From Leucobacter chromiireducens subsp. chromiireducens (GTDB lineage Bacteria > Actinomycetota > Actinomycetes > Actinomycetales > Microbacteriaceae): a stretch of 64,000 bases of DNA. Position 1 is the first letter of the stretch. Every line of letters begins with the position of its first letter. The notes below the pieces were generated by a model. That model saw only the letters and a program-made list of their open reading frames with translations. It was not told the origin of the DNA and searched no databases. The position numbers were made by a program, and so were the translations under genes. The stretch lies in NCBI RefSeq assembly GCF_016758255.1, contig NZ_QYAD01000001.1, positions 682,001 through 746,000 on the forward strand. Direction: 5' to 3'. Below, piece after piece: positions 1-64,000 of this stretch.

Positions 1-1649
1 ACGGTGTCGGCATCGCCGAGACGAGCCCGATGGAGTTCGTTGCTGACGCAGCCGCCCACAGCATCACCGTCACCCCGAATGAGGAAGGGACGCTTCTCGT
101 CACCGTTCAGGGCACAGGCGAGCACGCCGGTGACAGCGCTGAAGCGACGATCGAGGTGAGCGAGTGTCCCGAGCCTGAGGCTCCCACGCTGTATCTCGAG
201 GTGGATCAGTGCACCGAGTTTGGGGCAGGGGTTCCCCAGACGCTCCTCGCCCAGCTGGGCGGCCTGGTCGCAGGTGTTGACTACACCGTGACTGTCCGAT
301 CCGGGAGCGCTACGCCGTACCTGAGCCGCACCGTGCAGGCGGGTGAGGGCTCGACCCTCGACGTCTCGCTTGACGTCGCCGGCGCTGGCACCTACACCGT
401 TACGGTGAGCGTGGGTGACGCATCAGTGACCCGTGAGGTGACGATCAACCCCTGTCCCGCAGGTTCGTACGACCTGTCACTCGTGAAGACCGCGAGCGTC
501 GGCGAGGACGGCGCGGTTGCCGAACTGGGGGACACGATCCACTACACGCTCGCCGTGGCGAATGCTGGCCCGGACGCGGCGCTCAACCCGGTAGTCACCG
601 ACGAGGTGCCCGCGGGGCTGACTCCGGTCGCAGGGTCTGAGAGCGCGAGCGAAGGATGGACCGTGTCGATCTCGGGCAACACCGTGACCGCAAGCTTCGA
701 GGGGGCCTTCGATGGCGAAGCCACCATCTCCTTCGATGTGACGGTCACAGCGGCACCCGCGAGCGGTGAGGTGACCAACCAGGCCTGCGTCGCCGCAGAC
801 GGTGCCGCAGAGCCTGAGCCAGAGCCGGGTGACGCTCCTCAGGTCGACAGCGTAAGTACGCTGCATGCCGTTCTGGCGGGTGATGAGGCCCCCGGCGGTG
901 GGGACAGCACCCCCGGCAATGATTGCGGGTCTGCAACCACCGAGATCCGTGCGGTGAGCGTCGCTGGCAATGCCGTCTGCATCAACGACACCCCGTGGTT
1001 CACCTACAACGTCACGCCGAGCGGCACCGCGGACACCGCGACCCTGCCGATCGTCATGATCTGGTGGACGCCGGAGGCATTCGCAAACCGTGATCCTTCG
1101 ATCCCGGCGAACAATCCGGCGGCGATCTTGGCCAATGGTGCCTCCCAGGTGGATCCGATCGCATATCCGGTCGGGTGGCAGAGCGGCGACGCGGTGACCG
1201 GCAAGATGCTGTGGCCGGGCGCCACGATCGACGCGAACGGGAACCCGACCGGCTGGCCCGGCTGGAGCCTCGGAAGTGATGGCGTGTGGGTCCTTGACCC
1301 GAGCGCACCGCACTACGACCTCCGCGCCGAGGCAATCGTCGAGATCAGGATCAACCCCACGGCCAACGAGGCCACGGTGTACCCGCCGGCAACGCCGAAC
1401 TGCTCGGCACAGCCTCCGGTCACCCCGGAGCCTCCGGTCACGCCAGAACCGCCGACCACCCCCGGTGGTGTGGTTCCCGGTGTTGCGCCCCGAGCGCTTC
1501 CGGCAGCGATGCCGCCTGTGCACGCGGAGCTCGCGAAGACCGGTGTCTCCGAGAGCGGATCTGAGCAGCTTGGAATGATCGGGCTGGGCCTGCTCCTCGG
1601 TGGGACCTTCGTCTGGACGCTAAGTCGCCGCAGGAAGACAGCCGAGTAG
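1..1649 (+). CDS. DUF11 surface protein with LAKTG sortase signal (5' partial)
   Basis: The reading frame is open to the left edge, so the start lies outside the window; an ATG at 30 is internal. The visible 540 residues hold Ig-like beta-rich modules, then a DUF11 'conserved repeat' domain at about residues 147-265 (starting YDLSLVKTAS), a second beta-rich region, a Pro-rich spacer of repeated PEPPVT units, and a C-terminal sorting signal: LAKTG, a hydrophobic helix (LGMIGLGLLLGG) and the basic tail SRRRKTAE. LAXTG motifs are used by class E sortases in high-GC actinobacteria. The protein is therefore secreted and probably covalently anchored to peptidoglycan, with an adhesive or S-layer-like role. 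That role is inference; the topology is seen directly. A GC-rich hairpin follows the stop. Confidence 0.85.
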   Translation, partial: GVGIAETSPMEFVADAAAHSITVTPNEEGTLLVTVQGTGEHAGDSAEATIEVSECPEPEAPTLYLEVDQCTEFGAGVPQTLLAQLGGLVAGVDYTVTVRSGSATPYLSRTVQAGEGSTLDVSLDVAGAGTYTVTVSVGDASVTREVTINPCPAGSYDLSLVKTASVGEDGAVAELGDTIHYTLAVANAGPDAALNPVVTDEVPAGLTPVAGSESASEGWTVSISGNTVTASFEGAFDGEATISFDVTVTAAPASGEVTNQACVAADGAAEPEPEPGDAPQVDSVSTLHAVLAGDEAPGGGDSTPGNDCGSATTEIRAVSVAGNAVCINDTPWFTYNVTPSGTADTATLPIVMIWWTPEAFANRDPSIPANNPAAILANGASQVDPIAYPVGWQSGDAVTGKMLWPGATIDANGNPTGWPGWSLGSDGVWVLDPSAPHYDLRAEAIVEIRINPTANEATVYPPATPNCSAQPPVTPEPPVTPEPPTTPGGVVPGVAPRALPAAMPPVHAELAKTGVSESGSEQLGMIGLGLLLGGTFVWTLSRRRKTAE

Positions 1650-1663
1650 AGGAGGGTGAGCAG

Positions 1664-1701
1664 CCTCGGCCCCGCGGGAGTATCGCCTCGCGGGGCCGAG
1701 G
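1664..1701 (+). terminator. Hairpin terminator after the surface protein gene
   Basis: Inverted repeat CCTCGGCCCCGCG ... CGCGGGGCCGAGG with a loop of about 12 nt, 15 bp after the stop codon. No strong T-run follows, so efficiency is uncertain. Confidence 0.6.
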
Positions 1702-1902
1702 TGTGTCTGTCGGGGCTGTTCGCTGAAAAGATGTTTCCCTGGTCGAATCGGCGTTTCGCGAAGCTGGCGAGCGGGTGTACGCTGTGTGTCAGGCAGGTGC
1801 GACACGCCAGGGATGCAGTGTTTTAGGCCCCTGATTTGCGTGCCTGGGTTGAATCAGCATAGTATTTCATCTCGGTAGCAAGCGGAAATAAAAAGCCGCT
1901 TC

Positions 1903-1975
1903 GGCCCCATCGTTTAGCGGCCTAGGACACCGCCCTTTCACGGCGGCAGCACGGGTTCGAATCCCGTTGGGGTCA
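1903..1975 (+). tRNA. tRNA-Glu (UUC)
   Basis: Full cloverleaf: acceptor GGCCCCA pairs with TGGGGTC plus discriminator A; anticodon stem CCGCC/GGCGG encloses CT-TTC-AC, anticodon UUC; T-arm has GGTTCGAATCC. The 3' CCA is not encoded. First of a three-tRNA cluster. Confidence 0.95.
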
Positions 1976-2007
1976 CTAATACCGAATATAATTGAATAAC
2001 ACACTAT

Positions 2008-2084
2008 GGCCCTGTAGCGCAGTTGGTTAGCGCGCCGCCCTGTCACGGCGGAGGTCGCGGGTTCAAGTCCCGTCAGGGTCGCCA
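2008..2084 (+). tRNA. tRNA-Asp (GUC)
   Basis: Acceptor GGCCCTG pairs with CAGGGTC, discriminator G and an encoded CCA end (2082-2084). Anticodon stem CCGCC/GGCGG encloses CT-GTC-AC, anticodon GUC. The T-loop GTTCAAGTCC is intact. It is the only tRNA of the three with an encoded CCA. Confidence 0.95.
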
Positions 2085-2090
2085 GGTGGA

Positions 2091-2117
2091 GAAGCCCTTC
2101 TTCGGAAGGGTTTCTTC
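2091..2117 (+). terminator. TTCG-loop terminator between tRNA-Asp and tRNA-Phe
   Basis: Ten-pair stem GAAGCCCTTC / GAAGGGTTTC (one G-U pair) closed by a stable TTCG tetraloop, followed by TTCGTCTC. Lies 6 bp after the tRNA-Asp CCA. Confidence 0.75.
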
Positions 2118-2147
2118 GTCTCAGGCGGTCACCCAGTGTGAGTGCCT

Positions 2148-2220
2148 GGCTCTGTAGCTCAGTTGGTAGAGCGTTCGACTGAAAATCGAAAGGTCACCGG
2201 ATCGATGCCGGTCGGAGCCA
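2148..2220 (+). tRNA. tRNA-Phe (GAA), integration site of the element
   Basis: Acceptor GGCTCTG pairs with CGGAGCC plus A; anticodon arm TTCGA-CT-GAA-AA-TCGAA gives anticodon GAA. The T-arm is atypical but complete (ATCGATGCC). Its 3' half, from nt 36, is repeated exactly at 17525-17561, so this is the attB/attL of the adjacent island, which restores a complete tRNA on integration. Confidence 0.95.
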
Positions 2221-2222
2221 CG
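2183..2222. repeat. attL core, 40-bp direct repeat
   Basis: Forty bases from the tRNA-Phe anticodon loop to 2 bp past its 3' end are identical to 17525-17564. The bases just outside both ends differ (A against T on the left, T against A on the right), which fixes the core. This is the usual crossover site for tyrosine recombinases that use tRNA genes. Confidence 0.93.
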
Positions 2223-2244
2223 TAGCGGAGATTACACCGCTGCT

Positions 2245-2280
2245 GAACCCCCAAGAGGCTTCTACTCTTGGGGGTTCCTT
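2245..2280 (+). terminator. Terminator inside attL end of island
   Basis: Perfect 13-bp stem GAACCCCCAAGAG / CTCTTGGGGGTTC with loop GCTTCTA, then CTTTATT. It sits 24 bp past tRNA-Phe and closely resembles the host-side terminator beyond attR (17586-17622, same loop), so the island appears to supply a replacement terminator for the tRNA. Confidence 0.8.
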
Positions 2281-2329
2281 TATTCGTTTGACCAGGTGTT
2301 TTGTTTGCTGGTGCTGAATCATTGAAGAT

Positions 2330-2375
2330 CTTTCGATGCAAAATCGAAAGGCCGCTCCCAAATCTTTCAGTCGAG
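2330..2375. repeat. att-like inverted sequence between attL and int
   Basis: Arms CTTTCGAT (2330-2337) and ATCGAAAG (2343-2350) form a perfect 8-bp inverted repeat, and AAAATCGAAAGG matches the first part of the att core. A further TTTCAGTCGA is the reverse complement of the tRNA-Phe anticodon-stem sequence TCGACTGAAA. Possible integrase arm or secondary core site, or a remnant of an older att event. Confidence 0.45.
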
Positions 2376-2398
2376 CACCCCGCATAAACCCCGCACAT

Positions 2399-3544
2399 TC
2401 AAAACAAGCCGTTGAGGCCTCTCTGCATGGTCTCGGCGGCTTTCTTGCTTCCTGTCTGCTTTGCCATGTAGATGTCCTGCGTGATTGAGGGGTTCGCCTG
2501 GCCTAGATACTCGGCAATGTCGCGAGCAGAGAGTCCGGCGGCGTCGAGCATCGTTGCGACCGTCTTGCGGAAGCTGTGGGTTGATAGCTCTGGGTAACCG
2601 AGATCCTCTCGGCGATCGCGAATCTCACGCTGTGTATTGGATGGGTCTCGCAGCTTCATGAGCGGCGTTGGGAAGAGCAGGTTGGTCTGACCCTCAAGTC
2701 GGTCACGTCGACGCCCCAGAAGCTCCACCGTGGACTTTGGTAGGGGAGTGGTGCGTGCTGAAGCTGCCGTCTTTGGGAACAGCTGCCGCTGCATTCCAAT
2801 CTTCGGCAGTCGCTTCGCGATAGCTTCGACTGTCGCGGTGCCGGCTTTGAAATCGACGGACGAGACCTCGAGCGCGCACGCCTCGGCGACGCGCCACCCC
2901 GTGGACAGCATGAACTCGATCAGCTCGACCGTGTCCCACTCTTTCAGAAGGGCGTCTTCTTGCACCTTGGCGATGAAATTAGGCAGCTCTGCGAGAGGGA
3001 TTGCCTCGCTCCCCTTCTTCTTTCGATGCGAGATTCGCTCCAGCTCGCGCACCGGATTGCGCGAAATCGCGCCATTACGCACCGCGAGACCCATCATGCC
3101 GCTCAGGGAGGAGCGGCAGTTCTTCGCAGCGCCCGGACCGTTCTCTTTCTCGATGCGAGTCAGGAACTTCTGCAGCCGCTCAGGAGTGGCCTCGGCGACT
3201 GACATGTCACCGATTTCTTTGCCGATGTGCGCGTTCACTGCGTAGCCGTAGGTCTCGAGCGTCCCTTCCGAGCGGCCGGCATCACGCTTTGCCGCCAAGA
3301 ACATTTGTCCCAGTGTCTTGAGTGTCGTGGTGGGCTTAAGTTCGCCGCCGCGATCCGCTTCAATGGTTGTCAGAGCTGTCTTGAGAGCGTGCTCCGCCTT
3401 GCTCTTGGTGCTACCGAACCGCTCGACCTGACGTAACTTGCCGTCGCTGAATCGGTAGCGGGTTCGAGCTCGGACCTTTCCTGGCGCTATCTCGTCGATC
3501 TTGATGACGCCATGGGTGCCAATCGGATTACGCGGGCGGGACAT
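2399..3544 (-). CDS. int: Tyrosine-family site-specific integrase
   Basis: 381 aa. The N-terminal part (about 1-65) resembles an AP2-like arm-binding domain, residues 75-165 the SAM-like core-binding domain, and 180-375 the catalytic domain. Catalytic residues visible: Arg218 (STGWRVAEA), His323 and Arg326 (THSFRKT), and Tyr359 (DIYM). The usual second His is Gln349 (LGQ), a known variation in the family. It recombines the tRNA-Phe attB with attP. The gene ends about 180 bp inside attL and reads towards it, as normal for tRNA-integrating islands. The ATG at 3544 is 17 bp from the repressor stop, so the two are probably co-transcribed. Confidence 0.95.
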   Translation of the reverse strand: MSRPRNPIGTHGVIKIDEIAPGKVRARTRYRFSDGKLRQVERFGSTKSKAEHALKTALTTIEADRGGELKPTTTLKTLGQMFLAAKRDAGRSEGTLETYGYAVNAHIGKEIGDMSVAEATPERLQKFLTRIEKENGPGAAKNCRSSLSGMMGLAVRNGAISRNPVRELERISHRKKKGSEAIPLAELPNFIAKVQEDALLKEWDTVELIEFMLSTGWRVAEACALEVSSVDFKAGTATVEAIAKRLPKIGMQRQLFPKTAASARTTPLPKSTVELLGRRRDRLEGQTNLLFPTPLMKLRDPSNTQREIRDRREDLGYPELSTHSFRKTVATMLDAAGLSARDIAEYLGQANPSITQDIYMAKQTGSKKAAETMQRGLNGLF

Positions 3545-3561
3545 GAGCTGTTTCTTCTGGA

Positions 3562-4284
3562 TTAGAGCCAGCGGAAGGAGCTGGGATCAGGGAACTCCTG
3601 GGCGTCGGTTTCAAAATTGAAAGGGATCTTGGCCTTGTCCATAAGCGTGGCTACCTGCTGTTCAATGTCGGTGGTCTTGACACCCTTCGCTGTTAGTTCC
3701 TTTGACCATCTGACCACATTCACCGCACCTTCGATGGCATCCATCATTCGTGAGCTCTGTACCCTCTGGATCTCTTCGTCGTCGTCGCTGGTGACGAGCC
3801 CAAGTTGCGTGTACTTCAGAACAGCGTTCGTGAGCATGGACCAGGCCCGGCTGTATCCACGCAGTGCGTTTGTTGTTTCCATAACAGCCTTCGGGGCGCC
3901 ATCGAGCGGCTCGTCTGCAATTATGCGTTCCCCCGTGAACCAAGACCAGAAATCTGCGTTTCTTCGCATGCTTTCGAGCTCTTCGATCTTGAGCGTTTCG
4001 CGGTTGAAACCTTTGCCTCTCGCAAGTGGCATGTAGTACGGGGCGTCTGCCCCGGGGTTGAAGATATCCACAACGAGCGCAGCCGGTGGGATCCGGAGAG
4101 CGTTCCCAAGTGCAACCAGTTGCTTGACTGTTACATCATCTTTGCGGCCGTTCTCCAGGTTGGCAATGACTGAACGGCTGAGGCCTTCGCCCGCCAGTTC
4201 TGATAGCTCAGCGGCACTCAAGCCCTCAGCTCGTCTGTAGCGCGAGATATTGAGCCCGAGTTGCGACACGCCGTCTTTCTCCAT
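3562..4284 (-). CDS. XRE-family repressor-like regulator
   Basis: About 240 aa from the ATG at 4284; an in-frame ATG at 4332 would add 16 residues but lies upstream of the likely promoter, so the shorter start is preferred. Residues about 8-65 form a Cro/CI-type HTH (LGLNISRYRRAEGLSAAELS ... SRSVIANLENGRK). The C-terminal 160 residues are helical and not recognised; no LexA-type Ser-Lys peptidase motif is seen. Divergent from the AlpA-like gene with operator-like repeats between them. Probably the master repressor of the island, analogous to Stl or CI, and upstream of int in the same transcript. Confidence 0.85.
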   Translation of the reverse strand: MEKDGVSQLGLNISRYRRAEGLSAAELSELAGEGLSRSVIANLENGRKDDVTVKQLVALGNALRIPPAALVVDIFNPGADAPYYMPLARGKGFNRETLKIEELESMRRNADFWSWFTGERIIADEPLDGAPKAVMETTNALRGYSRAWSMLTNAVLKYTQLGLVTSDDDEEIQRVQSSRMMDAIEGAVNVVRWSKELTAKGVKTTDIEQQVATLMDKAKIPFNFETDAQEFPDPSSFRWL

Positions 4285-4285
4285 G

Positions 4286-4349
4286 TTGATACACACTATC
4301 GGAAGATCTGTGTATATTGAAGCTGAACACATAAACGGTATTTTTGTGT
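4286..4349. promoter_or_regulatory. Divergent control region with operator-like repeats
   Basis: Between the repressor and AlpA-like genes: TACACA (4290-4295) and TGTGTA (4309-4314) form one inverted repeat, ACACA (4327-4331) and TGTGT (4345-4349) a second. TTGATA (4286-4291) and TGTATA (4311-4316) could be -35/-10 boxes for rightward transcription, although the spacer (19 bp) is long. Repeated TGTGT half-sites suggest repressor binding. Inference from sequence only. Confidence 0.5.
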
Positions 4350-4366
4350 AAGCGAAAGGAAGAATT

Positions 4367-4579
4367 GTGGCGAAGACATTCAGTTCCCCGTCCGGCCCTC
4401 AGAGCCTTGTGAATGCTGCTGGCCTTGCAGAGCAGTTTGGGACCAGCGCAAGTTCGATTTACAGAAAGCGATCTCTGGGGGAGCCCTTGCCTCCCGCGAT
4501 CAAAATCGGCAGGGGCACAGTGCGCTGGCGTCAGGCGGACATTGATGCCTGGCTCGAGCAGCAAAGGGAGGACTCGTAA
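4367..4579 (+). CDS. AlpA/excisionase-like HTH protein
   Basis: 70 aa, MerR-like 'HTH_17' fold: SLVNAAGLAEQFGTSASSIY for the helix-turn-helix, then RGTVRWRQADIDAWL for the wing. Preceded by GAAAGGAAGAA as ribosome binding site. First gene rightward from the repressor, the position of xis/alpA in satellites and temperate phages, so it may direct excision or activate the early operon. Its stop shares one base with the next start (TAATG). Confidence 0.85.
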   Translation: MAKTFSSPSGPQSLVNAAGLAEQFGTSASSIYRKRSLGEPLPPAIKIGRGTVRWRQADIDAWLEQQREDS

Positions 4580-4992
4580 TGCCCCCGCCCCTGAAGTCAG
4601 TAGCAACCGGATCCCGATCGACAGCCGTCTCGGATGAATCCGCACCCGCACTAGACGAGAGTTCCGTCTACTCGTTCCGCGATCCAACATTTGAGGACAC
4701 CGCTCGTCGGCTACGCCTTGGAGTTGGTGACTGGACGATCAAGGGCCCTCGTTTCGTGGATGGCACGCAGCCTGTGATCCACGTAGACCACAGGCTCGGG
4801 GAGCTCATCCTCCGAGTTCTGATTGACCGTGGTGAGCAGACACTTAGTCGGAAGCAACGAGAGAAGTTCCAGCAGGGCGAGCCCATTGAACGCATCCGCC
4901 TTGTAAAGAAAACAACCCCCATCGCAGGCACTAACGCCAATCAGAACTGCGATGAGGGTTCGAACACCAAGAAGATCCAGGAGGATCACTGA
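4579..4992 (+). CDS. Hypothetical early-operon protein
   Basis: 137 aa, not recognised. Ser/Thr/Pro-rich N terminus, then a mixed alpha/beta region with EDTARRLRLGVGDWTIKGPR and a basic middle segment; C terminus polar. No transmembrane or catalytic motif. Start overlaps the AlpA-like stop by one base and its TGA overlaps the next ATG (ATGA), so translation is coupled through this operon. Confidence 0.7.
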   Translation: MPPPLKSVATGSRSTAVSDESAPALDESSVYSFRDPTFEDTARRLRLGVGDWTIKGPRFVDGTQPVIHVDHRLGELILRVLIDRGEQTLSRKQREKFQQGEPIERIRLVKKTTPIAGTNANQNCDEGSNTKKIQEDH

Positions 4993-5219
4993 TGACCGTT
5001 GTCCCTATTCTCACGCATGTTCGCGAGAACACCAACACCGCCTTCAATACGGAGATCCAAGTCGGCAGTCTCACTGTCATGGTCGAAAGTCAGAGCGTGA
5101 GGACCATCACGCCAATCGGGACGCTCACCTTCACTCCCGAACAAGCTTGCACGTATGCTGCGGCGCTCCAGGCCGTCGCTGTGCACGTCATGGAGCAGAA
5201 CGAGGAGGTAGCAGCATGA
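4992..5219 (+). CDS. Small hypothetical protein
   Basis: 75 aa, unrecognised. Beta-rich N-terminal half (EIQVGSLTVMVESQSVRTIT) and a helical C-terminal half (EQACTYAAALQAVAVHVMEQ). Overlaps both neighbours by four bases (ATGA), typical of a tightly packed phage early operon. Confidence 0.65.
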   Translation: MTVVPILTHVRENTNTAFNTEIQVGSLTVMVESQSVRTITPIGTLTFTPEQACTYAAALQAVAVHVMEQNEEVAA

Positions 5220-5758
5220 GCATCTCGTCGCTGACTGTTGAGAAGCTGAACTACCTCATCGCGAAGAGCGGTCACCTGCACCAGACGCTCTCGATCGTCG
5301 CAGAAATCCCGCTCCCTACCCTTGTGCGAAAGCTCGCCGGTGAGGGTGACTTCACGGTGGGGGAGCTTGCCGGCATCACTCGCGCACTCGGGACAACAAT
5401 GTCCGCTCTCTTCGCTCCGGGAACGATCAAAGAGGACAAGCCCTGCACCGTGCCCGCGTGCGTTCGTAGCACGCACCAGTATGAGAACGGGTACCGCGTT
5501 GACTACTGCCGCCTCGCCCGCATCGAGGACGAAGGTTTCAACGTGAACGGCCACCTCGACGAAAAAGACGAGTGGGCGGCATGGGTAGATCCCGACGACA
5601 TTGCCGACGGGTGGGCAGGGATCGCCCAGGTGCGGAAGCTTCTGACGGCGTTCGAACAAATGCAGAGGGCCTGCGACGCGCTGAACGGCCATGCCATCGA
5701 ACGCCGCACCGCGCCTGGCCAACCAGCGGCTGAGGAACTGCAAGGGGTGGGGCTGTGA
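5216..5758 (+). CDS. Hypothetical protein with Cro/CI-type HTH
   Basis: 180 aa from the ATG at 5216, which overlaps the previous stop (ATGAG). Residues about 5-60 look like an HTH of the XRE type (LNYLIAKSGHLHQTLSIVAE ... TVGELAGITRALGTTMSALF). The rest is acidic with two Cys (VPACVRS, YRVDYCR) and a helical tail. An upstream extension of the frame exists but would overlap two coupled genes. Possible second regulator of the early operon; no closer assignment. Confidence 0.7.
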   Translation: MSISSLTVEKLNYLIAKSGHLHQTLSIVAEIPLPTLVRKLAGEGDFTVGELAGITRALGTTMSALFAPGTIKEDKPCTVPACVRSTHQYENGYRVDYCRLARIEDEGFNVNGHLDEKDEWAAWVDPDDIADGWAGIAQVRKLLTAFEQMQRACDALNGHAIERRTAPGQPAAEELQGVGL

Positions 5759-6294
5759 CTGAAATGTCGACAGACGGGATCGTCAACAAAGACCTCAGCC
5801 ACTCAGCCTCTTTCACGCCACCTGGAGACAGCAGCATGACCATCAACCAGACCACCCCCGCGTCCTCCCCGCTCGACACTTTGAAAGCGCTCGCGCTCCG
5901 GAGCATCAGCCAACTCGAGTTCGTCATCGACGAGCTCGGAGGCGGCTCACCAGACGTGCCGGAATGGCTGATCGAGTTCGTCGACGGCATCCGGAAAGCG
6001 CAGTACAAGGCACTCAGCGAGCATATGGACGTAGGGGTAGACGAGTGGCTTGGTGAGCTTCGGATCTTGCCGGAAGAAGCGTTCAGATATGACGACGGCA
6101 GCCCTGTCTCGATGGCGTTCAAAAGTGAGCACGTAACCAGCGTGTTCTACCCCCGCTACGACTCTGAAGAGCGAGTCCGGAAGTCGCACCTAGAGTGCGT
6201 GGCTGAGCACGAGCGACGCTACGGGCTCCACGAACAGTTCGACAACGTGGTGCGTGGTACGAACTGGGGCCATGATGGCCCGCAGGCAAGTTAG
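5755..6294 (+). CDS. Hypothetical early-operon protein
   Basis: 179 aa from GTG at 5755, overlapping the previous TGA (GTGA). A better-spaced ATG at 5836, after GGAGACAGCAGC, gives 152 aa and begins MTINQTTPAS; the start is not settled. Helical protein with SISQLEFVIDELGGGSPDVP and an acidic/aromatic middle part. No known family recognised. Confidence 0.6.
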   Translation: MTEMSTDGIVNKDLSHSASFTPPGDSSMTINQTTPASSPLDTLKALALRSISQLEFVIDELGGGSPDVPEWLIEFVDGIRKAQYKALSEHMDVGVDEWLGELRILPEEAFRYDDGSPVSMAFKSEHVTSVFYPRYDSEERVRKSHLECVAEHERRYGLHEQFDNVVRGTNWGHDGPQAS

Positions 6295-6706
6295 CGCCGC
6301 CGCCGAACACACCCTCACACACTGGCTCGACCAGGTCTCACAGGGGCAGCTCCCACTCCAGGAGCTGCCCCTGTGTGTCTCCGCATGGTTCCATGCGGGC
6401 GAAGCAGCAGGGCGTGTATCTCGGCAACCTGAAATCGACCAGCTCAACCATCTCCTCGATGTGTACTGGGCGCGCGCGTTCCTCACCAATGACGAACGCC
6501 GCGAACGCATCCTGCAACGCCTCGACACAGGCCTCCAGGAAGCCGACGAGAAGGTCTGGGACCGCATCGAACAAGAGCTTGCCCAGGCAGCTGGGCAACG
6601 ACAACTGAACACTCAGAACTCATTACGGGGCGGGGAACACCCGCCAGAACAAGGAGTCAACCATGACAGCAGCTCAGCACCTGAGCGCCGTCGAAGAGCA
6701 GCGTAA
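6272..6706 (+). CDS. Hypothetical helical protein
   Basis: About 144 aa from the ATG pair at 6272/6275, overlapping the end of the previous gene. Entirely helical, charged, with LDVYWARAFLTNDERRERIL and EKVWDRIEQELAQAAGQRQL. The last residues (SSAPERRRRAA) overlap the start of the RepA-like gene by about 44 bp in another frame. Function unknown; the position suggests a replication accessory protein, which is only a guess. Confidence 0.6.
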   Translation: MMARRQVSAAAEHTLTHWLDQVSQGQLPLQELPLCVSAWFHAGEAAGRVSRQPEIDQLNHLLDVYWARAFLTNDERRERILQRLDTGLQEADEKVWDRIEQELAQAAGQRQLNTQNSLRGGEHPPEQGVNHDSSSAPERRRRAA

Positions 6707-7685
6707 GCCTCATGGATACACGCCAGGCCTGTACTGCGATGTGAAGGAGCTGCTCGAACGAGGGCCACTCCAACCACCGGCCCCCGAGTATGGGCAGCGC
6801 AGCGACGGCATCGGGATCTTCTATAAGAGCGCAACGAACAGCCTCATCGGAGATCCGGAGTCCGGGAAGACCTTCATTGCGCTTACCGCGGGCGCTGACG
6901 TGCTCTTCACGGGCGGGAGCGTCCTCATCGTGGACTTGGACCACAACGGGGCGCAGGCCATCGTCTCGAGGCTTCGCGCGTTCGGAGTGCCGATCGATGT
7001 ACTCATCGACCCGCTGAGATTCAGATACACCGAGGCAGACGATCCTCCCTCGATGGCGGGAGTTGTGACCGACGCGATGTCATGGCGACCTGACTTTGTG
7101 GTGATCGATTCCATCGGTGAGCTGATGCCCATGTACGGGGCAAGCAGCAACAGTGCCGATGACTTCACCCGGGTTCACTCCACCGCGATTAAGCCCTTCG
7201 TTATGGCTGGCGCGTGCGTGGTCCTCATCGATCACCAGGCCAAAGGCAACGAGTCACGTCAGTACGGGGCCACTGGGACTGCAGCGAAAAAGCGGGCGAT
7301 CTCTGGTGCGCTGCTTCGCGTCACGATCGATGAACCCTTCGCGCCGGGATCGGGTGGCGCGGCCGAGATCACGCTCGTGAAAGACCGTCACGGCGGACTC
7401 CGAGCCCACTGCTCAAAGGACCGTGAACCTTTGGTGGGCCGCTTCAAAATGACCGATACCGAAGGCGCTTTGAACTGGTCTATCCGGCCACCGCTGGAGG
7501 GTGAGAAGCCGAAGCAGAGCATCAAGGTGGATGGTGCCACAGGAGAGCAGCTCCTCGAAGAACTCGACAAGCTCACCCCACCGCCAACGTCTGTGCGAGA
7601 CATCAAAACACGTTGTACGTGGGGCACGGGGAAAGCGTCAGAGGCGTGGCGACTGTGGCAAGAACGAGAAGGGGTAGTGGCGTGA
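6663..7685 (+). CDS. RepA-like/AAA_25 replicative ATPase
   Basis: 340 aa. RecA-fold ATPase: Walker A GDPESGKT at residues 63-70, Walker B-like DFVVIDSIGE, and a later VVLIDHQAKG strand followed by ATGTAAKKRA, as in hexameric RepA-type helicases and phage DnaB-like ATPases. C-terminal 60 residues look like a winged helix. AAGGAG sits 8 bp before the ATG at 6663. It probably unwinds the island origin; the gene directly downstream contains an iteron-like array, the usual place for a satellite or plasmid origin. No primase motif is visible, so priming would come from elsewhere. Confidence 0.85.
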   Translation: MTAAQHLSAVEEQRKPHGYTPGLYCDVKELLERGPLQPPAPEYGQRSDGIGIFYKSATNSLIGDPESGKTFIALTAGADVLFTGGSVLIVDLDHNGAQAIVSRLRAFGVPIDVLIDPLRFRYTEADDPPSMAGVVTDAMSWRPDFVVIDSIGELMPMYGASSNSADDFTRVHSTAIKPFVMAGACVVLIDHQAKGNESRQYGATGTAAKKRAISGALLRVTIDEPFAPGSGGAAEITLVKDRHGGLRAHCSKDREPLVGRFKMTDTEGALNWSIRPPLEGEKPKQSIKVDGATGEQLLEELDKLTPPPTSVRDIKTRCTWGTGKASEAWRLWQEREGVVA

Positions 7686-8089
7686 CCGACGATCAGAACC
7701 AGGGCGTGTTCCCCGTTCCCGGATATAGGGGTGGGGAACACGGGAACAGAGGAACGAGGAACGGGGCCGGGAACAACCAAGATCGGCTCTACGAGAGTTC
7801 CGGGAACGTTCCGGGAACATCGGGGAACACCTCTGTTCCCCGTTCCCCGACCCTATATCCGGGAACAGAGGAACGAGGAACGAAAAGCGCCCCCCGAAAG
7901 CCCTACCGGGTTCAAGCAAGACCCGCTGAGTGGGGCAATGCGGACGGCACGACCAGCCCGCTCGTGAAGCTCTATGGCGGTACCCGGGCACCCGTCGCCG
8001 TTGACTACAGCGAGATCCCGCGTCTCATTGCAGAGCTCGCCGAGCTCCTCCACGAGCACCAACGAACCTCCCGGAAGGAGGAAGCATGA
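7682..8089 (+). CDS. Iteron-containing small protein gene
   Basis: 135 aa from GTG at 7682, overlapping the RepA-like stop (GTGA). The N-terminal 65 residues are low complexity (repeated GN, RGT and PG), because the DNA is an array of GGAAC/GTTCC motifs. The C-terminal 70 residues look like normal protein (RVQARPAEWGNADG ... DYSEIPRLIAELAELLHEHQ). The gene may be real only in part: the DNA may primarily be a replication origin. Ends ATGA-coupled to the next gene. Confidence 0.6.
   Translation: MTDDQNQGVFPVPGYRGGEHGNRGTRNGAGNNQDRLYESSGNVPGTSGNTSVPRSPTLYPGTEERGTKSAPRKPYRVQARPAEWGNADGTTSPLVKLYGGTRAPVAVDYSEIPRLIAELAELLHEHQRTSRKEEA
7708..7882. repeat. GGAAC/GTTCC iteron-like array (candidate origin)
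   Basis: Eleven GGAAC and six GTTCC motifs in 175 bp. They include a perfect 22-bp direct repeat (7742-7763 and 7861-7882, beginning GGGAACAGAGG) and a perfect 16-bp inverted repeat (GTTCCCGGATATAGGG at 7715-7730, reverse complement at 7851-7866). Directly after the RepA-like gene, as expected for iterons bound by a cognate replication protein. Confidence 0.75.
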
Positions 8090-8370
8090 AGACCTACAAG
8101 AACCACCGCTGTAGCCGGCAACACCAAAAACCAGAAACCTTCATCCGCTGCGCACTCCCCACCCACACCTGGGTGAAAGGCACCGGCAGTTTCGCTCTCA
8201 TCAGCTGGTGCGGACGACCAACCATCAGCCTCTGGGAGACCAACGCCGTAGCAACTGTGATCCTCGAAGATCTCAACGCGACCGGTTGCAGGAGCGGATG
8301 CCGAGGACGGCACGAGATCGTGCAAGTCGCCATTAGGCCGGAGACACGAGCGGGCGCAGCACGGGGATGA
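8086..8370 (+). CDS. Small Cys/His-containing protein
   Basis: 94 aa, ATGA-coupled to the previous gene. Contains scattered Cys and His (NHRCSRQHQ, IRCALPTH, TGCRSGCRGRH), which could bind zinc, and a basic C terminus. Not recognised. Last gene of the coupled early operon. Confidence 0.6.
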   Translation: MKTYKNHRCSRQHQKPETFIRCALPTHTWVKGTGSFALISWCGRPTISLWETNAVATVILEDLNATGCRSGCRGRHEIVQVAIRPETRAGAARG

Positions 8371-8485
8371 GCCACAGGCAGTACCCGGTCACAACTGACC
8401 ACGCAACAACCTCAGCGCCATAAACAACCAAGGCGCGAGGCAACACGAAGCCGGCCCCAAAAGGCCGAACGAAAGGAACAAGATA
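8371..8485. other. Short intergenic spacer
   Basis: A/C-rich spacer with a small GGCC-CCAAAA-GGCC hairpin near 8452. No gene or clear promoter seen. Confidence 0.4.
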
Positions 8486-9082
8486 GTGAGTTTCAGCACA
8501 GGAATGAGCATCACCTTCCGAAGCGAAGGCGTCACCATCCACGACAACGAAAGCCCCGACCTTGTGGAGGTCGCAGGACAGATTAAGCAGCTTCGGGACA
8601 CCGCCCGCCAAGCCAGCAAGACACACAGCGCTGAACTCGCGGACATCCGACACGACCCACAGCTCAGCGACCAAGGACGAGCCGAACGCATCGCGGACGC
8701 AGAAACCGCATACGCAGCCGCACGCCGCAGCCGCATCAACGCCGAGAACCAGGTCATCGACACCAAGATCACGGAACTCGAGCGGCGCCTCGACGGGTTC
8801 GTCGGGTGCAGCGAAAACAACATCATCGCCTACCGAGACGCACAAGACCGAGCCGAAGCCGTCAGAGACAACGACCGTGCCGCAAAGGTCATGGACCGCG
8901 CACTACGCAGCAACGACCGAACACTCGCACACGCACTCTTCCGAGAAGCAGTCGAGAACCACTGGGAAGACGCACAGCGCGCCTTCACGAAAGCAAACCC
9001 CACAGTCGCAGCACTCGTCAACGACGTACAAAAGCTGCGCACACTCCGCAGCGAGTTCGGACGAGGCCTCAACTACATGTGA
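8486..9082 (+). CDS. Coiled-coil hypothetical protein
   Basis: 198 aa from GTG at 8486 with GAAAGGA upstream. After a short beta-rich start (MSITFRSEGVTIHD) almost the whole chain is charged helix (VAGQIKQLRDTARQASK ... RSRINAENQVIDTKITELER), probably a coiled coil. No recognised domain. The coding strand is strikingly A/C-rich compared with the G/T-rich genes that follow. A strong terminator lies 15 bp downstream. Confidence 0.7.
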   Translation: MSFSTGMSITFRSEGVTIHDNESPDLVEVAGQIKQLRDTARQASKTHSAELADIRHDPQLSDQGRAERIADAETAYAAARRSRINAENQVIDTKITELERRLDGFVGCSENNIIAYRDAQDRAEAVRDNDRAAKVMDRALRSNDRTLAHALFREAVENHWEDAQRAFTKANPTVAALVNDVQKLRTLRSEFGRGLNYM

Positions 9083-9096
9083 ACACGCAACACAAA

Positions 9097-9132
9097 GCCA
9101 CTCCTCCTGGGCAAACACCCAGGGGGAGTGGC
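9097..9132 (+). terminator. Terminator between early and late modules
   Basis: Stem GCCACTCCTCCTGGG / CCCAGGGGGAGTGGC with loop CAAACA, ending 50 bp after the coiled-coil gene. Separates the early half of the island from the scaffold/tape-measure half. Confidence 0.75.
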
Positions 9133-9323
9133 CCCCAAGCCGTCATCTACAAGACCTCCGGTGCTTGCCGTTCTCTCTCTCCGGCATTTTTTCTTTTTTC
9201 GTGGGGGAGGTGTTGGGCTCCGTTGGGAACGTAGTTTTGGCATCGTTGTGCGGCGATTTGGGGTGTGGTGGCTTCTCTGGGGAAGACTCTCCGCTCAGCT
9301 GATGGCAACACTTAGGAGGTTTG

Positions 9324-9557
9324 GTGTCTCGGGGTTTGGGTTCGTGTCAACGGTTCCTGTTGGAGTCGTTCTTGTCGCATCCTGATGGTTTCGGGCTGGT
9401 GGTTACATCGGCTGCGACCACGCGTTCGGATGCGGTTTCGTTGCGTCGAGCGGCGCACACGTTGGCCTCACGTGGGCTAGTGCGAGTGGTGAGCGTGTTT
9501 GATCATGGCTCGCATCGCATGGTGATCTATTTAGTGAAGGAGTCAATCAATGGCTGA
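9324..9557 (+). CDS. Small winged-helix-like protein
   Basis: 77 aa from GTG at 9324, chosen because AGGAGG (9314-9319) precedes it by 4 bp. The sequence DGFGLVVTSAATTRSDAVSL, then RRAAHTLASRGLVRVVSV and SHRMVIYLV, looks like a helix-turn-helix followed by a beta wing. Its stop overlaps the start of the scaffold-like gene by eight bases, so they are coupled. It may regulate the late genes; unproven. Confidence 0.6.
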   Translation: MSRGLGSCQRFLLESFLSHPDGFGLVVTSAATTRSDAVSLRRAAHTLASRGLVRVVSVFDHGSHRMVIYLVKESING

Positions 9558-10017
9558 AGGTGTTTCGGCGGTACCGTCGCCGGCAGACGTGGCCGTCCGG
9601 GTCGCTGAGCGGACGTTCACACAAACTGAGGTGGACGAGATTGTTCAGAGCCGTTTGAAGAATATGAAGGCTGAGTACGAGCAGGTGCAGGCGCGTGCGG
9701 CTTCTGCGCAGGATCTAGAGTCACGCAACCAGCAGCTGGTGTCTGAGCTGTCCTCGTTGCAGTTGGAGAATTTGCGAGTGCGTATTGCTGCGGAGTTTGG
9801 CATCGGGTCGGTCGACCGCGACATTCTTCTCACTGCGACCGATGAGGGCATGTTGCGGATGCAGGCGGAGCGGTTCGCCGGTCTCGTGTCTCAACGACTC
9901 GTTGGGGGCAACCTGGCGCCCCGTGAAGGTGGCGTGGTTCAGCGGCCGGAGCCCAGCGGCGAGAGTATGCGCGAGAGCTTGAGGGAATTGTTCGATAGCG
10001 AACCGATGTGGGATTAG
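9550..10017 (+). CDS. Phage capsid scaffolding-like protein
   Basis: 155 aa. The pattern is that of phage head scaffolding proteins: TFTQTEVDEIVQSRLKNMKA, a central coiled coil (residues about 40-75, ESRNQQLVSELSSLQLENL), then RIAAEFGIGSVDRDILLTAT and TDEGMLRMQAERFAGL, and an unstructured acidic C terminus (SLRELFDSEP). In siphophages this gene lies just before the major capsid gene; here no capsid gene follows. It could redirect assembly of another phage's capsid, as size-redirecting proteins of satellites do; that is inference. Confidence 0.7.
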   Translation: MAEGVSAVPSPADVAVRVAERTFTQTEVDEIVQSRLKNMKAEYEQVQARAASAQDLESRNQQLVSELSSLQLENLRVRIAAEFGIGSVDRDILLTATDEGMLRMQAERFAGLVSQRLVGGNLAPREGGVVQRPEPSGESMRESLRELFDSEPMWD

Positions 10018-10066
10018 AGACGCAATAGACGGTTGTCTCGTTGTTCCAAACCGCTTATTGCGGGCA

Positions 10067-10093
10067 GGGGAGTCTCGTTTGGGGCTCCCTTTT
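10067..10093 (+). terminator. Possible terminator after scaffold-like gene
   Basis: GGGAG ... CTCCC with TTTT following, 50 bp after the stop. The stem is short, so attenuation rather than full termination is plausible. Confidence 0.45.
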
Positions 10094-10121
10094 GTGTTTC
10101 GTGGGTATGAGAGGGGCAGTG

Positions 10122-10331
10122 ATGCTCGAGAAGGAAGATCTTGAAAGGTTGATGGCTGAGTGCCGAGAGTTCGGGTTGGCTGATGTGAAGGCGCTCGAAG
10201 CTGGGTGGAGTGATCTGGCGCAGAGGTTCCCTGGTGATGGTGCTGAGCTCATGGAGAAGCTGATGGCGTTTCTGCGGGTCGCGGCTGAGAGCACTCGTGA
10301 GATGGACCGGTTGAACGGGGAGGTGCTCTGA
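10122..10331 (+). CDS. Small helical protein upstream of tape measure
   Basis: 69 aa from the ATG at 10122, with GAGGGG 4 bp upstream. Acidic helical protein (EKEDLERLMAECREFGLADV ... ELMEKLMAFLRVAAESTREM). In siphophages the tail assembly chaperones occupy this position directly before the tape measure gene; this protein is smaller and no slippery frameshift site was seen, so that role is only suggested. Stop overlaps the tape measure ATG by one base. Confidence 0.7.
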   Translation: MLEKEDLERLMAECREFGLADVKALEAGWSDLAQRFPGDGAELMEKLMAFLRVAAESTREMDRLNGEVL

Positions 10332-13300
10332 TGGCGGATCGGTCAGTCAAGGTAACTCTCACCGCGCAGGCTCAGGGCTATATCGCAGCTATGGAGAAGG
10401 CGGCACAGGCCACCCGTGAGGCTGGCAGTGAGACGGAGAAGTTAGCCCAGAAGCAGCAGGCGTTCGAAGAGATGGGCCGTGTTGGGATGGCTTCGGGCGC
10501 GTTGCTTGCGGTCGGGCTTGGGCTCGCGTCTAAGGCGGCGATTGATTGGGACTCCGCGTGGGCTGGGGTTACGAAGACGGTTGATGGGTCGCCGGAGCAG
10601 CTGGCGCAGGTTGAGGCTGGCCTTCGCGGCTTGACGAACGTGCTGCCAGCGTCTCACACAGAGATTGCTGCTGTTGCTGAGGCTGCTGGCCAGCTTGGCA
10701 TCGCGACACCGAATGTTGTGGCGTTCACCAAGACGATGATCGATCTTGGGGAGACGACGAACCTCACCGCAGAGGAAGCCGCAACGCAGCTTGCTCGGTT
10801 TGTGAACGTGATGGGTACTTCGCAGTCTCAGGTGTCGAACCTCGGCGCTGCACTGGTGGAGTTGGGAAACAACTACGCGACCACAGAGGCAGAGATCTTG
10901 TCGATGGCGCAGCGCCTTTCCGGTGCTGGTACTCAGATCGGGATGTCTGAGGGGCAGGTTCTTGGCCTGTCCACCGCCCTGTCTTCAGTCGGCATTGAGG
11001 CTGAGGCCGGCGGCTCTGCGATGTCGAAAGTCATGATCGATATTGCTTCGTCGGTTGATAAGGGTGGTGACCGGCTCGAGAAGTTCGCGTCGGTTGCTGG
11101 TATTTCGGCTGACCAGTTCGCGGCGAAGTGGCGTTCTGATCCTGGTGAGGCGCTCGCTGCGTTCGTGAGTGGTTTGGCGAATGCTGAGGCTCAGGGGAAG
11201 TCCACCTTTGGGGTGCTCGAGGAGCTCGGCATCACTGAGGTGCGAATGCGTGATGCACTCCTGCGCTCCGCGTCAGCTGCTGACCAGTTCTCGTCGGCCA
11301 TGCAGATGGGCAACAGCGCCTTCGAAGAGAACACCGCGCTCGTTGACGAGGCGAACAAGCGCTATGAGACCACAGCTTCCAAGCTGGGGGTTGCGAGGAA
11401 CCAGGCCGTGGATCTGGCGATCTCGTTCGGTGAGCATTTGCTGCCGGCTATCGAGTTCGCAGCTGACGGTGTTGGCCTCTTCACGAACCTTTTGTCTGGG
11501 CTCGATGGGCCTATGGGGGCCGTGGCCGCTTGGGGTGCTGTGGCGTCTGCGAGTGTGCTGCTTGGGGGTGGCGTGATGATGGCCGCGGTCCCCAAGATCG
11601 CCGCGTTCAAGGTCGCCCTGGAAACTCTGGAAGTCACATCAACCCGGGTGCTTGATGGGGTGGGTCGGGTTACTGGCATGCTCGGGAATCCGTGGGTGCT
11701 TGGCGTGACTGCTGCAGCTTCCGTTGTTGGTGTTCTTGTGGCGGAGCAGAACCGCCTCAGTAACCAGGCGAAGGCCCTTGCTGACACCCTGGACGGTGCG
11801 ACGGGTGCGATCACGGAGAACTCTGAAGCGTGGGCTGCGAACGAGCTGCAGCAGCAGGGTGTGCTGTCCGCGGCGAAGCGGTTGGGGATCTCCGCGAGTG
11901 ACATGACACAGGCATGGCTTGGCAACGCGGACGCACTCGAGACCGTGAATGGTCGGTTGGACAAGTTTAAGCACGATGCAGATTTCAGGCTTGAGAACGC
12001 GGACTGGAAGGGCTGGTCTGACGACCTTGCCGATGTGGGGTACGCCCTCGACGGGAGCAACAAGGTCCTTTCCGAGGCGAAGACCAGACAGCAGGAGCTC
12101 ACGGAAGCAACCGGGCAGGGGAGCGCTGCTGCTGGTGACGCGGCCGACTCCGCGCAGGAACAGACTGCTTCACTTGAGGAGCTCGCTGGTGTGGCGGCGA
12201 AGACTAGTGACGAGATCTTTGATCTTGCTGACCAAATCCGCAACTTCGGTGAGGGCGCTTTCGATATGGAGGGGGCCGCGATCAAGTTGCAGGCCGAGTA
12301 TCGGAAGCTCGCGGAGGCGTTTGCTGAGGGTGGGCAGTCGCTCGACATCACGACGGCTGCAGGCGCTGACACGGTGTCGATGCTGCTCGATATCGCTTCA
12401 GCAGCGAACGCTTCTGCCGGCGCAACATTCGAGATGACGGGTTCGCAGGAAGAAGCGAACAAGATTCTTGATGAGGCACGGCAGAAGATCATCGACGCCC
12501 GGGTGGCGTTGGATGAATCGCCTGAGGCTGCTGCAGCGTGGGCGGACCAGTTCCTGTCATCGTCGCAGGCGGTCTCTGAGGCTGCTGAAGCGTCGAAGGT
12601 CGCGATTGATGACATCCCTGATGAGAAGAAGATCTTCATGGATGCTGACACTGCTGCGGCGCTCGAGGGTATCGATGGGGTGCAGGTCATCCAGGTTGAT
12701 GAGAAGACCGCTGTGGTTGTTGGTGAGACTGACGATGCGATGGCGAAGATCGGTGAGGTTGTCGCGAACAATCCACCGGAGAAGGTTTTGCAGATCAGTG
12801 CGGATGCGGCTGATGCGTACCGCGGTATCGATGGTGTGAACGTTCGCAAGGTGAACGGGAAGACCGCGTATGTGTGGGGCAACAACGCTGAAGCGATCAA
12901 GCATATTGAAGAGGTCAACAAGACGCAGACGCCTCGCAAGATGGTGTGGATTGGGGCTGACGATTCCGGGTTCCGCAGTGTGTGGGACTCGATTGCGGCA
13001 CTGGGTCCGATCCAGAAGATCGTGAACTTCGTGAAGGGCACGAGCGCGAGCGATAACGCGAACGGCGGCATCTACGCCTACGCGAATGGGGGCATCGCGG
13101 CCTATGCCGGCGGCGGGTTCGCGACAGGGATCTACAAGGGTGGCGCCCCGATTCACAAGTTCGCTGAGCCTGAGACGGTGTGGGAGGCGTACATCTCGGG
13201 GAAGCCTGATCAGCGGGAACGCAACCGGCAGATCTGGGTTGAGACAGGCGAACGTCTCGGCATGGGAACCGGTAGCCAGGCAACGGTGTACGTGCCGACA

Positions 13301-13420
13301 TCGGTCACTGTGAGGGACGCGGACAACCGTTTGGTGGGGACGATGGCGGTTGTTGCTGACCAGCGAATCGACGGCTATACGGAAGAACGGGCCCAGGCAG
13401 AACGCAGGGCCCGTCACTAA
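10331..13420 (+). CDS. Phage tail tape measure protein
   Basis: 1029 aa. N-terminal 350 residues match the TP901-type tape measure family (DWDSAWAGVTKTVDGSPEQL, LGETTNLTAEEAATQLARF, SALSSVGIEAEAGGSAMSK). Two hydrophobic segments near residues 390-425 and 455-475, then a long helical region, two similar units of about 43 residues near 760-855 (each with GIDGVxVxxV and KTAxVxG), and the actinophage-type C terminus (HKFAEPETVWEAYISGK). The protein sets tail length by spanning the tail tube; by the common 1.5 angstrom per residue rule this would be about 150 nm. No tail tube, chaperone or baseplate gene accompanies it, so it would have to work with helper tail proteins. Confidence 0.92.
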   Translation: MADRSVKVTLTAQAQGYIAAMEKAAQATREAGSETEKLAQKQQAFEEMGRVGMASGALLAVGLGLASKAAIDWDSAWAGVTKTVDGSPEQLAQVEAGLRGLTNVLPASHTEIAAVAEAAGQLGIATPNVVAFTKTMIDLGETTNLTAEEAATQLARFVNVMGTSQSQVSNLGAALVELGNNYATTEAEILSMAQRLSGAGTQIGMSEGQVLGLSTALSSVGIEAEAGGSAMSKVMIDIASSVDKGGDRLEKFASVAGISADQFAAKWRSDPGEALAAFVSGLANAEAQGKSTFGVLEELGITEVRMRDALLRSASAADQFSSAMQMGNSAFEENTALVDEANKRYETTASKLGVARNQAVDLAISFGEHLLPAIEFAADGVGLFTNLLSGLDGPMGAVAAWGAVASASVLLGGGVMMAAVPKIAAFKVALETLEVTSTRVLDGVGRVTGMLGNPWVLGVTAAASVVGVLVAEQNRLSNQAKALADTLDGATGAITENSEAWAANELQQQGVLSAAKRLGISASDMTQAWLGNADALETVNGRLDKFKHDADFRLENADWKGWSDDLADVGYALDGSNKVLSEAKTRQQELTEATGQGSAAAGDAADSAQEQTASLEELAGVAAKTSDEIFDLADQIRNFGEGAFDMEGAAIKLQAEYRKLAEAFAEGGQSLDITTAAGADTVSMLLDIASAANASAGATFEMTGSQEEANKILDEARQKIIDARVALDESPEAAAAWADQFLSSSQAVSEAAEASKVAIDDIPDEKKIFMDADTAAALEGIDGVQVIQVDEKTAVVVGETDDAMAKIGEVVANNPPEKVLQISADAADAYRGIDGVNVRKVNGKTAYVWGNNAEAIKHIEEVNKTQTPRKMVWIGADDSGFRSVWDSIAALGPIQKIVNFVKGTSASDNANGGIYAYANGGIAAYAGGGFATGIYKGGAPIHKFAEPETVWEAYISGKPDQRERNRQIWVETGERLGMGTGSQATVYVPTSVTVRDADNRLVGTMAVVADQRIDGYTEERAQAERRARH

Positions 13421-13427
13421 CAAGTAG

Positions 13428-13461
13428 GTGCCCCTCTCCAGCTACGGCTGCGGAGGGGCAC
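13428..13461. terminator. Bidirectional terminator after tape measure
   Basis: Stem GTGCCCCTC / GAGGGGCAC between the convergent tape measure and DUF4145 genes. Serves both directions. Confidence 0.7.
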
Positions 13462-13481
13462 TACTCGTGTCTCTACCCTGA

Positions 13482-14204
13482 TTAGGGCCGCGACTGCGCA
13501 TCTCGCTTTCGTTGCGCTGCAGCTTGAACCCCGTCCGGAAGCAAGCTGAACAGGTCTGAGGCCCGCTGCGGCTTGGCCACTAACTCGTCAACAACCTGGT
13601 TGATGCTTCCCAGAAGCACGGGCGCCAACTCCGCATCCGCCTCATCAAGGAATAGAGCAACAGCCCCGTCATCAGATTTGCTGTGCAACACCCGATTCCC
13701 GGTATCTCGAAGTACCGTGAGGAGTTGCCACAACGGCTCACTCACCTGTGTCGATAGCAAGGCGATGCGGTCGTCAAGTCGAGAATCGGGAGGTCCGATC
13801 TCTAGAGCTTTGAGTTCAACTTCTAGAGCGGCTCTCGCCAGGGCCGCCGAAGCTCTCCGGGACACTGGCAGAACGCTCGCTGCTTCTTCGTAAAGTACCT
13901 TCGCGGCAGCATCCATCAGCTCGTGTGCGCGTTCAACGCCGGTGCGAAGGGGCGGATGGATAAGCGCTTCCTTGCGCCAGGTCGTGCGCTCGTTGCAGGA
14001 TTTGCACTCGCTAGTCTTCCAATTGCTGTAAACCGCGACAGTTTTCGCTGGATCGGCCTCGACGTACTCTACGTCATCGTAGTAACGGTGTTGTGAACCA
14101 TTTTCATCGTAAAAGTACAGTTCGAACCACTCGTGATGTGAGAAGGCTCCGCATCGTGCGCAGTTGAATCGATCTCGGTCCAAAGCGGGTGCGTTGTCAT
14201 TCAT
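13482..14204 (-). CDS. DUF4145 (HEPN-like) protein
   Basis: 240 aa. N-terminal zinc-ribbon-like part with FNCARCG and SECKSCN pairs; residues about 105-200 match DUF4145 (ASAALARAALEVELKALEIG, then LLTVLRDTGNRVLHSKSDD), which ends in the family's R-x7-H pattern. DUF4145 is a helical HEPN-related domain often found with restriction or other defence genes. Last gene of a minus-strand trio; 36 bp follow the Panacea stop. A nuclease or antiviral effector role is inference. Confidence 0.8.
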   Translation of the reverse strand: MNDNAPALDRDRFNCARCGAFSHHEWFELYFYDENGSQHRYYDDVEYVEADPAKTVAVYSNWKTSECKSCNERTTWRKEALIHPPLRTGVERAHELMDAAAKVLYEEAASVLPVSRRASAALARAALEVELKALEIGPPDSRLDDRIALLSTQVSEPLWQLLTVLRDTGNRVLHSKSDDGAVALFLDEADAELAPVLLGSINQVVDELVAKPQRASDLFSLLPDGVQAAAQRKRDAQSRP

Positions 14205-14240
14205 ATCTTGAGAGTACCGCGGGCGACTATTCCAGCGGAG

Positions 14241-14705
14241 TCAGTCCTTTAGCTCGCGCCTAAAGTACTCCAGCATCGAGTGCTTGGTAATGACACTGTT
14301 ATCGCGCTGACCGTCGGATACGCTAGCCTGCTGCCTGGCTTCTGCCCACGGGGTGCCGGGTCTATGCGTCAATTCACTGAGCTCAATGCCCGAAAGGGCT
14401 CCGTAGTTGTGGAGCATTGCCTGGACTATTAGTTCAGGAAAACCGACAATCCGGGTGGATTTTCCTTGGTTCCAGGAGGACACGCTGTATTTGCCGCGAT
14501 GCTGCATATACAGGTCCCAGTTAACGGGGCCGTTCTTCCAAGCATGAAAATCTTCCGCGAAGAGCGGCTCGCCGGAAATCCCTAGCGACCAACCCTGCCC
14601 GAAGAAACAAAGCTTCTGCAGCTTCATTGTGGATATAGGTCCATCGAACTTTGCGAGGATAAATGCGGCAACGTCATGGATGCTTGCGGTGCTAGCGGCC
14701 ATCAC
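14241..14705 (-). CDS. Panacea (DUF4065/SocA-like) protein
   Basis: 154 aa. Typical Panacea domain: VAAFILAKFDGPISTMKLQK, LCFFGQGWSLGISGEPLF, FHAWKNGPVNWDLYMQHRG, and YGALSGIELSELTHRPGTPW. Panacea proteins act as antitoxins or proteolytic adaptors in many toxin-antitoxin pairs with unrelated toxins. The GTG at 14705 (ATG at 14702 is also possible) overlaps the stop of the upstream 2TM-GAF gene, so those two are translationally coupled; the toxin partner could be that protein or the downstream DUF4145 protein. Confidence 0.88.
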   Translation of the reverse strand: MMAASTASIHDVAAFILAKFDGPISTMKLQKLCFFGQGWSLGISGEPLFAEDFHAWKNGPVNWDLYMQHRGKYSVSSWNQGKSTRIVGFPELIVQAMLHNYGALSGIELSELTHRPGTPWAEARQQASVSDGQRDNSVITKHSMLEYFRRELKD

Positions 14706-15628
14706 TTCACCTCCTCGCCAGTGATAGTCATTCCAACAATGCTACCCGGTGAAGGAGTGCCAAAGGATATACCACGCCGGGCTGCCTCACGCCGCAACTC
14801 GTCGAGCTCGGGCTTTGTGTCCTTTGCGGCTCCAACCGTCTTAGCTAGTCCAATCCCGATTAAGAAAGCTACGGTATGAGCTACCGCGATCTCGTCCTCG
14901 GTGAATCGGCGTCTCTTTTCTCTCGTGTCGATTGATAGGACACCTCGAGGCTTATTGTCCACAATAATTGGGACGGCAAAGAACGCATGCCAGGTTGTTC
15001 CATTGGGGCGATCAACTTGGTCCTTCTCTTTCCTGACTGGGTATGGGACGCAAAGATACTGCGTGCCGCTCGCGACATCAATCAGTCGTTTCCCGTGCGG
15101 TGAGTCGGAATTGAATTCAGCTCGAGGGGTGTCCCCTCGTCCGGAGAATGATCGCCTCGTAAGGTATTGGGTGTCTCCGTCCTTGCTCTCAGATCCCTCG
15201 AGTTCGTAAACGCAGACGCGTGAGCCGCGCATTAAAAAGAGAGGCACTGCAGTTCGAACGACATTGTCGAAAAAGTCCTGCTTTGCCCGTGTGTTTCTGG
15301 GTGACGCGATGTACTGGCTCACTACCTGTAGGACTGCGTTGAGGGAATCGTTGAACTCAGACTGGGTGCTTGAGCGTTCAGTATCTGCTCTCGAAGATCT
15401 GATTTGATTCCAGGAGAGCAGCCCGACTCCGACCAGGCAGAGAAAGGCCCCTAACCAGATCGCATCTCCGCCATCCTCAACTACTTCACCGTCGCTCTTA
15501 AGTGTCAACCCATAGCTGATCAGAATCGGACCGCCGGCTACTAGCAGCGTTCCGACCACGAAACGGATCCAGTCGAGCGTCTTGCCCCCTCGGGACGTCG
15601 CTGCGTGATGGCGTCGTGACATACTCAC
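14702..15628 (-). CDS. Membrane-anchored GAF-domain protein
   Basis: 308 aa from GTG at 15628 (ATG at 15622 also in frame). Two transmembrane helices near residues 20-42 (IRFVVGTLLVAGGPILISYG) and 55-75 (AIWLGAFLCLVGVGLLSW), then a helix and a GAF domain at about 115-270 (YLCVPYP, WHAFFAVPIIVDNKPRGVLS, EDEIAVAHTVAFLIGIGL). GAF domains bind small ligands or nucleotides. No output domain follows. First gene of the cargo operon. A sensor that reports a signal to the Panacea partner, or a membrane-acting toxin, are both possible. Confidence 0.75.
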   Translation of the reverse strand: MSMSRRHHAATSRGGKTLDWIRFVVGTLLVAGGPILISYGLTLKSDGEVVEDGGDAIWLGAFLCLVGVGLLSWNQIRSSRADTERSSTQSEFNDSLNAVLQVVSQYIASPRNTRAKQDFFDNVVRTAVPLFLMRGSRVCVYELEGSESKDGDTQYLTRRSFSGRGDTPRAEFNSDSPHGKRLIDVASGTQYLCVPYPVRKEKDQVDRPNGTTWHAFFAVPIIVDNKPRGVLSIDTREKRRRFTEDEIAVAHTVAFLIGIGLAKTVGAAKDTKPELDELRREAARRGISFGTPSPGSIVGMTITGEEVK

Positions 15629-15927
15629 ACAGGGTACAGGATTCGCTATTGCTTCTTGGTGGTGGGCACGATCTCAAATCTCATGTGAATTCGATGTCCG
15701 CGCGAGCTTCACTCCGTCGCATCTGAGGCATCCGCCTATGGGATCATCACCGGGCAATCGCATTACGGGCACTGGGGAGCGCTGGGTGGTATCAGGCCCC
15801 TTTCGTTCATCCGCCCAGTCTGCGCGTCAACGACGGCCGCTGCGAACACGATCCCGAAATATGGATCCCTCGGTCCTCACGGATCCAGTACATGATGAGC
15901 GCACCATGCGGATCTTGTACGCCGCTA
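15629..15927. other. Intergenic region upstream of cargo operon
   Basis: About 300 bp without a convincing gene. It should hold the promoter for the leftward cargo operon. Two GGATCC palindromes flank a 12-bp spacer near 15860-15885. No other signal seen. Confidence 0.4.
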
Positions 15928-16248
15928 CTAACCGGAACTGAGAGAGTAAGTGTGAGTTGCGATGAACTCGTTGATTGATGAGGCGGGGATTCGTTTCTTG
16001 GATTTGCCGTCCCCGAAGTTCGCAGTGACGAATGTCCCGTCTTTCATTCGCTCGTACACCCAGACGCGAGACATGCCGAGCAGCCTAGCCACCTCAGCAA
16101 CTGGGTAGTGGCGCTCTACTTCTCCCGCGCGAATCGGCAGATCAACACGTGGGGTTGTGGTGGCTCTTGTTTTGGTCCAGGCGGGTGCGATGGCTGCGAT
16201 TTCCTCGCGGATGATTGCTCGTAATGCTCGAGTGATTGCGTCGTCCAT
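15928..16248 (-). CDS. HTH_17/MerR-like DNA-binding protein
   Basis: 106 aa. Helical N terminus (ITRALRAIIREEIAAIAPAW), then a MerR/AlpA-type HTH (HYPVAEVARLLGMSRVWVYE) and a wing with SKKRIPASSINEFIATH. Divergent from the next HTH gene, and close to the right attachment site. Might be an excisionase or a regulator of the cargo; unresolved. Confidence 0.8.
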   Translation of the reverse strand: MDDAITRALRAIIREEIAAIAPAWTKTRATTTPRVDLPIRAGEVERHYPVAEVARLLGMSRVWVYERMKDGTFVTANFGDGKSKKRIPASSINEFIATHTYSLSSG

Positions 16249-16301
16249 CGAGCAAGCGTATTTGCTCGCCTGTGGTCGCTGGGGCGGTCTAGGGTGCTGC
16301 C

Positions 16302-16679
16302 ATGAACGATCAAGGTATAGAGGGTCTACTCGAAGCTGGGGCAGAGCTGAGCAAGTCTCTTGTGCGTTTCCTCGAGACTCTCGCTAAAGCGTGCCCTCAG
16401 CAAAACGATTCGGCGCCGGAGCGCTTGAATGTTCCGCTTGCACGTGCTGAGCCGGATGGTCCGGTGAGAGCCGATGACTTCTTGGATTTGCCCCCACGTA
16501 TGGATGCAGCGACCCTTGCGGGGCTCCTGCCTGACACCTCCGCGAAGACGCTTGAGAGGTGGCGAAGTCTTGGGCAGGGGCCAACATATGTGAAATGTGC
16601 CGGCAAAATCTACTATTTGAGATCCGACGTTGTCGTTTGGATGCTGGCCAGCCGGAAGGAGAGGGCCAACAACCGATGA
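16302..16679 (+). CDS. HTH DNA-binding protein
   Basis: 125 aa. Residues about 65-120 form an HTH_17-type domain (AATLAGLLPDTSAKTLERW, RSLGQGPTYVKCAGKIYYL, RSDVVVWML). The N terminus is helical. Divergent from the other HTH gene by about 50 bp. Third AlpA-like protein of the island; the palindrome array begins 115 bp downstream of its stop. Confidence 0.8.
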   Translation: MNDQGIEGLLEAGAELSKSLVRFLETLAKACPQQNDSAPERLNVPLARAEPDGPVRADDFLDLPPRMDAATLAGLLPDTSAKTLERWRSLGQGPTYVKCAGKIYYLRSDVVVWMLASRKERANNR

Positions 16680-16792
16680 CTCTGAAAGCTTTGGAGATTG
16701 CTTCTCCCACGGTCTGATTCTCCGCCGGCGTCACGGAACGCGGGACGCGGTCACCCTCTAATGCCAGTGGTGTAGGGAGAAACTCCGGGAAT

Positions 16793-17220
16793 TCATGCTT
16801 ATTCCTGTCAGGAATAAGCATGAGCCTGGAAGCGCTCGCGTGCGGAGCGGGTGAGCCCAGGTTGATGGGCTGGTTGGGAGGGGGGTGGGGCTTGGCGGGG
16901 CATGCTTACTCCTGTCAGGAGTAAGCATGCCCCGTTATTGCTGTCAGCAATAAGCGGGGTCTTGGAAGCGCTCGAGCGCAGGTCTATCGGCTGGCGCTGC
17001 TCGCAGGGAAGGTTTGTGGTCTGGTTGGGGCCGCTTACTCCTGACAGGAGTAAGCGGCCCCCGTTACTCCTGACAGGAGTAACGGGGCGTTGCCGCGCAC
17101 TGGGATAGCGGGTATGTGGCGTCCTCAGTGGAGCGCTGCGTGAGTCTCTTCGCTTATTCCTGTCAGGAATAAGCGGGTCGAGATGCGCATGCCCCGTTAT
17201 TCCTGTCAGGAATAGCGGGG
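16793..17220. repeat. Array of seven large CTG-W-CAG palindromes
   Basis: Seven palindromes in 430 bp: 16793-16823, 16897-16933, 16930-16959, 17027-17061, 17059-17087, 17151-17175, 17192-17220. Each has a one-base centre (T or A) in CTG-W-CAG, flanked by variants such as TTATTC or TTACTC with matched changes on the other arm, and often closed by CCCCG/CGGGG. Five are perfect, with arms of 12-18 bp. GGAAGCGCTCG also occurs twice between them (16828, 16965), and CTGGTTGGG follows each copy, so the block grew by duplication. No gene lies here. Confidence 0.9.
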
Positions 17221-17260
17221 CATTGGGACTGCAACTGCGCGGCCTTCCGCATCTAGAAGC

Positions 17261-17431
17261 ATGAATGAAAATAATGAGTCCAATCAGCTTCCGATGTCGT
17301 GCGTAATTTGCGGGTCCGCTCTCTGTGCCCTTCGGTCCAAGCAAGCCGAAATGCTTGACCCCGGAACCTTCTTGTCCTGGTGCCTGGAAACTGGCGGTTA
17401 TCCCGCATCTATCCCGCATATTCTTTGGTAG
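17261..17431 (+). CDS. Possible small four-Cys protein
   Basis: 56-residue frame beginning MNENNESNQLPMSCVICGSA, with Cys at 14, 17, 22 and 41, and ending TAG at 17431. A CxxC pair suggests zinc binding. No clear ribosome binding site (GAAGC only). It lies between the palindrome array and attR and could equally be chance. Confidence 0.35.
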   Translation: MNENNESNQLPMSCVICGSALCALRSKQAEMLDPGTFLSWCLETGGYPASIPHILW

Positions 17432-17524
17432 TTGGAATAAGGGGAAGTCATCAGAATGCAAATCTGATCTGCATAAAGCGAAGTTCTTGGCATCCCGCAC
17501 AATCTCTCGATATGGTGTATTTCT

Positions 17525-17564
17525 AAATCGAAAGGTCACCGGATCGATGCCGGTCGGAGCCACG
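17525..17564. repeat. attR core, 40-bp direct repeat
   Basis: Exact copy of 2183-2222: the 3' half of tRNA-Phe plus CG. It lacks the 5' half of the tRNA, so it marks the right end of the island. Confidence 0.93.
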
Positions 17565-17585
17565 AAGGAATATTACACCTTCACC

Positions 17586-17622
17586 GAACCCCCTCGAGGC
17601 TTCTACTCGTGGGGGTTCTTTT
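17586..17622 (+). terminator. Original host tRNA-Phe terminator
   Basis: Stem GAACCCCC-TCGAG / CTCG-T-GGGGGTTC with loop GCTTCTA, then TTTTG. It was displaced from tRNA-Phe by integration and is closely similar to the island-borne copy at 2245-2280. Confidence 0.75.
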
Positions 17623-17859
17623 GTTGGAGTGCTCGAGTGTTTCGCTTCCCTCTGCAGGCCGCGTGCCCTTTTGAAGCGAAACCGAAAAGTCCGTCCCGGC
17701 CGCTCCGATCGCGCGTCCCGAATCAACCCCGCATTACGATCACAACCCGCCTGGCTCAGGACTAGCGAGGCATTGCGTCGTGTTTTCTTCTAGGGGCGGG
17801 GAACTCTGGCCATGGGCATCACCACTGCCTATCGAGGAACTAACTTCTGCTCACCCCCA
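17623..17859. other. Non-coding stretch right of attR
   Basis: No convincing gene, tRNA or operator seen. Probably eroded chromosomal sequence next to the surface-protein pseudogene. Confidence 0.35.
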
Positions 17860-18986
17860 CCGTTCCGAAGGCCTCGACACTTTTGAGAGGCTCGCTGTGA
17901 GCAGCGCTAGCGATGCAGAAATGCTCAAGACTGACGCTTTCTCCGGAAATTGACGTAGTCCGCCCTCGGTAGTACCGCTGTGGTGAAGAATGACGACTCA
18001 AGTCAGGGCAATGACTCGGCGATCCTGACCAGCGTCTCTTCGAGGGGAATCGAGTACGCAGCGAGAGCGGTTGCACATTATTCACTCGACAAGAACGGAC
18101 TGAAGAGCGTCTCCCTCCCAGGCTCGGTCACACGCATTGGGGCTGGCGTGCTGTATCTCAACCAGCTCACTACGTTCGATTTCCCGCAGGGGATTGAAAC
18201 GATCGACTTCAGCGCGTTTTTCGGGAATCAGTTGGAGCATCTCACCTCCCCTGAATGACTCACTGAGATTTCGATGACGGCACTCCAGGCCCACCAGCTT
18301 GAAAGTATCGTGCTCCCGAAGAGTCTGAAGCGTATTGAGGCTGGTCCTTTACGTACAGCACGTTGAAGAGCGTCGTGATACCCGCCTCAGCGGGATCGAT
18401 AGGAGCCGGAGCGTTCGAAGGCAACGACGAACTTGCCCACATCTGGTTTGAAGGTGCCGCCCCGACAAGCGTGATAGCGGCCGACTCAGACGACCCGAAT
18501 GAACCCCCAACATTTGGTTCAACGAGCGATGCTACGCTCCACTTTGTGTGCGGGGCGAGTGGGTTCACGTTCTCCACTTGGTTGGGATACCGAACTGCAT
18601 CTGAGCGCCCAGCGAGCTTTGAACGGGGAGTGGGAGCGCAATTGAAGTTCAGCTTGTCGCCTTGGGCGGCGCTCTCACGGCGCCGGCAGCGCCTCAGCAG
18701 GACGGATTCGAATTCATTGGTTGGTCGATTTCAACTGACGGAGCTGATGTCTTCGACTACACCAGCCGAGTGATGGAAGAGATGACTCTGTATGCCACGT
18801 GGCGCGATGCCTCTGCTTCCTGCCCGGGAGTGAAGGACAACCGGTCGCCCGGAGGGCCCGTCCCTTGGGAAAAGCCGGCGGAGAAGTCAACAGTATGCTC
18901 TGCTCCTCGTGCCAGCGCTCATCGCCGTGGGTGGCGGCTTCCTGGTGTACAAGTGGATTCGAGCGAGAACGGAACTCAGTGCGTGA
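17860..18986 (+). pseudogene. Decayed BspA-like LRR surface protein
   Basis: Fragments in different frames read as one protein: LRR_5 repeats (LKSVSLPGSVTRIGAGVLYL, QLESIVLPKSLKRIEAGPL, LKSVVIPASAGSIGAGAFEG), then an InlB B-repeat-like unit (DGFEFIGWSISTDGADVFDY, MTLYATW) and a C-terminal hydrophobic helix with basic tail (YALLLVPALIAVGGGFLVYK, WIRARTELSA) ending at 18986. An in-frame TGA at 18256-18258 and frameshifts near 18350, 18640 and 18850 break it. The 5' end is uncertain. Intact relatives are secreted, wall-attached adhesins. Confidence 0.75.
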
Positions 18987-19091
18987 CGCTGGCCCCGGCC
19001 ACCCACCCCGGGTCTAGATCGCTTGCCGCCAGCCCCTCCGGGGCGAAGTGAATAGGCGAGCCTGGCACGAAGTGAGACCTTCGGAAAAGCG

Positions 19092-19119
19092 GCGGGGCAC
19101 TCGAAATTGAGTGCCCCGC
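19092..19119. terminator. Bidirectional terminator
   Basis: Perfect 11-bp stem GCGGGGCACTC / GAGTGCCCCGC with loop GAAATT, downstream of the leftward acyl-CoA dehydrogenase gene and of the pseudogene. Confidence 0.75.
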
Positions 19120-19152
19120 TGTAGGGCAGCCAGTCGTCACTTGACTTTCTGG

Positions 19153-20397
19153 TCAGCCGATTTCAGTGAGCCCTGAAGCGCTGAGTGGATCATAGTCGGG
19201 AGCTGAGAAGATCCTCTGCAGCTGCCGCCGTCGCACCCCAGTGTTGCTGCCCTCCATGATGGGATAAGCAATCGCGTCCAGCAAGTGGTGCAGAATCGGG
19301 AAACCAGTGTCATACGCTGTGACGCCGACAATTTTGACAAGCGCTGTGATGACTTCTACGGCAGCTTCAGAGCCGAAGATTTTCGCGTGTAGAGCGAGCT
19401 CGGGCCCGTCGGGATCCTGGGCAATGACTGCGTCGAGTGCCCGCCAAGACAGGAGACGCATGGCCTCAATCTTGCCTTTCGTGTCGGCGAGAACGTCTGA
19501 TACTGCTTGGTGATCAATAATCGGCGAGAGTCCCCCGCGCGCTTCCTCGCGCGCAAAGTTGTACGCAATGGACCATGCCTGCCGTGCCGAAGCCGTCGCA
19601 AAAGCGCCAATCGAGGCGCCGCTGGCCATGAAAGCGTTGAGTGTAAGGCGAACACCGTCTCCCTCCGAACCAATGAGGTTTGCGTGAGGCACCCTCACAT
19701 CCTTGAGGTGAACCCTTGTCGTGAGGCTTCCCCGCAGGCCGGGGAGGTCGTAGTATTCCTCGACCTCAATACGTCCCGCGAGTTGTTCCCGTTCCGCCAC
19801 GATCACGGAGACACCCGCCTGAGTTCGGCAAGTGATGGTCATGATCTCGGGGCCATCGCCGTCCCAGCCGGGAAGATGCGACGCCCAGGCTTTGTGGCCG
19901 TTGATGACCCACTCGTCACCATCGAGCACGGCGTGTGTTCTGATGCCGGCAGCCGGCGTCTCAGCCGCGAAATTGGCGCTGCCCGTTGGCTCGCTAAATG
20001 CCATCGCCGCGACCGGGGAACCTTCATCTGCTAGGAAAGGTGAGACAAAACGAGAAATCTGCTCAGGGGTCCCTGCCTCGTAAACGGGCCCCAGCGCAAT
20101 GAGTGGACCTGCGAAAGAGATGAAGAAGTCGGGTGACTCGGCGGCCCATTCTTCGATGAGGATCGCAGCGTCAACACCGTTGGAAGCCGTTCCTCCGAAC
20201 GGGGCCGGGATCAACCCTCGCAAGAAACCTTCAGAAACGGCCTCGGCGAACACAGGCTGCAGCAACAGTGCCCGTGTGCGCGGGTCGCGTTCGCTTTCGA
20301 CTCTTTCCATGAGTGGACGAAGCTTCGTCCGAGCGAACGAACGGGCGGCGGCTTTGAGCTGCTTCTGGTGATCGCTGAGCGTGAATGATACGGCCAT
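19153..20397 (-). CDS. Acyl-CoA dehydrogenase family protein
   Basis: 414 aa, full length for the family. N-terminal helical domain, middle beta domain with VAAMAFSEPTGSANFAAETP and VINGHKAWASHLPG, and a C-terminal helical domain ending in IMEGSNTGVRRRQLQRIF. FAD-dependent alpha,beta-oxidation of acyl-CoA or a related substrate. TCTCGAGGAGGAGAATC precedes the ATG. The substrate cannot be told. The divergent AraC gene upstream is on the same strand, 145 bp away, and may control it. Confidence 0.88.
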   Translation of the reverse strand: MAVSFTLSDHQKQLKAAARSFARTKLRPLMERVESERDPRTRALLLQPVFAEAVSEGFLRGLIPAPFGGTASNGVDAAILIEEWAAESPDFFISFAGPLIALGPVYEAGTPEQISRFVSPFLADEGSPVAAMAFSEPTGSANFAAETPAAGIRTHAVLDGDEWVINGHKAWASHLPGWDGDGPEIMTITCRTQAGVSVIVAEREQLAGRIEVEEYYDLPGLRGSLTTRVHLKDVRVPHANLIGSEGDGVRLTLNAFMASGASIGAFATASARQAWSIAYNFAREEARGGLSPIIDHQAVSDVLADTKGKIEAMRLLSWRALDAVIAQDPDGPELALHAKIFGSEAAVEVITALVKIVGVTAYDTGFPILHHLLDAIAYPIMEGSNTGVRRRQLQRIFSAPDYDPLSASGLTEIG

Positions 20398-20541
20398 CTG
20401 ATTCTCCTCCTCGAGAAAGCTGAGTCACATCAGGCAGGCGACTGAAGTGACCTCTGGCCACACGCTATTTCGTATGCTTCAGCTCGGCGCGGCAGAGTAT
20501 GCAGTTCTGCTGTGCAGTTTGTGCGGTTGGATGGAGCGGCG

Positions 20542-21477
20542 TCAGAATTTCGTGACTTCTCGACGGAACTCAATCGGCGAGGCGCCGTACATTCGCCGGA
20601 ATGCCCGTGAAAACGACGCAGGGTCTTCGTAGCCCACCGCACGTGAGGCGTCTCCGACCGTGGTCTCCGAGCCTGTCAAGATCCGCGCAGCTTGCTCCAT
20701 GCGAAGACGCCTGAGGGCCACTGCAAAAGTCTCTTCGCCTCCCTCGAATGCGGTGTGGAGCGTGCGAACAGACATGTGAAGTGCGTGCGCTATAGATTGA
20801 GCTGACAATGTGGGATCAGCGAGTCGACGCGACACGTGGGCGAGTATCTGAGCTCGACGAGTCACTGGGTCCGCTGCGTGTGCGGTCTGCCCGACAGACA
20901 GGAGCGCTGCTGAGACGACGGCGAGGAACGCCGACTCAAGCTCGCCGATAGATCGAGCCGGAGTGGCGCTGCCCAACTCCCAAAGCGACCGCATCGCATC
21001 CACGGCGACGGCACCCACGCCTGTTCGGTCGAATGGAAGCCCAACACCCCGTCGCTCCTGAGGTAAACGCGCATCCAGTTCGGGGTGTGGCACGCGAAAA
21101 GACAACATGCTCCAGTCCGAGCGATGTTCAAGCCGGAACGGCTCGGACGTGTCGAGCACGACGAGTTGTCCAGGTCCGGCGATGGCGTCGTTGCCTCGTT
21201 GCTGTACTCGACAGGTGCCGGTGATCTGGGCGTTTACGAAGAAGTAGGGCCCTTCAGAGGCCGACACCTCCTTGGGGCCGTGGATGGTTGTTTGTGGAAC
21301 TGAATCTATCCAAGCGCGGGTCACCGTGTTCAGCGGGGCCGACACCACCCTCGACGGAAAGCCTGCGCGTGTGTTGGCCGCTTCAGGTCGCAGTTCGACG
21401 AATGTACGGCAGATGCCTTCTCGCCAGAAACTAAACTGCTCGTGTGGCGGCACGGACATCGTTTCCCAGCTCAGCAT
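20542..21477 (-). CDS. AraC-family transcriptional regulator
   Basis: 311 aa from the ATG at 21477, selected because AGGAGGG lies 5-6 bp upstream; a longer frame to 21522 lacks this. N-terminal AraC-binding-like domain (residues about 1-190), C-terminal double HTH (SAQSIAHALHMSVRTLHTAF, then TVGDASRAVGYEDPASFSRA) with the typical FRRMYGASPIEFRR end. It lies upstream of the acyl-CoA dehydrogenase gene on the same strand and may regulate it in response to a metabolite. Confidence 0.88.
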   Translation of the reverse strand: MLSWETMSVPPHEQFSFWREGICRTFVELRPEAANTRAGFPSRVVSAPLNTVTRAWIDSVPQTTIHGPKEVSASEGPYFFVNAQITGTCRVQQRGNDAIAGPGQLVVLDTSEPFRLEHRSDWSMLSFRVPHPELDARLPQERRGVGLPFDRTGVGAVAVDAMRSLWELGSATPARSIGELESAFLAVVSAALLSVGQTAHAADPVTRRAQILAHVSRRLADPTLSAQSIAHALHMSVRTLHTAFEGGEETFAVALRRLRMEQAARILTGSETTVGDASRAVGYEDPASFSRAFRRMYGASPIEFRREVTKF

Positions 21478-21602
21478 CTTTGCCCTCCTGTTTCCCGCGA
21501 TTCTTGTGAGTATAGGCAGCAAAGTTTGCCGACGGGGTGTCTCGCTTTCGAGAATCGGTGTGCACCGCTCGAATGTCTTGCCTCTGGGTTAGCTTAGAAA
21601 GC

Positions 21603-22232
21603 ATGAATCTTCTCTTGCTCTCGCTCGATCCAGGGGCTGTTCCGCAGTTTTTGGAACGGAGCACAAGCCTGGCGCCGAACGAACTGCGCATTGCCTATAT
21701 TGACGATGCTGCGTACGGTATGCCGTTCGCTGCATCGGAACGTGCTGGTATCGCTGAATTCGGCTACCAGCTCATCGACGTGCGCGTGAGAGGCATGGCA
21801 CCCGAAGGGTTCGCCTCGGTGCTTGACCGCGCAGACGCAGTGTACGTTGCGAGTGGCGAGACATTCCTGTTGCTCGACGCTCTGCGTTCGAGCGGCGCCG
21901 CTGAGGTGCTTTCCGAACGCGTGCACGCGGGGTTGCCGTACATCGGCTGCAGTGCAGGAGCGATCGTTGCTGGGGAGTCAGTCACGCCAGTGGAGCTCAT
22001 GGACAACCGCTCACTTGCGCCGGACCTTGAAGGTGATGCTGGGCTAGCTTTCTTCGAGTCCGTGATTATTCCGCACGCGGACGGAAAGCTGCCTCCGTAT
22101 CCGGCCGAACTGATCGCGCGGATCGTTGAGCAGTTCGGTGAGAATTTTTCGCTGACGCTCCTCGAGGATGCCCAGGCATTGCAGGTTTTGGACGGCGTCC
22201 CCGAAGTGATTCCCTCAGAAACGAGCTACTGA
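21603..22232 (+). CDS. Peptidase S51 / dipeptidase E-like protein
   Basis: 209 aa from ATG at 21603. Class I glutamine-amidotransferase-like fold of the S51 family: ADAVYVASGETFLLLDALRS, then the nucleophile elbow IGCSAGAIVAGE (Ser) and a later Ile-Pro-His (VIIPHADGKL). Cleaves Asp-X dipeptides in characterised relatives; the substrate here is unknown. Followed after 14 bp by the DUF1801 gene. Confidence 0.82.
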   Translation: MNLLLLSLDPGAVPQFLERSTSLAPNELRIAYIDDAAYGMPFAASERAGIAEFGYQLIDVRVRGMAPEGFASVLDRADAVYVASGETFLLLDALRSSGAAEVLSERVHAGLPYIGCSAGAIVAGESVTPVELMDNRSLAPDLEGDAGLAFFESVIIPHADGKLPPYPAELIARIVEQFGENFSLTLLEDAQALQVLDGVPEVIPSETSY

Positions 22233-22246
22233 GCAAGAGCCCCAGC

Positions 22247-22603
22247 ATGGATGATCGAATTGACAGGTTCTTGGTGAGTCTTGAAGAAGACGGGGACGAG
22301 CGTTTTTCTGTCGTCACAGGGCTGCGTGACATGGTCCGCTCCACGTTCCCGAGTGCGGAAGAAATGTTTAAGTATGGCGGCCTGCACTACCTGCGCGATG
22401 GGGTACCGTTCGCCGGGATCTACGCGTATAAGAAACACGTAAGCGTGGAGATCAACGGCGCAGCACACCTTGCAAACCCGCACGGGCACCTCGTGGGTGC
22501 GGGCGGAGGATCGGGCCGGAAGCACGTGCGACTCACGCACGTCACCGACATTTCTGAGAAGCGCGTGGCTGACTACCTTGCGCTGGCGTGGGAGATGCTC
22601 TGA
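22247..22603 (+). CDS. DUF1801 protein
   Basis: 118 aa. DUF1801/YdhG-like pattern (RIDRFLVSLEEDGDERFSVV, EEMFKYGGLHYLRDGVPFAG, YAYKKHVSVEIN, ISEKRVADYLALAWEML). Small alpha/beta fold related to iron chaperone-like proteins; role unknown. Likely co-transcribed with the S51 peptidase. Confidence 0.8.
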   Translation: MDDRIDRFLVSLEEDGDERFSVVTGLRDMVRSTFPSAEEMFKYGGLHYLRDGVPFAGIYAYKKHVSVEINGAAHLANPHGHLVGAGGGSGRKHVRLTHVTDISEKRVADYLALAWEML

Positions 22604-22623
22604 GGCGTTCCGCCTGGGGTCGT

Positions 22624-22645
22624 GGGGCAGTTCCTGAACTGCCCC
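22624..22645 (+). terminator. Terminator after DUF1801 gene
   Basis: Perfect 10-bp stem GGGGCAGTTC / GAACTGCCCC with a 2-nt apex, followed by a C-run rather than T-run. Confidence 0.55.
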
Positions 22646-22656
22646 CCCCCGGATCG

Positions 22657-22715
22657 GGGTCAGTTGGGCACGGTGTCGGCGGATTGAGACTCACGACACC
22701 CTGCCGAACTGACCC
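22657..22715. repeat. Long imperfect inverted repeat
   Basis: Arms 22657-22678 and 22694-22715, 20 of 22 bases paired, loop of 15 nt. The left arm starts GGGTCAGTTGGGCA. Lies between two convergent genes, so it may be a bidirectional terminator or a repeat element. Confidence 0.7.
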
Positions 22716-22760
22716 GGATCCGGGGAGGGACGCGGGAGCGGGAGTGGGAGTGGCGTGCGG

Positions 22761-23192
22761 CTACGGCGTGCTGCACGAAGCGCACACCCCGAGGTAGGTC
22801 ACCTCGACCCCGATGATGGTCATGCCCGTCCCGTGAGCACTATCTGCGGACTGGACGTGGCCAGTGGGCTCTGAAGCCGGCACGTCCACCACGCGGCCGC
22901 AGCGCACGCACTGCACGTGGTGGTGGGCGTGCTCGTCGGCAATCTCGTAGAGCGCGGCGTTCGATGCGGGCGGGCTGATGCGCTGCAGGATGCCCGCCCC
23001 GGCGAGGTCTTGCACGATGTTGTGCACCGACTGCGGGGTGAGGGACGGAAGCTGGGCAGACAGGCCGCGATGAATGTCCGCCGCCGAGCTGTGCGGGTGC
23101 GCGGCGAGAAACGCGAGCGTAGCCTCACGGCCTGCGGTGACCCGCAGACCGTGAGCGCGCAGCTGACGTGCGTGAGGAGCAGTGGCGTCCAG
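22761..23192 (-). CDS. Fur-family metal-responsive regulator (CTG start)
   Basis: 143 aa if read from CTG at 23192; no ATG, GTG or TTG occurs in frame before a GTG at residue 56, which would delete the DNA-binding domain. AGGAGG (complement of 23200-23205) lies 7 bp before the CTG. Winged helix at about 10-75 (LRVTAGREATLAFLAAHPHS, LTPQSVHNIVQDLAGAGILQ), Fur dimerisation domain with HHHVQCVRCGRVVDV and the second zinc pair CASC. Starts 2 bp after the aquaporin stop, so it is coupled to that gene. PerR- or Fur-like; the metal is unknown. Confidence 0.82.
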   Translation of the reverse strand: MDATAPHARQLRAHGLRVTAGREATLAFLAAHPHSSAADIHRGLSAQLPSLTPQSVHNIVQDLAGAGILQRISPPASNAALYEIADEHAHHHVQCVRCGRVVDVPASEPTGHVQSADSAHGTGMTIIGVEVTYLGVCASCSTP

Positions 23193-23194
23193 GG

Positions 23195-23839
23195 CTACGC
23201 CTCCTGGGTGATGCGGTCCTCCGGATTGAGTGCTCGGAACACGAGCCCCGCGAGCAGACCACCGAGCAGCGGCGCGAGCAGGTATAGCCAGAAGTTCGAC
23301 CAGGCGAAGGTGCCGTTGAGCGCGAGCCCGAGCGCGACCGCCGGGTTGAACCCGCCCCCGCTCACCGGCCCGACTGCGAGCGCGCCGACGAGCACCGTGC
23401 CGCCGATCGCGAGGCCGTAAAAGGAATTGTTCGGATGGTCGCGCGAGGTCGCTACGTTGAGCACCACCGTCACCAGCGTGAACGTCACCACAAGCTCAGC
23501 GATGAAGGCGGGCAGCAGTTCGACTTCGACCGCTGCGGTTGCGCGTGGAACAACGAGCGCCGCCAGTGCGACCGCGAGCGCGGCTCCGATCGCCTGGCCC
23601 AGCACGTAGAACGCGAAGTCGCGGAGGCCGAGTGCGCCACGCACCAGGGCGCCGAGCGACACGGCGGGGTTGAAGTGTCCGCCCGAGATATGACCAAATG
23701 CGTAGACCAGCACCATCAGGGCGAGGCCCACCGCAAACGGAGTGAGCGCCCCGGCATTCGCGATCGCGGTGATGATGGCAAACACGAACAAGAACGTGCC
23801 GAGGGTTTCGGCGGCGACATTGCGGACGGCAGTGAGCAC
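23195..23839 (-). CDS. MIP-family aquaporin
   Basis: 214 aa, six hydrophobic segments and both NPA half-helices: GGHFNPAVSLG and GGFNPAVALG. The narrow-pore-type sequence after the second NPA lacks an Asp, which favours water over glycerol. Inner membrane channel. Transcribed ahead of the Fur-family regulator; since aquaporins can pass hydrogen peroxide, a peroxide-linked operon is possible (inference). Confidence 0.9.
   Translation of the reverse strand: MLTAVRNVAAETLGTFLFVFAIITAIANAGALTPFAVGLALMVLVYAFGHISGGHFNPAVSLGALVRGALGLRDFAFYVLGQAIGAALAVALAALVVPRATAAVEVELLPAFIAELVVTFTLVTVVLNVATSRDHPNNSFYGLAIGGTVLVGALAVGPVSGGGFNPAVALGLALNGTFAWSNFWLYLLAPLLGGLLAGLVFRALNPEDRITQEA
23200..23205 (-). promoter_or_regulatory. 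AGGAGG ribosome binding site for Fur gene
   Basis: Perfect AGGAGG within the last codons of the aquaporin gene, 7 bp before CTG 23192. It is the main evidence that the regulator starts at this non-standard codon. Confidence 0.6.
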
Positions 23840-24027
23840 GGGAACAGGCTTTCTCTCGGGCGTGAACCACCCGGCGGAGACCGGAGCGATTCATCAGATG
23901 ATTACCCGTGAACAGTAGCCAGCGGCACGAAACTGGCCGATCGGCGAATTTTCAGCTTGGGATCGATCCCGCTCGAAAGTCGCTCCCGAACTGGGAAAAT
24001 GTTTCCTGAGAGGATGGAAAAGTGCCG

Positions 24028-24774
24028 CTAGTGAAGCGGTGCACTGAACTCAAGGACCAGCGACGCGACGGGCTGGGGGCTCTTGATGATGGCCTCGTGT
24101 CCACGCCCATCGATCTCGTCCATGCGTGAGTGAGGGATTGCGTCGGCTACCTCACGCACCCAGCCTCGCGGGCAGACACGGTCCGTCTCCCCGCGCAGCA
24201 CGAGCGTGGGGGTGGTGAGCCGCGGGCAAATGAGTTCGAGGCGGTGGTGCAACATGAAGCGCAGTTTCGCGATGAACCAGCGGGGGCTGGTGTGGAGGTA
24301 CTCCCAGAGCCCGGTAAAGATGACTTTTGGGGTCTCGCCTGCGAGGTCCTGCAGCATCCGCAGAGACTGCCGTACCGCGGTGCGCTCGTGCCGGTTCACC
24401 GTCGGGGCGATCAGCACGAGGCCGGCCACGAGATCCGGATGGTGGAGCGCGACTTCGGCGACGATCTGCGTGCCCATCGAGTGCCCCACCAGGATCACTC
24501 GGCCGGGAGCCTCCGCCCGGATGAATTGCGCGACCCGCTCGCCGGTCTCCTCCAGGGTTGTCTCGCTGCCCGGCTCAGGGGAGTCCCCGAATCCGGGGAG
24601 ATCGACCGCAAGCACGCGCCCGTGGCCCGCGAGTTCCTCTGCCACTCCGGCGAATGTGACGCGCCCCATGCCGATCCCGTGGATGAGCACAAAGGTTTGG
24701 CCTGCGGGCCCAGGGGTGTCGGTGAACGCCATTTCGAACTCGTCCGTGCGATAGCGCCGTTCCATCCCGCTCAT
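24028..24774 (-). CDS. Alpha/beta hydrolase
   Basis: 248 aa from ATG at 24774, with AGGGTG upstream; longer in-frame extension has low-quality sequence. Hydrolase fold: oxyanion loop LIHGIGMG, nucleophile elbow GHSMG, acid in RGETDRVCP and His in GRGHEAI. Substrate unknown. Divergent from the DUF1648 gene. Confidence 0.88.
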   Translation of the reverse strand: MSGMERRYRTDEFEMAFTDTPGPAGQTFVLIHGIGMGRVTFAGVAEELAGHGRVLAVDLPGFGDSPEPGSETTLEETGERVAQFIRAEAPGRVILVGHSMGTQIVAEVALHHPDLVAGLVLIAPTVNRHERTAVRQSLRMLQDLAGETPKVIFTGLWEYLHTSPRWFIAKLRFMLHHRLELICPRLTTPTLVLRGETDRVCPRGWVREVADAIPHSRMDEIDGRGHEAIIKSPQPVASLVLEFSAPLH

Positions 24775-24874
24775 GCTGTTCACCCTAGCGAACCGAAGCC
24801 CGCGGAGACGCGGGGTGACGCGGGGTGACGGAGGAGACTGCAACCTTCTGAAGTGACTTGCTACGGTGGAGGGG

Positions 24875-25411
24875 ATGAGCGACGCGAGCCCCGAGCAGAG
24901 TCCCGAGACCGGCCCCATCGCGGTGGGCGGATCGCTGGCGCGACCCGCGCGCACGTACACGACCGGGCCCGTCACGCGAACGTTGCGCTGGGTGGCGGTC
25001 GGCATCATGGCCGCCACGATCGTGGCGACGCTCGTGAGCTACCCTCATTTGCCCGAGGAGATTCCCGTGCACTTTGGGATTACCGGGCAGGCCGATGGCT
25101 GGGGCCCGAGGTCGAGCATCTTTCTGGTGCTCGGCATTGGTGCTGCAGTGATTCTCGGCGTGGCGTGGGTGTCGCGTCACCCCGCCTGGTTCAACTACCT
25201 CGCGGTCATCACCGAATCGAACGCGCAGGAGCAGTATCGCAATGGCGAGCAGATGATGGTCGGCGTGCTGTTGTGTTCTTCGGTGCTCTTCGCCGGAATT
25301 CCGCTCAGCACCGTCGCGAATCTGAACTTCGGTTGGCTTGTCGCGGCGGCCGGAATTGGCATGGTGGCTTCGGTGATTGTCGGGATCGCGAGGATGATCC
25401 GCCTCCCTTGA
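24875..25411 (+). CDS. DUF1648 membrane protein
   Basis: 178 aa from ATG 24875 (a GTG at 24866 is also in frame), preceded by GGAGGGG. DUF1648 signature in the first TM region (YPHLPEEIPVHFGITGQADG), four hydrophobic segments in total. Family members sense or transport in the membrane, function mostly unknown. Confidence 0.8.
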   Translation: MSDASPEQSPETGPIAVGGSLARPARTYTTGPVTRTLRWVAVGIMAATIVATLVSYPHLPEEIPVHFGITGQADGWGPRSSIFLVLGIGAAVILGVAWVSRHPAWFNYLAVITESNAQEQYRNGEQMMVGVLLCSSVLFAGIPLSTVANLNFGWLVAAAGIGMVASVIVGIARMIRLP

Positions 25412-25441
25412 TTCGCTCGCGGCGCACCGTGGGGCGGAAAC

Positions 25442-26299
25442 CTACTCGGTGTCGTACGCCGCGAACACAGGGAAGTCGGGCGCCCGGGACTCGAGCGCCT
25501 GCCACTCGCCCAGAAACGCGGCGCGCGCCGCGACCGGCGGCCAAGGCGCCGTGCGTAGTTCAGGCGGAAGTAGCGGGTCTTGCGCGAGCGCGCGATCCAA
25601 TCCCTCGGCGAGCATGAGTGCGCGCGCGGCGACATCGATCGGGCGGTCCGTGCCCGGGTCTGGCGAGGCGAGCACAGCCTCGAGCTCGGCGTAGGCGGCT
25701 ACTGTCGGTGCCGCCGGCCAGAGCCGCTCGGCGATCGCCCGTGCGTCTGCGCAGCCCGGCACCTCGAGGGCTGCGCTCGTTGCGGTCATGAGGAACTCGG
25801 CCACGAGCTCGGGGGTGACCATGTGTTCGAGCTCTGGTCGCAGCTCGTGCGGAGAAACGTACACGCCCGGGACGAGCTGCGCTGCACCCAGCGTGGTGAG
25901 TGCGCCGCGCAGTGCGTCTCGCTCGGCACGTCGCGCCTCGGGCACCGTGAAAGCGTGGATGTGCCACAGCCCATCCCACGGGGCGCTTCCCGCGTCATGG
26001 GCGAACGCGAACGCGAGGAGTCGCGCCTCGAGTCGCACGCGTTCGGCGCCGCTGACGGTGCGCTCGAGCGTGCCGGCCCGGCCGCGTCCGAGCTGACGGA
26101 GCTCACCCACAGCCTGCATGCGCCGGATAGTGAGCCGAACGGTCTGTTCGGAGAGGCCGACTGCAAGCCCGAGGTCGTACACCGTGGCAAGCTCGGCGGT
26201 GCCGGCCGGTGAGAAGCAGCCCTCGATCACCGTGCGTGCTGACACGGCAATTGCGTGCGGGGCCGGGCGATCCTGATCCTGATCCTGATCCGTGATCAC
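25442..26299 (-). CDS. PaaX-family transcriptional regulator
   Basis: 285 aa from GTG at 26299, which overlaps the upstream gene's stop (GTGA). Winged helix at about 20-90 (GLAVGLSEQTVRLTIRRMQA), then the PaaX middle and C-terminal domains (WDGLWHIHAFTVPEARRAER, LVPGVYVSP, PELVAEFLM). The N terminus has an Asp-Gln repeat from tandem ATCCTG units. PaaX proteins repress aromatic catabolism and sense a CoA thioester; no such pathway is in the window. Confidence 0.82.
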   Translation of the reverse strand: MITDQDQDQDRPAPHAIAVSARTVIEGCFSPAGTAELATVYDLGLAVGLSEQTVRLTIRRMQAVGELRQLGRGRAGTLERTVSGAERVRLEARLLAFAFAHDAGSAPWDGLWHIHAFTVPEARRAERDALRGALTTLGAAQLVPGVYVSPHELRPELEHMVTPELVAEFLMTATSAALEVPGCADARAIAERLWPAAPTVAAYAELEAVLASPDPGTDRPIDVAARALMLAEGLDRALAQDPLLPPELRTAPWPPVAARAAFLGEWQALESRAPDFPVFAAYDTE

Positions 26300-26844
26300 G
26301 CCGCGGCCTCCGGAGCGTTGGCGCGCGACGCAGGCGCGTGAGCGGCATCCCCTCGGTGGGGGAGCGACGTTCCCTCCCACGGGTATCCGTGGCGTGTGAA
26401 GGCGGCGGCGATTGCGGTGCGGCCGCCCTCGACGTCGTCGTGGAACAGGACTCGGCCCGCTTCCGACTCGATCCGCACCTTGCCGCCGGTGCGGTACACC
26501 CCGCCGACGAGTTCGCGGGCGATGGTGCGAGCGTCATCCCCCGTCTGCACGATGATGCGCTCGTCACTGATGGTGAGAGTGGCGCTCTCGTGTGTGATGA
26601 CGAGGGCGATCACGAGACCCACGGCGCCCAACACTGCGGGGCGGCCGAACACCATAGCCGGGGCATCAAATGAGGCGAGGAACTTGAGCACGTCGAGGTA
26701 GGGCAGGGGCCAGCTGGCTACGTACTGCAGGAGCCAGGGCAGGACGAATCCGAGGAGCACGCCTGCGCCCACGCAGAACAGCCACACGACCGCCTTGGTG
26801 CCGGGCGTCATCGTGAGCACGGTGGGAGTGCGAGTGTCGGACAT
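26296..26844 (-). CDS. YqeB-like membrane protein
   Basis: 182 aa from ATG at 26844 (GAAAGGG upstream). Two TM helices (AVVWLFCVGAGVLLGFVLPW, PAVLGAVGLVIALVI) followed by a PH-like cytoplasmic part (ATLTISDERIIVQTGDDART, GKVRIESEAGRVLFHDDVEG). Resembles YqeB-family proteins of actinobacteria, of unknown function. Operon with the PaaX-like gene. Confidence 0.72.
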   Translation of the reverse strand: MSDTRTPTVLTMTPGTKAVVWLFCVGAGVLLGFVLPWLLQYVASWPLPYLDVLKFLASFDAPAMVFGRPAVLGAVGLVIALVITHESATLTISDERIIVQTGDDARTIARELVGGVYRTGGKVRIESEAGRVLFHDDVEGGRTAIAAAFTRHGYPWEGTSLPHRGDAAHAPASRANAPEAAA

Positions 26845-27016
26845 GTGGGCCCTTTCGTGTGGCGCGGGGTGAGGTGATTGCCAATCTATCACAATTGACA
26901 CGGTCGTTTAATTCTAGATACTTTGTTGATGTGTCGGGAGGATCTGAGCTCCCACCGAACCAAACGGAGGCGCACAGTGCACAGCTCGTTCCCCGCAGGA
27001 ATCGCTGACTTTCGCG

Positions 27017-28627
27017 ATGGGCAACCCCTCGCAGGATCCCCGGGTGGGCGGTCCGAGCGAGCCGGAGTCGATTGAGATCGTGTCGTTCTCCCCGCTCTGG
27101 GCTGACCGCTACGAGGTACTCGCCCGCGACATCTCCGGAGCGCTCGGCGCAGGAGCCGTAGAGATTGAACACGTCGGCTCCACCGCCGTCCCAGGCCTCG
27201 CCGCGAAGGACGTGATTGATATCGACCTCACGGTCCCGGACCCGGACAATGAGTCCGATTACGTGCCCGCGCTCGAGGCTCTGGGCTATACGCTGCGCGT
27301 GCGCGAACCCGAGTTCGAGGAACACCGCATGCTGCGGCTCGCGTCTCCCCGAGTGAACCTGCACGTGTACGGGCCAAATTCTGCAGAGGTCGCTCGACAC
27401 CGCCTCTTCCGTGATTGGCTGCGAAGGCACCCCGCCGAGCGCGAGCGGTACGCGGACGCGAAGCGCGTCGCCGCGGCCGCGGGAGCTGCGCGGCCCATGG
27501 AGTACAACGCGAAGAAGGCGATCGTGGTGCGTGAGCTCTACGCGCGGGCGTTCGCGGCGAGCGGGATCCCAATCCGCACTCGTGCGCTCGCCCCCGACCG
27601 GCTGCCCGCGCTCCCGGATCAGGTGCTGGAGGGGCCGCTGAGGTGGCGGCCGGTCACGGAAGGAGATGTTCCGCAGCTCGCCGAACTCAGCCGGGTCTGT
27701 GGGCTGCTCGACCATCCCCGGGCGGCGGTCACTGAGGAGCACATCGCGCTGAGCCTCCGGGGAGCGCGGTTTGACCCGGTGCGAGACACGATGATCGCCT
27801 TCGATGCCTCGGGCCGCGCGGTTGCCTACGGGGAGGCTCGGCTGCCCGATGCTGAGCCCGCAGCGGAGACGGGTGGGGAATTGCTCGAGGTGTCGCTTGA
27901 GGGGATGGTGCACCCCGCGCTCCGCCGCCGTGGCGTGGGGCGCGCGCTCCTCGCCTGGCAGGAGGCCCGCGGACGTCAGCTGCTTGCAGAATCGGCAAGC
28001 GCGCTCCCCGCCATGCTGAGTCTCGGCGGCCGTGTGGCACACCCCGGGCTTGCGGCACTCGCGCAGGGAAGCGGATTCGGGCCGGTGCGCTGGTGGTACG
28101 AACTTGAACGCACGCTCGAGGGAGAGCTGCCTCGCCGTGAAGCGCCCGAGGGTGTGCGCCTCATCCCGTTTTCGGACCGCTACTCGGAGCGCACGCGCGC
28201 CGCGGTGAATGATGCGTTCCGTGACCACTTTGGATTCCACCCGATCACTCGTCGGGAATGGGAGGACGAGGGAGCGCTTGCTGAGTTCTCACCGGCGCTC
28301 TCGCGCCTGGCCGTCGCGGGGCGGGGCACGCTGCGCGACCCGCATCGGGTGGTGGGCCTCGCGCTCAGCGAGGTGAAGCGAGCCGAGTTCGCGCTCCGTG
28401 GCGGTCCGTTCGGCTACCTGAGCACGGTCGGAGTGGTGCGCGACTGGCGGGGTCATAGGCTCTCCTCGGTGCTCATTGCCGAGGTGCTTCACGCCTACCG
28501 CGCCGCCGGGCTCGGCAGCGCAGTGCTCGACGTTGACGCAGCGAACCCGAGCGGCGCGCTCGGCATGTACGAACGGCTTGGTTTTGCCGAGCGCGACCGC
28601 TCGGTCACGTACGCAAAGTACTGTTGA
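27017..28627 (+). CDS. GrpB-GNAT-GNAT fusion protein
   Basis: 536 aa. Residues 15-180 are a GrpB/UPF0157 nucleotidyltransferase-fold domain (IEHVGSTAVPGLAAKDVIDI, DLTVP). Residues about 205-370 and 375-536 are two GNAT acetyltransferase domains, each with an acetyl-CoA loop (HPALRRRGVGRALLAWQ; VRDWRGHRLSSVLIAEV). The second resembles the C-terminal half of mycothiol synthase. The fusion may nucleotidylate and acetylate one substrate, such as an antibiotic or small amine; function is unknown. Confidence 0.82.
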   Translation: MGNPSQDPRVGGPSEPESIEIVSFSPLWADRYEVLARDISGALGAGAVEIEHVGSTAVPGLAAKDVIDIDLTVPDPDNESDYVPALEALGYTLRVREPEFEEHRMLRLASPRVNLHVYGPNSAEVARHRLFRDWLRRHPAERERYADAKRVAAAAGAARPMEYNAKKAIVVRELYARAFAASGIPIRTRALAPDRLPALPDQVLEGPLRWRPVTEGDVPQLAELSRVCGLLDHPRAAVTEEHIALSLRGARFDPVRDTMIAFDASGRAVAYGEARLPDAEPAAETGGELLEVSLEGMVHPALRRRGVGRALLAWQEARGRQLLAESASALPAMLSLGGRVAHPGLAALAQGSGFGPVRWWYELERTLEGELPRREAPEGVRLIPFSDRYSERTRAAVNDAFRDHFGFHPITRREWEDEGALAEFSPALSRLAVAGRGTLRDPHRVVGLALSEVKRAEFALRGGPFGYLSTVGVVRDWRGHRLSSVLIAEVLHAYRAAGLGSAVLDVDAANPSGALGMYERLGFAERDRSVTYAKYC

Positions 28628-28643
28628 GCGCAGGGAGGTTTCA

Positions 28644-28967
28644 ATGTCGCACTGGGGAATGTGGCCGGCAGCGCTCTGGCTCATCGTCGTGGGCGTGGCG
28701 TTCGTGCGCTACCTGCGCGTTCTCTACGCCGGTGGGACGCTGAACCATGGTGAGGTGCAACGCGCACGCCAGGCGATGCTCCTGCCCGCGCTGCTGATGG
28801 TCGTGTTGCTCGGGGCGATCGTGCTTGCGACCGACCTGCTGCCGGGCCTCGCCTCCTGGCTGCCGCTTGTGCTGGGCGTGGCCACACTTGCCGGTTCGCT
28901 CTGGGCCCTCGATCGGGGCACGCGTGCGGTGCGGCGCGGCCGCGCGGAGCCGGGCGCCGAGCGATGA
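28644..28967 (+). CDS. Small membrane protein
   Basis: 107 aa from ATG at 28644, with GGGAGG 6 bp upstream. Three hydrophobic segments (ALWLIVVGVAFVRYL, MLLPALLMVVLLGAIVLATD, WLPLVLGVATLAGSLW) and a basic tail. Overlaps the photolyase start by four bases (ATGA). Not recognised. Confidence 0.75.
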   Translation: MSHWGMWPAALWLIVVGVAFVRYLRVLYAGGTLNHGEVQRARQAMLLPALLMVVLLGAIVLATDLLPGLASWLPLVLGVATLAGSLWALDRGTRAVRRGRAEPGAER

Positions 28968-30322
28968 CCACGCTCGTCTGGCTGCGCGACGACCTGCGCA
29001 TCGCCGATCATCCCGCGCTTGCCGCGGCCGCCGAGGACCCCGCGGGCGTTGTGGTGGCCTACGTGCTCGACGAGGAATCCCCGGGTGCGCGACCCCTCGG
29101 CGGGGCGGCCAAGTGGTGGCTGCACCACTCTCTTGCGGCGCTCGGCGATCGCCTCGCCGAGTTCGGCGTGCCGCTCGTGCTGCGGCGCGGACCGGCTGCG
29201 CGAGAGATTCCCGCGCTCGCCGCAGAGAGCGGCGCGGCCCGGGTGCTGTGGAACCGGCGATACGGGGCCGAGCGAGCGGGCGATGCAGCGCTCAAGCTGA
29301 CGCTGCGGGAGAAGGGGATCGCGGCTCACTCATTCACGGGTGGCGTGCTCTTTGAGCCGGGATCCGTGGTCACGGCGCAAGGCACGGGCTACCGGGTGTA
29401 CTCCGCGTTCTGGCGCGCCTGCCTCTCGAACTCGCCGCCCGCTGCGCCGATCCCCGCACCGGCGACGCTGATCCCGGCCAGTGTGCAACCGCGCAGCGAT
29501 GCGCTGGGAGCGTGGGGCCTGCTCCCCACAACGCCCGATTGGGCGGGCGGACTTGCCGCACGCTGGACCCCCGGTGAGGCCGCAGGGGAGGCGCAGCTCG
29601 AGCGCTTCCTGGGCGAGCGGGCACGCCGGTACGCCGCAGAGCGCGACTTCCCAGACGCGGGATCGGGATCAGAGCTGTCACCGTATTTGCGCTGGGGCGA
29701 GCTGAGCCCCCGCACTGTCTGGCACCGGGCGCTCGCCGCCGGGGTGGACGCGGGGATGTTTCTCTCCGAGCTCGGCTGGCGCGAGTTTGCCTGGCACACC
29801 GCGTTCGCGTCCCCTGACCTCCATGAGCGGGGGCTCAACCCGCAGTTCGATGCGTTCCCGTGGGAGCGGGAGCCCGGCGCAGAGCTCCTCGCGTGGCAGC
29901 GAGGTGAGACCGGCTTCCCGCTCGTCGATGCGGGGATGCGTGAGCTATGGGAGACGGGCTTCATGCACAACCGGGCGCGCATGGTGACGGCATCCTTCCT
30001 GACGAAGAACCTGCTCATCGATTGGCGCCTGGGGGAGGCGTGGTTCTGGGACACGCTCGTCGATGCGGACGCGGCGAGCAACCCGTTCAACTGGCAGTGG
30101 GTGGCCGGCTGCGGGGCCGACGCGGCTCCGTACTTTCGCATCTTCAACCCGCTGACGCAGCAGCAGCGTTTCGATCCGAGCGGCGAGTACGTTTCGCGGT
30201 GGGCACCCGAGAGTCTCCTCCTGCCGGAGCTGGTGGATCTCCGTTCGAGCCGTGCACGCGCACTTGCCGCCTACGATCAGGCGCGTGGGGTGGCGCCCGT
30301 GGGCTCCGAGAGGGAACGCTGA
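28964..30322 (+). CDS. phr: Deoxyribodipyrimidine photolyase
   Basis: 452 aa, class I CPD photolyase size. N-terminal antenna domain (TTLVWLRDDLRIADHPALAA), C-terminal FAD domain with SPYLRWGELSPRTVWH, TGFPLVDAGMREL, and NPFNWQWVAGCGADAAPYFR. Repairs UV dimers with blue light. Its last 46 bp overlap the convergent epimerase gene. No other repair gene is nearby. Confidence 0.94.
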   Translation: MTTLVWLRDDLRIADHPALAAAAEDPAGVVVAYVLDEESPGARPLGGAAKWWLHHSLAALGDRLAEFGVPLVLRRGPAAREIPALAAESGAARVLWNRRYGAERAGDAALKLTLREKGIAAHSFTGGVLFEPGSVVTAQGTGYRVYSAFWRACLSNSPPAAPIPAPATLIPASVQPRSDALGAWGLLPTTPDWAGGLAARWTPGEAAGEAQLERFLGERARRYAAERDFPDAGSGSELSPYLRWGELSPRTVWHRALAAGVDAGMFLSELGWREFAWHTAFASPDLHERGLNPQFDAFPWEREPGAELLAWQRGETGFPLVDAGMRELWETGFMHNRARMVTASFLTKNLLIDWRLGEAWFWDTLVDADAASNPFNWQWVAGCGADAAPYFRIFNPLTQQQRFDPSGEYVSRWAPESLLLPELVDLRSSRARALAAYDQARGVAPVGSERER

Positions 30323-31200
30323 ACGGCATCCTCCGCGGTTTCTGAGGTGAACGTGAAGCCGGACGCGAGCAGGGCGGTCGGCGCAACGTTCGCGTCAGAG
30401 AGCAGCAGTGAGTCCGCCGCGGCGCGGCCGAGCCCGAGGCGGAGTGCCCACCGCGGCGCGGGCACGAGAAACGGTCGGTGCAGCTCGCGCGCCAGAGCCC
30501 GGCCGATCTCGTTCGCGCTCGCGGGCTGTGGACCCGCCAAGTTCACGGGGCCGGTGAGGCGGTGCTCGATGATGTGGCGGATGGCGCGCACCTCGTCGGT
30601 GAGTGAGATCCACGGCCAGATCTGGTGGCCGCTTCCGAGTGGTCCGCCGAGGCCGAAGCGCGTCAGCGTGATCATTGGCTTGAGAACGCCCTCGGGGTGC
30701 AGTACCGGCGCCGTTCGAATGAACGCGAGCGGCACGGTGTCGCCGGCCTCGCGCGCCGCGCGCTCCCACTCCACCGTGAGCCCGGCAAGGTAGGTGGTGC
30801 CTGCGCCGCTCATCTCCGTGAGCTGCTCGCCCGGCCGGTCTCCGTAGAACCCCACCGCCGAGGCAGACACTATGAGGGGAGCCTCGTCGCCGAGCTGCCT
30901 CGCGGCCGCCGCGATTGTGCGGGCGGGGCCCAGCCGAGAGTCGCGAAGCTGGCGCTGGTACCGAGGCGTCCACGGCAGCCGCCCGATGCTCGCACCGCAC
31001 AGGTTGACGATCGCAGTAGCGCCGCGGAGCCGCGAAGGATCGAGTGGGGCGTCCCCGGGCCGCCACTCCGTCTCGTCTGAAGAGCGGGGAGCGCGCCTCA
31101 CGAGCCGCTCGACGGCAACTCCGTCGGCTCGGAGTGCGGTGCTGAGCGCACCACCGATCAACCCCGATGCTCCGGCAATGATGACTCGTTCACGCTGCAT
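30277..31200 (-). CDS. TIGR01777-family epimerase (YfcH-like)
   Basis: 307 aa. Rossmann start VIIAGASGLIGGAL, then LRGATAIVNLCGASIG, the YfcH signature VSASAVGFYGDR, and C-terminal DUF1731 (DSLLLSDANVAPTALLASGF). Related proteins are NAD(P)-dependent sugar epimerase-like enzymes of unknown substrate, with links to cell division (SulA-like). Overlaps phr at the 3' end. Confidence 0.87.
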   Translation of the reverse strand: MQRERVIIAGASGLIGGALSTALRADGVAVERLVRRAPRSSDETEWRPGDAPLDPSRLRGATAIVNLCGASIGRLPWTPRYQRQLRDSRLGPARTIAAAARQLGDEAPLIVSASAVGFYGDRPGEQLTEMSGAGTTYLAGLTVEWERAAREAGDTVPLAFIRTAPVLHPEGVLKPMITLTRFGLGGPLGSGHQIWPWISLTDEVRAIRHIIEHRLTGPVNLAGPQPASANEIGRALARELHRPFLVPAPRWALRLGLGRAAADSLLLSDANVAPTALLASGFTFTSETAEDAVQRSLSEPTGATPRA

Positions 31201-31274
31201 GGACCCCTCCTCCGTGCGCGCTGTGGCCGCGGTGCGGCGACGGCGCCCCAGTGACAGCCAGCGTACCCGCGAAT

Positions 31275-31979
31275 CTAGAAGCGGTCATCCAGGATCGCGG
31301 GGAGGACAAGTTCGCGCACGAATGACGCATCGGAGAGGCCGAGCAGGCTGCGTACCATTGCCAGCACGTCGTGCACGGGGATGAGGGTGCCCGCGCCCCG
31401 CGTTGCGGCCTCGTCGCGCGGCACCTCAAGCGCGTCGTCGGTGTTGAGGTTGCCGAGTTGCAGGGTGGTGACCGCGAGATGCTCCGCGCGGTAGCTCTCG
31501 CGCAGTGCATCGGCGATGCCGTTGAGGGCGGTCTTCGACGCTCCGAAAGCGAGCTCCGGGCGCCCGCTGCGGGGCAGGCCCGAGGTCGACCCGGTGAGGA
31601 TGACGCGTGGGTGCCCTGCCGCCAATAGTCGGGGGAGGAGCCGCTGCAGCACCAGCAGCGGCCCGGCCACGTTCGCCGCGAGCAGCCCCAGCGTAGTCTC
31701 GTCGCGCTCCGCCGCGAACTCGTAGGCGTCGCTGAATGCGGCGGGCTCCCAGATCCCTAGGTTGTAGATCACCACGTCGAGCTCAGCCGGAGCACCAGCC
31801 GCAACATCGTCTGCCGCCTGACGAGGGTCGGCGAAGTCGGCGGCGATCCAGCGTGTGGGCGAGCTCGCCTCTGCGGGGAGGCTGCGCGCCACACCCCACA
31901 CTTCGTGGCCATCGGCGTTCAGGCCGTCGAAGAGTGCTCTACCGAGGCCGCGGCTCGCGCCGACAATCAGAATGCGCAT
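31275..31979 (-). CDS. SDR-fold protein lacking catalytic Tyr
   Basis: 234 aa. Cofactor loop GASRGLGRALFDG, NLGIW in place of NNAG, and the catalytic Ser in ILTGSTSG. The expected YxxxK is FGASK (codon TTC, complement of 31545-31547), so the proton-donating Tyr is Phe. Either a pseudoenzyme or an enzyme with altered chemistry. Confidence 0.82.
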   Translation of the reverse strand: MRILIVGASRGLGRALFDGLNADGHEVWGVARSLPAEASSPTRWIAADFADPRQAADDVAAGAPAELDVVIYNLGIWEPAAFSDAYEFAAERDETTLGLLAANVAGPLLVLQRLLPRLLAAGHPRVILTGSTSGLPRSGRPELAFGASKTALNGIADALRESYRAEHLAVTTLQLGNLNTDDALEVPRDEAATRGAGTLIPVHDVLAMVRSLLGLSDASFVRELVLPAILDDRF

Positions 31980-32027
31980 GGCCCACAGTGTGGCACAGGC
32001 GTTGCCTCGGCGGCTGGGATCAGCCCG

Positions 32028-32696
32028 TCAGTCGCGTTCCGCGCGCTCGACATCCGCGTCGGTCGCCGCGATCTGGTCTTCCAGCTCGGTGACGAGGGCG
32101 GTGAAGTGCGCGTTGCACGCCTCGATCTCGGCAGTGAGCTTCGCGCGGCCCGCGGCGGTGGGGGTGAGCTCGAGGTCGAGCGCGTGGTCCCGCACGCGGT
32201 CGAGTTGCAGGGCGATATCCGCAACGCTGCGGAGGATGTCAGCGGTGTCCGCGCTCGCCGCGAGAAACTCCACCCACTGGCTGAGGGCCCGTGAGAGGAT
32301 CTTGCGCTCCGTGACCACCTGATCGCGCAGCGCGCTCAGCTCCGTGCCCCAGCCGGTGATGTCGAGATCGGGATCCAGTCCGCGGATTGAGCGGGGCACC
32401 ACGTGCCCGCGTGCGATCTCGCTCTCATCGTCGTCGGCCAGGTCGTGGAGGAACTCGGTGAGCGCAAGGCGGGTGACCGGGGCCCAGCGGCGTGCGGTCG
32501 AGCGCGCAACCACCTTGTCCACGACCAGCACGGTGAAGAGCGAGGTCACGAGCCCGGCAGCGAGACCCGAGAGCACGACGAGCTCCTGCCAGATGCCGGT
32601 CGCGACGTCGAGCCAGATCACCACAACAATCACGGCGATGCCGACGAGGATTCCGGCGACGTTGAGGGCGCGCTTGCGCGGCGATGGGTGACTCAC
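32028..32696 (-). CDS. Two-TM membrane protein with coiled coil
   Basis: 222 aa from GTG at 32696, chosen for the strong AGGAGG 4-5 bp upstream; a longer in-frame extension has no such site. Two TM helices at about 10-60 (LNVAGILVGIAVIVVVIWLD, WQELVVLSGLAAGLVTSLFT), then a long charged helical domain. No recognised family. Confidence 0.72.
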   Translation of the reverse strand: MSHPSPRKRALNVAGILVGIAVIVVVIWLDVATGIWQELVVLSGLAAGLVTSLFTVLVVDKVVARSTARRWAPVTRLALTEFLHDLADDDESEIARGHVVPRSIRGLDPDLDITGWGTELSALRDQVVTERKILSRALSQWVEFLAASADTADILRSVADIALQLDRVRDHALDLELTPTAAGRAKLTAEIEACNAHFTALVTELEDQIAATDADVERAERD

Positions 32697-32823
32697 AGAT
32701 CCTCCTGGGAAGGGGGCGGGGTGTCCATAACCATATCCGAGCTGAGGCACAGGGGAGGGTGGACGGCACCGCGCCCCGCGGGGCAGAATTGCGCACAACG
32801 AAACTCATATGCTCGAATGCGGA

Positions 32824-32840
32824 ATACCCCATAGGGGTAT
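32824..32840 (+). promoter_or_regulatory. CsoR-type copper operator
   Basis: Palindrome ATACCCC-ATA-GGGGTAT, 55 bp upstream of the copper ATPase start. It matches the TACCCC-n-GGGGTA operators of actinobacterial CsoR repressors. No csoR gene is in the window, so the repressor must be encoded elsewhere. Confidence 0.8.
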
Positions 32841-32895
32841 ATGGTTGCAGGTGACGTCGACCGGTTGTGACTGGTGCGACGGAAAGGGGACGAAG

Positions 32896-35148
32896 ATGAC
32901 CGACACCCAATCGCCCACGCCAGACCCGCACGCAGGGCACACCATGCATGCCGGGCACGATCCGCATGCCGGGCATGACGAGCATGCCGGGCACGACGCC
33001 CACGCGGGGCATGACGAGCACGCCGGACACGATGAGCACGCTGGACACGATGCGCACGCGGGGCACGACGCGCACGGCGGTCACGGGGGCCACGCCGGGC
33101 ACGGCGACCACGTCGCACAGTACCGCCGCCTCTTCTGGATCATGCTCGTGTTGGCCGTTCCCACGGCAGCCCTCTCGGGCATGTTTGCCATGATCCTCGG
33201 CTACGAGCTGCCGAGTTGGCCCTGGCTCGCCTGGGTGTCGCCGATTCTCGGCACGGTCATGTACGTGTGGGGTGGCCGCCCCTTCCTTGTCGGCGCAGTC
33301 GACGAGATCCGTGCGCGCAAACCCGGCATGATGCTGCTGATCGGCCTCGCCATCACGGTCGCCTTCCTCGCTTCCTGGGGATCCAGCCTGGGGATCCTCG
33401 ACCACCAGCTCGACTTCTGGTGGGAGCTGGCGCTCCTCATCGTCATCATGCTGCTGGGGCACTGGGTGGAGATGCGCTCGCTCGCGCAGACCACCTCCGC
33501 GCTTGATTCGCTCGCGGCGCTCCTGCCCGACACTGCAGAGCGCGTGGAGCACGGCGAGATCGTCGTCGTTGCCCCAGCGGACCTCCGGGTGGGTGACCTG
33601 GTCGTCGTGCGGCCGGGCGCAAGCGTGCCCGCTGATGGTCGGGTCGTTGAGGGTCGCGCCGCAATGGACGAGTCGATGGTGACCGGCGAATCACGCACGG
33701 TCACCCGTGAGCCGGGGGATTACGTCACCGCTGGCACCGTGGCCACCGACTCCGGCCTGCGCGTCGAGGTCACCGCAACGGGCGACGACACCGCGCTCGC
33801 TGGCATTCAGCGCCTCGTGAGCGACGCCCAGAACTCCTCCTCGCGTGCACAGCGGCTTGCGGACACCGCCGCCGGGTGGTTGTTCTGGTTCGCGCTCGGC
33901 GCCGCGGTGATCACTGCGATCGCATGGACGCTCTTCGGCATGCCTGACGAGGCGGTCGTGCGCACCATCACGGTCCTCGTGATCGCGTGCCCCCACGCGC
34001 TGGGCCTCGCGATCCCGCTCGTGGTGTCCATCGCGACGGAGCGGGCCGCTCGCGGCGGCGTGCTCGTGAAGGATCGCCTGGCGCTCGAGAGCATGCGCGT
34101 GGTTGACGCGGTGCTCTTCGACAAGACCGGCACACTCACGAAGGGTGAGCCTACGGTTTCGGAGGTTGCGCTCGCCGACGCGAACGGTGGGCTCGACGCG
34201 GACGCGGTGCTCGCGCTCGCCGCAGCGGCGGAGTCGGAGAGCGAGCACCCGCTCGCAAAGGCGATTGTTCGAGCGGCGCGGGATCGGGGACTCACGGTTC
34301 CCGTCTCCTCCGAGTTCTCCTCCTCCCCGGCGGTGGGGGTCACCGCAACGGTCGACGGTGCTCGCATTCGCGTGGGTGGGCCGTACCTCCTGTCCGAGGA
34401 GGGCGCCGAGGAACTCGCCGCGGTCGAGCCGTGGCGCGAGCGCGGCGCGATCATCCTGCACGTGCTGCGTGACGGTGCGGTGATTGGCGCGCTCTCGCTG
34501 AGCGACGAGATTCGTTCCGAGTCGCGGGACGCGGTTGCCGCGCTCCATAAGCTTGGCGTCAGTGTGGTGATGATCACGGGTGACGCACCCGCGGTGGCAC
34601 ACGCCGTCGCGGCCGACCTCGGGATTGACCGCGTGTTCGCCGGCGTCCGTCCGGAGGACAAGGCGGCCAAGGTGCAGGAGCTGCAGGCCGAGGGGCGCCG
34701 CGTCGCGATGGTGGGCGACGGGGTGAACGATGCACCCGCGCTCGCGCAGGCAGACGTGGGGCTCGCGATCGGCGCGGGCACCGACGTGGCGATTGCTTCC
34801 GCAGGGGTCATTCTCGCGAGTGACGATCCTCGTTCCGTGCTGTCGGTGATCCGCCTGTCGCAGGCGGCCTACCGCAAGATGCAGCAGAACCTGTGGTGGG
34901 CGGCCGGGTACAACCTCATTTCAGTGCCGCTCGCTGCGGGCGTGCTCGCACCCATCGGCTTCGTGCTGCCGATGTCGGTCGGCGCGATCCTGATGTCGCT
35001 TTCGACCATCGTGGTTGCGCTCAACGCGCAGCTGCTGCGCAGGCTCGACCTGCGCCCGGAGGTGGTGACGCGAGAGATTCTCGGGGGCGCGGGCGCGACG
35101 TCGCCGGCGCGTGCGGAGGGGGACGAGTCGCTGTTGGCCTCCCGCTAG
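32896..35148 (+). CDS. copB: Copper-translocating P-type ATPase (CopB-type)
   Basis: 750 aa from ATG at 32896. The N terminus (13-71) is a His-rich metal-binding tail of repeated HAGHD units. Eight TM segments; A-domain TGES (263-266); the ion-binding motif is CPH (365-367) instead of CPC, as in P1B-3 CopB ATPases; phosphorylation site DKTGT at Asp409; SEHPLAK and GDGVNDAP motifs present. Exports copper or silver across the membrane. Controlled by the CsoR-type palindrome upstream. The gene ends just before convergent soxR. Confidence 0.93.
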   Translation: MTDTQSPTPDPHAGHTMHAGHDPHAGHDEHAGHDAHAGHDEHAGHDEHAGHDAHAGHDAHGGHGGHAGHGDHVAQYRRLFWIMLVLAVPTAALSGMFAMILGYELPSWPWLAWVSPILGTVMYVWGGRPFLVGAVDEIRARKPGMMLLIGLAITVAFLASWGSSLGILDHQLDFWWELALLIVIMLLGHWVEMRSLAQTTSALDSLAALLPDTAERVEHGEIVVVAPADLRVGDLVVVRPGASVPADGRVVEGRAAMDESMVTGESRTVTREPGDYVTAGTVATDSGLRVEVTATGDDTALAGIQRLVSDAQNSSSRAQRLADTAAGWLFWFALGAAVITAIAWTLFGMPDEAVVRTITVLVIACPHALGLAIPLVVSIATERAARGGVLVKDRLALESMRVVDAVLFDKTGTLTKGEPTVSEVALADANGGLDADAVLALAAAAESESEHPLAKAIVRAARDRGLTVPVSSEFSSSPAVGVTATVDGARIRVGGPYLLSEEGAEELAAVEPWRERGAIILHVLRDGAVIGALSLSDEIRSESRDAVAALHKLGVSVVMITGDAPAVAHAVAADLGIDRVFAGVRPEDKAAKVQELQAEGRRVAMVGDGVNDAPALAQADVGLAIGAGTDVAIASAGVILASDDPRSVLSVIRLSQAAYRKMQQNLWWAAGYNLISVPLAAGVLAPIGFVLPMSVGAILMSLSTIVVALNAQLLRRLDLRPEVVTREILGGAGATSPARAEGDESLLASR

Positions 35149-35169
35149 GCGCACCGCATTTCCGGCGGT

Positions 35170-35631
35170 CTACTCGGGATCGGGATCGTGGCCGATGCGC
35201 CGCGGTCCCGGTCCCTCGGCGGCCAGTCGGTCGCCGGGGTTGAGCGCGATGCAGGTGTTTAGTGAGAGGCACCCGCACCCGATGCACCCCGTGAGCTCGG
35301 CTTCGAGGAGTTCGAGCTCGCGACGGCGCTCCTCGAGCCGGTCGCGCCACGCTTCAGAGATGCGCCGCCAATCCTGTTTCCCGGGCATCCGGTCGTGGGG
35401 CAGATCCGCGAACACCTCCGCGACTTCACTGAGCGGCACACCGAAGCGGCGCGAGGCGAGGATGATCCCGATCCGGCGGAGCACGTAGCGCGGGTAGCGG
35501 CGCTGGTTCCCTGCCGTGCGCACCGAGCTGATGAGTCCCTGCGCCTCGTAGTACCGCACCGCGCTCGGGGCAATGCCCGCGCGGGTGGCGACCTCGCCGA
35601 CGGTGAGAAGATCCTTCGGGCTCGTGCGCAT
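35170..35631 (-). CDS. soxR: Redox-sensing regulator SoxR
   Basis: 153 aa from ATG at 35631, with AAGGAG 6 bp upstream. MerR-type HTH (LLTVGEVATRAGIAPSAVRY), dimerisation helix, and the iron-sulfur motif CIGCGCLSLNTC with four Cys, which binds a [2Fe-2S] cluster. Divergent from the MFS pump gene across a SoxR-box-like palindrome, so it likely activates that pump in response to redox-active drugs, as in actinobacteria. Confidence 0.93.
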   Translation of the reverse strand: MRTSPKDLLTVGEVATRAGIAPSAVRYYEAQGLISSVRTAGNQRRYPRYVLRRIGIILASRRFGVPLSEVAEVFADLPHDRMPGKQDWRRISEAWRDRLEERRRELELLEAELTGCIGCGCLSLNTCIALNPGDRLAAEGPGPRRIGHDPDPE

Positions 35632-35642
35632 TGTGCTCCTTG

Positions 35643-35662
35643 ACTTCAAGTGAACTTGAAGT
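35643..35662. promoter_or_regulatory. SoxR box in soxR-MFS intergenic region
   Basis: Palindrome ACTTCAAG-TGAA-CTTGAAGT, close to the classical SoxR box (CCTCAAGT..ACTTGAGG type), 11 bp from the soxR start and 15 bp from the MFS start. Should control both. Confidence 0.78.
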
Positions 35663-35677
35663 TTTAGGGTACTCGGT

Positions 35678-37144
35678 GTGACTGAAACCAACCAGACTTC
35701 TTCCCCCGAACCGCCGCACCCCGAGCCGCGTCCGGCTCCGCGCGCCGGCAGCTGGCGCGACCTGTTCAGTCGCGCGCACGCGCCCGCCGTGACGGTGTTG
35801 GCGAGTGGCGTGGGGCTCTACGCAATGAATCTCTACTTCACCGCAGCGCTCCTCCCCACGGTCGTGGCCGATATTGGCGGTGCCGAGTACTTCGCGTGGG
35901 CCGCCACCGCCTACCTCATCACCGCGGTGGTCGCGACCATGCTGGTCAGCCGGTTGCTTGCCGGGGCTGGCCCCGCCCGCGCCTATGCGCTCGCGTTCGC
36001 GCTGTTCGCGCTCGGCACCGGCGTGAGCGCGCTCTCCGCGGGGATGGAGCAGTTCGTGCTCGGCCGTGCGATCCAGGGATCCGGGGCGGGGCTCCTCACC
36101 GGGCTCGGCTACGCGGTGATCCGTGGCGCGCTGCCGCCGGCGCTGTGGACGCGGGCGACCGGACTCATCTCTGCGATGTTCGGCGTCGGGACGCTTGTCG
36201 GCCCCGTGCTTGGCGGGGCGTTCGCGGAGTTCGCTGCGTGGCGGGCCGCACTCGGCACGCTCGCGGTCCTGGCGCTCGCGCTCCTGCCGGTCGCCGTGCG
36301 GGCGCTTCCTGCCTCGCTGCTGGGTGCCGACCCGAGCGGCGAGCCGCACCGCCCGGCTCCCGTGCCGCTCGTGCCCATCGCGACGCTCGCGGCCGCCGCG
36401 GCAGCGCTGAGTCTCAGCTCGCGCCTCGGCGGTCCGCTTGTTGCGGTGGCGATTGGCGGTGGGTTGTTCTTGCTCGTGGCGTTCCTGCTGCTCGACTCGC
36501 GCCACGCAAACGGCGTGCTGCCCCGCCTTGCCTACGCGCGGGGCGGGTCGCTGAAATGGGTGTACCTCACGGTTGCCGCGCTCTGCGCAGGCGTTATGGT
36601 GGAGAACTTCGTGCCGCTCTTCGCGCAGCAGATCGGCGGGCTCACGCCGCTCGGGGCCGGGCTGCTCGGCGGTGCGCTCTCGCTCGGCTGGGTCGCCTCG
36701 CAGCTGTTCAGCGTCGGGGCGGGGTCAGCGCGCGTGCCGACACTGATTCGCGTGGCGCCGTGGCTTCTCACGGGTGGCCTCTGCACGTATGGCCTGCTGC
36801 AAATTGCCGAGCCCGGAATCCCGATTGTGCTCGCGTGGGCGCTCGCGCTGTTCATCGCCGGTGCGGGCATCGGCCTCGCGTTCCCGCACCTCTCGGTGGC
36901 CGCGATGATGAGCAGTAGCGACGAGCGCGAGGGTGCGAAGGCGGCCGCCGCCGTGAGCACCACGCAGCTGATCGCCTTCACGCTCACCTCGGCCCTCGCT
37001 GGGAACCTCATCGCGCTGGGGGATGGGCCGCTCAGCTCTGCCCGTTGGCTTGCCTTCGGGCTCACTGCGCTCACCGCGCTCGGAATCGCGACCGCGCTCG
37101 CGGCAACGCGCGCCTCCCGCCGCGCGCAGGCCGAGCGTCCCTAG
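35678..37144 (+). CDS. MFS transporter (SoxR-linked)
   Basis: 488 aa from GTG at 35678. Fourteen hydrophobic segments are likely, with the DHA2-like motif GSGAGLLTGLGYAVIRGALP between TM4 and TM5. Probable proton-driven efflux of redox-active or toxic compounds under SoxR control. Overlaps the end of the convergent FBP gene by four bases. Confidence 0.87.
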   Translation: MTETNQTSSPEPPHPEPRPAPRAGSWRDLFSRAHAPAVTVLASGVGLYAMNLYFTAALLPTVVADIGGAEYFAWAATAYLITAVVATMLVSRLLAGAGPARAYALAFALFALGTGVSALSAGMEQFVLGRAIQGSGAGLLTGLGYAVIRGALPPALWTRATGLISAMFGVGTLVGPVLGGAFAEFAAWRAALGTLAVLALALLPVAVRALPASLLGADPSGEPHRPAPVPLVPIATLAAAAAALSLSSRLGGPLVAVAIGGGLFLLVAFLLLDSRHANGVLPRLAYARGGSLKWVYLTVAALCAGVMVENFVPLFAQQIGGLTPLGAGLLGGALSLGWVASQLFSVGAGSARVPTLIRVAPWLLTGGLCTYGLLQIAEPGIPIVLAWALALFIAGAGIGLAFPHLSVAAMMSSSDEREGAKAAAAVSTTQLIAFTLTSALAGNLIALGDGPLSSARWLAFGLTALTALGIATALAATRASRRAQAERP

Positions 37145-37731
37145 CGGGCCGAGCCGGACTCACCTGCCGAGCGGGTCTCGCGTGCCCCGCTGCGCTGGTG
37201 TGGGGACGCGTGCCCCGCGCCCAGCGCGAGCACCTCGTCGACGAAGCCCGCTGCCCGGCCGGCGAGCTCCGCGCGGTGCGCGGCAACGAGCTCGTCGGCC
37301 GGCGGGTCGAGCGGCGTGAGTGGGCGCAGCGCGTTGACGCGGGCATTGCAGTCGAGATCCACGCACAGGTACGTGCCGAGCGTCGACATGCGCCGCTCCG
37401 CGAGGGCGGTCGGCGCAACAAAGAGGGACACCTGCTCGAAGCGGCGCGGGATCCGGCACAGCTCACACATCACCGCGCGGCCCGCCGCGGTGCGCGTGCG
37501 TGTGGTGGTGAGCATGATGCCACGGAGGGCTCCGCCGTGCGCGGTGAAGAGGTAGCCACGCTGGGGCGCGCTGGGGTCGCGCCAGCCAATGTAGTCGCGC
37601 TCACCCCATGCTGGGCGCAGGGGGTGTCTCGTCATGCGCACGGTGCGCCTCGTGGATTCGTCGATATTGCCGAGCGCGGCGCGCAGCTCGCTCAGGGTGT
37701 GCGGGGGCACAAGATCCTCCATTCGGTTCAA
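37141..37731 (-). CDS. FBP-domain (FusB-like) zinc protein
   Basis: 196 aa. C-terminal treble-clef zinc finger of the FBP/FusB type: VMCELCR ... VSLFVAP ... GTYLCVDLDCN. Members bind EF-G and can protect the ribosome from fusidic acid. Divergent from the TetR gene, sharing its palindromic operator. Confidence 0.82.
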   Translation of the reverse strand: MNRMEDLVPPHTLSELRAALGNIDESTRRTVRMTRHPLRPAWGERDYIGWRDPSAPQRGYLFTAHGGALRGIMLTTTRTRTAAGRAVMCELCRIPRRFEQVSLFVAPTALAERRMSTLGTYLCVDLDCNARVNALRPLTPLDPPADELVAAHRAELAGRAAGFVDEVLALGAGHASPHQRSGARETRSAGESGSAR

Positions 37732-37733
37732 TT

Positions 37734-37747
37734 TGTACAGTCGTACA
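37734..37747. promoter_or_regulatory. Palindromic operator between FBP and TetR genes
   Basis: TGTAC-AGTC-GTACA, in the divergent intergenic region. A typical size for a TetR dimer half-site pair; likely autoregulatory. Confidence 0.5.
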
Positions 37748-37793
37748 GATTAGCTCGCTAGTCTGGATCCGTCCACTCAGGAAACGAGGAACG

Positions 37794-38369
37794 ATGGCCT
37801 ACCTGCCCCGAGAAGCGCGTCGCGAGGCGATGATTGGTGCTGCGCTCGAGGTGATTCGCGCGGATGGTTTCGCGGCTGTGTCTGCCCGTTCGGTCGCGCA
37901 GGCGGTGGGCGGGTCGCCCGGGCTCGTGCATCAGCACTTCACCTCGGTCACCGAGCTCACCGGGCTCGCCTGGCGGCACTACGTCGCCGAGAACCTTGCG
38001 GAGTTCACAGCCGCGGTCGCCGAGCCCGGAGGTGGCGCAGTTGCCGAGTTCTTCGCAAACCACCTGGACGAGACGCGAGCGGCCGAGCTCTGGCTCTGGG
38101 CAGACGCGTGGGCGCACGCGCTCCGTGTGCCCGAGTTCGCGGGCGTCTTTGCTGGCACGGTCGCCGAGCTCACTGACGCGCTTCGCGGCGCGGATCCCGG
38201 TCTCACGGAGGCCGAAGCGGATCGCGCGGTGCTCCTGGGGATCGGCCTTGCGGGGATGAGGCGCGTGGCTCCGGATCGCTACGGGACCGAGCGGGTCGCC
38301 GCAATTGTGGGCGTGGGAGGCGGCCGGGCGGTGGCGTCGGATACGCAGGGCGCACTCAGCGAGAACTGA
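37794..38369 (+). CDS. TetR-family regulator
   Basis: 191 aa from ATG at 37794 (GAGGAACG upstream). N-terminal TetR HTH (GFAAVSARSVAQAVGGSPGL, VHQHF), C-terminal ligand domain. Ends 13 bp before cueP, so the two form an operon; it may respond to a metal or polyamine-like ligand. The ligand cannot be told. Confidence 0.86.
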   Translation: MAYLPREARREAMIGAALEVIRADGFAAVSARSVAQAVGGSPGLVHQHFTSVTELTGLAWRHYVAENLAEFTAAVAEPGGGAVAEFFANHLDETRAAELWLWADAWAHALRVPEFAGVFAGTVAELTDALRGADPGLTEAEADRAVLLGIGLAGMRRVAPDRYGTERVAAIVGVGGGRAVASDTQGALSEN

Positions 38370-38382
38370 CACGATACGGGGT

Positions 38383-39006
38383 ATGGGTATCTCAGTCGCG
38401 CGCGTGCGCCCCGCTCTTGTTGGCTCGGCGATTGCCGCAATCGTGCTGCTGGCCGGCTGCTCAGCGGCCGGTGCCGCGGAGCAGCCGGCCACCTCCGGTG
38501 AGGTCTCGGCCGAGGAAGCTGGCGCCGCCGCCGTGCTCGCTGAGCTGGGTATCGATGCGAGCGACCCCGTCGCGCTCGTGGAGGGCCTGGAGGCGTTGCC
38601 GGTGGCCGAGCGCCCTGCGGATTTCGTGGCGCAGGTGATGCCCACGGAGGTGAAGGTGCAGCCTGAGCAGCCGGGCGAACTCGTGCTTCCCGTTGCGGGC
38701 GATCAGTTCTACCTCTCGGTCGCGCCGTATCGTGCCCAGACGCATCCGTGCACGTTCCACGTGCCCACCTCGTGCCTGGGGGAGATGCAGAACGCGGACA
38801 TTCAGCTGCGCATCACTGACGCCGCGAGCGGAGACGTGATTGTTGACGAGGCGCGTACGACCGAAGACAATGGCTTCGCCGGGGTGTGGCTGCCGCGCGA
38901 TGGTGAGTTCACGATCGAGATCACCGCCGACGGCGATACCGGCGTGCAAACCGTGCGCACGGGGGCGAACGACCCGACCTGCATCACGACGCTGCAGCTC
39001 AGCTAG
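38383..39006 (+). CDS. cueP: CueP-family copper-binding lipoprotein
   Basis: 207 aa. Signal peptide with lipobox LAGC (Cys26), then the CueP domain: FYLSVAPYRAQTHPCTFH, TSCLGEM, EDNGFAGVWLPRDGEF and DPTCITTLQL. The conserved Cys residues bind copper on the outer face of the membrane. With copB 3.2 kb away it forms a copper-tolerance region. Overlaps the LysR gene end by 8 bp. Confidence 0.9.
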   Translation: MGISVARVRPALVGSAIAAIVLLAGCSAAGAAEQPATSGEVSAEEAGAAAVLAELGIDASDPVALVEGLEALPVAERPADFVAQVMPTEVKVQPEQPGELVLPVAGDQFYLSVAPYRAQTHPCTFHVPTSCLGEMQNADIQLRITDAASGDVIVDEARTTEDNGFAGVWLPRDGEFTIEITADGDTGVQTVRTGANDPTCITTLQLS

Positions 39007-39895
39007 CCGCGGCGCCCGAGGCCAGCTGCGCGAGCAGAATCTCACGGAAGCGCTCGGCCGCGGGGGTCGGGTTGAACGCGTCCCAAATGAGCACCTCGTG
39101 TCGACGCGGTGCGGGCGTCACGGCGAAGGTTGCGAGCCGGTGTGCCTCTCGCTGCGCCACGATCGTGGGGAGTAGGCCCACGGCGAGCCCCGCTTCGATC
39201 AGCCGGAGCGACGAATCAAACGCGCTGCTCTCGAACTGCACCTCGCGCTCGATTCCCGCGCGCGCAAAGGCTCGATCGCTCTGCTCGCGCGCGGGGGAGC
39301 CGGCGGGAAAATCGACGAATGGCTCCGCCGCGAGTTGCGCGAGCGAGACTCGCTTCCGCCCCGCAAGCGGGTGGCTCCGGTTCACCGCACCCACGAGGGC
39401 CTCGTCCCCGAGGAGCCTCGCACCCACCTCCTCCGGCAGCTGGGGATCCGGCAGGCCGAGCACCGCCACGTCGATGCGGCCTGCGCGCACGTGCTCGAGG
39501 AGGCGATCGCTGTGGTGCGTGCGGAGGGTGATCCGCACGCCCGGGTGGCGCGCGCGAAAATGCGCGAGTGCCGCAGGCACGTCGACGGTTCCCGTCGTGG
39601 GGATTGTGCCAATGGTCAGTGTGCCGCGGATGTCCCCGGTGGCTGCCGCGCCCGCCGCAGCCGCTCGTGCGGCCGCGTCGAGTGCGGCGCGAGCGTGTGG
39701 CAGAAACGCCTCGCCCGCGGGGGTGAGCGCCACTTTGCGGCTCGTCCGCGCGAACAGGGGGTAGCCGAGCTCGCGCTCGAGCGCGGCAACCTGATGGCTG
39801 AGCGCGGACTGCACGACGTGGCACTGCTTGGCCGCGCGCGTGAAGTGTTTCGTCTCGGCAACCGCCACGACGTACCTGAGCTGTTGAAGTTCCAC
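38999..39895 (-). CDS. LysR-family regulator
   Basis: 298 aa. HTH at 1-60 (LRYVVAVAETKHFTRAAKQC, HVVQSALSHQVAALERELGY), LysR substrate domain following. Divergent from the FMN reductase/EamA pair, which it probably regulates. A candidate LysR site is the TCAATCGTGAATCACGATTG repeat at about 39899-39918. Confidence 0.9.
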   Translation of the reverse strand: MELQQLRYVVAVAETKHFTRAAKQCHVVQSALSHQVAALERELGYPLFARTSRKVALTPAGEAFLPHARAALDAAARAAAAGAAATGDIRGTLTIGTIPTTGTVDVPAALAHFRARHPGVRITLRTHHSDRLLEHVRAGRIDVAVLGLPDPQLPEEVGARLLGDEALVGAVNRSHPLAGRKRVSLAQLAAEPFVDFPAGSPAREQSDRAFARAGIEREVQFESSAFDSSLRLIEAGLAVGLLPTIVAQREAHRLATFAVTPAPRRHEVLIWDAFNPTPAAERFREILLAQLASGAAAS

Positions 39896-39898
39896 GGA

Positions 39899-39918
39899 TC
39901 AATCGTGAATCACGATTG
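39899..39918. promoter_or_regulatory. Palindromic LysR operator
   Basis: TCAATCGTGAATCACGATTG: arms CAATCGTGA and TCACGATTG (9 bp, 1-nt centre region), 4 bp upstream of the lysR start. Typical LysR-type site for autorepression and activation of the divergent pair. Confidence 0.65.
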
Positions 39919-40007
39919 ATCTCATGTCAATCATGTGTTGGACTCATAGGTCTGGTGGCGCCGAAGATGGGACTGTCCCGGAGATGCTGGGGCGGAAACG
40001 GAGACCC

Positions 40008-40568
40008 ATGCGTATCGGAGTGCTGAGTGGCAGCATCGCGAGCGATTCGATCAACACGGCCCTGCTCGGGGCGCTCGGCCACATCATCGGTGAGCGCGCT
40101 GAGATCGTGCCCATCGCCATCTCGACGCTGCCGCTGTATGGCCGCGACGCGGATACTGGGCATCCCGAGGTTGCGGTCGCGTACAAGGAACTCGTGCGCG
40201 GCCTCGACGGGCTCATCATCGCGACACCGGAGTACAACCGTGCGCTCCCGGCTGCGCTGAAGAACGCGCTTGAGTGGGGCTCGCGCCCGTGGGGGGAGAA
40301 CGTCTTTGCGGGGCTTCCGGTGGGCATCGTCGGGGCCTCGCCCGGCACGATTGGCACCGCACTGGCGCAGCAGCAATTGCGCGCCGGTCTCGCGTTTCTC
40401 GACGCCCCGACGCTCGCGCAGCCGGAGGTGTACCTCCGCTGGCGCGACGACATGCTCGATAGCGCGGGGCGCATCGCCGATGCGGGTACGCGCGAGTTCC
40501 TGAGCGCCTGGGTCGAGCGTTTCTTCGCGCACGTGACCGTCCACGCTCGGGCAGCGGTGCTCGCGTGA
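40008..40568 (+). CDS. NADPH-dependent FMN reductase
   Basis: 186 aa from ATG at 40008. Flavodoxin-like fold: VLSGSIASDSINTALLGALG phosphate loop and IIATPEYNRALPAALKNALE. Reduces FMN, quinones or azo compounds in related proteins. Stop overlaps the EamA start by four bases (GTGA). Confidence 0.88.
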   Translation: MRIGVLSGSIASDSINTALLGALGHIIGERAEIVPIAISTLPLYGRDADTGHPEVAVAYKELVRGLDGLIIATPEYNRALPAALKNALEWGSRPWGENVFAGLPVGIVGASPGTIGTALAQQQLRAGLAFLDAPTLAQPEVYLRWRDDMLDSAGRIADAGTREFLSAWVERFFAHVTVHARAAVLA

Positions 40569-41473
40569 GCATGACTGCCGCGCCCACTCGTGCCGCGCGG
40601 GGGAGCGGCGCGGCGACCGCACTCACGGCGCTTGCGCCAATGATCTGGGGCACCACCTACTTTGTCACCACCGAGTTCCTGCCGACGGGGCACCCGCTCT
40701 TCGCGTCGCTCGTGCGGGCGCTTCCCGCGGGCCTCGTGGTGCTCGCGGCGACGCGCGTGCTGCCGCGGGGGCGCTGGTGGTGGCGGTCGCTGGTGCTCGG
40801 CGCGCTGTTTATCGGGGTGTTCTTCCCGCTTCTGTTTGTTGCGGCAGAGCGGCTCCCCGGTGGCGTCGCGGCGACGGTGGGCGCGCTGCAGCCGATCATT
40901 GTTGCGGTGCTCGCGCGGGTGATGCTCGGCGAAGCCGTTGCGCCCGCGCGCCTGGCCTTCGGCGGCCTGGGTGTCATCGGGGTGGCGCTCATCACCCTGA
41001 CTCCGCAGGCGAGACTCGATCCGATCGGGATCCTGGCGGCGCTCGGCACCGCCGTCTCGCTCGCGCTCGGCATGATTCTTGCCCGGCGCTGGGGGCGACC
41101 CGCCGGAGTGGGGGCCGTGGCGTTTACGGGCTGGCAGCTGACCGCAGGCGGGCTCATGCTCCTCGTGCCCGCGCTGGTGTTCGAGGGTGTTCCCGCACAG
41201 ATTGATGCGCCCGCGCTGGGCGGTTACCTGTGGCTGGCGCTCTTCGGTGGGCTCATCTCGTACACGCTCTGGTTTGGCGGGCTCGGGCGAATATCGATTG
41301 CCGCGGCCTCGTTCTTGGGCCTCCTCTCGCCGGTGGTTGCGGTGGCGATTGACGTGCTCGTGCTGCGCGCCGAGTTCTCTGGCGGGCAGGTGGTGGGCCT
41401 GGTGCTCACGCTCGCGGCGCTGCTCGGCGGGGCGCTTGGCGGGGGACGTGATGCACAACGGAAAAAGTCGTGA
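40565..41473 (+). CDS. EamA-family (DMT) transporter
   Basis: 302 aa from GTG at 40565. Two EamA repeats, ten TM segments (WGTTYFVTTEFLPTGHPLF; VALITLTPQARLDPIGILAA). Exports amino acids or metabolites in relatives. Co-transcribed with the FMN reductase and probably LysR-controlled. Confidence 0.88.
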   Translation: MSMTAAPTRAARGSGAATALTALAPMIWGTTYFVTTEFLPTGHPLFASLVRALPAGLVVLAATRVLPRGRWWWRSLVLGALFIGVFFPLLFVAAERLPGGVAATVGALQPIIVAVLARVMLGEAVAPARLAFGGLGVIGVALITLTPQARLDPIGILAALGTAVSLALGMILARRWGRPAGVGAVAFTGWQLTAGGLMLLVPALVFEGVPAQIDAPALGGYLWLALFGGLISYTLWFGGLGRISIAAASFLGLLSPVVAVAIDVLVLRAEFSGGQVVGLVLTLAALLGGALGGGRDAQRKKS

Positions 41474-41484
41474 TACTCTCGATC

Positions 41485-41527
41485 TGCAACGAAATCAGTT
41501 GCAAAATGATTGTTAAGCTACTGTATC
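41485..41527 (+). promoter_or_regulatory. Promoter/operator of PACE gene
   Basis: Inverted repeat TGCAAC (41485-41490) and GTTGCA (41498-41503), and TTGCAA (41499-41504) with TGTATC (41522-41527) as -35/-10 at 17-bp spacing. A repressor binding the palindrome would block the -35 box. Inferred. Confidence 0.45.
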
Positions 41528-41591
41528 CGCGCATAGCGTGAGTGTCCAAAGGGGGCGCTCCGCGGGCAGTAGGTCTCTCTGGAGTGATACC

Positions 41592-42170
41592 GTGACCGCC
41601 ACCGGCCACACCTCAAGCGCGCTCGCGCCGTCCCTGTCCACCGTCGCAGACACGATCGCCGAGGTCGTCGATACCGCGACGAACCGCGTCGTGGGAAGCG
41701 GCTCCGCTGAGCGCCCGCGGCGCTTCTTCCAGGCGCACCCCGTGCTCCGTCGTGTCACCTTCGTGGCCGGCTACGAGGGCCTCAGCGTGCTCTTCACCGT
41801 CGTGGTGCTGAGTTCGCTGCTCGGCCACGGCGGCGGGCAGTCCACGCTCACCGCGGTGCTGCTCTCCACGACCGCGACCATCTGGAACTACGTCTGGAAC
41901 ACCATCTTCGAGGCGATCGAGCGCCGCACCGGCGCCACGGGTCGCGGCGCGGGATCCCGTGCGCTCCACGCGATCGGGTACGAGGGCGGGGTGCTCTTCT
42001 TCACGATCCCGCTCGTCATGTTCATGCTCGGGCTGGGCTTCGTGGAGGCGATCCTGCTCGAGGGCGGACTGCTCGTCTTCTTCCTCGTGTTCACGGTGGT
42101 CTACACCTGGGCGTTTGACCGTGTGTTCGGGCTGCCGGCATCGGCGCTCGCGGCGCACGACGCCGAGTAG
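41592..42170 (+). CDS. PACE-family efflux protein
   Basis: 192 aa from GTG at 41592 (GGAG upstream; a GTG at 41538 is an alternative). Two BTP domains with the repeated pattern RRVTFVAGYEGLSVLFTVVV and RALHAIGYEGGVLFFTIPLV, plus WNYVWNTIFEAIERR. Members export chlorhexidine and short-chain diamines. Confidence 0.85.
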   Translation: MTATGHTSSALAPSLSTVADTIAEVVDTATNRVVGSGSAERPRRFFQAHPVLRRVTFVAGYEGLSVLFTVVVLSSLLGHGGGQSTLTAVLLSTTATIWNYVWNTIFEAIERRTGATGRGAGSRALHAIGYEGGVLFFTIPLVMFMLGLGFVEAILLEGGLLVFFLVFTVVYTWAFDRVFGLPASALAAHDAE

Positions 42171-42196
42171 GCCGCAGGCTCGCTGCGGCATCCATG

Positions 42197-42242
42197 CGCC
42201 GCGGGCGCGTAGCCGGGGACTCCCGACCACGCGCCCGCGGCG
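42197..42242. terminator. Bidirectional terminator
   Basis: Perfect 14-bp stem CGCCGCGGGCGCGT / ACGCGCCCGCGGCG between the convergent PACE and SDR genes. Confidence 0.75.
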
Positions 42243-42258
42243 TCGTGTGTTCCGAGGA

Positions 42259-43086
42259 TTAGGACATGATCTTCGCGAAGGTATCGCGGATGCCCTGCTC
42301 GTTCCATGACCAGATGTCGTCCCCACGCAGTACTGCGTCGGCGCCGCCGTCGCAGTAGATCGTCTGGCCACAGCAGTGCGTGTTCTGCTCGGAGGTGAGC
42401 CAGATCAGCAGGTTGGCGATGCTCTCGGGTGGCTGATGCGAGTTCAGCGGCATCGGCACGGAGCGGTCCACCAACTGTCGGCCTTCCTCGCTCGAGAGCA
42501 GCTCCTGGGTCATTGGGGTGATCACCGTGCCGGGTCCAACCGCGTTCACGGGGATGCCCGCGCCCGCCCAGCGAGCAGTGGGGGCTTCGCGGCGCACCCA
42601 GCGGGAGATCGCCTGCTTCGAGGATGAGTAGATGAGGTTGCCGGTCTGTGGATCGGCCTCGAGCTGCTCTGCGATCGCGCGGGCGGCGGCTTCGTCGCCG
42701 CTGAGCAGCGCGTCGACGAGTGGTGGTGCGACCGGCTGCAATGACGCCATTGAGGAGATGAGTGCGACGCGGGGTGCAGCTGACTGCGTGAGCGCCGGCT
42801 GCATCGCCTCCAGGAACTCGGTCATGCCGAAGTAGTTCACCGATGCGGTGATCACCTTCGGGATGGCGAGGCCCGCGCACGCGATGACCGCATCGACGGT
42901 GCCGCCCGCCAGGCGGGTGGCCTCCTCTGCTGCAGCGATCCGACCCTCACGCGTGGACAGATCGCCGGATACCTCGACGCCCTTCAGGTCGACCCCGATC
43001 ACGGTGTTTCCGGCCTCCCGGAGCAACTGCGTGGTGGTCTTGCCGATTCCGGAAGCGGCTCCCGTGACAACATAGATGCGTGGCAT
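42259..43086 (-). CDS. SDR oxidoreductase, 3-alpha-HSD/coniferyl-alcohol-dehydrogenase-like
   Basis: 275 aa from ATG at 43086, with AAAGGA upstream. Cofactor loop VVTGAASGIGKTTTQLLREA, catalytic Ser in ALISSMAS, and YSSSK. The long insertion before the active site (VDALLSGDEAAARAIAEQLE) is typical of this subgroup. NAD-dependent oxidation of a steroid or aromatic alcohol; substrate unknown. Co-transcribed with the MarR gene. Confidence 0.86.
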   Translation of the reverse strand: MPRIYVVTGAASGIGKTTTQLLREAGNTVIGVDLKGVEVSGDLSTREGRIAAAEEATRLAGGTVDAVIACAGLAIPKVITASVNYFGMTEFLEAMQPALTQSAAPRVALISSMASLQPVAPPLVDALLSGDEAAARAIAEQLEADPQTGNLIYSSSKQAISRWVRREAPTARWAGAGIPVNAVGPGTVITPMTQELLSSEEGRQLVDRSVPMPLNSHQPPESIANLLIWLTSEQNTHCCGQTIYCDGGADAVLRGDDIWSWNEQGIRDTFAKIMS

Positions 43087-43097
43087 GAGTGTTCCTT

Positions 43098-43619
43098 TCA
43101 CTGTGGTGGTGTTGCGAGTAGCCCCGCCACAAAGCGGGGAAGCAGTGCGGTGAACGTGCGGAGGTCTTCGGGATCCCAATCAAGCGTTGCCGCCGTGATC
43201 ATCGCGACCCCGGCGCCGAACAGCTTTTCGAAGATTTCTTGTCCGCGCCGAGAAAGCCCGATCGACACCGAGCGTCGGTCGTGCGGTGTCGCGTTGCGGG
43301 CGAGGAGGTCGACGCTCTCGAGCCGTGCGATGAGCTTCGAGGCGGACGGGCGGCTGAGGTGAAGGTCGTCTGCCAGCTTGCTCGGGGTGGTTTCGCCCTG
43401 TGCGATGCCCAGCAGGTACAGCGCGCGCACCGCAACCGGGTCGAGGGTAATCCCCGATGCGCCGACCACGCTGCGCTGCATCTCCTGCGATGACCAGTGC
43501 GAGATGAGGCGGGTGAGTGCGAGGAGCACCTCCCCGGTCTCGCGTGTGCTCGGCCGCCGGGTGGGCTCAGGTTTCGAGAGCTCCGGATCGTAGGCATCTC
43601 GGAGCGGCGTGTTCACCAT
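43098..43619 (-). CDS. MarR-family regulator
   Basis: 173 aa from ATG at 43619 (a GTG at 43628 is possible). Winged helix (TTPSKLADDLHLSRPSASKL, IARLESVDLLARNATPHDRR). Lies 11 bp upstream of the SDR gene and divergent from the NAD-binding protein gene, with a palindrome between them. Probably represses both until a phenolic ligand binds. Confidence 0.87.
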   Translation of the reverse strand: MVNTPLRDAYDPELSKPEPTRRPSTRETGEVLLALTRLISHWSSQEMQRSVVGASGITLDPVAVRALYLLGIAQGETTPSKLADDLHLSRPSASKLIARLESVDLLARNATPHDRRSVSIGLSRRGQEIFEKLFGAGVAMITAATLDWDPEDLRTFTALLPRFVAGLLATPPQ

Positions 43620-43638
43620 GCCTCGCACTCTACGCCCG

Positions 43639-43659
43639 ATAGTTGCCCGAGGTAACTAT
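43639..43659. promoter_or_regulatory. MarR operator
   Basis: ATAGTTGCC-CGA-GGTAACTAT, nine-base arms with one mismatch, between divergent marR-like and NAD-binding genes. It resembles sites for MarR-family proteins. Confidence 0.65.
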
Positions 43660-43701
43660 ATTTTCCTCGCGACTTTCAGGCTTGAGGCCTAGGGTGGCCG
43701 C

Positions 43702-44349
43702 ATGGCACGCATCATTCTCTTCGGCGGCCACGGCCGCGTCGCACTCTTGACCGAACCGCTCCTGGCCGCACGCGGCGACCAGGTCACGGCAATCATCCGA
43801 TCCGCAGACCAGGCCGAGGCGGTGATCGCCGCTGGTGCGACGCCGCACGTCGCTGACGTTGAGACGCTCGACGAGCACGCGATCGCCGAGCTCATCATCG
43901 GGCACGACGCGGTCGTGTGGTCGGCCGGCGCCGGGGGCGGGAACCCCGCGCGCACGCGCGCCGTGGATCAGGACGCCGCAATTCGCACGATGACCGCGTC
44001 GGCGCTCGCTGGGGTACCGCGATTCATCATGGTGTCGTACTTTGGGTCTTCGCCAGACCACGGAGTTCCCGAGGACCACTCGTTCTACGCGTACGCCGAG
44101 GCGAAGGCTGCAGCAGATGAGCACCTCCGCAGCACCGCCCTTGACTGGACTGTTCTCGGGCCGAGCACACTCACTGCAGATGCGGGGACCGGGCTCATCG
44201 AAGCGCGCGCCGAGGCGTCGAGTTCGGTGTCACGCGCAAACGTCGCCGCGGTCATCGCGGCAACGCTCGCCGATGTTGGAACGACGCATCGCACGATCCG
44301 CTTCAACGACGGCGAGACACCGATCCTGCACGCGCTCGCCGCGCGCTAA
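43702..44349 (+). CDS. NAD(P)-binding atypical SDR
   Basis: 215 aa. Rossmann start RIILFGGHGRVALLTEPLLA, then HDAVVWSAGAGGGNP, FIMVSYFGSSPDHG and YAEAKAAADEHLRSTALDWT. NAD(P)H-binding family PF13460 (YwnB-like). Enzyme or redox sensor; unknown substrate. Divergent from the MarR gene. Confidence 0.83.
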   Translation: MARIILFGGHGRVALLTEPLLAARGDQVTAIIRSADQAEAVIAAGATPHVADVETLDEHAIAELIIGHDAVVWSAGAGGGNPARTRAVDQDAAIRTMTASALAGVPRFIMVSYFGSSPDHGVPEDHSFYAYAEAKAAADEHLRSTALDWTVLGPSTLTADAGTGLIEARAEASSSVSRANVAAVIAATLADVGTTHRTIRFNDGETPILHALAAR

Positions 44350-44376
44350 CACGCCCACCAGGGCTGGGGGAAAACG

Positions 44377-44682
44377 TTAGGGGGCGTCCGGCCACTCGAT
44401 CGTTGCGTCGAAGTCCGGGTGGCGGCGCAGCCAGGCGGCGACAAACGGGCAGCGCGGAATGATGATGAGTCCCTCGGCGCGGGTCTGCTCGAGCGCGGCG
44501 GAGACCAGCGTGCCGCCCAGCCCACGGCCACCGAATGCCGGGTCGATCTCCGTATGCATGAAGTCGCGGCGCGTGCCGCCCGCGCGGCTGCGGTACTCGG
44601 CAAAGCCGGCGAGCTCGCCCTCGACGGTCACGGCAAAGCGCTGCTTTGCGGGCTCGTGGATCACCTGGATCTGGTCGCTCAT
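44377..44682 (-). CDS. YjdJ-type GNAT acetyltransferase
   Basis: 101 aa, short GNAT of the PF14542 type: FAVTVEGELAGFAEYRS, MHTEIDPAFGGRGLGGTLVS with the Q/RxxGxG/A-like loop (GGRGLGG), and CPFVAAWLRRHPDF. Substrate unknown. Followed on the same strand by the pirin gene start upstream. Confidence 0.88.
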   Translation of the reverse strand: MSDQIQVIHEPAKQRFAVTVEGELAGFAEYRSRAGGTRRDFMHTEIDPAFGGRGLGGTLVSAALEQTRAEGLIIIPRCPFVAAWLRRHPDFDATIEWPDAP

Positions 44683-44720
44683 GTGGAACTCCTTCGGTCG
44701 TGGGTGGGAGGGGATAAGAA

Positions 44721-45800
44721 CTACTGCCGGCGCGGCACGAGCTTCGTGATGGGCAGCGGTGGCGCCGGGAGCGGGGGCGCAGGCTCATCGTCGGGCAGCG
44801 CGAAGCGCAGCGGGTCGACGGGCGCCGCGTGGTTGCGGGACGAGCCGGGGTGGCTTGCTGAGGGGGCGTCGTCGGCGGGATCGGCGACTCCGGCGGCGGC
44901 GATTCGCGCCTGCCAGTCGGCTCGTGCCCGCGCAATCTCATCGTGGCTGCGCCCCATGAAGTTCCACCACATGATCAGCTGCTCACTGAGCGGTTCGCCC
45001 CCGATGAAGAGCAGGCGTGCTCCGTCAGGGCCTGCGGTGAGGCAGATGGTCTCGACGCCGAGCGGTGCAAAACCGAGTTCGGTAGGGGCGATCGGGAGCT
45101 CCTGCGCATGCTCGCCGCTGCCACGCATCAGCGTGACGCTGCCGGCGTCAACGAGCACCGCGTGCTCGAACCCTGCCTGCACCTGCAGCGGCAGCACGGC
45201 GCCCGGTTCGAGCCGCAGTTCAGCGCCCACGAGCGGGGAGAACGTGGCAACGGGGGAACGCTCGCCAAGCAACTCGCCGAGGAACACCTGCGCAGCCCAG
45301 CCGAGGCCGCGCTTGGTGGGCGGTTCATAGTGCGCAAAGCCCGGGTCGGTGTCGGCGGCACCCTGCGGCAGCGCAACCCACAGCTGCGCACCGTGGAGCA
45401 CGGTCGTGGTCTTCGTGGAGCGCTCCGAGTGGCTGATACCGCGGCCCGCGGTCATGAGATTCAGCTCGCCCGGGCGCACGAAGGCGTGGTGCCCCGCGCT
45501 GTCGCGGTGCTCGATCTCGCCGGAGAACAGCCAGCTGACGGTTTGCAGGCCCGTGTGAGGGTGCGCAGCGACGTCCATGCCGCCCGACACCGACACGTCA
45601 TCGGGGCCGTAATGGTCCAGGAAGCACCACGCCCCCACAAACGACCGTGCACGCTGAGGGAGGGTTCGCCGCACGTTCATGGCGCGTACGCCGCCGAGCG
45701 GAACATCGCGGGGCTCGATGATCATGGGTGGCTGCGCCGCACCCGCCTCATCGCGGTTGGCGCAGAGCGTCTCCTCGGGCGCAGCCTCTGGGTTGCTCAT
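44721..45800 (-). CDS. Pirin family protein
   Basis: 359 aa. N-terminal cupin with metal-ligating HPHTGLQTVSWLFSGEIEHR and ISHSE; C-terminal cupin of the pirin type. A longer than usual Pro/Ala-rich C terminus. Quercetinase-like or regulatory role in relatives; unknown here. Confidence 0.88.
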   Translation of the reverse strand: MSNPEAAPEETLCANRDEAGAAQPPMIIEPRDVPLGGVRAMNVRRTLPQRARSFVGAWCFLDHYGPDDVSVSGGMDVAAHPHTGLQTVSWLFSGEIEHRDSAGHHAFVRPGELNLMTAGRGISHSERSTKTTTVLHGAQLWVALPQGAADTDPGFAHYEPPTKRGLGWAAQVFLGELLGERSPVATFSPLVGAELRLEPGAVLPLQVQAGFEHAVLVDAGSVTLMRGSGEHAQELPIAPTELGFAPLGVETICLTAGPDGARLLFIGGEPLSEQLIMWWNFMGRSHDEIARARADWQARIAAAGVADPADDAPSASHPGSSRNHAAPVDPLRFALPDDEPAPPLPAPPLPITKLVPRRQ

Positions 45801-45849
45801 CGGGACTCCCTTCGGACGCTGCGATCCTGATCGAGATCGCAGATCACTC

Positions 45850-46608
45850 TCAGTCTGTCACGCGGTCTTGCGAACGTGGCTGAACGCTCGGGCGCCGCGA
45901 GCGAACATCGTCAGGCGCGCTGGGTGCGTACACGCCGGCGCGCGCCTGTCCTGTGAGCTGCTGGATCGCGCGCATGATGCGTTCAGTTGCCTCCCGCCTC
46001 GCCTGCCCGGCAGGAAGCTCTGCGAGATCTGCGAGTGGCACGGGAGCCCCGTAGCGCACCGCAACCCGCGGCGGGCGGGAGCTGTCGGGGTTGCGCAGCG
46101 CGCGGTTGGTGCCGACGAGCCCCACGGGAACGACCGTCGCACCCGTCTCAAGTGCCAGCCACGCCGCCCCGCCCCGCCCGCGGTAGAGCCGACCGTCACG
46201 GGAGCGGCTGCCCTCGGGAAACACGACGAACACCTCGCCCGCGGCGAGCACTTCGCTCCCTGCCTCGAGTGCGAGCTGAGCGGCGTTCGACGCCTCGCGG
46301 TGCACGGGCACCGCGCCGATGCCGCGGAAGAACCAGCTGCCCAGCCGCCCCTCGAAAAGCGACGCCTTGGCGAGGAACTGCACCTTGCGCCGCGAGGTGG
46401 TGGGGATCAGTACGGTGTCGAGGCCGGAGAGATGGTTGCTCGCGAGCAGCACCGGACCGGCCTTGGGAATGTGCGTGCGGCCGGTGACCCGGGGGCGGTA
46501 GCGCAGCCAGAGGAGCGGGCGGAGCAGCGCGCGGCCGATGAAGAACACCGGGCCCGGTCGAGCACGACTGCGCTCGGGCCGCACCTTGTCCGCCTCGCGC
46601 TCGGTCAC
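45850..46608 (-). CDS. plsC: 1-acyl-glycerol-3-phosphate acyltransferase
   Basis: 252 aa from GTG at 46608, overlapping the NUDIX stop (GTGA). PlsC family: catalytic motif NHLSGLD (HX4D), phosphate site FPEGSRSRDGRL, and PVGLVGTNRAL. Makes phosphatidate at the membrane. Co-transcribed with the NUDIX gene. Confidence 0.87.
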   Translation of the reverse strand: MTEREADKVRPERSRARPGPVFFIGRALLRPLLWLRYRPRVTGRTHIPKAGPVLLASNHLSGLDTVLIPTTSRRKVQFLAKASLFEGRLGSWFFRGIGAVPVHREASNAAQLALEAGSEVLAAGEVFVVFPEGSRSRDGRLYRGRGGAAWLALETGATVVPVGLVGTNRALRNPDSSRPPRVAVRYGAPVPLADLAELPAGQARREATERIMRAIQQLTGQARAGVYAPSAPDDVRSRRPSVQPRSQDRVTD

Positions 46609-47141
46609 GATGTTGAGGGTTCGGTCGTCGTGGGGTCCGCCGTCGCGGCTCCCGCCGCCTGCTCGGCGAGTAGCGCAGGGAACACCAGCTCCGTGTTCAG
46701 CGGCGCGAGATCGTCGCGAGCGAGGGTTGGATCGACCCACTCGAGCTGTGCGATCTCCGCCTGCGGCGTCGCGGTGGCCGCTTCGGGCACCAGTGGGTGC
46801 TCGAATACGGTCGCCTCAACGAGATGACCAGGCTCGTTCGCGGCTGCCGTGCGGAACACACCGAGAGGGCGCAGCGCAGCGCGATCCAGTGCGAGGTCCA
46901 GCTCTTCCGCGCACTCGCGCACTGCGGTGTCGCGGGGATCCTCACCGGGTTCGTGCTTGCCGCCGGGGAGCATCAGCGCGCTCGTGCCGCGCTTGCGGAC
47001 GTTGAGCACGCGCCCAAGCTCGTCACGCAGCACCACCGCGCTCACCCGAATGATGCGGGCCTCCGCGCCTCCGCGCTCCGCGGTGTGCTCGCGGGTGCTC
47101 GCCGGGACTGTGGACTGCGAAGAGTCGGGTGCGTTGCTCAT
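46605..47141 (-). CDS. NUDIX hydrolase
   Basis: 178 aa. NUDIX box GGKHEPGEDPRDTAVRECAE then EELD, fitting GX5EX7REUXEE. Cleaves nucleoside diphosphate derivatives; substrate unknown. Tail is Ala/Thr-rich. Confidence 0.9.
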   Translation of the reverse strand: MSNAPDSSQSTVPASTREHTAERGGAEARIIRVSAVVLRDELGRVLNVRKRGTSALMLPGGKHEPGEDPRDTAVRECAEELDLALDRAALRPLGVFRTAAANEPGHLVEATVFEHPLVPEAATATPQAEIAQLEWVDPTLARDDLAPLNTELVFPALLAEQAAGAATADPTTTEPSTS

Positions 47142-47162
47142 TCGATGATGATAGCCGCGCCG

Positions 47163-47975
47163 CTAGTTCAGGTAGGTGGGTGCCGCTGGCAGCTCGAAGA
47201 ACTCCTCGAGTGTCGTCGTGCCCGTACGCTCCATCTCCGCGGCAAGCTCTGGGCCGACGTACCTGAAGTGCCAGGGCTCTGGGGTGAAACCGGTGATTTT
47301 CTGCTTGCCAACCGGGTACCGCACGATGAAGCCGTAGTCCGCAGCGTGTTCACCGAGCCAGGCTCCCGCGGGGGTATCGCCGAAGCACGCGTCGAGGTAG
47401 CACGCACCGTGGTCATCGAGGTCAACGACGAGGCCGGTCTGATGCTCGGAGTGCCCGGGGCGCGCGGAGTACGTGTCTGCCGCGGCGGCACCGTCGCGCG
47501 CAACATAGTTGTCATAGAGCGCCACCTGTGTCGCGTAGTCGCGGTAGGCGCTGATGACGCGAACCTCGTGGCCCGCCTGCGCGGCGCCCGCGATCAGGGC
47601 TTCCACGGCGCGTGCCGCGGGCTCGCGGAGGGGCTGTGAAAACTCGTTCTCGATCCCCTCAGGCATGACGAGGTCGCTCGGCGCGAAGTCCACGGGAGCG
47701 AGCGGCCGCGCCTTGTTGCTCACCACCCAGATCGAGGCTGGGTCGTCGAGCGAGTGCGCGGCGCGATCGAACGCGGGATCCTCACTGGACGCAGGCGGTG
47801 CGGGCTCGGGTGCGGGCTCCGAGGCGGGGGACGTGTCGCTCGGGCTCGGGCCTGCCTCGCCCACGGGCTCGGGGGCACAGCCGGCAGCACTGAGGCTGAG
47901 TGCGAGGGCCGTGCCGAGCATGAGGAACGTTCGAAGCGGCCGGGCGGCGCGGTCGGCAGAGCAGAGGTGACGCAT
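47163..47975 (-). CDS. VanY-like D,D-carboxypeptidase lipoprotein
   Basis: 270 aa. Signal peptide with lipobox SAAGC, a Pro/Ser-rich spacer, then the M15 peptidase: VISAYRDYATQVALYDNYVA, SEHQTGLVVDLDDHG with the zinc ligands His and Asp, and PEPWHFRYVG with the third His. Trims D-Ala from peptidoglycan stem peptides outside the membrane. Confidence 0.9.
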   Translation of the reverse strand: MRHLCSADRAARPLRTFLMLGTALALSLSAAGCAPEPVGEAGPSPSDTSPASEPAPEPAPPASSEDPAFDRAAHSLDDPASIWVVSNKARPLAPVDFAPSDLVMPEGIENEFSQPLREPAARAVEALIAGAAQAGHEVRVISAYRDYATQVALYDNYVARDGAAAADTYSARPGHSEHQTGLVVDLDDHGACYLDACFGDTPAGAWLGEHAADYGFIVRYPVGKQKITGFTPEPWHFRYVGPELAAEMERTGTTTLEEFFELPAAPTYLN

Positions 47976-48018
47976 GGCGCCAGCCTAGTCGCGGCTGGGC
48001 CGCGGCTAGGCTGAGTGC

Positions 48019-49317
48019 ATGACGGATGGCAGAGATCAGCACACGCCGATGCCGGGCAGCGAAGATCCTGGTCGCGCACGAGTTCGACGCGAAATGTCGC
48101 GCGGCAAGAAGCTGACGGTGTGGATCGCGGTCGCCGCGCTCGTGTTGGCGGCAGCCGCGGCGGGGGCCCTGGCGCTCCTTCCGAAGCGGGCCGAGGCCCC
48201 GGCCGCGTCTCCGAAGCCGACGCAGGCGCCAACTGAGGCGCCGACGCCAAGCCCCGATCCCACGCCCGCGTCACCCGCCCCCGTGCACATGATTGCCATG
48301 GGCGACATGCTGCCGCACGACGCCGTGAACGCGGCCGCTGAGCAGCAGGGCGGCAGCTACGACTACGCGCAGTTCTTTGCGGGGATTCGTGCGCAGCTCG
48401 ATGCAGCCGATGTGACCTTCTGTAACCAGGAGGTGCCGAGCGCCGGGGTCGAGTTCGGCATCAGCGGCTATCCCACGTTCAACGCGCCTACCGAGTTCGC
48501 GCGCGATCTGCGTGGCGGCGCAGGGTGCGATCTCGTGAACACCGCAACGAACCACACCGCCGACAAGGGCACCGCTGGCATCGCCGCCACCCGGGCCGCG
48601 TGGGACGGCCTCGCGCCCGCGGTGGTCTCAGGGGCAAACCGCAGCGCGGCCGAGCAGCGCGAGGTCCACGTCTTCGACGCCGAGGGCGTGAACGTCGCAC
48701 TCGTCTCGTTTGCCGAATACTCGAACGCACCCATCGACGGGGTATCGCTCAACATGATGTCGGATACTGCCCTCGTCACCGAGTTGCTGGAGAAAGCACG
48801 TGCCGCAGCCGATGTCGTCGTGGTGTCGGCGCACTGGGGCACCGAGGACTCGCACGAGGTGAACGATGCGCAGCGCGCCTTCGCGCAACAGGTTGCGGAT
48901 CTCGGCGCAGACGTGGTCATTGGAACCGGTCCGCACGTGCTGCAGCCCGTCACCTGGCTCGACCGTGCGGGCGGCGGCCGCACCCTCGTCTGGTACTCGC
49001 TCGGCAACATGCTCAACACGCAGCTCGAGCTTGATCAGCGCACCGGTGTGATCGCGGCCTTCGACCTCGTGCGCGAGGCCGAAGGTGGGCCGGTGCGGGT
49101 GGAGTCGCCCACCGCGGTACTCACGTACATGCACTACGACTGGAGTGCAGAGGAGGAAGCCGCGGGTGATCTGATGGCACGAAAGAACCTGAGCATCACG
49201 CCGCTCGCCGGGGCGGATGCGCTGCTTGAACGCACGCGCTTCGGAACGACCGCGGCCGCGCAGGTGGCAGCATCCACAGCGATCCTCGGCCCCGACGTGC
49301 AGGTGATGCCGGAGTAG
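48019..49317 (+). CDS. CapA-family (PGA capsule) protein
   Basis: 432 aa. N-terminal TM anchor (KLTVWIAVAALVLAAAAAGA), Pro-rich spacer, then the CapA/PgsA calcineurin-like fold: IAMGDMLPHDAVN, VTFCNQEVPSA, NTATNHTADKG, VVVSAHWGTE, VVIGTGPHVLQP. Metal-dependent hydrolase linked to poly-gamma-glutamate or capsule in relatives. Confidence 0.88.
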   Translation: MTDGRDQHTPMPGSEDPGRARVRREMSRGKKLTVWIAVAALVLAAAAAGALALLPKRAEAPAASPKPTQAPTEAPTPSPDPTPASPAPVHMIAMGDMLPHDAVNAAAEQQGGSYDYAQFFAGIRAQLDAADVTFCNQEVPSAGVEFGISGYPTFNAPTEFARDLRGGAGCDLVNTATNHTADKGTAGIAATRAAWDGLAPAVVSGANRSAAEQREVHVFDAEGVNVALVSFAEYSNAPIDGVSLNMMSDTALVTELLEKARAAADVVVVSAHWGTEDSHEVNDAQRAFAQQVADLGADVVIGTGPHVLQPVTWLDRAGGGRTLVWYSLGNMLNTQLELDQRTGVIAAFDLVREAEGGPVRVESPTAVLTYMHYDWSAEEEAAGDLMARKNLSITPLAGADALLERTRFGTTAAAQVAASTAILGPDVQVMPE

Positions 49318-49367
49318 GCCGGCCCGGCGCGGGCTCGGCTGATCGGTGCTCGCGCTCGGCGCCTGCG

Positions 49368-50219
49368 CTAGGCGCTGAGCCCGCGGTACCGTGCGGCGTC
49401 GAGCCGGTCAGCGATCACCGGGAACTCCGTGCGAACGGCGGCGCTGCGGCCGAGGTCGACCTCGACGATGCGCACTTCCTCGTCAGCGCCGAGCTCGGCG
49501 AGCACCACGCCCGCGGGATCCACGATGCGGCTGTATCCGCCCAGCTCGACGTCGCCCTGTGCGCCGCACGCGTTGACCGCGACGACCCACATTTGGTGCT
49601 CAATCGCACGGGCCTGCGTGAGCACGCGCCAGTGCTCTCGCCGCGCGGCGGGCCAAGCCGCCGGGACGATGACGGTTTCTGCGCCGCGGTCGCTGAGCTC
49701 CTGCCAGAGCCCAGGGAAACGGAGGTCGTAGCACGTGATGCTCGCGGTGGGGCCGAGCGTGCTGCTGCTCACGCCAAGCGAGGTGCCCGGCGTGAGCAGC
49801 TCGGACTCGAGCGACTGATAGCCGAACACGTGGATCTTGCGGTAGGTCTGTGCGATTTCTCCGGTCGCGTCGACGAGCACGGCGGTGTTGTGCAGCGCGC
49901 CGTCGGCGGCGCGCTCGATGATGCTGCCGAGATGGATCGACGCACCGAGCTCGCGTGCGAGGTGCTGCGCCATCGCCACGGTCGGACCGGCAAGCGTCTC
50001 TGCAAGCTCGTCGTAGCGCTCAAACGAGAAGTACCCCGCGCTCCACAGCTCCGGCAAGACGTAGAGATCGGCGCCGGGGTGCGCGCGCAGCAGTCCGGCG
50101 ACCCGCGCGATTCGTTCTTCGCGTGACTCCGAACGCGGGCTCGCGATCTGCACGAGAGCGACGCGGCGCGGCTGCGCGGTGGCCAGGGAGTTGGGGTGCT
50201 GCGCTGCGGGGGAAGACAT
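49368..50219 (-). CDS. Carbon-nitrogen hydrolase (nitrilase family)
   Basis: 283 aa from ATG at 50219. Catalytic triad Glu (LYVLPELWSAGYF), Lys (TYRKIHVFGYQ) and Cys (ITCYDLRFPGLW). Amidase or omega-amidase type. Divergent from the glycosyltransferase gene. Confidence 0.9.
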   Translation of the reverse strand: MSSPAAQHPNSLATAQPRRVALVQIASPRSESREERIARVAGLLRAHPGADLYVLPELWSAGYFSFERYDELAETLAGPTVAMAQHLARELGASIHLGSIIERAADGALHNTAVLVDATGEIAQTYRKIHVFGYQSLESELLTPGTSLGVSSSTLGPTASITCYDLRFPGLWQELSDRGAETVIVPAAWPAARREHWRVLTQARAIEHQMWVVAVNACGAQGDVELGGYSRIVDPAGVVLAELGADEEVRIVEVDLGRSAAVRTEFPVIADRLDAARYRGLSA

Positions 50220-50319
50220 GCTTCCACCATAACTCGGCACGGCAAGTCACTGCCGGCCGCGTGGCCTGGAATAATTGGCGCTGGCGCGGTGTGGTGCCGC
50301 CGGGGACGAAAAGAGTGAC

Positions 50320-51756
50320 GTGCGCGGACACAGATTTCAACGCGGAGTGGGTCTCCTCGTGCTACTCATTGTGGTTGCGGCTGCGGCGATCCTGATCTGG
50401 GTCGTTTCGGCGACCGAACCGCCGCCGCTCTGGGCTCCTGCACACGCCACGCTCGCTGGCGTGTGGACCGTGCTCTACAACTCACAGCTGCCCTCAACAA
50501 GCGTGTTGCTCACCGCGATCGCGATCGCGCTGCTTGTTGGCGCTGGGATTGCGATCGTGGAGCGTTTCGTGACGAACCGGTATCGTCGCAGTCCCGCGAC
50601 CGTGCAGCGTCGTGCCCTCACCCCGCGGCGTGTGATGGCGGAGACGCGGGGCGTGTACCACGGGCCGGTCACGGTGACCGTGCTGATCCCGGCGCACAAC
50701 GAGGAAGCGGCACTTCCCGGGGCCCTCGCTTCGCTCGCTGCGCAAACGCGCCGCCCAGACCGCGTCATCGTCGTCGCAGACAACTGCACCGACAAGACTG
50801 TTGAGGTTGCCCTCAACGCGGGAGTTGACGTACGTGAGACCGTCGCGAATCAGCACAAGAAGGCAGGCGGCCTTAACCAGGCGCTGCGCGAACTCCTTCC
50901 GAAGCTCGGCCCGAATGACACGGTGATGATCATGGACGCGGATACCGGGCTCGGGGAGAAGTTCCTCGAGACCGCGGAGCGCCGCTTCACAGACGACCGA
51001 GCGCTGATGGCGGTCGGAGGCCTATTCCACGGGGAGGACGGGCACGGCCTCATCGGGCAGTTTCAGCGCGACGAGTACACGCGCTATGCGCGGCAAATCG
51101 AGCGGCGACAGGGGCGCCCGTTCGTGCTGACGGGAACTGCTACGGTCTTCCGATCCGCTGCGCTGCGCGCGGTTGCCTCTGCGCGTGGTGTTGATCTCCC
51201 CGGCATTGCCGGCGATGTGTACGACACCGTCGCGTTGACGGAAGACAACGAACTCACCATCGCGTTGAAGTCGTTGGGGGCACTGATGACCTCGCCGAGC
51301 GAGTGCACGGTGACGACAGAACTCATGCCGAACTGGCGGATGCTGTGGGCGCAGCGCCTGCGTTGGCAGCGCGGTGCGCTCGAGAACCTGGGTGCGTATG
51401 GGCTGACGCCCGTCACGTTTCGCTACTGGGCACAGCAGCTCGGGATCGGGTACAGCACGATTGCACTGTCAAGCTACCTCGCACTCATGATCATCATGCT
51501 GCTCGCGATGGACACCTGGGTGTGGTTTCCCTTCTGGTTGGGTGTGGGCGCGCTCTTTGTGCTCGAACGCGTAGTGACCGTCTGGCGGGGCGGGTGGCGT
51601 GCACGACTGCTCGCGCTCACTGTCTTCCCTGAATTGGCCTACTCGCTCTTCCTGAACATTGTGTTCTTGAAGGGCATCCTCGATATCAGCCTGGGGCGGC
51701 AAGGAGCCTGGAAACACCTGCCGAGCACTGAGAAGGCGGGAAGTGCCGACGCATGA
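50320..51756 (+). CDS. Family 2 glycosyltransferase (cellulose-synthase-like)
   Basis: 478 aa from GTG at 50320. Two N-terminal TM helices, GT2 core with TVLIPAHNEEAALPGALASL, MDADTG and the processivity motif QRLRWQRGALE, and three C-terminal TM helices. Probably makes an extracellular polysaccharide. Its TGA overlaps the small membrane protein start (ATGA). Confidence 0.87.
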   Translation: MRGHRFQRGVGLLVLLIVVAAAAILIWVVSATEPPPLWAPAHATLAGVWTVLYNSQLPSTSVLLTAIAIALLVGAGIAIVERFVTNRYRRSPATVQRRALTPRRVMAETRGVYHGPVTVTVLIPAHNEEAALPGALASLAAQTRRPDRVIVVADNCTDKTVEVALNAGVDVRETVANQHKKAGGLNQALRELLPKLGPNDTVMIMDADTGLGEKFLETAERRFTDDRALMAVGGLFHGEDGHGLIGQFQRDEYTRYARQIERRQGRPFVLTGTATVFRSAALRAVASARGVDLPGIAGDVYDTVALTEDNELTIALKSLGALMTSPSECTVTTELMPNWRMLWAQRLRWQRGALENLGAYGLTPVTFRYWAQQLGIGYSTIALSSYLALMIIMLLAMDTWVWFPFWLGVGALFVLERVVTVWRGGWRARLLALTVFPELAYSLFLNIVFLKGILDISLGRQGAWKHLPSTEKAGSADA

Positions 51757-52043
51757 ACGCGGAGATGGTGCATACGGTGATCCGGCATGGCGGCATCCTG
51801 TTCGAACAGAGCCTGCTGAGCGAACCCTGGTTCACCGTATTCGCGACGTTCGTGGCGATCAACACACTCGGATATGTTGCGATCACCGTTGCGAAGGTGC
51901 TGCCGCTGCCGAAGTTCGGTCGCCGCAGCGGGCGGAATCGGCGGGCTGAGACGCGCGGGATCGTGCCTGACAATCTGGCACGGGAGATCGGTGATCCGGC
52001 GGATCCGCGGCTTCGTGGGGCACAATGGCCTCATGAGCATTGA
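51753..52043 (+). CDS. Small membrane protein, GT2 partner
   Basis: 96 aa, one TM helix (WFTVFATFVAINTLGYVAIT) with a basic tail. ATGA-coupled to the glycosyltransferase, so a likely accessory of polysaccharide export. Not recognised; overlaps the DUF4916 gene start. Confidence 0.7.
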   Translation: MNAEMVHTVIRHGGILFEQSLLSEPWFTVFATFVAINTLGYVAITVAKVLPLPKFGRRSGRNRRAETRGIVPDNLAREIGDPADPRLRGAQWPHEH

Positions 52044-52608
52044 CACCGCCGAACTGCCGGAACCCGAGGGGCCCGAGGATCGCCCGGCGCCCGCGGGGAA
52101 CCCTGGCTGGCTGAGCGCGGAGGAGCTTGAGTTCGTGCGTGGGCGACTGCCCATCGTGTACGTCGAGGCGGTTCCCGTGCGCCTGGACGGGCTCGGCCAG
52201 GTGTCAGAGGTGGGGCTGCTGCTGCGCAGCACTCCGGACGGCGTGATGACCCGCGCTTTCGTGTCGGGCCGCGTGCGTTTCGGCGAGCCGCTGCGTGAGG
52301 CGCTGTTCCGGCATCTCGAGGACGATCTGGGGCCAATGGCGTTCCCGCAGATGCCCACGGCTCTGGTGCCCGTGCAGGTGGCCGAGTACTTCCCGATGCC
52401 GGGCATCTCTGCGTTCGTTGATGAGCGCCAGCACGCGGTGTCGCTCGTGTATGTGGTGCCGGTGACGGGCACGTGCAACCCGCGACAGGACGCCCTCGAA
52501 GTCACCTGGATGGCGCCGGAGGAGGCGCTCTCGGCGGACACGCTCGCCGAGCTCGGCGGCGGCCGGGGTGCACTGCTGCGCCAGGCGCTCGCCAGCGTCG
52601 GCTGCTAG
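52033..52608 (+). CDS. DUF4916 (NUDIX-like) protein
   Basis: 191 aa from ATG at 52033. DUF4916 pattern: PGWLSAEELEFVRGRLPIVY, VEAVPVRLDGLGQVSEVGLL, FGEPLREALFRHLEDDLGPM, VTGTCNPRQDALEV. Actinobacterial family with a NUDIX fold but no clear NUDIX box. Confidence 0.87.
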   Translation: MSIDTAELPEPEGPEDRPAPAGNPGWLSAEELEFVRGRLPIVYVEAVPVRLDGLGQVSEVGLLLRSTPDGVMTRAFVSGRVRFGEPLREALFRHLEDDLGPMAFPQMPTALVPVQVAEYFPMPGISAFVDERQHAVSLVYVVPVTGTCNPRQDALEVTWMAPEEALSADTLAELGGGRGALLRQALASVGC

Positions 52609-52652
52609 CCGGATTCTGACTTCCGTGAGCGCCGCGCTGCTCGTGCCGGCGG

Positions 52653-53105
52653 TCAGGCGCGTCGGCGCCAGGCGATGAGGTGCTTGGGGGAGAACCCGCG
52701 GCTGCACTTGCCGCACGAGGTCTGCCGCGTGGGGCGGCGAAAACGATAGTGCTCGTGGCCCCCCGGACACTGGCCGACCCAGGGCGCATGCTCGTGAGCG
52801 ATCTCGCCGTCGTGGGTGCGGCCGCCGACATACCCGAGCTCGGCCGCGATGCGACGCCAGGACGGGCCGTGCCCCGCGGTGGGGCCCGCGATTGCGTGCG
52901 CCACCTCGTGTAGGAGCACCTGATGGATCTCGTCGTCCTCGAACTTTGCGGCGAGGTAGCGCGACACGGTGATCCGGTGATCCGTGAAGTTGCACTGCCC
53001 AGCCCGGCGCTTCGCGTGGTCGAAGCCAAACGACCACAGCGCTGGGTCGAGGTGCGTGCGGATCAGGGCGTCGGCCCACACTCGCACTCGGGCGAGGTCA
53101 GCCAC
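52653..53105 (-). CDS. SprT-like zinc metalloprotease
   Basis: 150 aa from GTG at 53105, overlapping the spermidine-synthase-like stop by eight bases. HEVAHAIAG active site, C-terminal zinc ribbon (QCPGGHEHYRFRRPTRQTSC, GKCSRGF). Relatives are SprT/SPRTN-like; cellular role in bacteria unclear. Confidence 0.84.
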   Translation of the reverse strand: MADLARVRVWADALIRTHLDPALWSFGFDHAKRRAGQCNFTDHRITVSRYLAAKFEDDEIHQVLLHEVAHAIAGPTAGHGPSWRRIAAELGYVGGRTHDGEIAHEHAPWVGQCPGGHEHYRFRRPTRQTSCGKCSRGFSPKHLIAWRRRA

Positions 53106-53952
53106 GTTCGAACAGCTCCCGAGCGGGCAGCGGCGAGGCGACCGCTGTCTCGTCGGTGATCGCGCGAGCTCCGCGGCTGAAGTCTCGAAACTCCTGGCCC
53201 ACGAGCATGCGCGCTGGGTGCGGGCCGCCCGCGAGGAGGCGCGGCAGCCAGTCGAGCGCCTCGAGGTCCGTCTGCGACGCAACGAACACGACGTTGCCGA
53301 AGCGGCGTCCCTTGAGGACCTGCGGTTCCGCGATCGCGGCGACCGAGGTGAAGAGTTGGGCCAGCGTAGCCGCCTGGCCGCGGACGAACGGGAGGCCCGC
53401 ACCGTCAGCGGCGTTCACGACAACCAGCCCGTTCGGGGCGAGGAGCGGCCGAATGAGCTCGTAGAACTCGATGCTCGAGACGTGAGCCGGGGTCTGCGCG
53501 CCCGCAAAAATGTCGACGACGACGAGGTCCATAGCGCCCTGCATGCCGGCCGGGAGCTTGCTGAGCACCGCGCGCGCATCGCCGCGGCGAACACGAATGC
53601 TCGCGCGCTTCGGGAGGGGGGCAGCCTCGCGCACGAGGTCAACGAGCCCACCCTCGAGTTCAACGACCTGCTGCCGGCTTCCGGGGCGAGTGGCCTCGAC
53701 GTAACGCGGCAGCGTGAACGCTCCGCCGCCGAGATGCAGCGCTGAAATCGGTGCACCGGGCGTGCGGAAGAGGTCGATCACGTGACCGATCCGGCGGATG
53801 TATTCGAAGAACAGTTCGCTCGGGTCTGCCAGATTGACGTGCGACTGCGGTGTGCCGTCAACGACAAGTTGGACGGCACCGGGAACCCAGCGATCTTCCT
53901 CGACCTCCGCGCTCAGCCCCGAGGACAGCGTGATCGGCTCCGGCAGGTTCAT
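53098..53952 (-). CDS. Spermidine-synthase-like methyltransferase-fold protein
   Basis: 284 aa. Rossmann core: ALHLGGGAFTLPRYVEATRP, VELEGGLVDLVREAAPLP, DLVVVDIFAGAQTPAHVSS. The Asp-Ala/Gly active-site pattern of true spermidine synthases is altered, so substrate is uncertain. Typical of an actinobacterial family of fused-MFS/spermidine synthase relatives without the MFS part. Confidence 0.83.
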   Translation of the reverse strand: MNLPEPITLSSGLSAEVEEDRWVPGAVQLVVDGTPQSHVNLADPSELFFEYIRRIGHVIDLFRTPGAPISALHLGGGAFTLPRYVEATRPGSRQQVVELEGGLVDLVREAAPLPKRASIRVRRGDARAVLSKLPAGMQGAMDLVVVDIFAGAQTPAHVSSIEFYELIRPLLAPNGLVVVNAADGAGLPFVRGQAATLAQLFTSVAAIAEPQVLKGRRFGNVVFVASQTDLEALDWLPRLLAGGPHPARMLVGQEFRDFSRGARAITDETAVASPLPARELFERG

Positions 53953-53973
53953 CGCTGTGCACCTCGCGTGGGG

Positions 53974-54288
53974 TCAGGCACGCCCGAGCCCGAGCTCTTC
54001 GATTTTGCGCTGCAGGTCAGCGTTCGACGGCTCAACCTGGTGGCTGGCGTCGGGATACAGAATCACGGGAATGTTCGTGCGGCCGCTGATGTCTTTTGCC
54101 ACGTCCGCTGCAGCCGGATCCTGCACCAAATCGACGTACCGGTACTGCACCCCGGCGCGGTCGAAGATCATCTTGGCGCGGCGGCAGTCGCCGCACCAAT
54201 CGGCGCCGAACATCACCGTTTCGTTCGGCGTGGTATCGCCCTGCGCGGTGGTGTCGCCCTGCCCCGCGGTGTCATTCTGATCGATCAT
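53974..54288 (-). CDS. Glutaredoxin-family protein (mycoredoxin-like)
   Basis: 104 aa. Active site WCGDCR, cis-Pro NIPVILYPD. The first 20 residues are a low-complexity GDTTAQGDTT repeat. Mycoredoxin or NrdH-like thiol reductase of actinobacteria. Confidence 0.85.
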   Translation of the reverse strand: MIDQNDTAGQGDTTAQGDTTPNETVMFGADWCGDCRRAKMIFDRAGVQYRYVDLVQDPAAADVAKDISGRTNIPVILYPDASHQVEPSNADLQRKIEELGLGRA

Positions 54289-54409
54289 GCCGTCATCCTA
54301 CGCGCGCTCGAGCGAAGCCGAGGGGCATTCCGCGGCGGGCGTAGTGCGCCGTGGAAAACTCCGAGTTTCGGGCCCGGGATGCCGGGTGTGAGCGAGAGGC
54401 GTGCGATCG

Positions 54410-55120
54410 TCAGCTCGTGCGGCGACGGCCCAGGGTAGGCGGCGGCGCGTTGCGGAACCACAGCCACCGAGACAGAATCGCCACGCATGCGCCGAGGAGA
54501 CCGCCGGCGAGCACGTCGCTCAACCAGTGCGCGTGGAGCGCCGTGCGGCTCCACATCATGAGGAGCGGCCAGGCGCACGCGAGCACCCACGTCAACCGAG
54601 TGATCCGCGCGGAGACCTCTGGGGCGTACGCAACGACGAGCGCAATCGAGACCGCGAGTGATGCTGCGCCGAGCGAGTGACCTGAGGGGAAGGAACTGCC
54701 GTGCACCGGGTAGAGCTGATCCCAAGGCCTCGGGCGCAGCGCGAACGACTTCAGCGCCTCCGAGAGCAGCACCCCGCCGAGCATCGCCGTTGCCACTGCT
54801 GCGGCATCACGGCTCCGCCGAATCGCGAGGAGGAGCGCTGCGACGATCGCGGCGCAGGCCGCCGCGCCGAGGCCCCCGCCGATCTCGGCAAAGAACACGG
54901 CGACAGCGTAGGGGAGCGAACCCCGAGTGACTCCGGCAACGCCGTGCCACCACACATCCACGCCGAATGGACCGCCGGTCGTGAAACGGAAGAAGCAACT
55001 CACCCCGATGACCAGCGCGACTCCTACCCAGGCCCAGGGCGCCGCGGCACGAAGCTGCCGGCTCTGTAGGGCAGGCGTCGCGGCTGATCGCGGGGCCGAT
55101 TTGGGGGAGAGGGATGCCAT
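54410..55120 (-). CDS. PAP2-family phosphatase
   Basis: 236 aa. Six TM segments, signature motifs KSFALRPRPWD (KX6RP), SFPSGHSLGAAS (PSGH) and SRTALHAHWLSDV (SRX5HX3D). Dephosphorylates phosphatidate or undecaprenyl pyrophosphate-type lipids. Divergent from rpoB. Confidence 0.9.
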   Translation of the reverse strand: MASLSPKSAPRSAATPALQSRQLRAAAPWAWVGVALVIGVSCFFRFTTGGPFGVDVWWHGVAGVTRGSLPYAVAVFFAEIGGGLGAAACAAIVAALLLAIRRSRDAAAVATAMLGGVLLSEALKSFALRPRPWDQLYPVHGSSFPSGHSLGAASLAVSIALVVAYAPEVSARITRLTWVLACAWPLLMMWSRTALHAHWLSDVLAGGLLGACVAILSRWLWFRNAPPPTLGRRRTS

Positions 55121-55144
55121 GTCGATACCCTAGAGGGTTGGCGC

Positions 55145-55173
55145 TGGACAGTCCGTGAAGATCCTGTTATTAT
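55145..55173 (+). promoter_or_regulatory. rpoBC promoter
   Basis: TGGACA (55145-55150) and TATTAT (55168-55173) with a 17-bp spacer, 156 bp upstream of rpoB. Close to the sigma-70 consensus, so the pair has its own housekeeping promoter and a long leader. Confidence 0.7.
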
Positions 55174-55316
55174 CAATAGTTGCACTTCGGACACTAGTGT
55201 GCCTGCATATGGCGGTGGGCCCCGGGAGCTGGCGCGAAAGCGCAGATGAGCCCCGAATTGTGTTTCGTTACATGCAATTCTCGCAAGACCAGGTCAACCG
55301 GCCCGACGGGGCCCAC

Positions 55317-55321
55317 GGAGG
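55317..55321 (+). promoter_or_regulatory. rpoB ribosome binding site fixing a TTG start
   Basis: GGAGG 8 bp before TTG 55330. The sequence from TTG ([12 protein letters not shown]) matches typical actinobacterial RpoB N termini; an upstream in-frame ATG at 55246 does not. Confidence 0.75.
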
Positions 55322-55329
55322 TAGTTTCC

Positions 55330-58300
55330 TTGGCTGCTGCGCGCAACGCATCGTCATCCACCCAACCGAAGAACGGGCGCGCCCACCAGCGCCTCTCCTT
55401 CGCCAAGATTTCCGACACGCTGTCGGTGCCTAACCTGCTGGCACTGCAGCTCGAGAGCTTCGACTGGCTCGTCGGTAACGATGTCTGGAAGGAGCGCGTC
55501 GCCGAAGCCCAGGCTGAGGGACGCGACGACATCGCACTGAAGAGCGGTCTGGAGGAGATCTTCGACGAGATCTCCCCGATCGAGGACAACGCTGGCACCA
55601 TGCAGCTGTCCTTCGAGAACCCGATTCTCGACGAGCAGAAGTTCACCATCGAGGAGTGCAAGGAGCGCGGCAAGACGTACGCGGCTCCGCTGTACGTCGA
55701 GGCGGCGTTCTACAACACCGAGACGCAGGTGCTCAAGAGCCAGACGGTCTACATGGGCGATTTCCCCATCATGACAGACAAGGGCACGTTCATCATCAAC
55801 GGCACCGAGCGCGTCATCGTCTCGCAGCTCGTCCGGAGCCCCGGCGTGTACTTCGACCGCACGCAGGAGAAGACCTCCGATAAGGACGTCTTCACCGCTC
55901 GCGTGATCCCGAGCCGCGGTGCGTGGCTCGAGTTCGAGGTCGACAAGCGCGACCAGGTCGGCGTGCGTATCGACCGCAAGCGCAAGCAGTCGGTCACCGT
56001 GTTCCTCAAGGCGCTCGGCATGACGAGCGAGGAGATCCTCGAGGAGTTCGCCGGCTACGAGTCGATCGCTCTGACGCTCGAGAAGGACGGCATCCTCACG
56101 CAGGAGGAAGCCCTCAAGGACATCTACCGCAAGCAGCGTCCGGGCGAGCAGGTGGCCATCGAGGCTGCGCGTGCGCTCCTCGACAACAGCTACTTCAACC
56201 CGAAGCGCTACGACCTTGCCAAGGTGGGTCGCTACAAGATCAACCGCAAGCTCGGGATCGATGCACCCATCACCGATTCGGTGCTCTCCCTCGAGGACAT
56301 CGTCTCGACGATCAAGTACCTCGTTGGCCTGCACGCCGGCACCGAGACGCTCCCCGGCGTCCGTGACGGCGAGGTCATCGACGTGCGTCTCGATACCGAT
56401 GACATCGATCACTTCGGCAACCGTCGTATCCGCGCGGTTGGCGAGCTGATTCAGAACCAGGTCCGCACCGGTCTCTCGCGCATGGAGCGCGTGGTCCGCG
56501 AGCGCATGACCACGCAGGACATTGAGGCGATCACGCCGAACACCCTGATCAACACGCGTCCCGTGCTGGCCGCGATCAAGGAGTTCTTCGGCACTTCGCA
56601 GCTGTCGCAGTTCATGGACCAGAACAACCCGCTCGCGGGTCTGACGAACAAGCGTCGTCTCTCCGCGCTCGGCCCCGGCGGTCTCTCGCGTGACCGCGCA
56701 GGCGTCGAGGTGCGAGACGTTCACCCCTCGCACTACGGCCGCATGTGCCCCATTGAGACCCCTGAAGGCCCGAACATTGGTCTGATCGGTGCACTCGCAA
56801 CCTTCGCGCGCATCAACGCGTTCGGCTTCATCGAGACGCCGTACCGCCGCGTGCTCCAGGGCAAGGTCACCGACCAGGTGGACTACCTCACCGCGCACGA
56901 GGAGGACGAGTACCTCATCGCGCAGGCCGGCGCCCCGCTCACGAAGGACGGCAAGTTCTCCGAGAAGCAGGTGCTCGCGCGCCCCCGTGGCTCCGAGGTG
57001 GTGCTCGTCGACGCCGAGCGCGTGGACTACATGGACGTCTCGCCGCGCCAGATGGTGTCGGTTGCGACCTCGCTGATCCCGTTCCTCGAGCACGACGATG
57101 CGAACCGCGCCCTCATGGGTGCCAACATGCAGCGTCAGGCCGTGCCGCTCGTCCGTTCCGAGTCGCCCGTTGTGGGCACCGGTATGGAGGGCTACGCCGC
57201 AATCGACGCCGGTGACGTGGTCACCGCGGCGAAGGCGGGCGTTGTTGCAGACGTCTCGGCTGACGTCGTCACCATCCAGGAGGATGAGGGCGGCACGAAG
57301 AGCTACTTCATGCGCAAGTTCGACCGCTCGAACCAGGGCACGAACTACAACCACCGCGTGATCGTCAAGGCTGGCGAGCGGATCGAGGCCGGCGAGGTTA
57401 TCGCCGATGGCCCCGCAACGGAGAACGGCGAGCTCGCGCTCGGCAAGAACCTCCTCGTCGCGTTCATGTCCTGGGAGGGTCACAACTTCGAGGACGCGAT
57501 CATCCTGAGCCAGAACCTGGTGAAGGACGACACGCTCTCGTCGATCCACATCGAGGAGTATGACGTTGATGCCCGCGACACCAAGCTCGGCAAGGAGGAG
57601 ATCACCCGTGACCTCCCGAACGCCAGCATGGAGGCGCTCAAGGACCTCGACGAGCGCGGCATCATCCGCATCGGCGCCGAGGTTGCGCCCGGCGACATCC
57701 TCGTCGGCAAGGTCACGCCGAAGGGCGAGACTGAGCTCTCAGCTGAGGAGCGCCTGCTCCGTGCGATCTTCAACGAGAAGAGCCGCGAGGTGCGCGACAC
57801 GTCGCTGAAGGTGCCGCACGGCGTCTCCGGCACGGTCACGTCCGTCAAGGTCTTCGACGCGGAGAACGACAACGACGACGAGCTCGGCTCGGGTGTCAAC
57901 CAGCGCGTGGTGGTCTACATTGCGCAGAAGCGTAAGATCACCGAGGGCGACAAGCTCGCAGGCCGTCACGGCAACAAGGGCGTCATCTCGAAGATCCTCC
58001 CCGTTGAGGACATGCCGTTCCTCGCGGACGGTACGCCGGTTGATGTCATCCTGAACCCGCTCGGTATCCCCGGCCGAATGAACTTCGGTCAGGTCCTCGA
58101 GATCCACCTCGGCTGGATCGCGAAGCAGGGCTGGAAGGTCGACGGGTCTCCCGAGTGGGCTGCGAAGCTCTCCGAGGCAGCGCTCGAGGCTGCGCCGAAC
58201 ACGAAGGTCGCGACCCCCGTGTTCGACGGTGCGTCGGAGGCGGAGATCGCAGGTCTCCTCGATTCGACCCTCGAGACCCGCGATGGCGAGCGTCTCATCG

Positions 58301-58827
58301 GTTCGAGCGGCAAGACCCGCCTGTTCGATGGTCGCTCCGGCGAGCCGTACCCGTACCCGATCTCGGTCGGCTACATGTACATCCTGAAGCTGCACCACCT
58401 GGTCGACGACAAGATCCACGCGCGTTCGACGGGCCCCTACTCGATGATCACCCAGCAGCCGCTCGGCGGTAAGGCCCAGTTCGGTGGCCAGCGCTTCGGT
58501 GAGATGGAAGTGTGGGCACTCGAGGCCTACGGCGCCGCATACGCGCTGCAGGAGCTCCTGACGGTCAAGTCCGACGACATCCTGGGTCGCGTGAAGGTCT
58601 ACGAGGCCATCGTGCGCGGCGAGAACATTCCGGAGCCGGGCGTGCCCGAGTCGTTCCGAGTGCTCATGAAGGAGATGCAGTCGCTCTGCCTGAACGTCGA
58701 GGTGCTCGGGGCTGACGGCAACGCCGTCAACCTGCGCGACAACGACGATGAGGCTCACCGTACGGCAGAAGAGCTCGGCATTAACCTGTCCAGCCGCTTC
58801 GAGACCTCGTCTGTGGACGAGATCTAA
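55330..58827 (+). CDS. rpoB: DNA-directed RNA polymerase subunit beta
   Basis: 1165 aa from TTG at 55330. [20 protein letters not shown] at the start; the rifampicin region reads [20 protein letters not shown] ... [11 protein letters not shown], the normal sensitive-type residues; [20 protein letters not shown] and the C-terminal [20 protein letters not shown] are all present. With RpoC it forms the catalytic centre of RNA polymerase. Followed after 35 bp by rpoC. Confidence 0.98.
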
Positions 58828-58862
58828 GCCGGACCAGACTTTTAGCTACCAAGGAGAACATT

Positions 58863-62756
<3,894 letters not shown>

Positions 62757-62786
62757 GGCACCCGCCGGCTGAGTCGGGACGCACGC

Positions 62787-62830
62787 GCGCGGGCGCTCGC
62801 ACTTCGGTGCGGGCGCCCGCGCTGCGTTTT
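62787..62830 (+). terminator. rpoBC terminator
   Basis: Sixteen-pair stem GCGCGGGCGCTCGCAC / GTGCGGGCGCCCGCGC (one G-U) with TTCG tetraloop, followed by TGCGTTTTT. Confidence 0.85.
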
Positions 62831-62982
62831 TCGCGGGCGCTCGCGATCCCGATCGGGACACGCCGAATTTCGTGGCATCCGGGCGCGTACGCGGGCGAAA
62901 GCCCGCGCAAGCTTGTACTGTGGCGGCACAGACACCGCATTTGGTGATCCCAGATTCGGCGCAGCAACGAGAGGTGAACCCA

Positions 62983-64000
62983 TGAGCGAGGACCGCGAGA
63001 CGCCCGGCGCGAGGGCAGCGGAGACCCCCGAGGCCGCAGGTGTGCCCGGGGCGCCCGTCGAGGAAGTTCAGGCGAGCGAGACCGAGGTGCTGCGCGCTGT
63101 GCAGCGCTCGCGCGACACCGTTGCTGACGAGACCGCGACGCCCGCGAACGAGGCCGCTGCCGAGGCTGACTCGTCTGAGAACTCGGGGGAGGGCATCGCC
63201 GCTCCCGCGAGCGAGCTCGACGACGCAGAGCGCGCCCGCCGCGAGGTAGTCAGCGAGGTCGACACGCAGCTCGATATGAGCCCCGCGCCGACCGCGGCGC
63301 CGGCCGCTCCCGCGGTCGCACCGCAGTACGATGAGCTGCCGAGCGCGGCGCCCGCTGCGGTGCCGTTCGGTGCCGCGCTTCCGCCTGAGCGCGACGGCGA
63401 GATCCGTGTGAGCGCAGACCACCCGATGGCGGCGCTGTACACGCAGACGCCGATGCCGCCGGAGCTGCGCGGCAACCGCGGTGCGGGCGTACTCATCTCG
63501 CTACTCTCCACTGTGGTGTTCGCGGCGCTCTACCTCGGCGTTATTGCGGCATGGATCTCACAGTACTTCCCGCCGTCCACTTTTGTGGACGAGGGTCTGT
63601 TGCCGTGGCTCACCTCGCTCAGCTTCATCATTCCAGTCGCCACCTTCTTCATCGCGTCCGTGCTGCTCGTCCTGATCGTGGGCCGCGCTGGCTGGTGGGC
63701 ATACGTGCTCGGCGGCTTCCTCGTGGCCGCGCTCGTGTGGGGCTCCGCGACGCTCTCGCTCGGTCAGTTCGGGACGCCCTACGCGACGCCCGATGAGCTG
63801 CTTCCCGGGTTCTCGATCGGGATCGATTCCGCCATGACGCTCGTGCACCGCTTCGGCCTGACGGTGCCGGCCCTTGCCGCGGCAGCGGTGGCCCGCGAGG
63901 TGACCGTGTGGTTCGGGGCGTGGATCGGTGCCCGTGGTCGCCGCATGAAGCTGCGCAACGCGGAGGCGCTTGCGGAGTATGAGGCCGCACTCGCAGAGGT
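62983..64000 (+). CDS. Membrane protein of unknown function (3' partial)
   Basis: 339 visible residues from ATG at 62983, GAGAGG upstream; open at the window edge. An Ala/Pro/Glu-rich N-terminal 145 residues are probably disordered and cytoplasmic, then four TM segments (GVLISLLSTVVFAALYLGVI, LSFIIPVATFFIASVLLVLI, WWAYVLGGFLVAALVWGSAT and FGLTVPALAAAAVAREVTVW). The visible C terminus (GRRMKLRNAEALAEYEAALA) is basic and helical. Not recognised. Confidence 0.8.

What the first reader, a model, noticed from the sequence alone, without database searches (positions are those of the whole stretch)
9550..13420. Scaffold-like protein and tape measure carried without capsid or tail genes
The island keeps exactly the two assembly proteins that set head size (scaffold) and tail length (tape measure), with a small protein between. 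A satellite could use them to reprogramme a helper's virion: smaller heads and a chosen tail length. Known satellites redirect capsids, but a satellite-borne tape measure would be a new strategy.
Basis: inference. Interest (0 to 1): 0.85.

Follow-up and report, generated by a model that had tools for sequence, protein, structure and literature searches.

The report
Phage satellite with own tape measure
A 15-kilobase parasite of bacterial viruses in a Leucobacter-type chromosome carries its own versions of the proteins that shape a virus head and template its tail; several relatives carry the tail template too, each beside a small partner gene not seen in the viruses examined, a strategy so far shown in cholera bacteria.

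Summary
9550-10017 is a head-scaffold homologue and 10331-13420 an intact TP901-type tape measure protein (TMP), with a small gene between. They lie in a 15,342-bp element between exact 40-nt copies of the tRNA-Phe 3' end; no portal, capsid, tail-tube or tail-tip gene was found. It is unlikely to be a prophage wreck: in 54 genomes of the genus, seven related elements (this one included) carry a TMP on a satellite backbone, while head genes vary (scaffold 2, small terminase 3, none found 2). Their TMPs form three types, each grouping with prophage TMPs and of about the same length (ratios 1.03, 1.01, 0.94). So 'a chosen tail length' is not supported; replacing the helper's TMP in otherwise helper-built, chimeric tails fits best. 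That strategy was published in 2026 for Vibrio cholerae PLEs, so it is not new in principle. New here: a second satellite family, in Actinobacteria with siphophage-type helpers; and two small gene families found directly before all seven satellite TMPs and not detected in prophages, candidates for the unknown factor that makes tails take the satellite's TMP. Function is inferred; nothing was measured.

The parts
2183..2222 (+). attL: 3' end of tRNA-Phe (2148-2221)
   Evidence: ARAGORN; exact 40-nt repeat
2399..3544 (-). tyrosine integrase, 381 aa
   Evidence: PF00589, phrog_1; 96% to LYC-2, 72% to the element in L021
3562..4332 (-). HTH repressor-like protein
   Evidence: HTH_3, phrog_8
4367..4579 (+). 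AlpA/excisionase-like regulator, divergent from the repressor
   Evidence: HTH_17, Phage_AlpA; phrog_66
5219..5758 (+). repressor-like HTH protein of the satellite backbone
   Evidence: phrog_4583 8e-7; 97% to LYC-2
6254..6706 (+). backbone protein shared with other satellites
   Evidence: tblastn in LYC-2, L. salsicius, both G015 elements, G003, G036:C2 and G048
6663..7685 (+). AAA/RecA-like ATPase, probable replication protein
   Evidence: AAA_25; matches in 7 of 54 genomes of the genus; phage matches, 27-32% identical, are mostly annotated primase/helicase
8486..9082 (+). backbone protein of unknown function
   Evidence: 72% to G015; no confident family
9550..10017 (+). head scaffolding protein homologue, 155 aa
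   Evidence: phrog_233 and seven other scaffold PHROGs; 72% to G015; long helix 25-83 and C-terminal helix 137-149 in a low-confidence model
10122..10331 (+). small TMP-partner gene (family A2), 69 aa from the homology-supported start; stop overlaps the TMP start (TGATG)
   Evidence: four family members in 54 genomes, all directly before a satellite TMP; junction
10331..13420 (+). tail tape measure protein, 1029 aa, TP901 type
   Evidence: PF10145, phrog_13339, TIGR01760; residues 1-464 77% to the G032 prophage TMP
13482..14204 (-). cargo: PD-T7-4-like anti-phage defence protein (DUF4145)
   Evidence: PADLOC 1e-29; Pfam DUF4145
14241..14705 (-). cargo: SocA/Panacea-like protein (Panacea recalled)
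   Evidence: NF047745 partial, 2e-13, far below its cut-off; phrog_1281
14702..15628 (-). cargo: GAF-domain-like protein
   Evidence: weak partial hit to a NifA model, 3e-4; the domain name is recalled
16799..17215 (.). seven copies of a 19-bp palindrome TTAYTCCTGWCAGGARTAA (up to 2 mismatches) near the right end
   Evidence: 7 matches, mean 0 in 100 shuffles
17525..17564 (+). attR, exact 40-nt copy of attL

Best explanation
This is an integrated phage satellite. When a suitable siphophage grows in the cell, the island excises and replicates, and its scaffold joins or competes with the helper's scaffold, giving heads that favour the 15-kb genome (inferred). Its TMP, translated together with the small partner, replaces the helper's TMP inside tails otherwise built from helper tube, tip and chaperone proteins, giving chimeric tails of about normal length dedicated to satellite particles. 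The small partner is proposed to load or protect the satellite TMP, or keep the helper's out. Shown here: gene identity, element borders, absence of other detected virion genes, conservation across related islands, helper-matched TMP types, a small partner gene before each satellite TMP. Inferred: excision, capsid and tail use, and the partner's role.
For: Borders and gene content. Seven TMP-bearing satellites in 54 genomes. Satellite TMPs fall among prophage TMPs in three groups of the N-terminal tree, at least three label changes forced by well-supported branches. The G032 prophage has a counterpart of each gene kind: a small terminase 68% identical over the matched part to LYC-2's, a scaffold whose best PHROG is the same as the window's (profile match 5e-4), a TMP 77% identical over residues 1-464 to the window's. 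Purifying selection. A2 or A3 gene before 7 of 7 satellite TMPs and no further member found in 54 genomes except two borderline hits. Precedents: PLE TMP is incorporated and needed for transduction (PMC12987554); CpmB competes with the helper's scaffold (PMC5644958 abstract).
Against: No particle, excision or transfer was observed. No helper is resident as far as tested: the own genome has no PF04860 portal match and no second PF10145 TMP; other portal or TMP families were not searched. The partner families show no profile similarity to prophage tail chaperones. Among 100 relatives only G015 has a close scaffold; G036 (26%) and G096 (28%) are distant. Two related islands have only TMP remnants, and two relatives in the genus have no TMP match. 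The purifying selection could partly date from time spent in phages, as TMPs are exchanged. A2 and A3 were collected by looking in front of satellite TMPs, so the linkage is partly by choice; the searches only show that no more were found elsewhere, with profiles of 3-4 sequences.
Confidence: 0.62

Rival explanations
1. Interference decoy: the satellite TMP mainly poisons helper tail assembly (dominant negative), protecting the host, and is not part of infectious satellite particles.
For: A PD-T7-4-like defence gene sits next door; PLE11 blocks the helper's TMP by other means, with Rta (PMC12987554, passages).
Against: Full-length TMPs in seven elements (LYC-2's pieced from two contigs), low dN/dS in the pair tested, lengths like those of working TMPs; a poison could be a fragment.
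Confidence: 0.17
2. Tail-length reprogramming: the TMP is kept because it gives satellites a different tail length.
For: TMP length sets tail length (stated in PMC12987554); PLE tails are 10 nm shorter. Individual satellite TMPs do differ from the nearest prophage TMP (window 1029 against 947).
Against: Within each TMP type the satellite mean is 1.03, 1.01 and 0.94 of the prophage or phage mean: longer in two types, shorter in one. Types A and B have a single prophage each in this table.
Confidence: 0.08
3. A prophage that decayed by deletion, leaving scaffold and TMP by accident.
For: Genes are phage-derived; two other islands hold TMP remnants; no resident helper found.
Against: Exact att repeats round a 15.3-kb element; the same backbone in elements with different TMP types, head genes and tRNA sites; of 200 ORFs of 10 prophage-type loci only TMP, small terminase and one 68-residue match in G048 hit 10 satellite stretches; low dN/dS.
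Confidence: 0.06
4. Scaffold and TMP act only as spare parts that compensate for defective helpers, with no selective incorporation.
For: Mosaic exchange between satellite and prophage TMPs.
Against: Does not explain the partner gene before each satellite TMP that was not found in prophages.
Confidence: 0.07

Closest known systems
PLE satellites of Vibrio cholerae (PLE1, PLE4, PLE11; Mathur et al. 2026, PMC12987554; abstract, section 8 and passages read)
   Same: Integrated satellite that relies on a helper's virion encodes its own TMP, with a further small tail gene in the same cluster; TMPs fall into distinct types between variants; capsids are modified too.
   Different: PLEs use ICP1, with contractile tails, and encode a tail chaperone and, in some, a baseplate hub; the PLE11 TMP is 20% identical to the helper's. 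Here: Actinobacteria, siphophage-type TMPs 77-78% identical to prophage TMPs in the N-terminal part at best, no chaperone homologue detected, unrelated small partners. No sequence comparison with PLE proteins was made.
SaPI1 CpmB (Dearborn et al. 2017, PMC5644958; abstract read)
   Same: Satellite-encoded protein that competes with the helper's scaffold to make small capsids.
   Different: CpmB works with CpmA; a TMP in SaPI1 is not known to me (recalled). The protein here is full scaffold length (155 aa against 153 in the G032 prophage) and is not shown to make small heads.
PICIs with terS
   Same: Integrase next to a tRNA site, divergent regulators, replication gene, small size, small terminase in four of nine related elements of the genus, cargo defence gene (layout recalled; PICI map convention and the 10-15 kb size seen in passages of PMC11364771).
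   Different: The window element has no detected terminase gene; a TMP is the commonest virion gene of this family (seven of nine).
cf-PICIs with putative tmp genes (Extended Data Fig. 10 legend of PMC12987554, passages seen)
   Same: Satellites said to hold putative TMP genes.
   Different: cf-PICIs form their own capsids; no portal, capsid or large terminase gene was detected in the window element.
Pseudomonas AH14b satellite (PMC4936722, passages seen)
   Same: Satellite with one tail-assembly gene homologous to its helper's.
   Different: That gene is a lambda-type tail assembly protein I, not a TMP, and VIRFAM found no head-neck-tail protein.

Membership tests
PICI-like phage satellite | Integrase beside an attachment site flanked by direct repeats | tested here: met
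   40-nt exact repeats, tRNA-Phe, integrase
PICI-like phage satellite | Divergent repressor and AlpA-type regulator, then a replication gene | tested here: met
   3562-4332 (-), 4367-4579 (+), 6663-7685; the replication role of the last is inferred
PICI-like phage satellite | Small size without a full virion module | tested here: met
   15,342 bp
PICI-like phage satellite | Own small terminase or other packaging redirection gene | tested here: inconclusive
   None found in the window element; present in LYC-2, L. salsicius, G036:C2, G044; G015's second element has a large terminase
PICI-like phage satellite | Induced and transferred by a helper phage | not testable with these tools
   Needs experiment
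cf-PICI | Own capsid, portal and large terminase genes | tested here: not met
   No such gene detected in the window element
PLE | TMP gene in a satellite | tested here: met
PLE | Own tail assembly chaperone beside the TMP | tested here: inconclusive
   A small gene sits there but its family shows no profile match to prophage chaperones
PLE | Sequence relationship to PLE genes | not tested
   PLE sequences were not fetched
SaPI CpmB-type capsid redirector | Scaffold-type protein encoded by a satellite | tested here: met
SaPI CpmB-type capsid redirector | Makes small capsids | not testable with these tools
   Needs electron microscopy
Tailed prophage | Terminase, portal, capsid, tail tube and tail tip genes | tested here: not met
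   contrast the G032 prophage in L055

The most novel reading that the evidence does not exclude
The A2 and A3 proteins are satellite-made sorting factors: bound to their own TMP, they make helper tail tubes form only on satellite TMP and mark those tails for satellite heads. A pirate would then need only a TMP and one small protein to take over the whole tail pathway, and could change helper by swapping the TMP's N-terminal part.
Probability: 0.25. Interest if true: 0.82.

Novelty: new variant of a known kind. Interest (0 to 1): 0.63.

Why it matters
Satellite control of tail assembly was reported in 2026 as first known in one satellite family, and how the satellite TMP is chosen over the helper's is called unknown there (PMC12987554). 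This second family, on siphophage-type tails and with no chaperone homologue detected, suggests TMP replacement arose more than once and names small genes (A2, A3) that can be tested as the choosing factor. It also argues that tail length is not the purpose.

Tried and rejected
Structure models were little help: small partner mean pLDDT 69 from two sequences (three helices), scaffold 66 from one sequence; searches against viral models gave nothing with E at or below 0.001, and PDB sequence searches gave nothing meaningful. The partner families were compared with prophage chaperone profiles and with each other: no relation beyond a 16-column, low-probability match between the two. Viral contigs with the scaffold found no relative. 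tblastn against phages with the window's small partner gave only chance-level matches (best E 2), with the L. salsicius A3 protein none. A DNA comparison of the window element with the G032 prophage stretch and 6 kb upstream of it showed only TMP similarity, so no shared packaging site was found; this was not a dedicated search. Attachment repeats were not found for the G015 element at tRNA-Leu nor between the two LYC-2 contigs. The satellite label on the TMP tree is not clearly clustered (52 of 500 shuffles as low), as expected if TMPs are exchanged with prophages.

Idea dropped: that satellite TMPs are shorter. Idea put low: deletion-derived prophage.

Rows left out or doubtful: of the 10 loci used as prophage queries, two (L061, L068) showed only the TMP among the matches, so their prophage nature is assumed. 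The 200 query ORFs came from my own simple gene caller (60 aa or more, coding score of at least 8), so they are not every gene. The tree leaves out L063 (its TMP N-terminus lies in another frame), L061 and the G038 contig-edge TMP, and has only residues 1-121 of LYC-2. TMP hits of G028, G050 and G038 were not classified; the distant AAA matches in G049:C5 and G053:C6 (L024, L025) were not characterised. LYC-2's TMP is split over two contigs; 911 aa is the sum of both parts by homology, and its end differs from the window's. One search's dN/dS of 0.26 for its second part ran past LYC-2's stop; one search repeats it up to the stop (0.24 in all, 0.15 and 0.38 by part). That G001 is LYC-2 and G031 is L. 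salsicius M1-8 is inferred from equal contig lengths or positions. In one search the satellite rows were not printed; that comparison was repeated and printed.
Full report
WHAT IS THERE. The window lies in a genome of the Leucobacter group: the named relatives found by sequence are L. chromiireducens LYC-2 and L. salsicius M1-8. The first matches phage head scaffold families (best phrog_233, 4e-8; the Pfam scaffold model DUF4355 only weakly) and the scaffold of Arthrobacter phage Pitbull (38%, E 1e-14). The third is a TP901-type tape measure protein. The small ORF has no confident family match; homology points to a start at 10122, and its stop overlaps the TMP start as TGATG.

THE ELEMENT. An exact 40-nt copy of the tRNA-Phe 3' end at 2183-2222 recurs at 17525-17564, so the element is 15,342 bp. 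It reads integrase, repressor, AlpA-like regulator, several backbone genes, AAA ATPase, a protein of unknown function, scaffold, small gene, TMP, then a cargo block with a PD-T7-4-like defence gene. No portal, capsid, tail tube, tail chaperone or tail tip gene was found by PHROG scans of 20 of its ORFs, 200 called ORFs from 10 prophage-type loci of the genus or 63 labelled proteins from four phages.

RELATED ISLANDS. In 54 genomes of the genus (own included) the AAA protein finds matches in 7 genomes, 8 places, and the TMP finds matches in 18 genomes. Reading neighbourhoods gives seven TMP-bearing satellites: the window, LYC-2, L. salsicius, G015 (C2:280k), G003, G036:C2 and G048; and two relatives without a TMP match: G015 (C2:95k) and G044. 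Head or packaging genes by PHROG or BLAST: scaffold in the window and G015; small terminase in LYC-2, L. salsicius, G036:C2 and G044; large terminase in G015's second element. None was found in G003 or G048, by BLAST only. In these ten stretches the prophage ORFs matched, besides TMPs, only the small terminases and one 68-residue piece in G048. Two further islands have TMP remnants only: G049 (193 aa, near a tRNA-Arg and a partial integrase match) and G210 in another genus (169 aa). Element sizes where both ends were found: 15,342 bp here, 9,484 bp (L021, same tRNA-Phe) and 9,232 bp (L023, tRNA-Lys). In a sample of 299 family genomes, which includes some of this genus, AAA matches occur in 10, three of them of this genus; G250 and G322 carry a small terminase match and no TMP match.

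THE TMPs RESEMBLE THOSE OF HELPER-TYPE PHAGES, IN THREE TYPES. In a tree of the N-terminal 300 residues, satellite TMPs fall into three groups, each with prophage TMPs of the same genus; well-supported branches force at least three changes of the label. Type A: window, LYC-2, G003 with the G032 prophage (window residues 1-464 77% identical). Type B: L. salsicius and G048 with the G021 prophage and others. Type C: G015 and G036:C2 with prophages G036:C4, G053, G017 and phage Pitbull. The G032 prophage holds small and large terminase, portal, scaffold, capsid, tail tube, TMP and minor tail proteins (some labels by BLAST or position), and its small terminase is 68% identical over the matched part to LYC-2's. 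It shows the kind of helper these islands would exploit; it was found in another genome, and no helper was found in the own genome with the two families searched.

LENGTH. With homologous starts, satellite against prophage/phage means are 976 vs 947 (type A, one prophage), 852 vs 845 (B, one prophage) and 932 vs 992 (C, four) residues. There is no systematic shortening, though single pairs differ (window 1029 against 947).

THE SMALL PARTNER. The gene directly before the TMP belongs to family A2 in the window, LYC-2, G003 and G036:C2, and to family A3 in L. salsicius, G015 and G048. In six of the seven it overlaps the TMP start by 1-8 bases; in G036:C2 there is a gap of 100 bases. Profiles of both found only these seven, from which they were built, among 6,654 ORFs of 42 loci, which include the prophages and four phages. 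In 54 whole genomes A2 has four places, all these; A3 has three strong places, all these, plus two borderline hits inside large frames. In 398 family genomes A2 has the own copy plus three borderline hits. The families were collected by looking before satellite TMPs, so what the searches add is the absence of further members elsewhere, within the reach of profiles of 3-4 sequences. A2 occurs with TMP types A and C, A3 with B and C, so the partner is not tied to one TMP N-terminus. Neither family aligns with prophage tail chaperone profiles, and the two do not align with each other beyond a short, low-probability stretch.

SELECTION. dN/dS (Nei-Gojobori, own script): TMP window against LYC-2 0.04 (codons 1-121), 0.15 (120-722) and 0.38 (after 722, to LYC-2's stop); scaffold window against G015 0.17; partner window against LYC-2 0.11; integrase 0.08. 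Genes of a decaying prophage would drift towards 1. Part of this selection could have acted in phages before capture.

MECHANISM. Best reading: the island is a satellite whose scaffold acts on the helper's head and whose TMP, with its partner, replaces the helper's TMP in chimeric tails. Shown by sequence: gene identity, borders, missing virion genes, retention in seven islands, helper-matched types, a partner gene before each. Inferred: excision, small heads, incorporation, the partner's job. The analogy rests on published work: PLE TMP is incorporated into PLE11 virions with the helper's excluded, and tmp deletion cuts transduction by 96-99.9% in three PLEs (PMC12987554, section 8); CpmB competes with the helper scaffold (PMC5644958, abstract).

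NOVELTY. Mathur et al. [quoted passage not shown] An older paper has a Pseudomonas satellite with a different tail-assembly gene (PMC4936722, passages). Searches for satellites with tape measures listed no actinobacterial case by title; a survey of actinobacterial prophages found through one search suggests that its smaller elements may be satellites and does not use the term tape measure (PMC10023795, passages). The library holds open-licence papers only, and most listed papers were not opened. So the principle is known and the family appears new: a new variant of a known kind. What a specialist would find most surprising is that the TMP is the commonest virion gene of these islands (seven of nine), each time behind a partner gene not found in phages.

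Noticed in passing
16799-17215: Seven copies of a 19-bp palindrome (TTAYTCCTGWCAGGARTAA, up to 2 mismatches), none expected by chance; no exact match in 88 other loci, but LYC-2's right end holds a similar stretch. Could be an origin, operator or terminator array.
   Followed up: partly
13482-15628: Cargo block: PD-T7-4-like defence gene, SocA-like gene and GAF-like gene, next to the TMP.
   Followed up: partly
L021 (G015:C2:85001-105000), about 6069-15552: A 9,484-bp relative at the same tRNA-Phe carries a large terminase gene (13406-14899); no scaffold or TMP match.
   Followed up: partly
L082:5224-8376 (G210): An element of another genus holds a TMP remnant beside a 628-aa protein with a partial tail-spike match (phrog_7458, 7e-6): perhaps a satellite with its own receptor-binding part.
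   Followed up: no
L009:16660-16995 and L022:4638-4868: Small genes just after the TMP in two satellites, similar in appearance and without PHROG match.
   Followed up: no
L063:9568-12274 (G033): Prophage TMP whose first about 130 residues lie in another frame than the rest: a frameshift or a sequencing error.
   Followed up: no
L058:12951-14462 (G036:C2): A transposase-like ORF lies after a satellite TMP (name recalled from its sequence, not searched).
   Followed up: no
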